Below are positions 1-34,438 of a stretch of 34,438 bases of DNA, piece after piece (position 1 is the first letter of the stretch; each line of letters starts with the position of its first letter). The notes beneath the pieces are model-generated. The model was not told the DNA's origin, made no database searches, and was given only the letters and a program-made list of their open reading frames with translations. The position numbers and the translations under genes are program-made. The DNA comes from Candidatus Ventricola gallistercoris (GTDB taxonomy: Bacteria; Bacillota; Clostridia; Christensenellales; Aristaeellaceae): assembly GCA_018716525.1 (NCBI GenBank), contig DVJV01000184.1, forward strand, positions 1 to 34,438. The letters run 5' to 3'.

Positions 1-449
1 CGCTGCTTCTGCCCGCCGGAGAGCTGCGAGGGATAGGCGTTTTCCTTCTGCGTCAGCCCCACGATCTCAAGCAGCCGCATGACCTTTTTGCGCTTTTCCT
101 CGCGGCTCATCTTCGCGCCCAGCAGCGGATAGGCCACATTTTCAAACACCGTGCGCGACTTCATCAGGTTGAAGTGCTGAAAGATCATGCCGATCTTCCT
201 GCGCGCCGCGCGCAGCTCCCTTTCCGAATAGGCGGTCAGATCCTGCCCGTTTAGAATCACCTGGCCGCTTGTGGGCCGCTCCAGCAGGTTGATGCACCGC
301 ACCAGCGTCGATTTGCCCGCCCCGCTGAAACCGATGATCCCGAAGATCTCGCCATCTTCGATGGTCAGGGATACATCCCGGACGGCGTGCACGTTTTCTG
401 CCCGTGCTCCCGTCTCAAATGTCTTGCACACATGGCGCAATTCGATCAT
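1..449 (-). CDS. metN: ABC transporter ATP-binding protein, MetN-like (C-terminus beyond window)
   Basis: Minus-strand translation [64 protein letters not shown]...QLSGGQKQ: Walker A, Q-loop and signature; MetN-like N-terminus. Confidence 0.85.
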
Positions 450-555
450 ACGTCTTCCCCTCCATCGCGCCCTCAAACGCGGGCGGCCCTGTCTTCTTTG
501 TGTTGCAGTCCGGCTTAAGCGGTGGCGCCGTTTGCGGCTTCCCGGCTGCTGAATC

Positions 556-584
556 ATTATACCGTGCCGCGCGGATATAGGCAA
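556..584 (-). promoter_or_regulatory. sigma70-type promoter for the metN-like gene (-35 TTGCCT, 17 bp, -10 TATAAT)
   Basis: Minus strand TTGCCT-N17-TATAAT, ~100 nt upstream of the start codon. Confidence 0.55.
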
Positions 585-804
585 ACATGAATCATATATG
601 ATCAGGCATAGAAATAAACTATGGCTCATCTTTTTCAAAGCCACGCTATCGAAAAAAACGCCGCGTGCGGCAAGATGCATGAAGCGGGAAAGGATTTTGC
701 ATTTTTGCGGCGAAGAAATACGCATACTGCGCCCGGCAAGGGCCGCAGGCCGGCGCAAAACCGGCCAGACAAAAGGACACAACCACCTGAAAGCGGGGAT
801 CACC

Positions 805-1962
805 ATGCATTTTCTCACGGACGCGCAGGCGCTGGAAGCCGAAATGCGCGCATTTTTTGAAGACCTGCACCAATACCCGGAACCCTCTCACCAGGAGGTG
901 CGCACCAATGCCCGCGTGCGCGAGGCGCTCGCCCCGCACGGCATTGAGCTGCTCACGCCCGCGGACAACATCACCATTGCGGTGGTGCACGGCGCGCATC
1001 CGGGCAAGACCGTGGGCCTTCGCTTTGACACCGACGCGCTGCAGCTCGAGGAGCTGACCGACCTGCCCTATCGCTCCCTGAATCCGGGGCTGATGCACGG
1101 CTGCGGGCACGACGCGCACACCACCGTGGGCGTGTACACCGCCCGGCTGCTGCAAGCGCACCGCGACGCGCTGTACGGCACGTATAAGATCATCTTCCAG
1201 CCCGCCGAGGAGGGCGAGCACGGCGCGCAGGAGGTCATTTCCACCGGCCTGGTTCAGGATGTGGATGCCTTCTACGGCCTGCACGTGTGGAGCCTCTACC
1301 CCACCGGCACGCTGCACGCCTCCAGCGGAAGCATATGCGCCGAACCGGATATGTTCAAAATCACGCTGCACGGCAAGGGCGGCCACGGCGCGACGCCGCA
1401 CCTGTGCACCGATGCCGTCGCCGCGGGCGCGGCGGTGGTACAGTCGCTCCAGCACATCGTCTCTCGCTTCATCTCGCCGATGCAGAGCGTCGTGGTGACG
1501 GTGGGCTCCTTCCACGCCGGCACCCGCTGCAACATCATCGCCCAGGAAGCCGTGCTCGAGGGCACGCTGCGCGCGTTCGACGAAGACGTGCACGCACAGC
1601 TTCTCACCCTCTTTAACCGCATCGTAAACGGCGTGAGCCACGCGCACGGGTGCACCGCCGACATCGAGATCAACGAGGTCACGGGCGTGGTCATCAACGA
1701 CGAGCGCCTCACCCGGCTGGCCAACGAAGCCGCCGCCGAGCTCGTTTCGCCCGGGGCGATCATGCCGCAGATTCCCAACATGCTCGGCGACGACTTTGCC
1801 GAGTACCGCCGCATCGCGCCCAGCTGCTACGTGCAGGTGGGCATGGGCTGCCCGGGGCACGACTTTGCGCACCACCACGGCCAGTTCTGCGTGGACGAGC
1901 GCGTGCTGCCCCTGGCCTCCGCGTGGATGGCCGGCTGCGCCGTGCGCGCCGCGCAGCCGTAA
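805..1962 (+). CDS. M20 family amidohydrolase / peptidase (N-acyl amino acid amidohydrolase-like)
   Basis: [32 protein letters not shown]..., [40 protein letters not shown] motifs; ORF track extends further 5', start chosen at the family-like N-terminus. Confidence 0.88.
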
Positions 1963-2129
1963 GCGGCTTCTGCCTGAAAGCGCGCTTGGCAAAAAGCGGC
2001 GCTTTGCACAAAACCCCTGCAAAAACGCGAGAGTGTTACGATTTCTGAACAGGAATTTTTTCCGTTTTGCCGAATAATAGTATAGATCAGGCAGTCTGCT
2101 AACCGCCAGGTACCGGGAGGAAATGCATC

Positions 2130-2405
2130 ATGGGCGAAACATCCAAACGCGAAAAGATCAAGGCGTTTTTCATCCGCCGCAAAATCAACGCCCTGGGTCT
2201 GTTGGTCATCACCGTGATGAGCGCGGTGATCACCCTGCTTTGCGCGCTCACCGGTTTTTCCCGCACGGACGTGCTGGTGATCGTGACCATTTTGCTGATT
2301 CTGCTCTGCTTTTTGCAGGCATTCAAGCTCAAGAAGAGCTTTCGCACCATTCGCTCTTCCCACGCGATTCGCAAAAAACACAACCGCGACCACGCGCAGC
2401 CGTAA
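2130..2405 (+). CDS. small membrane protein, 91 aa, unknown function
   Basis: SD-like gggagg upstream; basic N- and C-termini flanking two hydrophobic segments; followed by a terminator. Confidence 0.65.
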   Translation: MGETSKREKIKAFFIRRKINALGLLVITVMSAVITLLCALTGFSRTDVLVIVTILLILLCFLQAFKLKKSFRTIRSSHAIRKKHNRDHAQP

Positions 2406-2429
2406 GCGCACTTTGCTACGCATCATACA

Positions 2430-2472
2430 AAAACCGGGATATGCCTTCAAAAAAGAAGGCTATCCCGGTTTT
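2430..2472. terminator. bidirectional intrinsic terminator between convergent genes
   Basis: aaaaccgggatatgccttc-aaaaaa-gaaggctatcccggtttt hairpin, A/T tracts on both sides. Confidence 0.8.
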
Positions 2473-2531
2473 GTATTGTGCCGTCTGCTGATGGACATCT
2501 GAAATTCTGTTTTCAGCCGCTTCAAACCGCG

Positions 2532-3203
2532 TCAGCGTTTCTCCACGCTGCACACGGTCAGCACGCCATCGGAAACGGTGAAGCGCACATTGTGCCCGGC
2601 AAACGCCACGCCATACACCCTTTCGGGGTCATGCTGGTAGGAAGGCCGCGGGTCCTGGGAAAGCACCCCGCAAAGCGCCTGCCTGTGCTCGGGCTCGATG
2701 CGCTCCAAGAGCGCCGGAGGAAACACCACGCGCAACTCATACCCCTTGCGGGCCTCGGAAAAGCCGCCCGTCGCCTCGGGGTGGCAGTCTGCCAGGGGCA
2801 AATAGGGCTTGATATCGTAGATGGGCGTGCCATCCATCAGGTCTGCGCCGCCCACCACGAGCACGGGCCCTTCCTCCGTGTGCAGGTGCACCGCCTCAAG
2901 CGTCACGCACGACAAGCCGATGCCATTGGGCCGAAACGGCGAGCGCGTGGCAAACACGCCCATGCGCGTGTTGCCCCCCAGCCGAGGCGGGCGCACCGTG
3001 GGCGACCACCCCGTCTCATTGCACTGCGAAAACGACCAGAGCAGCCACAAATGGGAAAAGCCCTCGATGCCGCGCAGGGCGTCCTGGCAGCGGTACGGGG
3101 GCTCGAAGACGATGACCCCTCGCGTCTGCGGCACGAGGCCGCTTTGGCGGGGAATGCCGAATTTTTCCTTGAATTCGCTGCGAATGCGTGCGATAAACTC
3201 CAT
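2532..3203 (-). CDS. trmO: TrmO/TsaA family tRNA (adenine-N6)-methyltransferase
   Basis: MEFIARIRSEFKEKFGIPRQSGLVPQTRGVIVFEPPYRCQDALRGIEGFSHLWLLWSF...RPNGIGLS: TrmO/YaeB signature. Confidence 0.88.
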   Translation of the reverse strand: MEFIARIRSEFKEKFGIPRQSGLVPQTRGVIVFEPPYRCQDALRGIEGFSHLWLLWSFSQCNETGWSPTVRPPRLGGNTRMGVFATRSPFRPNGIGLSCVTLEAVHLHTEEGPVLVVGGADLMDGTPIYDIKPYLPLADCHPEATGGFSEARKGYELRVVFPPALLERIEPEHRQALCGVLSQDPRPSYQHDPERVYGVAFAGHNVRFTVSDGVLTVCSVEKR

Positions 3204-3239
3204 GCTGCCTCCCTGCTGCAAGCGCCGTCAAACGCCCCT

Positions 3240-3944
3240 CTACCTTAGCAGAATCTGCGGCACCTCCACGCCCGAATCGTGCATCGTCTGGATCATGTGG
3301 CGCTGGGCCGCCTGCCGCGCGCGCTCGCTGTCGCCCTCGGCAATGCCGCGGTACATCTCCAGGTGGCACTGGCTGGCGCGCTGGTAGCTGCCCTCCACGC
3401 GCCGCGTGTGGTGATAGCCCGCCTGGATCGACTCGTGGATCGTCGGCAGCAGCCGGGTGATCACGTCGTTGCCCGTGCACTGGGCAATCAGCGAGTGAAA
3501 CTCGCAGTCAAAGGGGGTGTAATCCTCCCCGTGGAGGTAGGCGTTGTCCATCCTGTCCAGCAGCGCCTTCATCGCCTGCAGGTGCTTGTCCTGCCTGTGC
3601 AGCGCCGCAAGCGCCGCCACGTTCGGCTCGATAAGCAGGCGCGTTTGCAAAAGCTGTGCGATCAGCTCCTCCTGATCGGCAAAGCGCAGCCCCAGCGGGT
3701 CGCGCGCCAGCCCCGGCATCGCGCAAAGAAACGTGCCCTGCCCCTGGCGGATGTCCACGATGTGCTCCGTCTGCAGGATCTTCACCGCCTCGCGCACCGT
3801 CGAGCGGCTCACGCCGAACCGCTCCATCAGCTCCGCTTCCGCCGGCAGCTTTGCCCCCGTCTTCATCGACTCCTGAATGATCATCTCCCTGAGCTTATCG
3901 GCGATCTGCTCGGGCAGTTTTCTCGTTTTTCTAACCTTTTCCAT
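3240..3944 (-). CDS. GntR (FadR subfamily) transcriptional regulator
   Basis: N-terminal wHTH (LPEQIADKLREMI...LPAEAELMERFGVSRSTVREAVKILQ) plus FCD-like alpha-helical C-terminal domain. Confidence 0.9.
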   Translation of the reverse strand: MEKVRKTRKLPEQIADKLREMIIQESMKTGAKLPAEAELMERFGVSRSTVREAVKILQTEHIVDIRQGQGTFLCAMPGLARDPLGLRFADQEELIAQLLQTRLLIEPNVAALAALHRQDKHLQAMKALLDRMDNAYLHGEDYTPFDCEFHSLIAQCTGNDVITRLLPTIHESIQAGYHHTRRVEGSYQRASQCHLEMYRGIAEGDSERARQAAQRHMIQTMHDSGVEVPQILLR

Positions 3945-4082
3945 ATGCGCTGTGTCGCCTGTCCTTATGCGTACTTCGGGATGATTTTATCATATTTTTC
4001 GTTTTTTCACAACCGATTTACCCCATTTGCCCGCCCAAAGCCCGCAACCTGCACAAGATCCTTGCGCTTCCCTCGACGAGCC

Positions 4083-4111
4083 TTGACATTCCCTGTGTGC
4101 AAACCTATAAT
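4083..4111 (+). promoter_or_regulatory. consensus sigma70-type promoter for the transketolase operon
   Basis: TTGACA-N17-TATAAT exact consensus hexamers; ~150 nt leader before the start codon. Confidence 0.8.
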
Positions 4112-4268
4112 AGAATCGAACATTGACTTGGCGCGGACTGCCTGCGTGCATGCGCTTTGTGCCCTTGGGCCCATGGCGTGCGCAGACGTTGTCCCCCCTT
4201 TTTTGTTGGATGCCGCCCGGCGGTATCCGGCACTTGCTTCACTTTCCGTACAAGTCAGGAGGATTATC

Positions 4269-5081
4269 ATGGATTTTCAGGCACTCACGCAGCAGTGCGC
4301 CGTGATTCGCCGCGACATCATCTCCATGCTGGAAAAAGCCGGTTCCGGCCACCCCGGCGGATCGCTCTCTGCGGTGGAGATGCTCGTGGCGCTCTATCAC
4401 GTGAAGATGAACGTCGATCCATCCAGGCCGCAGATGCCCGAGCGCGACCGGTTCGTGCTCAGCAAGGGCCATGCCGCGCCCGCGCTCTATGCGACGCTGG
4501 CCAGCCGCGGCTTCTTCCCGCGCGAGGAGCTTGACCACCTGCGCAAGCTGGGGGCCATGCTCCAGGGCCACCCCGACAAAAACAAGTGCCCCGGTGTGGA
4601 TGCTTCCACCGGCTCGCTGGGGCAGGGCGTCTCCGCCGCCGTGGGCATGGCGCTGGGGCTGCGCCTGCAGGGCGGAAGCCAGCAGGTTTACACCATTCTG
4701 GGCGACGGCGAATGCCAGGAGGGCCTCGTCTGGGAGGCGCTGATGGCCGCCGCGCACTACCGCCTTGACAACCTGACGATCCTCTTTGACTGGAACGGCT
4801 TGCAGATCGACGGCCGCAACGACGACGTCATGAGCCTTGGCGACTTTGCCGCCAAGCTGCGCGCCTTCGGCCTTGACCTGATCGAGGTTCAGGATGGCAA
4901 CGACATCGCTCAGGTGCTCGATGCGCTCAACGCGCCGCGCAAGAGCGGCATGCCCCGCGGCATTCTGTGCCACACGGTCAAGGGCAAGGGCGTATCGTTC
5001 ATGGAAAATGAGGCCGGCTGGCACGGCAAGGCGCCCAACGCCCAGCAGGCCGAAGCCGCTCTGAAGGAACTGGAGGGCTGA
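4269..5081 (+). CDS. transketolase, N-terminal (TPP-binding) subunit
   Basis: MDFQALTQQCAVIRRDIISMLEKAGSGHPGGSLSAVEML...LSKGHAAPALYA...GDGECQEG; SD aggagg. Confidence 0.93.
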   Translation: MDFQALTQQCAVIRRDIISMLEKAGSGHPGGSLSAVEMLVALYHVKMNVDPSRPQMPERDRFVLSKGHAAPALYATLASRGFFPREELDHLRKLGAMLQGHPDKNKCPGVDASTGSLGQGVSAAVGMALGLRLQGGSQQVYTILGDGECQEGLVWEALMAAAHYRLDNLTILFDWNGLQIDGRNDDVMSLGDFAAKLRAFGLDLIEVQDGNDIAQVLDALNAPRKSGMPRGILCHTVKGKGVSFMENEAGWHGKAPNAQQAEAALKELEG

Positions 5082-5083
5082 AC

Positions 5084-6007
5084 ATGAGTGAAAAGAAAGC
5101 CACGCGTGTGGGCTATGGCGAGGCGCTGGTCAAGCTCGGCGCAGAAAACGAGCGGATCGTCGTGTTCGACGCCGACCTCTCCTGCTCCACGATGACCACC
5201 TACTTTGCCAAGGCCTACCCCAACCGGTTCTTCAACAGCGGCATTGCCGAGGCCAACATGGTCACCATGGCCGCGGGCATGGCCAGCGTGGGCCTGATTC
5301 CCTTCTGCTCCACGTTCGCGGTGTTTGCCAGCCGCTGCTATGAACAGATCCGCAACGGGGTGTGCTACCCCCGGCTGAATGTCAAATTCGCCTTCACGCA
5401 CGCGGGCATCACCGTGGGCGAGGACGGCGCTACCCATCAGGCCATCGAGGACATCGCCATCATGCGCGCGCTGCCCGGCATGACCATCCTGTGCCCCTGC
5501 GATGCGCTGGAAGCCGAGCGCGCCGTGCGCGCCGCAGCCGCCATCGACGGGCCGGTGTACCTGCGCCTGGCTCGCCTGGCCACGCCCGTCTTCTCCGATG
5601 GCATGCCCTTTGAGGTCGGCAAGGCCAATGTGCTGCGCGAGGGCGCCGACGCCGCGCTGATCACCTGCGGGCTGATGGTGGAATCCTGCATGAACGCCGC
5701 CGAGCTGCTCAAAGCGCAGGGCATCAACGCGACGGTGGTCAACATGCACACCATCAAGCCCCTGGACGAGGACATTGTCCGCCGTCTGGCAGCGCAGATG
5801 CCGCTTTTTACCGTCGAGGAGCACTCCATCATCGGCGGCCTGGGCGACGCCGTGGCCTCTGTCGTCGCCGGGCACGGCGGCAAGCTGCACAAGATTGGCG
5901 TCCCCGATTGCTTTGGCCAGTCCGGCAAGCCTGCTGAGCTGCTCGACTTCTACGGCCTGAGCACTGAGAAGATCGCCAAGACTGTCGCAAACGCCGTCAA
6001 GCGCTGA
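5084..6007 (+). CDS. transketolase, C-terminal subunit
   Basis: Pyrimidine-binding and C-terminal transketolase domains (FFNSGIAEANMVTMAAGMASVG..., THAGITVGEDGATHQAIEDIAIMR). Confidence 0.93.
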   Translation: MSEKKATRVGYGEALVKLGAENERIVVFDADLSCSTMTTYFAKAYPNRFFNSGIAEANMVTMAAGMASVGLIPFCSTFAVFASRCYEQIRNGVCYPRLNVKFAFTHAGITVGEDGATHQAIEDIAIMRALPGMTILCPCDALEAERAVRAAAAIDGPVYLRLARLATPVFSDGMPFEVGKANVLREGADAALITCGLMVESCMNAAELLKAQGINATVVNMHTIKPLDEDIVRRLAAQMPLFTVEEHSIIGGLGDAVASVVAGHGGKLHKIGVPDCFGQSGKPAELLDFYGLSTEKIAKTVANAVKR

Positions 6008-6021
6008 TTTTCACATTTTCT

Positions 6022-6055
6022 GCCGCTCTCCTATTATAAGGAGAGCGGCTTTTTT
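6022..6055 (+). terminator. intrinsic terminator after transketolase
   Basis: gccgctctcct-attat-aggagagcggc followed by ttttttg-type tract. Confidence 0.9.
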
Positions 6056-6167
6056 GCCGGCTATGAAGGATTTCACGGGAAAAACGCGAATAGTGAATAA
6101 GATTGAGTTTGCCCTTTTGCACATTCCCGCGCAGCGGTTTTCGCCCGTGTGGGAAGATGCGGGTATG

Positions 6168-6273
6168 TTATTCACAGGCTTGTGGAAAAACTGGGGATAT
6201 TTGAGGTCGTTCTTACAGGTTTTTCCACAGCCCAAAACCCTTTGCTTTTGGGGCTTTTTGGCACTTATCCCCA
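6168..6273. promoter_or_regulatory. DnaA-box-like cluster upstream of dnaN
   Basis: TTATTCACA (6168), TGTGGAAAA (6181), CTGGGGATA (6191), TTTTCCACA (6221), TTATCCCCA (6265). Confidence 0.5.
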
Positions 6274-6335
6274 GTATCAACCGCCCTACTGCTCCTGCTG
6301 CTGATTCATATTCTGCTGCTACCCCATGGAGGTGG

Positions 6336-7445
6336 ATGCACATGCAATTTTCCTGCGATACCAACAAACTGAACGAAGGCCTGTCCATCGTCAGCCGCGC
6401 GCTGGCCGTGCGCTCTTCCAAGCCCATTTTGGAAGGCGTTCTTTTGGAGACCTGCGAGGAGGGCATTCGCCTGACCTGCACCGACATGGCCCTGGGCATT
6501 GAAACCGTGATCCCCGCGACCATCGGTGAAGAAGGCCGTGCCGTGCTTCCCGGCAAACTGCTGTGCGAGATCGTGCGCAAGCTGCCGGGCGGCGTGTGCA
6601 ACGTGTCCATCGGCGGGCGGATGCAAGCCACGCTGCGCTGCGCGAGCGTTCGCACGACGATCAGCGGCTTTGACCCGGTGGAATACCCGGAGCTGCCGCA
6701 GGTGGCGGGCCAGTCCTTTGCCATGCCCCAAAACACGCTGCGCGACATGATCGGCCGCACGCTCTTTGCCATCGCGCAGGACGAGTCCCGGCCCATCCTC
6801 ACCGGCTGCCTGATGGAGATCGGCAAAAGCGAAATGCGCGTGGTGGCGCTTGACGGCTTCCGCCTGGCGCTGCGCAAGGAGGCCATTGAAGGGCCGCAAA
6901 GCGACATCAGCGCCGTGGTCGGCGGCAAGGTGCTCGGCGACATCGCCAAAATCCTTTCCGACAGCGACGAGCCCGTGGAGCTGTGCTTCAGCCGCAGCCA
7001 CGTGCAGATGAACATCGGCGAAACGCACGTGGTGGCCCGGCTGCTGGAGGGCGAATTCATCCGCTACCGGCAGATTCTGCCCGAAGAGTGGCAGACCCGC
7101 GTGACGATCGACCGCTCGGAGCTGAGCGGCGCCATCGACCGCGCCAGCCTCATCGCCCGGGAGAACAAGAGCTACCTGGTGTGCTTCAAGCTCGACGGCG
7201 AGACACTGTGCGTCACATCCAATTCCGAGACGGGCGACATGGAAGAGCAGATCCCCGTGACCACCGAGGGCAAGGATCTGACCATCGCCTTCAACGTGCG
7301 CTACATCACCGATGTGCTGCGCGCGCTTTCGGATGATCAGATCGTCATGCGCTTTAACTCCAATGTGAGCCCGTGCGTGGTCTGCCCGGTGCAGGGCGAC
7401 AGCTACCTGTATCTGGTGCTGCCCGTGCGCGCGTTCGGCACCTGA
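6336..7445 (+). CDS. dnaN: DNA polymerase III beta subunit (sliding clamp)
   Basis: MHMQFSCDTNKLNEGLSIVSRALAVRSSKPILEGVLLET...C-terminal VCPVQGDSYLYLVLPVR; start could be 6342. Confidence 0.95.
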   Translation: MHMQFSCDTNKLNEGLSIVSRALAVRSSKPILEGVLLETCEEGIRLTCTDMALGIETVIPATIGEEGRAVLPGKLLCEIVRKLPGGVCNVSIGGRMQATLRCASVRTTISGFDPVEYPELPQVAGQSFAMPQNTLRDMIGRTLFAIAQDESRPILTGCLMEIGKSEMRVVALDGFRLALRKEAIEGPQSDISAVVGGKVLGDIAKILSDSDEPVELCFSRSHVQMNIGETHVVARLLEGEFIRYRQILPEEWQTRVTIDRSELSGAIDRASLIARENKSYLVCFKLDGETLCVTSNSETGDMEEQIPVTTEGKDLTIAFNVRYITDVLRALSDDQIVMRFNSNVSPCVVCPVQGDSYLYLVLPVRAFGT

Positions 7446-7476
7446 TGCGCCGCTTTGGCCTAGAGAGGGTGAAGCT

Positions 7477-8574
7477 ATGCGCGTCAAATCGCTGAGCCTG
7501 AGCCAGTTTCGCAACTATGAGCAGGCGCTCATCGAGCCGGATGCGGGCGTGACCGTGTTTACCGGCCCCAACGCGCAGGGAAAGACCAACATTTTGGAGG
7601 CGCTTCACCTGTGCTGCCTGGGGCGCAGCCACCGCACATCGCGCGATGAGGAGCTCATCCGGTGGGGGCAGCCCTGCGCGCGCGCAGCCGTGACCACCGA
7701 GCAGCGCGACGGCACGCACGAGGTGAGCGTGGCGCTCAGCCGCGCGGGCAGGCGGCGCAAGGTGGTGCGCATCGGCGCAAGGCAGGCCGAGCGCATCGGC
7801 GAATTGCTGGGCCACGTGTGCGGCGTGCTGTTTTCGCCGGAGGATCTTCAGATTGTCAAGAGCGGCCCGGCGGAGCGCCGAAGGTTTATCGACATGCAGC
7901 TCTCCCAGCTCCGCCCGGCGTATTTCTATGCGCTGCAGCGGGCCATGCGCACGCTCAACCAGCGCAATGCGCTGCTGCGGGACATCGCGCGCGATCCTTC
8001 GCTGATTTCCACGCTGGATATGTGGGATGAGCAGCTTGCCCAGTGCGGCGCGCTGATCGCCGAAAACCGGCGCGAGGCCATCGGCAGGCTTTGCGAGCTG
8101 GCCGCCTCTGCGCACGCATCGCTGACCGGCGGCAGGGAGCAGCTTTCGCTGCGGTATCTCTCCCCGTTTGCGCAGGCGCAGGATGTCCGCGAGGCCATGC
8201 TCGCGCGGCTGCACGACGCCAGAAGCGAGGATCTGCGGCGGATGACCACCAGCGTGGGCGTTCACCGCGACGATATCGGCATCACCATCGACGGGAAGGA
8301 TGCCAGGCTCTTTGCCTCACAGGGGCAGCAGCGCAGCGCGGTGCTCTCCCTCAAGCTGGCGCAGCTGGAGCTGGCCATGCAGGAGCGTGGCGAGGCGCCC
8401 GTTTTGATGCTGGACGACGTGATGAGCGAGCTGGACCCTTCCAGGCGCAGGCAGCTCATCGAGCGCATCGACCGGGTGCAGACGTTTGTTACCTGCACCG
8501 ATCTTTCGGATCTGGCAGGCGCGCGTCAGGGCGCCGTGTACCGTGTGGAAAACGGCGTGCTGACCGCTTTGTGA
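7477..8574 (+). CDS. recF: DNA replication/repair protein RecF
   Basis: MRVKSLSLSQFRNYEQALIEPDAGVTVFTGPNAQGKTNILEALHLCCLGRSHRTSRDEELI...LMLDDVMSELDPSRR. Confidence 0.95.
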   Translation: MRVKSLSLSQFRNYEQALIEPDAGVTVFTGPNAQGKTNILEALHLCCLGRSHRTSRDEELIRWGQPCARAAVTTEQRDGTHEVSVALSRAGRRRKVVRIGARQAERIGELLGHVCGVLFSPEDLQIVKSGPAERRRFIDMQLSQLRPAYFYALQRAMRTLNQRNALLRDIARDPSLISTLDMWDEQLAQCGALIAENRREAIGRLCELAASAHASLTGGREQLSLRYLSPFAQAQDVREAMLARLHDARSEDLRRMTTSVGVHRDDIGITIDGKDARLFASQGQQRSAVLSLKLAQLELAMQERGEAPVLMLDDVMSELDPSRRRQLIERIDRVQTFVTCTDLSDLAGARQGAVYRVENGVLTAL

Positions 8575-8623
8575 TCTTTTGGGCGAATGCGCAAAAATCC
8601 TGTAAAATCGAGGAAAAGCGCAG

Positions 8624-8709
8624 TTATCCAGAAGTTATACACAGCCGTCCACAAATCATCCACAGTTTTCCACACAAATGTGGAAAAGTCTGTGGAAAAC
8701 TGTGGAAGG
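8624..8709. promoter_or_regulatory. dense DnaA-box-like cluster downstream of recF; candidate origin or DnaA-binding region
   Basis: TTATCCAGA 8624, TTATACACA 8635, TCATCCACA 8656, TTTTCCACA 8666, TGTGGAAAA 8679 and 8691, TGTGGAAGG 8701 within 86 bp. Confidence 0.55.
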
Positions 8710-8964
8710 AAGTGGGAAAACCGGAGGAAAAACCCGCCGGATACCGCTCGCCACGGCGCCCCAAAAAGCAGGCGGCGACAGGGTTTTGGGGGCTATTTGC
8801 AGGCGGTGCGGAAGTGGAAGCGCTGTGCACAGTCCAAAAGTGGAAAAGTGGTGTGCACAGGCCCTGCCCGGGGGAAAACCCGGTGCGGCATGTGCGCGCC
8901 GCCCGGCATGAAAACCCCGCTTTTTGGCCAATCTAAGGCAAAAAACGGGAAGAAGGCTGGGCTG

Positions 8965-9207
8965 ATGATCGTCTTATATCAACAGGGGCTGGAGGATGTG
9001 GCCGCACAGCTGTCCGCCATGGGCTACCGGGTGCATCCCATGAGCAGCCGCATCCCGGCGGATGCGGTGCTCTATGTCAGCGATCTGCGCGGCGCGCTGC
9101 ACGTGCGCGCGGGCGCGCGCGGCACGGCGATGGTCTGTGCGCGCGGGCTGAATGCCGCTCAGATCGCCGCCGCGCTTGCGCGGCGGGGGTGCGCGCCGCT
9201 GTTTTAA
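8965..9207 (+). CDS. YkuS/UPF0180-like protein, 80 aa
   Basis: MIVLYQQGLEDVAAQLSAMGYRVHPM...AMVCARGLNAAQIAAALARR resembles the YkuS-family pattern. Confidence 0.6.
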   Translation: MIVLYQQGLEDVAAQLSAMGYRVHPMSSRIPADAVLYVSDLRGALHVRAGARGTAMVCARGLNAAQIAAALARRGCAPLF

Positions 9208-9256
9208 CGCCTCCGCCGGGCGCACAGGCCCCGGAGGAATGCGAAAGGAAGTTTGC

Positions 9257-10459
9257 ATGGATCGCAAAAAGAGGCGTGTCACCTACATGACCGGCGCCAA
9301 CGCCACGTTCGGCTCCTACGGGCTGAACGACGAAAGCAAGAAGAAAAAGAAGAAAAAGCCGCTTTCAAGCCATTTGCGCATGCTCTTTGCGCTGCTGGCG
9401 CTTTGCGGAATGCTTGCCGTGGTGGTGGCGTATGCGCTGCTGGATTCCGGGCGAAGCGGCGTGGGCCGCGTCACGCGCATCGGCGCCACGCTCAGCCAGA
9501 ACGTGATGCCGTTTGGCTCGAGCGTCATTTTCTACGACGGCACGACGCTGCACTGCGTGGCGGCCACGGGCGGCAACGAGTGGAGCTACCAGATCGGCAC
9601 CAACGCCGATTACGACGCCACCGAGCAGCGCATCGTGGCCTGGTCGGGCAACGACCTGTACATCCTCAACAACCGCGGCCGGCTCATCTACAACAACAAG
9701 ATGTCTGACGCCATTCAGTTTGCCAGCGCGGGCGAGGAATACGTGGCCGTGTTTGTGGGCGAGGCGGACAACGGCGTGGTGAGCGTCATCGACAGCAACG
9801 GACAGACGGTGGACAACATCACCATTGAAAACCAGACGCTGCTGGACATCGGCTTTTTCAAATCCACCACCTCTTCAAGCGCGCAGGAGACCGAGCTGAT
9901 GTGGGTGCTGGGCCTGGATACCACCGGCACGGTGATCTCCACCGAATTGCAGACGTTCCAGCCCGGCAAGCTCTCCACCGGCAAGAGCTCCCTGGGCGAG
10001 CACATCGCCTACATGATCTACGATCAGGACGGCGTGCTCAACGTGGTGACCACCCGCCAGATCATGCACTACAACTACCGGGTGCTGGAGGAATCCTCCC
10101 CCACGCTGATCTATGGCTACACCGTCGAGGACGTGGTCAAGAGCGGCGGCACGCTCTACCAGCTTCTGGTGCCGGCGCAGGACCAGAGCGAGGGCATCAA
10201 CCTCAACAACGTCCGCCTGATGTATGGGAGCATCGACCGCGTGCTGCACCTGCCCAGCACCTGCCTGGCCGCCACGCTGGGCACGCGCTCGGTGTACGGC
10301 TTTGCTTCCAATGCCGTGTATGCCTGCCGGTTCAACGAGACGACATTCCGCGCCTATGCGCTGCCCATCAACGTCACTGCCGTGCTGGGCATGATTTCGG
10401 ATAACCGCGCGGTGGTCGCCTCCGGTTCCGAAATCTATGTGGTGGAGCTGCCGCTGTAA
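9257..10459 (+). CDS. single-pass membrane-anchored, beta-propeller-like protein (DUF5711-type)
   Basis: Lys-rich N-terminus, one TM segment, then repeated beta-rich segments; start preceded by aaaggaag. Confidence 0.6.
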   Translation: MDRKKRRVTYMTGANATFGSYGLNDESKKKKKKKPLSSHLRMLFALLALCGMLAVVVAYALLDSGRSGVGRVTRIGATLSQNVMPFGSSVIFYDGTTLHCVAATGGNEWSYQIGTNADYDATEQRIVAWSGNDLYILNNRGRLIYNNKMSDAIQFASAGEEYVAVFVGEADNGVVSVIDSNGQTVDNITIENQTLLDIGFFKSTTSSSAQETELMWVLGLDTTGTVISTELQTFQPGKLSTGKSSLGEHIAYMIYDQDGVLNVVTTRQIMHYNYRVLEESSPTLIYGYTVEDVVKSGGTLYQLLVPAQDQSEGINLNNVRLMYGSIDRVLHLPSTCLAATLGTRSVYGFASNAVYACRFNETTFRAYALPINVTAVLGMISDNRAVVASGSEIYVVELPL

Positions 10460-10485
10460 ACCCTGGCGCGGCGAAAGGAGAACCC

Positions 10486-11172
10486 ATGAACATCATCGAC
10501 ATCATCATCCTGGTTGCGCTCGCCGTGAGCGTGATCATGGGCATGTACCGGGGATTCATCAACGGCGTGCTCAGCGTGGCCGCGCTCATCGGCGCGGCGG
10601 CGGTGGCCTTTGCCGTCAGCGGCGAATTGGCCGCCTGGCTTCAGGGCAATGAGACGCTCATCAACACCCTGATGTATTACACCGACGCCGGAAGCCGCAT
10701 CAAGGATCTGGATCTGTCGCTGCTCTCCGTCTCTCAGGTTTCCGAGAGCGCGCTCGCCCAGATTCTGGAAAACGCGCAGCTTCCCTCGGCCTTCCAGACG
10801 GCGTTCCTCTCCGAATTGAGCACCGCGCCAGGCACGACCTCCGTCTCCACGCTCTTGAGCCAGACGATCGTGAGCGTGTCCATCTCCATTCTCAGCTTCC
10901 TGATCTGCTTTTTGCTTTGCTACATCGTGGCCACGTTCATCATCCATCTGATCTGCTACGTGTTTGAGCTGCCCGTGCTGCGCCATCTGGATGCGCTGGC
11001 AGGCGGCGTGTTCGGCCTGGCCCGCGGCGTGCTGCTGCTGTTCATCTTCTTTGCGCTGGTGCCCATCGTGCTGGCCGTGGCGCCGGTGGAGCAGCTTTCG
11101 CAGGTGTTTGCCCAGTCGCAGCTGGCGCCGCTGTTTGACAGCCGGCTGATCCTCTCCATTCTGGGCGCGTAA
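10486..11172 (+). CDS. CvpA family membrane protein
   Basis: MNIIDIIILVALAVSVIMGMYRGFINGVLSVAALIGA plus four hydrophobic segments, CvpA-like; SD aaaggag. Confidence 0.85.
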   Translation: MNIIDIIILVALAVSVIMGMYRGFINGVLSVAALIGAAAVAFAVSGELAAWLQGNETLINTLMYYTDAGSRIKDLDLSLLSVSQVSESALAQILENAQLPSAFQTAFLSELSTAPGTTSVSTLLSQTIVSVSISILSFLICFLLCYIVATFIIHLICYVFELPVLRHLDALAGGVFGLARGVLLLFIFFALVPIVLAVAPVEQLSQVFAQSQLAPLFDSRLILSILGA

Positions 11173-11220
11173 CCATCAAACTGGTTTCAATGTCCATATC
11201 GCGCGAAAGGAGCGCATGCC

Positions 11221-11394
11221 ATGGAGGTCTTTTACTACCGGTGTGAAGTGTGCGGCTATGTGCATCAGGTGCCCAGCTACTGGATGAGCTATGAGCCGGA
11301 GCCCACGTGCGAACAGATGCACTTTTCGCCGCAAACGCACGAAGTCTGCACAGAAAAGACCCTGACCTATGCGGGCGGGGGAGACGAGGATTGA
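11221..11394 (+). CDS. 57-aa Cys-rich (rubredoxin/zinc-ribbon-like) mini-protein, absent from the ORF track
   Basis: MEVFYYRCEVCGYVHQVPSYWMSYEPEPTCEQMHFSPQTHEVCTEKTLTYAGGGDED*; SD gaaagga upstream; fits exactly between CvpA and the next CDS. Confidence 0.75.
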   Translation: MEVFYYRCEVCGYVHQVPSYWMSYEPEPTCEQMHFSPQTHEVCTEKTLTYAGGGDED

Positions 11395-11404
11395 GGGACG
11401 CGGC

Positions 11405-11899
11405 ATGGAACAAAAGGGAAAGAGTGGGGCCATCCGCCTGACAAACAAGACGGCCATCGCCCTGCGCAGAAGCGCTGCCAACGTGCGCCACGCGTGGCTG
11501 GTGACGGCAGCCGTGCTCACGCTTCTATTGGCGTGCCTGGCGGTCTATCTGGGCATGCGCTGGCTGCATGCTGTGCCGGTGGTGGTGGCGGTGACGGTGC
11601 TGCTGGATGCGGTCATCGGCTTTCACGCGCGCAACCGCTATTTGCAGATCGTGGGACAGGCGATCTGCACCGAGGCGGCCGCGCGAAACATGCGTTCGGG
11701 CTCGGAGAGCGAACGCATCCGCCGGGCCGCGCGCGATCTGATGCGCGTCAAGCAGGATGTGCTGGAGGGGGCCGCCGCGCCCAAAGCCGGTGTGGATACC
11801 CGCGAGTGGAGCGATGTGCTCGGCGTGGGGGCCAGACCCCCGCACCGGCGCCGCCGGCAGGCTGGGTTTGAGGTCATTGAGAGCGAAAAGGTCAGGTGA
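11405..11899 (+). CDS. hypothetical membrane protein, 164 aa
   Basis: Two hydrophobic segments followed by a basic cytoplasmic-type tail; overlaps the next start. Confidence 0.65.
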   Translation: MEQKGKSGAIRLTNKTAIALRRSAANVRHAWLVTAAVLTLLLACLAVYLGMRWLHAVPVVVAVTVLLDAVIGFHARNRYLQIVGQAICTEAAARNMRSGSESERIRRAARDLMRVKQDVLEGAAAPKAGVDTREWSDVLGVGARPPHRRRRQAGFEVIESEKVR

Positions 11900-13953
11900 A
11901 ACCGTTTTTCATGGCGTCGATTGCAATTGCGGTGCTGTTCGTCTGCGGCGGCGTGCTGGCGGCGCGTCTGCTGCTGCCGGGCAAAAGAAAAGGGGTGCAG
12001 GCGTGCCTGGGCGGCGCGCTGGGGCTGCTTTTGAGCGTGCAGATCCCGGCGGTGTGGTTCTCGCTGCTGTTTTTGTGCGGCGGCGTGATGATGGTGCGCT
12101 TCCTGCTTCCGGGCAAGAGCCCGCTTGTGCGGGTGTGGCTGGGTTTGGCGCTGGGCGTGCTGCTGGAAATGCAGCTCCCGGCGCTGTTTGCCTATGTGTT
12201 TGATTTTTCCATTCGCGCGCATCAGGCGGCGGCGCTTCTCATGACGGCGGCCGTTGCGCTGTGCGCATATCTGCGCGACAGGCGAGCGCCCTGCAAAATG
12301 AGCGCCTCCGACCGCAGGCAGCTTGCGGTGATGGCCGCAGTCTGCCTGCCGCTTGCGGTGCTCTCGGCCTACCTGCAGTACACGCACATGATCATGCCCG
12401 CCGCCGACGGGTCGCTTTGGTGCGGGCAGTCCACATACGGCGATCTGTGCATGCACCTGGCGTTTGTCACGTCGATGGAGAACATGGCCTTCCCCCCCAC
12501 CTATAATCTGCTCTCCGGCACATCGCTCTCCTATCCCTATCTGACCGACTCGCTGAGCACCAGCCTCTACATGCTGGGCATGCCGCTCAATCTCTCGCTG
12601 GTCGTGCCCGGCACGCTGCTGATGGTCATGACCTATGCGGGCTACATGCTCCTGGCTCAGCAGATCCTGGGCGGACGGTACAAGGCGGTGGCTGTAGCGG
12701 CGCTGCTGTTCTTCTTTAACGGCGGCCTGGGCTTCCTCTATGACTTTGACATGGCGTTTCGGGACGGGTTTGCCCGGGTGAAGGAGATCTTCACCGGCTA
12801 TTACCTCACCCCCGCCAATCAGCCCGCCCTCAACCTGCGCTTTTCCAACGTCATCGTGGATCTGATGATCCCCCAGCGCTCGCTGCTGGGCGGCTGGGCG
12901 CTGGGCATTCCCGCGCTGTATCTGCTCATCAGCGCCACGCGCGAAAAGTCCATGCGCCAGACGGTCATGCTGGGGCTGTGGGCCGGGGCGCTGCCGCTGG
13001 TGCACACCCACACCTTTCTGGCGCTCGGGCTGTTTTCCGGCGGCTATCTGCTCGGCAGGTTCATCATAAACCCGCAGGACAGGCGCTTTTTGCTGCGCAT
13101 GGCGGGCACATACCTGGCTATCACGCTCGTGCTGGCGCTGCCGCAGGTGCTCTTCAACGCCGTCAAGCAGACCGTGGAGGGCGGCTCGCTGCGCTTTCAG
13201 TTCAACTGGGTCAACAACAGCGGCGGCAACGGGCTGATCGACGGCTACTTCTGGTTCTGGATCAAGAATGCGGGATTGCCGTTCATTCTCATGCTCTGCG
13301 CGTGCCTGAACGCGCGGCGGCGCGGCTATCTGGATATCGTGATGGGCATGGCGGCCATCTTTATCGTCGCCGAGACGGTGATCTTCCAGCCCAACGAGTA
13401 CGACAACAACAAGCTCTTTTACATCTGGTACATGTTTGCGGTGATCCTGGCCGCGGACTACGGCTCCATCCTCATGCAGCGGCTGGCGGGGCTGCGCGGA
13501 CGGGTGCTGCTGTGCGCGCTGTTTCTGTGGGCGAGCATGTTTTCCGGGGCGCTGTCCATCGGCAGGGAAGTGGTCTCGGGCTACCAGCTCTTTTCCAGGA
13601 GCGCGGTGGAGGCAGGCGACTGGATTCGCGAAAACACCGATCACGACGATGTGTTTCTCACCGGGCAGCAGCACATCAATCCGGTGTGCTCGCTGGCGGG
13701 CCGCCAGATTTTGTGCGGAAGCGACCTGTATGTATACTTCCACGGGCTTGATTACAGCGTGCAGGCGCAGGATTGCAAGCGCTTTTACGAGAACCCGCGC
13801 GAAAATGCGGATGTGCTTTCCCGCTACGGCGTCGATTACATCTATGTGAGCGACTACGAGCGCTCGGAGTTCCTCGTGGACACGGCGGCGCTGTCCGAGC
13901 TGTACACGGTGGTCTATGAAAACGCCGATGTGACCATCTACCGCGCAGACTGA
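11896..13953 (+). CDS. polytopic membrane protein, GT-C-glycosyltransferase-like
   Basis: GTG start; many TM segments, large loops with STYGDLCMHLAFVTSM and C-terminal soluble part; N-terminal internal repeat. Confidence 0.7.
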   Translation: MKPFFMASIAIAVLFVCGGVLAARLLLPGKRKGVQACLGGALGLLLSVQIPAVWFSLLFLCGGVMMVRFLLPGKSPLVRVWLGLALGVLLEMQLPALFAYVFDFSIRAHQAAALLMTAAVALCAYLRDRRAPCKMSASDRRQLAVMAAVCLPLAVLSAYLQYTHMIMPAADGSLWCGQSTYGDLCMHLAFVTSMENMAFPPTYNLLSGTSLSYPYLTDSLSTSLYMLGMPLNLSLVVPGTLLMVMTYAGYMLLAQQILGGRYKAVAVAALLFFFNGGLGFLYDFDMAFRDGFARVKEIFTGYYLTPANQPALNLRFSNVIVDLMIPQRSLLGGWALGIPALYLLISATREKSMRQTVMLGLWAGALPLVHTHTFLALGLFSGGYLLGRFIINPQDRRFLLRMAGTYLAITLVLALPQVLFNAVKQTVEGGSLRFQFNWVNNSGGNGLIDGYFWFWIKNAGLPFILMLCACLNARRRGYLDIVMGMAAIFIVAETVIFQPNEYDNNKLFYIWYMFAVILAADYGSILMQRLAGLRGRVLLCALFLWASMFSGALSIGREVVSGYQLFSRSAVEAGDWIRENTDHDDVFLTGQQHINPVCSLAGRQILCGSDLYVYFHGLDYSVQAQDCKRFYENPRENADVLSRYGVDYIYVSDYERSEFLVDTAALSELYTVVYENADVTIYRAD

Positions 13954-13975
13954 CGGCAACAGGGATTATAAGCAC

Positions 13976-13997
13976 GGGGCGGCGCTTTTGCCGCCCC
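13976..13997 (+). terminator. GC-rich hairpin after the GT-C-like gene
   Basis: ggggcggc-gctttt-gccgcccc, no T tract. Confidence 0.45.
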
Positions 13998-14160
13998 TCA
14001 GTCTGTCGAAAAAGTCCGCCTGCGGCGTTCTTTTTCGAAGTTTGCGCTGTTTCCCTCTCGCCCCGCATGGGGCTCCCGGGCGGGAAACTGCGCAAGGAAG
14101 CCTTGCACAGCGAGGCCCGAATCCGCCGCACATGTCGCCGGATTCGGATTGCATTTGGAG
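13998..14160 (-). repeat. dispersed intergenic repeat, copy A (minus orientation, truncated at one end)
   Basis: tcagtctgtcgaaaaagtccgcctgcggcg...gaatccgccgcacatgtcgccggattcggattgcatttggagg; matches copies C and D. Confidence 0.85.
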
Positions 14161-14169
14161 GGATGGCGC

Positions 14170-14397
14170 ATGGTGGAGCGGTTTTTGCGCTACTCGCTGG
14201 AGCGGGAGCGCAAGATCTGCGTGGTGCTGCTTAGCGGCGGGGCGATGAAAAAGACCAATCTGCAAGTCACATCCCTGGATGCGGACGGCGCGGGTTTCAC
14301 GGCGCGGCTGCCGGGGCGCAAGCGCGACGTGCACCTGAGCACAGCAGACGTGCTGACGGCGGCGTATGCGCGCGGGGATCAGGGCGAACTGGAGTGA
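14170..14397 (+). CDS. hypothetical protein, 75 aa
   Basis: MVERFLRYSLERERKICVVLLSGGAMKKTNLQVTSLDADGAGFTARLPGRKRDVHLSTADVLTAAYARGDQGELE; GGAGG 8 nt upstream. Confidence 0.65.
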   Translation: MVERFLRYSLERERKICVVLLSGGAMKKTNLQVTSLDADGAGFTARLPGRKRDVHLSTADVLTAAYARGDQGELE

Positions 14398-14448
14398 ATG
14401 CCGCGGCCTGTGCGGCAAGATGGCAACGTGAAACCGGGAGGAATGGCC

Positions 14449-15819
14449 ATGGATGCGCTGAATCGCAGCGTGATGATCGGGCACATCGCCAGGCGGGTGC
14501 GGGAAGCGGGCGGCCGCGCGATGCTGGTGGGCGGCTGTGTGCGCGACGCGCTGCTGGGCCGCGAGAGCGGGGACATCGACTGCGAGGTATACGGCCTTGC
14601 GCCGGATGTGCTGCGCGCGATTGCCGGCGAATTTGGCCAGGTGGATGAGAGCGGGGCGCGCTACGGCGTGTACAGCCTGCGCGCGCAGGGCATCGACCTG
14701 GCGGTGCCGCGTCTGGAGCGCCGCACGGGGCCGCTGCACGGCGACTTCGAGGTGACGCCCGATCCGTCTTTGCCGGTGGAGCGCGCCGCCATGCGGCGGG
14801 ATTTTACCGTCAATGCGATTTTGCGCGATGCGCTCACCGGCGAATACGTCGATCCCTTCGGCGGGCGGGAGGATCTGGCCAAGGGAATCTTGCGCGCCGT
14901 GCCGGGCGGGCAGTTTGAGGAGGACCCGCTGCGCGTGCTGCGCGGGGCGCAGTTTGCCGCGCGCTTTCACCTGCGGCCGGATGAGGATACGCTCAAGAAG
15001 ATGGCTGCCATGCCGCTTGACCGCCTGAGCGCGCCGCGCGTGCTGCAGGAGACGAAGAAGGCGCTTTTGCACGCCGGGGAGCCGGATGTGTTCTTTGACG
15101 TGCTGCGGCGCGCGGGGGCGCTCAGGCCCTGGTTTTCGGAGCTGCACGCGCTGGTGGATGTGCCGCAGAACCCGCGCTATCACCCGGAGGGCGATGCCTT
15201 TGCCCACACCCTGCTGGTGCTCAGGGAGGCCGCAATCGTGCGGGCGCAGACGGCAAGGCCGCTCTTCTTCATGCTCTCGGCGCTCACGCACGACTTGGGC
15301 AAGGCCGTTTCCACATCGCGCAACGCGCGCGGGGATTGGCAGTCCGTCGGGCATGAGCACACGGGCATGCCGCTGGTGCGCGCGATGCTCGGGCGGCTTG
15401 GCGTGTCCAGGGAGGCCATCGCCTACGCGGTGAACATGTGCAGCCTGCATATGCGCGTGCACACCTGCTATTACAATCGGGCGCGCATCCGCAGCACCAA
15501 CGTGCTCTTCGATGAATCGGTCTGCGCGCGGGAGCTGGGGCTTTTAGCGGTGTGCGATGCGCGCGGCACGGGCAAGCCGTCCGGGCAGGCGGATGCCGAA
15601 GAGGCGTTCATTCTCGAGCGCCTGGAGCGCTACGAGCGCGCCATATCCGCCCCGATGCCCACGGGCGAAATGCTCTTGAAAGCGGGCGCAAAGCCGGGGC
15701 CCGGCATGAAAAAGGCGCTGGCATCGGCGCGGCGGCGGGTGCTCTGCGGGGAAGAGCTGGGCCGCGCGGTGACGCAGGCGGTGCGCGACATGCAAAGCGA
15801 AGAGAAGAGCGATGCGTGA
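14449..15819 (+). CDS. CCA tRNA nucleotidyltransferase / poly(A) polymerase family with HD domain
   Basis: AMLVGGCVRDALLGRESGDIDCEVYG, MRRDFTVNAILRDALTGEYVDPFGGREDL, DPLRVLRGAQFAARF, LTHDLGKA. Confidence 0.92.
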   Translation: MDALNRSVMIGHIARRVREAGGRAMLVGGCVRDALLGRESGDIDCEVYGLAPDVLRAIAGEFGQVDESGARYGVYSLRAQGIDLAVPRLERRTGPLHGDFEVTPDPSLPVERAAMRRDFTVNAILRDALTGEYVDPFGGREDLAKGILRAVPGGQFEEDPLRVLRGAQFAARFHLRPDEDTLKKMAAMPLDRLSAPRVLQETKKALLHAGEPDVFFDVLRRAGALRPWFSELHALVDVPQNPRYHPEGDAFAHTLLVLREAAIVRAQTARPLFFMLSALTHDLGKAVSTSRNARGDWQSVGHEHTGMPLVRAMLGRLGVSREAIAYAVNMCSLHMRVHTCYYNRARIRSTNVLFDESVCARELGLLAVCDARGTGKPSGQADAEEAFILERLERYERAISAPMPTGEMLLKAGAKPGPGMKKALASARRRVLCGEELGRAVTQAVRDMQSEEKSDA

Positions 15820-15854
15820 GCGGCAAAGGCAGGCGGACTTTTCCGAAACACCGG

Positions 15855-15884
15855 ACATGCTCTTTCAAACGGAGCATGTTTTTT
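15855..15884 (+). terminator. intrinsic terminator
   Basis: acatgctc-tttcaaacg-gagcatgt followed by ttttttc. Confidence 0.85.
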
Positions 15885-16005
15885 CATATTCATACAAGAT
15901 TTTCGTTCACGCCTGCATAAGGACGTATATCTCGCCATATATATGAAATATGGAATTCACGCTGTGCGCCATGCGCGCCTTGTGACAAGGAAGTGAAGCG
16001 CCCTC

Positions 16006-18228
16006 ATGCAGCATCTCTTTCGCCACCGCAAAATGATTGCCCTTTCGACGGTGATTGTCACCGCCATGGCGGTGGCCACCGTATACTTTGTGCGCCAGGT
16101 TCACGCTCAGATCTGGCAGCACTCGGCCGATCTGCTCCTTGAATACACGCAGCACCAGTGCAGCGCGCTGCGCGTTCCGCTCTCTTTGACGGGAAGCGTG
16201 GATCAGGGCGGCGCATCGGCGCTGCTTTCCAAACCGCCCGACCGGGTGCGCATCTGCCTGATCAATGCGCTCGGGGAGATCGTGGTGGCGTCGCCCGCCG
16301 GCATAGGCGGCAATCTCTTTGACACATTCAACGATGGAAAGAACGAGGTGACGGCCGTCGCCCGCTTTGTCCAGCAGGTGCGGCGGGGAAATGCCGGTAC
16401 CGGCTCGCTGCGCTTTTTAGGGGAAGACGCAATGCTCAGCTTTGCGCCCGTGGGCGCGGACACGGGGCTGTATCTGGTGGCGCTGTCCCCGGCGGGGCCT
16501 GTGGCCCGGCAGACGGGCGCCATTCTCATGAAAACGGCGCTGCTCTTTGCCTGTCTGCTGCCGGGCTGCTTTTTGCTGGTGGCGCTCTGCGCGCACTATG
16601 CCGGGCGCAGAAGACGCCTGGCCGATGCCATGCGCCGGGAACAGACGCTGCACTGCGCGCAGGCGGCCGAGGCGCTGGGGCGCGCGAAGGGCAACCTGCT
16701 CAGCAGCGTCAGCCACGATATCCGCACGCCGATGAACGCGATTGTCGGGCTCTCCACGCTGCTCGCGCGCGATGCCTCCTCGCCGGACAAGGTGCGCGAG
16801 CACGCGCTCAAGCTTGCCTCGGCCAGCCGCTACCTGCTGGGGCTGGTCAACGATGTGCTGGACATGAGCCGCATCGAGAGCGGAAAGACGGCGATCTGCC
16901 CGGCGTCGTTTGACCTGTCCGAGCTGGTGGAGAGCGTCAACACCGTGCTGCGCCCGCAGATGGAGGCCAAGCAGCAGCGCTTTGTCATCACCGTGCGGGG
17001 CATGCACAGCGACGTGCTGCTGGGCGACAAGCTGCGCATCAACCAGATTTTGTTTAACCTCCTGTCAAACGCCACCAAGTACACGCCCTGCGGCGGGCAC
17101 ATCGAGCTGAGCTTTGAGGGGCTTGAGTGCCCGGAGGAAAACAGGCAGCGCATGCGCATCTGCGTCAGTGACAACGGCATCGGCATCAGCCCGGAATACC
17201 TGAGCACCATATTCAATCCCTTCACGCGCGAGACGACCAGCGCGACAAAGGGCATTCAGGGCACCGGGCTGGGCATGGCCATCACCAAAGAACTGGTGGA
17301 TCTGATGGGCGGCGACATCCGCGTGCAGAGCGAGCCGGGGGCAGGCAGCACATTCACCTTTGAGCTGACGCTGGGCGTGGCCGCGCAGGAGCCGTGCCGC
17401 CCGTTCTGGCAGGAGCACGGCATCAGGCGCATGCTGATCCTCTGCGGGGACGAGGATCAGCTTTCCGCCATGCTCAGGGCTATGGAGGGCACGGGTGTGG
17501 ATGTGGCGCGCGCCGCGAGCATGGCCGACGCCGAGCGCCGGGTCTGCGCGGCGCAGCAATCCGAGCGGATGCCCGATCTGGTGTTGCTGGGGCAGGCGCA
17601 GGACGGCTCGGCGGATACGGATGCCGCCGCGCGATTGAGAAGCCTGCTGCCGCCGGAGACCCTCATCCTCGCGCTGACGGATGGCGCGCGCGTGGAGACG
17701 CCCACATGCGGGATCAGCGCGTGTATGCCGGGCCCGTTTTTCGCATCCGGCCTGCGCAAAGCGGTGGAAAAGCTCCGCCTTTGCCCGCAGGAGGGGGCAT
17801 CCGGCGTCAAGGAGAGCCGTCCGCTGGAGGGCATGCGCTTTCTGGTCGCCGAGGATAACCAGCTCAACGCGGAGATCATCACCGAATTGCTGCACATGGC
17901 CGGTGCGGATTGCTTCGTCGCCCCGGACGGCAGGCAGGCCGTGACCCGCCTGACCCAGGCGGCGGATGCGTCGTTTGACGCCGTGCTCATGGATGTGCAG
18001 ATGCCCGTGATGAATGGCTATGAGGCGGCTAAGGCGATCCGGGAGAGCGGCGTGCCGGAAATACAGGATGTGCCCATCGTCGCCATGACAGCCAATGCGT
18101 TTGCCGAGGATGTGCGCGAGGCCAAGGCTTGCGGCATGAATGCGCACATCGCCAAGCCGGTGGAGTTGCCGGTGCTCATCAATACGATCTTGTGCCTGTG
18201 CGGCGGGGAGCATGCCAGCGCAGGCTGA
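16006..18228 (+). CDS. membrane hybrid sensor histidine kinase with HisKA-HATPase, pseudo-receiver and receiver
   Basis: Two TM segments; SVSHDIRTPMNAIVGLS H-box; NLLSNATKYTP N-box; GIQGTGLGMAI; VLMDVQMPVMNGYEA receiver. Confidence 0.93.
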   Translation: MQHLFRHRKMIALSTVIVTAMAVATVYFVRQVHAQIWQHSADLLLEYTQHQCSALRVPLSLTGSVDQGGASALLSKPPDRVRICLINALGEIVVASPAGIGGNLFDTFNDGKNEVTAVARFVQQVRRGNAGTGSLRFLGEDAMLSFAPVGADTGLYLVALSPAGPVARQTGAILMKTALLFACLLPGCFLLVALCAHYAGRRRRLADAMRREQTLHCAQAAEALGRAKGNLLSSVSHDIRTPMNAIVGLSTLLARDASSPDKVREHALKLASASRYLLGLVNDVLDMSRIESGKTAICPASFDLSELVESVNTVLRPQMEAKQQRFVITVRGMHSDVLLGDKLRINQILFNLLSNATKYTPCGGHIELSFEGLECPEENRQRMRICVSDNGIGISPEYLSTIFNPFTRETTSATKGIQGTGLGMAITKELVDLMGGDIRVQSEPGAGSTFTFELTLGVAAQEPCRPFWQEHGIRRMLILCGDEDQLSAMLRAMEGTGVDVARAASMADAERRVCAAQQSERMPDLVLLGQAQDGSADTDAAARLRSLLPPETLILALTDGARVETPTCGISACMPGPFFASGLRKAVEKLRLCPQEGASGVKESRPLEGMRFLVAEDNQLNAEIITELLHMAGADCFVAPDGRQAVTRLTQAADASFDAVLMDVQMPVMNGYEAAKAIRESGVPEIQDVPIVAMTANAFAEDVREAKACGMNAHIAKPVELPVLINTILCLCGGEHASAG

Positions 18229-18287
18229 CGCGCTGCGCGCAAAAAATATAGAAAAAACCCGCCTTTCGCATTTTGCGTCAGGCGGAT

Positions 18288-18370
18288 TCAGACTGTCAAA
18301 AAACTTCTTTGGGTGGTTTGGAGGGCCACAGCCCTCCAAGTGCAAGGCGAATCCGGCGACATGCGCGGCG
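18288..18370 (+). repeat. dispersed intergenic repeat, copy B (right part truncated)
   Basis: tcagactgtcaaaaaacttctttgggtggtttggagggccacagccctccaagtgcaaggcgaatccggcgacatgcgcggcg. Confidence 0.8.
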
Positions 18371-18378
18371 CAGGGCGC

Positions 18379-19206
18379 TTACGCCTGCGGGCCTTCTTCC
18401 TCTTCCTTCTCCGGCTTTGCATCTTCCTGCGGCTCGTTGCCAAACGTTTCATCGGAGAGCAGCTCGCGCAGCTTTCTGTCCGGCGCGGAATCCTCCGTGT
18501 CGGGAATGTGCAGGTCGATGTGGTCGCCCGCTTCCTGCATGGTCACGATGTGCGTGTAGTTGGTTTCGCCCGTCACGGCGAAGCGCAGCGCCACGTCGGC
18601 GCGCCCCTGGAAGTGCATCGGCACCAGGATGCGGGGCTTGACGGTCATCACGAAGTAGCCCGCGCCCGCGTCGTACATGCTGCCCTGCCGCGGATCGACC
18701 GGGAAAAAGGCCACGTCGATCTGCTGCTTGGGAATGGGCTCCACACACGCATAGAAGGCCTTTTCGGCGGCCTCGATCTCGGTGATGGAGGATTCGTCGC
18801 GCCAGTGCCACAGGTTCAGATCGCCCGCGTGGAAGAGCACGATGCCCTCGTAGTTTACCAGGAACGACACGCCGTCGTCCGTGGAGCCGAATGCTTTCAC
18901 GGTGACCGGGCCGAAACCGCGCTCCTCGCCGGGGGACATGCGCACACCGCGGTGGGGCTGCGGCACGTCAAAGCCCACGATGTACACGGCGTCGTTTCCG
19001 CACAGGTCGTACACCGACTGGGAAAAGTGGTCGTCGTGGTGGTGGCTGATGAACACGTACATCCGCTTGAATGCGGCGAGGGCCTGCTTGTCGGGCAGAA
19101 TGCGCCTGTCTGCGCCGTGCTCGCTGGCATCAAAGAGCATACCGGTATCGCCGAGGCCGATCAGAAACCCGCTGCCTCCCAAATACTCCACTGCGATATC
19201 CTTCAT
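18379..19206 (-). CDS. metallo-beta-lactamase-fold hydrolase (UlaG-like)
   Basis: MKDIAVEYLGGSGFLIGLGDTGMLFDA...FISHHHDDHFSQS...LFHAGDLNLWHW; acidic C-terminal tail. Confidence 0.85.
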   Translation of the reverse strand: MKDIAVEYLGGSGFLIGLGDTGMLFDASEHGADRRILPDKQALAAFKRMYVFISHHHDDHFSQSVYDLCGNDAVYIVGFDVPQPHRGVRMSPGEERGFGPVTVKAFGSTDDGVSFLVNYEGIVLFHAGDLNLWHWRDESSITEIEAAEKAFYACVEPIPKQQIDVAFFPVDPRQGSMYDAGAGYFVMTVKPRILVPMHFQGRADVALRFAVTGETNYTHIVTMQEAGDHIDLHIPDTEDSAPDRKLRELLSDETFGNEPQEDAKPEKEEEEGPQA

Positions 19207-19419
19207 TACAGAACGCTCCTTTCCCTGGCGATGCGGATTTCCCGCACGCATTGCCTTTATCGTCCGTGTACGTGATCCACTACACTCCATTTTAACCATT
19301 TTTTACCACTTGTCAATGATTTTCTCCATATTCACTCCATTAACACTCCATTAAGATTCAAATTATGGTAAAAATAAGGCATCTTGTCTCCACTTTGTGG
19401 AAAAATGTGTCGAATCGTG

Positions 19420-20952
19420 TCAATTCTGCTCCACCGCGGTGAAGCCATCCGGGGTGAGCGCCTCCACGCGCGTGCACACCTCGCGCATCAACAGCCTGTC
19501 GTGCGACACCGCTATGATGCACCCGCCATACTGCGCAAACAGATCCCGCAAAACCGGGCCGGACAGCGGCGAAAGGTTGCGCGTGGGCTCATCCAGCAGC
19601 AGCACGTTGGCGCCGGAGAGCGCCATCAAAAGGAACATCAGCTTGGCTTTCTGCCCGCCGGAAAGCCCTTCGCACGGGTGGTTCATCTCTTCGGCGGTGA
19701 ATTTCATCGACCCGAGCAGCACGCCCGCGCGGGTGCGCGCTTCGCCAGTAGCCTTCTCCTGCAGCAGCGCAAGGGGCGTCTTTTCCATGCAGAGCAGTTC
19801 CCGCGGGTCCTGCGGCATATAGAAGACGCGAATGTCCGCGCGCCCTTGCAGCGCATCGCGGATGGCCCGAAGCAGCGTCGATTTGCCCACGCCGTTTTGC
19901 CCCGTGATGCACAGCTTTTCCCCTGCCCGCACGCGCAGGCGCACATTGCGGCACAGCGCCCTGTCCCCGGCGCACAGGCGGTCAAGCGACAGGTTGAGCA
20001 CCTCTTTGCCAGGCGGCAGCGGCTCGCACGAGAGCCGGGCGAATATCGCCTCCTCCTGCTCGGGCATGGGCGTCATCTCCTGCGCTTCCCGCTCAAAGCG
20101 CCTGCCCATGGAGAGCACCGCGTGCATCTTCTTTTTGAGCAGCCGCCCGCCGCCAGGGTCCCGCCGGGAGATGGAATTCTGGTCGTGCTCCACGCTTGAG
20201 CGGATGCGGTCAAACTTTCGCATTTTTTCGGCGTATTCCTCGCGCTCCTTGCGGGCGACCTGCTTCTGGTGGGCGAACTGCGCCCCGCGGCTTTCCACAA
20301 ACGCCCGGTACCCCGTGCGCACGATGCTCGCGCGCGGCGCCTGCCGCCGCCGCAGACGCTCAAGCAGCAGCACGGATGTGGCGACGTTTTCAAGCAGCGC
20401 TTCGTCGTGGGAGACGAAGAGAACCGACAGGCCGCAGGTGAGCAAAAAGTGCTCCAGCCAGCGCACCGTGTCCGCATCCAGATCGTTGGTGGGTTCATCC
20501 AGCAGCAGGATCTGCGGCGCATCCATCAGCGCGCGCGCAAGCTGGAGCTTGACGCGCTCCCCGCCGGAAAAGGAGGCCATCGCCTGCTCGCTGTAAAACA
20601 CATCCGCGGGCAGGGCGAGCTGCGCGCTGAGCGCGCCCAGTTCCCGCGGCGTCTGATCGAAAAAGGAAGACGACTCGCAGAAGAATGCATAGGCGCTCAG
20701 GGGGCGCGCCTCTTCTGGCAGCTCCTGGGGCAGGTAGGCCGCGCGCGAGGTCAGCGTGATACGCCCGCTCACAGCGGCATAGCGCCCTATGCGCTTGTCG
20801 CCCGCAATGGCGCGCAACAGGGTGGATTTTCCGTTTCCCTCTTCGCCGATGAGCGCCATGCGCTCCCCGTCGCGCAGGGAGAAGGACAGGTTTTCAATGA
20901 GGACGGAAAGGTCTTTGAGATGGGTGATGGTCAGGTTTTCGATGGTCAGCAT
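19420..20952 (-). CDS. ABC-F family ATPase (ribosome-associated / antibiotic-resistance-type)
   Basis: Two NBDs without TMDs (LIGEEGNGKSTLLRA; ITGQNGVGKSTLLRA; LLLDEPTNDLD; LLLDEPTRNLSPLSGPVLR) joined by a charged interdomain linker; SD gaaaggag. Confidence 0.9.
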   Translation of the reverse strand: MLTIENLTITHLKDLSVLIENLSFSLRDGERMALIGEEGNGKSTLLRAIAGDKRIGRYAAVSGRITLTSRAAYLPQELPEEARPLSAYAFFCESSSFFDQTPRELGALSAQLALPADVFYSEQAMASFSGGERVKLQLARALMDAPQILLLDEPTNDLDADTVRWLEHFLLTCGLSVLFVSHDEALLENVATSVLLLERLRRRQAPRASIVRTGYRAFVESRGAQFAHQKQVARKEREEYAEKMRKFDRIRSSVEHDQNSISRRDPGGGRLLKKKMHAVLSMGRRFEREAQEMTPMPEQEEAIFARLSCEPLPPGKEVLNLSLDRLCAGDRALCRNVRLRVRAGEKLCITGQNGVGKSTLLRAIRDALQGRADIRVFYMPQDPRELLCMEKTPLALLQEKATGEARTRAGVLLGSMKFTAEEMNHPCEGLSGGQKAKLMFLLMALSGANVLLLDEPTRNLSPLSGPVLRDLFAQYGGCIIAVSHDRLLMREVCTRVEALTPDGFTAVEQN

Positions 20953-21013
20953 GGCTTCTCCTTTCGCCTTTGTGCCGGGAAACGCGCCAGATGCGCGCAA
21001 AGCCAGACGGCAC

Positions 21014-21047
21014 AAAAAAACCGCTCCGGGTTGCTGCCCGGAGCGGA
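21014..21047 (-). terminator. intrinsic terminator inside the ABC-F leader (attenuator)
   Basis: Minus strand CCGCTCCGGGCAGCAACCCGGAGCGGTTTTTTTG, ~60 nt upstream of the ABC-F start. Confidence 0.85.
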
Positions 21048-21410
21048 TGGCGCACAAAGATGCCCGCGTGAGGGCATAATGCCCTTGCAAGCGGCCCTCC
21101 GCGTGCCCGTGTGCCATAAATAAGGGCACGAAAACGGCACGCCCGTGAGGACGAAAAAAACAGCGCATGATCCTGTCCGGACGGACAACCCAAACAGCGC
21201 TTGCCGGCCAAAAGCGGCAAACGCACGTGTCCGCGAAAACGGGATCATTTGCGCATGATGGAAATCACCCTTTTTGATGGAAAAGAAGATGGGATCAAGC
21301 GACTGAAACGCCGCGGCGGCTTTGGGGCCTTCCCCCGCTGGTCACGGCACCCGCACGCAGGCGGAAAAGCATGCGCGCAGATGAAACGGGCAGCGCCCGC
21401 TTCACGGGAA

Positions 21411-21439
21411 AGGATAGCATATCGTCACCAAACTGTCAA
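21411..21439 (-). promoter_or_regulatory. sigma70-type promoter for the ABC-F gene
   Basis: Minus strand TTGACA-N17-TATCCT. Confidence 0.7.
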
Positions 21440-21492
21440 GGAAATTGTGCTTTTTGCCATGCTGACCTTTTGCAAATTTGGCGCATTCTCGG

Positions 21493-21521
21493 TTGACAGA
21501 ACAGTCGTGATTCCGTATACT
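21493..21521 (+). promoter_or_regulatory. sigma70-type promoter for the marR-ABC exporter operon
   Basis: TTGACA-N17-TATACT, ~36 bp upstream of the MarR start. Confidence 0.8.
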
Positions 21522-21556
21522 ATCTCACAGTGTTAGGAAAAAGGAGGCGATGCAAA

Positions 21557-22051
21557 ATGCAAGAGGCTTCGCTGGCCGACGAGCTGCTGCGGATCATGGA
21601 TGAAAACCCGCACAGCCTGCACGACGACCAGATCAGCGCCACGCTGCGCGGGGAGATGGCCGTCATGCGTCTGCTGGGCGGGCAGGGAACGCCGTGCCAG
21701 CTTGCGGCCGGGGAAATCAGCCGGAAGCTTTCGATGACGACATCGCGGATTGCCGCGGTGCTCAACAGCCTGGAAAGAAAGCAGATGATCGTGCGCCAGG
21801 CCGATCCGCATGATAAGCGTCGCGTGATGGTGACGCTGACGGAACAGGGTTTGGCATTTTGTGAGGAAAAACACAGGCATTTTGTGGCGAGAGCGACGCG
21901 CTTTTTTGAGCTTCTGGGGGAGGAAGATGCGCGCGTCTTTGTGCGGCTGATGAAGCGCGTGGCACAGATACTGGGTTCTGAGGAATGGGAACGCGACGGA
22001 GAGTGTGAGAAGCAACAGACGATGAGCCCAAAGGAGGAATGGCATGAATAA
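21557..22051 (+). CDS. MarR family transcriptional regulator
   Basis: wHTH: QLAAGEISRKLSMTTSRIAAVLNSLERKQMIVRQADPHDKRRVMVTLTEQG; SD aaggagg. Confidence 0.92.
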   Translation: MQEASLADELLRIMDENPHSLHDDQISATLRGEMAVMRLLGGQGTPCQLAAGEISRKLSMTTSRIAAVLNSLERKQMIVRQADPHDKRRVMVTLTEQGLAFCEEKHRHFVARATRFFELLGEEDARVFVRLMKRVAQILGSEEWERDGECEKQQTMSPKEEWHE

Positions 22052-23852
22052 TCAGGAACAATCGTCCCGGGCGAAGGTGAAGACCGTATCGCGCCTGGGC
22101 GAAGAGCTGGGGCAGTATAAAAAAGACGCACTGCTTTCGCCGATGTTTACGATCCTGTGCGTGATCCTGGAGATTTTGATCCCCTATCTGACGGCGTCGA
22201 TCATCGACAAGGGCATCGCGGTTGGCGATATGGGCCACGTGGCGCGCGTGGGCCTTTTGATGGCAGGCATGGCGCTTTTGGCGATGTTTTTCGGCGTGCG
22301 CGCGGGCGTGCACAGCTCGCGTGCGAGCACGGGCTTTGCCAGCAACCTGCGCCAGGCGATGTTTGAGCGCATTCAGATTTATTCGTTTTCAAACATAGAC
22401 CGGTTTTCCACGGCGAGCCTGGTCACGCGCATGACCACGGACGTGACCAACGTGCAGATGGCCTTTCAGATGACGCTGATGATGTGTACCCGCGCGCCGG
22501 CGACGCTGGCGGTGGCGCTCTTCATGGCGTTTTCGATCAATGCGCGGCTGTCGCTGGTGTTTCTTGTGGTGATGCTGATCCTGCTGGTGACGCTTGTGAT
22601 TCTCGTGCCGCTGGCCATGCGCTACTTCAAGCAGATGTTCAAGAAGTACGATGCGGTGAACAGCGTGGTCAAGGAGAACGTCGACGCGATCCGCGTGGTG
22701 AAGGCGTTCGTGCGCGAGAAGTATGAAAACAGCAAGTTCGTGCAGGCGGTGACGGCGCTGTACAACAACTCCGTGTCCGCCGAGCGGATCATCTCGCTGA
22801 ACATGCCGGTGATGATGCTGTGCGTGTATACGTGCATTCTGCTCATCAGCTGGTTTGGCGCGCAGATGATCGTGGGCAAGACGGGCCTGACCACGGGCGA
22901 ACTGACGAGCCTGCTTTCCTACGTGATGAACATCCTCATGAGCCTGATGATGCTCTCGATGGTGTTTGTCATGATCACCCAGTCCATGGCGGCAGCGCAG
23001 CGCATCGAAGAGGTGCTCAACGAGCAGCCGGAGATCGTCTCCCCGGAAAACGCCGTGATGCAGGTGAAGGACGGCTCCATCGACTTTGACAACGTCAGCT
23101 TTTCCTACAAGCAGCGCAGTGGCAAGCCGGTGCTCTCGGGCATCGACCTGCACATTCATTCGGGCGAGACGATCGGCATCATTGGCGGCACGGGCTCCTC
23201 AAAGTCGAGCCTGGTCAGCCTGATTTCAAGGTTGTATGATGTGACGGAAGGCACCGTCCGCGTGGGCGGCGTGGATGTGCGCAACTACGACGTGGAAGTG
23301 CTGCGCGACGCCGTGTCGGTGGTGCTGCAAAACAACGTGCTCTTCTCGGGCACGATTTACGACAACCTGCGCTGGGGCGACGAGCACGCCACCGACGAGG
23401 AGTGCCAGGAGGCCTGCCGTCTGGCGTGTGCGGATGAATTCATCGAGCGGTTCCCGCAGAAGTATAACACCTACATCGAGCGCGGCGGCACGAACGTGTC
23501 GGGCGGCCAGAAGCAGCGGCTGTGCATTGCGCGCGCGCTGCTCAAGAAGCCGCGCGTGCTCATTCTGGATGACTCCACCAGCGCCGTGGATACCGCGACG
23601 GATGCGAAGATCCGCGCGGCGCTGCGCAAGCACATTCCGGGCACGACGAAGATCATCATCGCGCAGCGCATTTCTTCCGTGGAGGATGCCGACCGCGTGC
23701 TGGTGCTCGACAACGGACGCATCAGCGGGTTTGACACCCCGCAGAACCTGCTGGAGAACAACCCGATCTACCGTGAGGTGCACGACAGCCAGGTCGGCAA
23801 CGGCGGCGGCGACTTTGACCACGCCGCCATGGAAGGAGGTGACCGCGCATGA
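22044..23852 (+). CDS. ABC exporter half-transporter, degenerate-site subunit
   Basis: Type IV exporter TMD plus NBD: GGTGSSKSSLVSLI, NVSGGQKQRL, LILDDSTSAVD, IIIAQRISS. Confidence 0.93.
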   Translation: MNNQEQSSRAKVKTVSRLGEELGQYKKDALLSPMFTILCVILEILIPYLTASIIDKGIAVGDMGHVARVGLLMAGMALLAMFFGVRAGVHSSRASTGFASNLRQAMFERIQIYSFSNIDRFSTASLVTRMTTDVTNVQMAFQMTLMMCTRAPATLAVALFMAFSINARLSLVFLVVMLILLVTLVILVPLAMRYFKQMFKKYDAVNSVVKENVDAIRVVKAFVREKYENSKFVQAVTALYNNSVSAERIISLNMPVMMLCVYTCILLISWFGAQMIVGKTGLTTGELTSLLSYVMNILMSLMMLSMVFVMITQSMAAAQRIEEVLNEQPEIVSPENAVMQVKDGSIDFDNVSFSYKQRSGKPVLSGIDLHIHSGETIGIIGGTGSSKSSLVSLISRLYDVTEGTVRVGGVDVRNYDVEVLRDAVSVVLQNNVLFSGTIYDNLRWGDEHATDEECQEACRLACADEFIERFPQKYNTYIERGGTNVSGGQKQRLCIARALLKKPRVLILDDSTSAVDTATDAKIRAALRKHIPGTTKIIIAQRISSVEDADRVLVLDNGRISGFDTPQNLLENNPIYREVHDSQVGNGGGDFDHAAMEGGDRA

Positions 23853-25750
23853 TGGGCCGCAATCCCAATGCCGGAAAGCCCGGCGCAAAGAACCCGGGGC
23901 GCACGCTCAAGCGGATCTTCGCGGAGATCTTTCAGCGCTACAAGGTGCACTGCCTGGCGGTTGTGATCTGCCTGATGATCAGCGCATTTGCCAACGTGCG
24001 CGGCACGCTGTTTTTGCAGACGCTGATTGACGACTACATCCTGCCGATGACCACGCGGGAAAACCCCGATTTTGGCCCGCTGGCCATCGCGATCGGCGGC
24101 ATTGCGCTGATCTACATCCTGGGCGCGTTTTCATCCTGGTTGTACAACTACCTGATGATCTTTGTCTCTCAGGGCACGCTCAAAAACCTGCGTATCAAGC
24201 TGTTTGAAAAGATGGAGCGCCTGCCCATCCGCTACTTTGACACGCACAAGCATGGCGACGTGATGAGCGTGTACACCAACGACATCGACACCATGCGCCA
24301 GATGATCTCCCAGTCGATGCCGCAGCTCATCTCCAGCGTGATCACGATTGCCAGCATCATCACATCGATGGTCATCCTCAATGTGCCGCTGATGATCATC
24401 ACATTGATGATGGTGGCCATCACCCTGCGCATTTCGGTGCACAAGATTCAAAACGCGGGCCGCTTCTTCGTCAAGCAGCAGATGGACCTGGGCAAGGTCA
24501 ACGCCTTCATCGAGGAGATGATGGACGGCCAGAAGGTCGTCAAGGTCTTCTGCCACGAGCGCAAGAACATCGAGGACTTCAACGCCCTCAACGACGAGCT
24601 GCGCGACAGCGCCTTCAACGCCAACCGCATTGCCAACACCATCATGCCCATGACCATGGCGATGGGCAACCTGAGCTATGTGATCTGCGCGGTGGTGGGC
24701 GGCTTGCTGGCCACCCAGGGCTATCTGGGGCTGACCATCGGCACGCTGGTGTCGTTTTTGACGCTGAACAAGAGCTTCAACCAGCCGATCAACCAGGTAT
24801 CCCAGCAGTCAAACTCCATCATCATGGCGCTGGCCGGCGCGGAGCGCGTGTTCACCCTGCTGGATGAAGAGCCCGAGGTTGACGACGGCTATGTGACGCT
24901 CGTCAACGTGCGCCGCCAGCCGGATGGCACGTTCACTGAGTGCAAGGAGTGCACGCATCTGTGGGCGTGGAAGCATCCGCACCGGGATACGGGCGAGGTC
25001 GAGTATGTGGAGCTCAAGGGCGACATCGTGATGGATCACGTGGACTTTGGCTACACGGACGAGAAGATCGTGCTGCACGACATCAACCTCTATGCGACGC
25101 CGGGCCAGAAGATCGCGTTTGTCGGCTCCACGGGCGCGGGCAAGACGACGATCACCAACCTGATCAACCGCTTCTACGACATTCAGGATGGCAAGATCCG
25201 CTACGACGGCATCAACATCAACAAAATCTGCAAGGACGACCTGCGCCGCTCGCTGGGCATCGTGCTGCAGGATACGCACCTGTTCACCGGCACGGTCATG
25301 GACAACATCCGCTACGGCCGCCTCGACGCCACCGACGAGGCGTGCATCGAGGCCGCCAAGCTGGCCAATGCCGACGGCTTCATCACCCGCCTGCCGGATG
25401 GATACAACACCATGATCACCGGCGACGGCGGCAACCTCTCGCAGGGCCAGCGCCAGCTGCTGGCCATTGCCCGCGCGGCGGTGGCCGATCCGCCCGTGCT
25501 GATTCTCGACGAGGCGACGTCCTCCATCGATACCCGCACCGAATCGCTGGTGCAGGCCGGCATGGATTCGCTGATGAAGGGCCGCACGACGTTTGTCATC
25601 GCGCACAGGCTCTCCACCGTCAAGAACAGCGACTGCATCATGGTTCTGGAGCAGGGCCGCATCATCGAGCGCGGCACGCACGACGAGCTGCTCGAGCAGC
25701 ACGGCAAGTACTACCAGCTCTACACGGGCGATTTCTCCGACAACAACTGA
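23849..25750 (+). CDS. ABC exporter half-transporter, canonical catalytic subunit
   Basis: TMD plus NBD: GSTGAGKTTITNLINRFY, NLSQGQRQLL, LILDEATSSIDTRTE, FVIAHRLSTV. Confidence 0.94.
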   Translation: MMGRNPNAGKPGAKNPGRTLKRIFAEIFQRYKVHCLAVVICLMISAFANVRGTLFLQTLIDDYILPMTTRENPDFGPLAIAIGGIALIYILGAFSSWLYNYLMIFVSQGTLKNLRIKLFEKMERLPIRYFDTHKHGDVMSVYTNDIDTMRQMISQSMPQLISSVITIASIITSMVILNVPLMIITLMMVAITLRISVHKIQNAGRFFVKQQMDLGKVNAFIEEMMDGQKVVKVFCHERKNIEDFNALNDELRDSAFNANRIANTIMPMTMAMGNLSYVICAVVGGLLATQGYLGLTIGTLVSFLTLNKSFNQPINQVSQQSNSIIMALAGAERVFTLLDEEPEVDDGYVTLVNVRRQPDGTFTECKECTHLWAWKHPHRDTGEVEYVELKGDIVMDHVDFGYTDEKIVLHDINLYATPGQKIAFVGSTGAGKTTITNLINRFYDIQDGKIRYDGININKICKDDLRRSLGIVLQDTHLFTGTVMDNIRYGRLDATDEACIEAAKLANADGFITRLPDGYNTMITGDGGNLSQGQRQLLAIARAAVADPPVLILDEATSSIDTRTESLVQAGMDSLMKGRTTFVIAHRLSTVKNSDCIMVLEQGRIIERGTHDELLEQHGKYYQLYTGDFSDNN

Positions 25751-25781
25751 CGCATCCCCTTCCCCGCCTTGCGGCGGGAAA

Positions 25782-25975
25782 ACAAAAAACCTCTTTGGGC
25801 GGTTTGGAGGGCCGCAGCCCTCCAAATGCCATCCGAATCCGGCGACATGTGCGGCGGATTCGGGCCTTGCATAGCAAGGCTTCCTTACGCTGTTTCCCGC
25901 CCGGGAGGTCTGAAAGACCGAGAGGGAAACAGCGCAATCTTCGAAAAAGGACGCCACAGGCGAACTTTTTCGACA
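25782..25975 (+). repeat. dispersed intergenic repeat, copy C
   Basis: caaaaaacctctttgggcggtttggagggccgcagccctccaaatgcc...cgaatccggcgacatgtgcggcggattcg...cgaactttttcgaca. Confidence 0.88.
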
Positions 25976-25981
25976 CGTAGC

Positions 25982-26020
25982 AGCGCGGCGCTTTCCGCAA
26001 TGATCGGAAAGCGCCGCGCT
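25982..26020. terminator. 16-bp perfect stem hairpin 3' of recA, abutting repeat copy C
   Basis: agcgcggcgctttccg-caatgat-cggaaagcgccgcgct. Confidence 0.6.
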
Positions 26021-26036
26021 TGCGTATGCGGGATTC

Positions 26037-27164
<1,128 letters not shown>

Positions 27165-27207
27165 GCTCGTTCCTTTCCGGGGAAATCCCCCACGCCCTTT
27201 GAGTAAC

Positions 27208-27238
27208 TTATCCACATTTGCGAAGAAATTGTGGATAA
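27208..27238. promoter_or_regulatory. inverted pair of perfect DnaA boxes between cinA and recA
   Basis: TTATCCACA (27208-27216) and TGTGGATAA (27230-27238), 13-bp spacer. Confidence 0.6.
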
Positions 27239-27250
27239 CCTGATCCCGAT

Positions 27251-28498
27251 TTACCGTGATGCCAGCGCCGAGCGCCGGATCATGTGCAGCGCCCGCAGCG
27301 CGCTCAGCTCACGGATGCGCGCGCGGCTGCCGCCCAGCGTCAGCCTGCAAACCTGCACGCCGCGCGCATCGGCGCACGCCACATACACCAGCCCCACCGG
27401 CTTTTCCTTCGTGCCGCCCGACGGCCCGGCAATGCCCGTCGTCGCCACGGCGATGTCTGCGCCGCTGGCTTCGCGCAACCCCTGCGCCATCTCGCGCGCC
27501 GTCTGCTCGCTCACCGCGCCACAGGCTTCAAGCGTCTCGGGCTTCACGCCGCAGTAGCGCACCTTCGCCTCGTTGGCGTAGGTCACATGCGCTTCCTTGA
27601 GCGATGCGGAAATGCCCGGGTAATCCACCAGCTTGGCCGCCACCAGACCGCCCGTGCAGCTCTCCGCCGTGGCCACGGTCAGCCCGCGCTCCACCAGCAT
27701 CTGCCCGATGATCTCCTGGGGCGTTTCCTCGCTGCGCTCCGTCACCGCGTACACGGCATCGCCCAGCACGCCGCACAGCGCCGTGACCACCGGCTGAACG
27801 CGCGCGAGCGCTTCGGTTTCGGTCTGGCCGCGCGCCGTCACGCGGAGCTGGCACTCGCCCGTCTGGCAGTAGGGCGCCACGGTGACGCCGTCCGAAGCGT
27901 CGATCCACGAGGCGCACATCTGCGCGACCTGCGATTCGCCCAGACCGTAGATGCGCACATACCGGGAGGCGATGCACCCGCCGGTTTGCGCGGCCAGGCG
28001 GCCGTACACCTGCTTGTCAAACATGTCGGCCATCTCGGTGGGCGGCCCCGGCAGCTGCACGACGATCCTGCCCTCGTGGCAGATCATGCAGCCCGGCGCG
28101 GTGCCGCATTCGTTAGGCAGGATGGTGGCGCCCTGCGCGAACATGGCCTGCTTGCGGTTGTTGAGCGTGCAGGTGCGGCCGGTGCGCGCAAAGTAGGCGT
28201 CGATCGCCGCCCAGCTCGCCTCGTCAAACGCCATCGGCAGGCCGAACAGCTCCGCGACGATCTCCTTGGACAGGTCGTCCTGCGTGGGGCCCAGCCCGCC
28301 GGTGGTGATCACCACGTCGCTGCGCGAGAGCGCCAGCGTCAGCGCCTCGCGCATGCGCTGCGGGTTATCGCCCACCACCTGGTGGTGGTAGACCGATATG
28401 CCCAGGCTCTGCAAGCGGCGCGAGAGATACTGCGCGTCGCCGTTGGCGATCTGCCCCATCAAAAGCTCCGTGCCAATGGCCACGATTTCTGCGATCAT
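27251..28498 (-). CDS. cinA: CinA competence/damage-inducible protein (nicotinamide-nucleotide amidase)
   Basis: [33 protein letters not shown]...[11 protein letters not shown]...[20 protein letters not shown]...[18 protein letters not shown]. Confidence 0.95.
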
Positions 28499-28499
28499 A

Positions 28500-29078
28500 T
28501 CACCTGGCGCCTCCCAACACGCTGCGGTTCTGCCAGACATATTCGCCCATCGAATAGAGCGTCATCACGGCCGTCGCAAACGTGAGCAATCCCGCGATGT
28601 ATCCGCCGGATACAAGCGTGAGCAGCATGGCCAGGATCATCTGGAGCACCGTCTTGATCTTGCCGCTCATGCCCGCGGCGATCACGTGGCCCTGCTCCAC
28701 CGCGCAAAGCCGCAGGCCGGAGACCACGAACTCCCGCGCGATGAACACGATGCACGCCACCACGTTGAGCCTGCCCATCGCGGCGAGCATGATGAACGCC
28801 GTGTGCGTGAGCAGTTTATCGGCAATGGGGTCCATGAATTTGCCGAAGTTGGTGATCAGGTGCCGCTTGCGCGCGATTTTGCCGTCAAACAGGTCGGTCA
28901 GCGAGGCGGCGGCGAACACCGCCAGCGCCAGCACGGACAGCAGCTTGCTGTTTTGCGAGAACCACAGCAAAACCAGATACAGGGGCACCAGCGCCACGCG
29001 CAAGAGCGTCAGCCTGTTGGGCAGGTTCAGGCTCATGAATGCGCGGATGAGCCCATCGAGCGGATGTTTCCTGTTCAT
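28500..29078 (-). CDS. pgsA: CDP-diacylglycerol-glycerol-3-phosphate 3-phosphatidyltransferase
   Basis: LNLPNRLTLLRVALVPLYLVLL...DLFDGKIARKRHLITNFGKFMDPIADKLL: CDP-alcohol phosphatidyltransferase motif. Confidence 0.94.
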   Translation of the reverse strand: MNRKHPLDGLIRAFMSLNLPNRLTLLRVALVPLYLVLLWFSQNSKLLSVLALAVFAAASLTDLFDGKIARKRHLITNFGKFMDPIADKLLTHTAFIMLAAMGRLNVVACIVFIAREFVVSGLRLCAVEQGHVIAAGMSGKIKTVLQMILAMLLTLVSGGYIAGLLTFATAVMTLYSMGEYVWQNRSVLGGAR

Positions 29079-30391
29079 ATGCGCTCCCCCATCAGGTCAT
29101 AGGTCCGTGCGCCGGTGATGCGCACGTTTACGAATGTGCCGGTTTCGCACGGGGTGTCCGAGTGGAAATAGATGTTGCCATCCGTCTCCGGCGCTTCAAA
29201 CTCGCTGCGGCCCACGTAGCGGTCGCCGCGCTTTCTTTCCACCAGCACGCGGCAGGTGCTGCCCACGCGCGCTTTGTTGCATTTGAGCGAAATGCCGTGC
29301 TGAAGCGTCATCAGCGCGTCATAGCGCGCCTGCTTGATTTCCTCGGGAATCTGCCCGGGCATCTTCTCGGCGCGCGTGCCCTCCTCCGGGGAGAACATGA
29401 ACGCGCCCATGCGGCCGAACTTCGTCTCGCGCACGAAATCCATCAGCTCGTCAAAATCCTCGTCCGTCTCGCCCGGGAAGCCGACCATCAGCGTCGTGCG
29501 CAGCATCATGCCGCGCTCGCGGAACATGCGGCACACCTTGCGGATATGCTCGGAGGTATCCCGGCGGTTCATATCCTTGAGGATGTGCTGGCTGATGTGC
29601 TGCATGGGCAGATCCAGGTATTTGCACACGTTGTCGTGCCGGGCGATGACATCCAGCAGCCGCTCATCCACCCGCTCAGGGTAGCAATACAGCGTGCGCA
29701 GCCACGAGACGCCCTCGATCCCGGCGATCTCCTCGATCAGCTCGGGCAGGCGGCTTTCCTTGCCGCCGTCGCTGCCGTAGCGCGTGTTATCCTGCGCGAT
29801 GAGCGTAAACTCCCGCACGCCCTTTTCGGCCAGCGTGCGCACCTCCGAGAGGATGTCCTCCTTCGGACGGCTGCGGTAGCGGCCGCGGATGAGCGGAATG
29901 GCGCAGTAGGAGCACCAGTTGTCGCACCCCTCGCCGATGCGCACATAGGCGCTGTAGCGCGGGGTGGTCAGCACGCGGCCGTATTCAAAGAACGTGCCGT
30001 CGTCGCCGGTATACACGGGCCGCGCGCCGGCGCCGGCCTCCTCGATCGCCTGGCAGAGCTTCTGATACTCGTTCACGCCCATGATGGCATCCACCTCGGG
30101 CATCTCCTCGCGGATAGCCTCCGGGTAGCGCTGGGCAAAGCAGCCGGTGGCCACCAGCAGGCGGCACTTGCCGCTTTTTTTGTACTCGGCCATTTCAAAC
30201 AGGGTGGAGATGGCCTCTTCCTTGGCGGACTGGATGAAGCCGCATGTGTTGACGATGATGACCTCGGCCTTCGCCGGATCGGAGACAATCTTGTAGCCGT
30301 TTGCCCTGAGCACGCCGAGCATCTGCTCGGAATCAATGCGGTTTTTGCTGCATCCCAGGGAGATGAGCCCAACAGTTGTAGCCAATTTCAA
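29075..30391 (-). CDS. rimO: ribosomal protein S12 methylthiotransferase RimO
   Basis: TVGLISLGCSKNRIDSEQML, radical-SAM CxxxCxxC (GCDNWCSYCAIPLIRGRYRSR), C-terminal TRAM-like region. Confidence 0.95.
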   Translation of the reverse strand: MKLATTVGLISLGCSKNRIDSEQMLGVLRANGYKIVSDPAKAEVIIVNTCGFIQSAKEEAISTLFEMAEYKKSGKCRLLVATGCFAQRYPEAIREEMPEVDAIMGVNEYQKLCQAIEEAGAGARPVYTGDDGTFFEYGRVLTTPRYSAYVRIGEGCDNWCSYCAIPLIRGRYRSRPKEDILSEVRTLAEKGVREFTLIAQDNTRYGSDGGKESRLPELIEEIAGIEGVSWLRTLYCYPERVDERLLDVIARHDNVCKYLDLPMQHISQHILKDMNRRDTSEHIRKVCRMFRERGMMLRTTLMVGFPGETDEDFDELMDFVRETKFGRMGAFMFSPEEGTRAEKMPGQIPEEIKQARYDALMTLQHGISLKCNKARVGSTCRVLVERKRGDRYVGRSEFEAPETDGNIYFHSDTPCETGTFVNVRITGARTYDLMGERI

Positions 30392-30468
30392 GCTCCTTTT
30401 GGTCTGCCGCGCACGGGGGCCCGCGCGGCCCCAAAGCGGCGGTATATTTCAGATATTCATACGAATGC

Positions 30469-30497
30469 ATTGTACCATGCCCACCCGTCAAATACAA
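30469..30497 (-). promoter_or_regulatory. promoter-like element P2 for rimO operon
   Basis: Minus strand TTGTAT-N17-TACAAT. Confidence 0.5.
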
Positions 30498-30531
30498 GAA
30501 AGTCGGGAGCAATTGCCGACTGGTCCATTTG

Positions 30532-30559
30532 ATTATACCACATCCGCACCAAAATACAA
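30532..30559 (-). promoter_or_regulatory. promoter-like element P1 for rimO operon
   Basis: Minus strand TTGTAT-N16-TATAAT. Confidence 0.5.
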
Positions 30560-30597
30560 GAACATTTGTTCCTGTTTTTTGGCCGTGCCATGCTCCC

Positions 30598-30631
30598 AAA
30601 AAAGCCGCCTTCCCTTGAGCGGGGAGGCGGC
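30598..30631 (-). terminator. intrinsic terminator
   Basis: Minus strand gccgcctccccgctcaagggaaggcggc followed by tttttt. Confidence 0.8.
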
Positions 30632-30842
30632 TCAGGCTGTCAAAAAACCTCTTTGGGTGGTTTGGAGGGCCGTAGCCCTCCAAATGCAATCCGAATCCGG
30701 CGACATGTGCGGCGGATTCGCAAGCTTGCGCAGCAAGGTTTCCTTGCGCCGTTTCCCGCCCGGGAGCCCCATGGGGGGGCGAGAGAAAAACGGCGTAAAT
30801 CTCGGAAAAGGACGCCGTAGGCGGACTTTTTCGACACGCTGA
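30632..30842 (+). repeat. dispersed intergenic repeat, copy D (most complete)
   Basis: tcaggctgtcaaaaaacctctttgggtggtttggagggccgtagccctccaaatgcaatccgaatccggcgacatgtgcggcggattcg...ggcggactttttcgacacgctga. Confidence 0.9.
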
Positions 30843-30907
30843 CGGATGCCGCAGGCATCCGTTTCCGGGATTGACGGTATTGCCCTGAAGGCCCTCCGGG
30901 CCGCGCT

Positions 30908-31759
30908 TTAGCGGCGGTCGCCTTCGCTGGTCTCGCTGTCATCGGCCAGCGCCTTGGCGTACTTGCGGCTCATGATGCCCTCGGCGTACAGGTAGGGCGC
31001 GCCGTTGAAGGCCTCCACGACTTTGATATCCTGGTAGGCTTCGTTCTTTTCGATCATGCGCAGCGCGTGATCGAGCTGCGGCTTGGTGTAGCTGAACGGA
31101 TTGCGCTTGAAGTAGTCCACCGGCGTGGGCGCGGGATACGTCTTGCAATTGAAGCGGACCATCTGCGCGATGGTGCGCGGCAGATCCTTCTCATAGACGA
31201 GCATGGCGATCATCGCGTAGTTGTTGGCCATGATCTCGTCGGAGTAGAAGTATTCGTCCTTCTGGCCCACGACGCTGCGGATATCCTGGCAGGATTCCAG
31301 GCTGCGCATCTCCTCGAGCATTTCCGCCAGGAGCGGCTCTTCCTCTTCCAGCGGCTTGCGGGGGGTGAGCTGCACGCAGCGCGTGCGCTCGCGGATGTAA
31401 TCGGCCAGCATCTCGCCGGGCTTCTTTTCGGGCATGGGCTTGGGTTCCGGCTCCGGCTCGCTGGGCGGGAAGGGGTCCTCCACATCGGGCAGCGAATCCA
31501 TGTACTCAAACAGATCCACCGTGCGGCCCTCCTTGGCGGCCTGCTCGGCCAGATCCGCGGCGGTTCCGGCGGCGGCGGCGCTTTTCGCGGTGCCGTCGAT
31601 TACGGCCTGGGCGCGCGCGGCCATATCCACCTTTTCATCCTTGGGGTTGGCGTCCTGCCGGGCCGGGTCGTTGCGGTCGGAAAACTCGCCGGAGATATCC
31701 TCGGGCTTAAGCTCCACTTCCTTGGAAAAACCCGGTTTGCGGCGTCCAAACAAAGACAT
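30908..31759 (-). CDS. uncharacterised protein downstream of the oxidoreductase, acidic/Pro-rich N-terminal half
   Basis: MSLFGRRKPGFSKEVELKPEDISGEFSDRNDPARQDANPK...PPSEPEPEPKPMPEKKPGEMLADYIRERTRCVQLTPRKPL...; SD aaagga 8 nt upstream. Confidence 0.8.
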   Translation of the reverse strand: MSLFGRRKPGFSKEVELKPEDISGEFSDRNDPARQDANPKDEKVDMAARAQAVIDGTAKSAAAAGTAADLAEQAAKEGRTVDLFEYMDSLPDVEDPFPPSEPEPEPKPMPEKKPGEMLADYIRERTRCVQLTPRKPLEEEEPLLAEMLEEMRSLESCQDIRSVVGQKDEYFYSDEIMANNYAMIAMLVYEKDLPRTIAQMVRFNCKTYPAPTPVDYFKRNPFSYTKPQLDHALRMIEKNEAYQDIKVVEAFNGAPYLYAEGIMSRKYAKALADDSETSEGDRR

Positions 31760-31816
31760 ATGCGTCATCCTTTCTCACCCGGTGCGGTGGCCGGGTGCAC
31801 GCGGTATCCACAACGG

Positions 31817-31846
31817 AAAAACGGGAGGAATCGGCAGATTCCTCCC
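31817..31846 (-). terminator. intrinsic terminator between the oxidoreductase and the downstream ORF
   Basis: Minus strand gggaggaatc-tgcc-gattcctccc-gttttt. Confidence 0.85.
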
Positions 31847-31869
31847 ATGGGTTCACGAGTGGATGCGGA

Positions 31870-34035
31870 TCAGATCAGGCCCAGCTCCTCGAGCTTGTCG
31901 GCGCAATCGGCCAGGTCGAACTTCTCGAGGGTCTCGCGGGTCGGAATGCCGGTCTCCTTGTTCCAGCCCATGGCCTCGTAGAACATGTCCTTGGCCTTCT
32001 CCATGTCGTCGCGGTCCATCTTGACGGTGCCCTCTTCAAAGGCCTTGAAGTCCGGCTCCTTGTCAAACACCCAGGCCGGGATCGCGTCGTGATCCTGACG
32101 CAGGTTGGTGCTGCCCAGGTTCAGCTTGAAGGACACGGCCGTCATCACGCGCAGCAGGTTGGAGATGCGCTCGGTCTCAAACTCGAGGCTCTCGCGGGTG
32201 TACTCCTCGCCCACCACCGCGCTCATGTACTTGGCGTCCAGATCCAGGTCGCCCTTGTAGCCGCGCTTCTTGGAGGTGGCCAGCGTCATCGGGTACATCC
32301 AGTTGCACAGCGTCGCGGAGTCATGCCACTGCTTGCCGTTGAAGGCCCACTTCGCCAGCTTGACCTTGTTCTCGTTGATGGGCGTGTAAGCCTTGGGGGC
32401 ATCCACGCAGCCCTCGCCGAAGAAGCTCTCCAGCACTGGCTTGATGACCTCGCCGTACGGGGAACCGGAGCGGCAGAAGTTCGTCAGGTGGTGGATCATG
32501 CAGTCGCGGTTGTACATGAGGTTGAACAGCAGGCCGGACTGCCAGGCATCCTCGGAGGAGTGGTGCTTGGGATAGCCGTTGTAGGTGACGTTGGTGTTCT
32601 TGCCGTTGACTTCGTCGTAGTAGTTCTTGCCGGCGGAGTTCTTGGTGGCGTCATCCAGGCCCCAGGCATGGTACAGGTGGTAGGAGCCCTTGCCGATGTC
32701 GCCCCACGCGCCCTTGCCCTCGGCGATCAGGCGGTAGAACTCAAACGCCCAGCGCGGGTCGCCGTTCTTCATCAGGTCCCACGGCACGGCGTTCCACTCT
32801 TCCTCGGTCATGTGCTCCTTGAGGATGCCGTCGGTGTACACACGCCAGAAGTCGGAGTAGAGGTTGCCGTAGTTGCACCACACGCCGTAGTCGTCCTGCG
32901 CGCGGGAGTTGGCGCCGCCCAGGATCATGCCGGCATCGCCCTCGTCCACAAAGTCGTGCGTGCCTTCCGGATAGATGGACTTGCCGGAGATGATCGGCAT
33001 GCAGGTGTTGGAAACATGGGTGGGCAGGTCGTAATCGGCCAGCGGGTCCATGTCGTACTCGGTGTAGCAGCGCACCGGGCAGGAGGAGCAGCCGCCCTGC
33101 TTGACGGTGTACTTCTCGGCCACGGCGCCGAAGTCGAACACGCCCTTGTTGCAGCGCAGCGCGGCCACGTTGATCACGCCGCTGGGCTGCTCGCCGGTGT
33201 CGATGGGGCCGTTGGGCGCCTTATCCCAGGTGACGCCGGGGCCGCCCTGCCAGCGGTTGGCGGGCATGGCGGTGTACTCGGACCAGCTCTGCGGGTTGGT
33301 GGGCACGTTGTGGTTGTTGTTGCCGCCGACCAGATCCTTGATCATGTAGTTGGAGAGCAGGCGCACCTCCATCGGGCGGGCGATCTTCACGGCGCCGGTG
33401 CCGCGGCAGGCGATGCCCTTGACCTTCTTGGAGCCCAGCAGCGCGCCGATGCCGGCGCCGCCGGAGTTGCCGAAGCTGGTGATCAGCGTGGACATGGGCA
33501 CCAGGTTCTCGCCGGCCAGGCCGATGGAAGCCACGTCAAACTCGGGGCCGCAGGCCTTGGAGAGGGCGGCGTTGGTCTCGAAGGTGCCCTTGCCCCACAG
33601 GTCGGCAGCGTCCTCGATGGTGACCTTGTCGTCGTCGATCTTGATGTAGACGGGCTTGTCGCTCTGACCCTCGAGGATCATGGCGTCGTAGCCGGCGTAC
33701 TTGAAGGCGTGCGCGATGTGGCCGCCCATGTGCGCGTCGATGATGGAGTAGCCCTTGGACCAGCAGGACAGAAGCGAAATGTTCATGCGGCCGGAGCAGG
33801 GCACGCCGGAGGCCGTCAGCGGGCCGACGGCGAAGACCGCCTTGGCGTCCGGGCCGAGGGGATCGGTGTCCAGCGGAACTTCGTCCCAGATGACCTTGTA
33901 GCCAAGGCCCATGCCGCCGATGTAGGGCTTATACTTGGGCAGGGTATCCTCGGTGGTGATGGCGCCGGTCGTCAGGTTGACGCGCAGCACGCTTCCGGCC
34001 CAGCCGTTGATGCCATTTTTCACAGACATTGTCAA
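31870..34035 (-). CDS. ydhV: aldehyde:ferredoxin oxidoreductase family protein, YdhV-like
   Basis: GWAGSVLRVNLTTGAITTEDT...YIGGMGLGYKVIWDEVP...VGPLTASGVPCSGRMN...IDAHMGGHIAHAFKYAGYDAMILEG...GGCSSCPVRCYTE...NRDCM; strong residue-level resemblance to E. coli YdhV as recalled. Confidence 0.92.
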   Translation of the reverse strand: MTMSVKNGINGWAGSVLRVNLTTGAITTEDTLPKYKPYIGGMGLGYKVIWDEVPLDTDPLGPDAKAVFAVGPLTASGVPCSGRMNISLLSCWSKGYSIIDAHMGGHIAHAFKYAGYDAMILEGQSDKPVYIKIDDDKVTIEDAADLWGKGTFETNAALSKACGPEFDVASIGLAGENLVPMSTLITSFGNSGGAGIGALLGSKKVKGIACRGTGAVKIARPMEVRLLSNYMIKDLVGGNNNHNVPTNPQSWSEYTAMPANRWQGGPGVTWDKAPNGPIDTGEQPSGVINVAALRCNKGVFDFGAVAEKYTVKQGGCSSCPVRCYTEYDMDPLADYDLPTHVSNTCMPIISGKSIYPEGTHDFVDEGDAGMILGGANSRAQDDYGVWCNYGNLYSDFWRVYTDGILKEHMTEEEWNAVPWDLMKNGDPRWAFEFYRLIAEGKGAWGDIGKGSYHLYHAWGLDDATKNSAGKNYYDEVNGKNTNVTYNGYPKHHSSEDAWQSGLLFNLMYNRDCMIHHLTNFCRSGSPYGEVIKPVLESFFGEGCVDAPKAYTPINENKVKLAKWAFNGKQWHDSATLCNWMYPMTLATSKKRGYKGDLDLDAKYMSAVVGEEYTRESLEFETERISNLLRVMTAVSFKLNLGSTNLRQDHDAIPAWVFDKEPDFKAFEEGTVKMDRDDMEKAKDMFYEAMGWNKETGIPTRETLEKFDLADCADKLEELGLI

Positions 34036-34056
34036 TTTCCTCCTTCGATCAGTTCA

Positions 34057-34438
34057 TCAGATCGCCTGTGCGGCGGCGGAGACTTCGTCCCACGGGATGA
34101 TGCTCAGCGCGCCGGAGGGGCAGCCCTCCACGCAGGCGCCGCACATCACACACTTGGAGGACTTCTTGGTCACCGGGTTGACGGTGGGCATATGCCACGG
34201 GCAGGCCTCGGTGCAGGCGCCGCAGCCCACGCACTTGTCGGTGTCCACACGGCGGATGCCGTCCTCGCCCGCGTAGATCGCGCCGGCCGGGCAGGCGTTG
34301 CCGCAGGCGGGGTCCGCGCACTGGCGGCAGGTATCCGGGAAGTAGACCCAGTTGTTCTCGGTGTACAGGCCGTTGCCGTTGCGGCTGGAGTACAGGTTGC
34401 GCGTGACCTTGACGCGGGAGATGTAGCTGGAGCAGCAG
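34057..34438 (-). CDS. 4Fe-4S ferredoxin-type electron-transfer protein, YdhY-like (N-terminus beyond window)
   Basis: Open frame to window edge: SYISRVKVTRNLYSSRNGNGLYTENNWVYFPDTCRQCADPACGNACPAGAIYAGEDGIRRVDTDKCVGCGACTEACPWHMPTVNPVTKKSSKCVMCGACVEGCPSGAL. Confidence 0.9.
   Translation of the reverse strand, partial: CCSSYISRVKVTRNLYSSRNGNGLYTENNWVYFPDTCRQCADPACGNACPAGAIYAGEDGIRRVDTDKCVGCGACTEACPWHMPTVNPVTKKSSKCVMCGACVEGCPSGALSIIPWDEVSAAAQAI

Follow-up and report, generated by a model that had tools for sequence, protein, structure and literature searches.

Most transposases generate target duplications of a fixed length, and group IIC introns, which insert at terminator hairpins by RNA-based homing and carry a conserved domain V, generate no target duplication. 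The IS1182-family element IS1272 targets stem-loops, including confirmed terminators, and the stem-loop is deleted with no target duplication (PMC5678879, PMC4923244). Duplication of the hairpin has been drawn only as a hypothetical "pathway b" (PMC5678879). According to a review, as relayed in the IS1272 papers, some members of the IS1182 family target palindromes (PMC5678879, PMC4923244). Small non-coding relatives of an IS1182-family element are represented by the MITEs attributed to ISMac2 in Methanosarcina acetivorans, which are 160-169 bp long, with 7-14 copies and ends of 25-26 bp (PMC3852290).

Here we analysed a 34,438-nucleotide stretch of DNA from Candidatus Ventricola gallistercoris (the window), in which an initial annotation had pointed out four copies of a structured intergenic repeat. 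The repeat is an element of about 209 bp with no coding capacity. Sequence comparisons show it to be a mobile, MITE-like element that inserts at palindromes and duplicates them whole, and it is very probably non-autonomous and moved by an IS1182-family transposase supplied in trans.

Results

Anatomy of the element and its copies in the window

All four repeat copies (A to D) were found in the window at their reported places and could be aligned over their lengths (Table 1). The shared stems are as the initial annotation described them, and its view of C and D as nearly full length and of A and B as cut at opposite ends holds. The element does not end at TGTC, as had been assumed: its true ends are CAGRCTGTCAAAAAAC ... 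CTTTTTCGACAYGCTG, with CAG...CTG at the tips. The "TCAG-N2" motif reported in front of TGTC was seen, but it takes in the outermost bases of the terminal repeat (CAGRCTGTC / CAGYGTGTC), which places TGTC 5 nt inside. The terminal inverted repeats (CAGRCTGTCAAAAAAC / CAGYGTGTCGAAAAAG) are 16 bp long and identical at 12 of 16 positions. Copy D folds into five hairpins, the last of which is subterminal and bears the right terminal repeat, an arrangement also found at the ends of IS1182-family elements. A module equivalent to hairpin 4, GCCGCCCGGGAG...CGAGAGGC, is carried by the genome G034. No Rfam family matched the window or nine related loci at gathering thresholds.

Table 1. Positions in the window of the element copies, the hairpins within copy D and the hairpins next to the copies
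Feature	Position	Strand	Basis
Copy A, right part of the element, cut inside hairpin 1	13999..14162	-	alignment; inverted-repeat arms common to C and D
Terminator-type hairpin GGGGCGGCGCTTTTGCCGCCCC beside the end of copy A, 1-nt spacer	13976..13997	.	sequence
Copy B, left part of the element, cut inside hairpin 2	18289..18371	+	alignment, end motif
Hairpin CCCGCCTTTCGCATTTTGCGTCAGGCGGA close to copy B on its left	18258..18286	.	sequence
Copy C, nearly full length, mutated at both tips	about 25780..25980	+	alignment
Hairpin CCCGCCTTGCGGCGGG left of copy C	25763..25778	.	sequence
Hairpin with 16-bp stem right of copy C	25982..26020	.	sequence
Copy D, complete element, CAGGCTGTCAAAAAAC ... CTTTTTCGACACGCTG	30633..30841	+	alignment, fold
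Hairpin AGCCGCCTTCCCTTGAGCGGGGAGGCGGCT, abuts D on the left	30603..30632	.	sequence
Hairpin ACGGATGCCGCAGGCATCCGT, unlike the one on the left, abuts D on the right	30842..30862	.	sequence
Hairpin 1 of D (TTTGGAGGGC CGTA GCCCTCCAAA), conserved core	30660..30684 (approximate)	+	covariation
Hairpin 2 of D (CCGAATCCG G CG ACATGTG CG G CGGATTCG), conserved core, loop ACATGYG	30690..30721 (approximate)	+	covariation
Hairpin 3 of D	30722..30742 (approximate)	+	fold; equivalent stem in another copy is the nested-insertion target (L042)
Hairpin 4 of D (GTTTCCCGCCCGGGAG ... CGAGAGAAAAAC)	30743..30798 (approximate)	+	fold
Hairpin 5 of D, subterminal, bears the right terminal repeat (GGAAAAGGACGCC...GGCGGACTTTTTC)	30801..30834 (approximate)	+	fold

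Copy D lies between two minus-strand genes, which corrects the initial annotation. The gene on its left encodes a radical-SAM methylthiotransferase (29075-30391, minus; UPF0004, Radical_SAM and TRAM), and the plus-strand ORF at 29162-30532, antisense to this Pfam-supported gene, was rejected as spurious. Copy A has the end motif CAGTCTGTCGAAAAA at 13999, and the hairpin next to it is downstream of a plus-strand ORF (11896-13953). The remnant of hairpin 1 in copy A has GGAGGG at its end, and a short ORF follows a few bases downstream (14149-14397 region; ATG at 14170, MVERFLRYSLERERKICVVLLSGGAMK...), so that the remnant may now act as the ribosome-binding site of that ORF. The hairpin to the right of copy C is likely the terminator of recA (26037-27215, minus). 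In this part of the window (25750-27215), cinA lies beside recA and an ABC transporter lies left of copy C. The ABC transporter adjoins recA in no relative with a readable flank, and a rearrangement or a chimeric join of contigs may lie at copy C. The recA locus was considered as an orthologous empty site, given that the relatives have no element there, and was rejected: the neighbour gene differs, and the site is therefore no clean test. An intact target duplication was found at none of copies A to D. The window copies are ordinary members of the family, decayed or recombined, and the mechanism put forward below is read from the sequences of copies elsewhere in the genome and in its relatives.

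The genome is a 2.37-Mb MAG of 253 contigs with a completeness of 84.6%. When it was scanned for further copies, a 22-nt core, with at most 3 mismatches allowed, gave 139 matches (66 + 73), compared with 0 for a reversed-pattern control, and the exact end motif CAGNNTGTCRAAAAA gave 179 (85 + 94), compared with 0 + 0. A search with a 190-bp query yielded at least 45 matches, with 40 of the 209 first-look candidates scored. These counts lie well above chance and put the number of copies at about 140. Many contigs begin or end inside the element, indicating that it also fragments the assembly.

Insertion into hairpins and their duplication

We collected 54 non-redundant full-length copies with both flanks from 60 search loci and 40 fetched regions, and scored the left and right flanks of each copy against swapped flank pairs as the null. 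The scores of 26 copies exceeded the 99th percentile of this null, where about 0.5 would be expected. In 21 of the 54, the clear cases, an entire terminator-type palindrome is present on both sides of the element; at L111, for example, AGCGGAGGCGCCTTTTCCATTGGAAGGGCGCCTCCGCT is found both left and right of it. In these clear cases the duplications directly abut CAG...CTG, with a gap of 0 on the left in 19 and on the right in 16. They are 19 to 38 bp long, and longer palindromes go with longer duplications (correlation of the two lengths, Pearson r = 0.90, p = 4e-8, 21 clear cases): the palindrome is copied in full at insertion, and the duplication is therefore as long as the hairpin. Abutting hairpins were also counted whether or not they were duplicated: 35 of the 54 copies have one at the left end and 39 have one at the right, with a null of 1%. 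About half of the full-length copies have no duplication, and several, D among them, are flanked by two different hairpins. Such mixed copies could have arisen by recombination between copies or by chimeric assembly, either of which is expected to produce them when about 140 copies are present. At one locus (L013, G000 C104), the flanking hairpins share a stem and their loops are inverted relative to each other, so that one looks like a reverse-complemented version of its partner.

The genes around the element were called with a codon model trained on ORFs of the window, simple longest-ORF calling being misleading in this GC-rich genome. For 44 copies both neighbours were called, giving 32 co-directional, 10 convergent and only 2 divergent gene pairs, numbers that are approximate because the training set included the antisense ORF noted above. 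The orientation of the element relative to the flanking genes is unbiased (16 vs 16). A bias had been suggested by the side on which the T-run of the duplicated hairpins lies, and better gene calls gave it no support.

Empty sites and a nested insertion

On contig C20 of the same genome, the order behind prfB is GGGCGGGCGGCTTCGCCCGCCC, element, GGGCGGGCGGCTTCGCCCGCCC, CTTTTTC and the next gene. In a sister species (G024), whose prfB flank is 94% identical, the same two genes enclose a single hairpin, GGGCGGGCGGTTGCGCCCGCCC-TTTTG / GGGCGGGCGGTTGCGCCCGCCCTTTTG, and no element. Other relatives likewise have no element behind prfB, and in several of them just one terminator-type hairpin is present at this place. 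A peptidyl-prolyl isomerase gene provides a second case: the element lies behind it in the window's own genome, where G024 and G001 have a single terminator. At L042 one copy is nested in hairpin 3 of another and hairpin 3 is duplicated, while other copies show the state before insertion.

Behind prfB in G001 (L238, C284) we also observed a different insert of about 135 bp (CAGGCCGCCGGCAAAACGG...) between two copies of the terminator hairpin. In the window's genome the element sits at this same terminator, and the insert is apparently an independent hit on one terminator.

The MITE/REP-like mobility that the initial annotation proposed is thus supported by the whole-hairpin duplications, the orthologous empty site and the nested insertion, and the element, whose copies are spread over the whole genome, does not occupy the same intergenic places in all relatives but is absent from them at the sites examined. 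The proposed preference for terminator neighbourhoods is borne out in a sharper form, with the hairpin itself being the target and being duplicated. As far as genomic sequences can show it, the element is mobile, sits in mostly terminator-like palindromes and duplicates the entire palindrome on insertion.

A candidate transposase

Two intact IS1182-family IS of the same genus, L134 (G014) and L136 (G027), are flanked by 25-bp direct duplications of a whole terminator hairpin, AAAAGGTGGGTTTTACCCACCTTTT and AGGCGCTTCCGCATGGGAAGCGCCT, respectively. The 16-bp ends of these elements (CAGACYGTMGACAAA-type) and of related ones match the closer end of the MITE at 9-14 of 16 positions, and the best of them (L137) matches the left end at 14/16 (shuffle p about 3e-4). 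As in the MITE, the IS1182-family ends of the genus carry subterminal hairpins. In G011, the right end of the core-bearing element L065 (CAAACCGTCGACAA) is identical at 13 of 14 positions to that of a resident IS1182 element (CAGACCGTCGACAA). The similar ends, the subterminal hairpins and the same whole-hairpin duplication point to an IS1182-type transposase as the likely mobiliser; if the mobility of the element is granted, we consider mobilisation by this family probable on these comparisons.

The strongest competitor is that the same hairpin-duplicating MITE is moved by a transposase outside the IS1182 family, either unrecognised so far or lost from the MAGs. In its favour, IS1182 transposase was undetected in 12 of the 15 genomes searched, although core copies or end motifs are present in most of them (G060-G064 and G034, for example, carry the element), and no autonomous element with the exact MITE ends (CAGACTGTCRAAAAAC) was found in the genome, among the IS1182 loci and in 8-kb neighbourhoods. 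MAGs, for their part, often lose multi-copy IS. The end motif, the subterminal hairpins and the unusual whole-hairpin duplication shared with the IS1182 elements of the genus argue against this competitor, which we regard as unlikely. The interior of the element had no homology to the IS1182 elements tested.

A covarying core in a wider family

A strict core pattern was matched at 37 loci. These belong to about a dozen MAGs of Clostridia, most of them recovered from the guts of ruminants and other animals. Within the same family, 7 of 300 genomes have the core, with very uneven copy numbers, and among 28 species of the genus close copies were present only in G024. More than 12 core-bearing copies in other species lie between duplicated hairpins of 18-36 bp. 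At L063 (G056), a core-bearing element is located at the 3' end of an apparent coding region, and its 31-bp duplication (CGGCAAGGAGATCCTTGCCAAGTACGGCATA) includes a palindrome. In some species the element is longer and modular, with additional stems (L068, L070, L075). In G034, the longer relatives L070, L073, L074 and L075 have extra stem-loops between the core and the GCCGCCCGGGAG hairpin, one such module being CGCCCGGAAA...CAGCG.

Hairpins 1 and 2 covary strongly across genera. Among 21 sequences, 14 of the 21 pairs changed on both sides (6 of 10 in hairpin 1 and 8 of 11 in hairpin 2) compared with 7.3 in shuffles, a level reached in 0 of 500; counted by cells, there were 64 both-side changes where 16 were expected. 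The shuffles leave relatedness in, and the pair count is robust to this in the tool's own trials. In the core alignment, 95% of the cells are paired, a percentage that leans in favour of the structure because the structure was read off the same sequences, and 31-47% are paired in slid controls. The core loops CGCA and ACATGYG are conserved. We also tried to identify the active strand from G-U versus A-C mismatches and abandoned the attempt, as the counts for hairpin 1 (21 vs 4) and hairpin 2 (7 vs 37, with subfamilies mixed) are contradictory.

These data bear on the structured RNA that the initial annotation had offered as an alternative, in which a non-coding RNA or a terminator/attenuator RNA family is kept for a job in the host and transposition is secondary. 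The structure is real, as the covariation indicates, and the fold z-scores (-3.8 and -4.3) and conserved loops fit such a role, but there is no sign of an RNA function: the element matches no Rfam family, has no preferred orientation, is associated with no single gene class that we noticed, and is distributed patchily, with 0 to about 140 copies among close relatives. We judge a host RNA to be quite improbable. Our best guess is that the core hairpins act at the nucleic-acid level in transposition. A more far-reaching version of this idea, which we put forward tentatively, is that the element did not arise from an IS by deletion and is instead a structured nucleic-acid parasite. Its core, which the IS1182 elements tested lack, would recruit or activate a hairpin-specific transposase as folded DNA or RNA, and insertion, guided by a cruciform, would copy hairpins whatever their length.

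Other explanations fare worse. An element of the REP/RAYT type, dispersed by a Y1 (HUH) tyrosine transposase, would also be short, palindromic, intergenic and present in high copy number. Transposition of the IS200/IS605 and REP types, however, uses single-stranded DNA and leaves no target duplication, and the paired terminal inverted repeats and direct duplications of 19-38 bp contradict this origin, making it highly improbable. Ordinary terminators or assembly artefacts resembling a repeat can be dismissed, since despite possible mis-joins at the many contigs ending inside the element, its boundaries inside hairpins are exact, the empty site is in another species' assembly and independent copies occur in about a dozen species.

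Discussion

For a MITE-like element mobilised by an IS1182-family transposase, the following course of insertion can be envisaged. The target palindrome would form a cruciform by extrusion, or a hairpin when replication or transcription exposes it. An IS1182-family DDE transposase supplied in trans would then join the two 3' ends of the element to the 5' feet of the hairpins on both strands, and gap repair would copy the hairpin to both sides of the element. With a hairpin kept on each side and a T-run on the outer copy, termination probably survives the insertion, which would then do almost no harm, and about 140 copies could accumulate. Insertion into terminators with restoration of the terminator would thus explain the high copy number at little cost.

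A duplication whose length follows the secondary structure of the target is strong natural evidence for recognition of a hairpin or cruciform and for joining at its feet. About 20 clean cases, together with the empty site and the nested insertion, make the model of structure-directed transposition developed for IS1272 directly testable, and the "duplication" branch of an IS1272-type model is shown by these sequences to occur in nature. The covarying core kept between genera raises the question of why selection should act on the interior of a MITE.

Relation to known systems

Like BOX, RUP and SPRITE of Streptococcus pneumoniae, the element is structured, intergenic and of high copy number, and its copies insert into one another; in the accessible part of the source no whole-hairpin duplication is described for those repeats (PMC10969869). 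With group IIC introns it shares terminator hairpins as insertion sites, and an assignment to these introns was rejected on the lack of an Rfam match in the window and nine related loci and on the presence of target duplications. It resembles the ISMac2 MITEs in being small and non-coding and in its likely link to IS1182 elements, but for those the accessible text gives duplications of 4 or 0 bp and describes neither hairpin targeting nor a conserved core (PMC3852290). The similarity to IS1272/TnSha1 of staphylococci goes further: both target hairpins, often terminators, by structure rather than sequence and with no preference for orientation (PMC5678879, PMC4923244), and both are linked to IS1182-type transposases, the element through the similarity of its ends to those of IS1182 members of this genus. 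With IS1272/TnSha1 the hairpin is lost in whole or in part and no duplication results; the element described here is non-coding, 209 bp long and flanked by duplications of the whole hairpin. Palindrome targeting by some IS1182 members is known, whereas duplication of the whole hairpin differs from the deletion seen with IS1272, the best-studied case.
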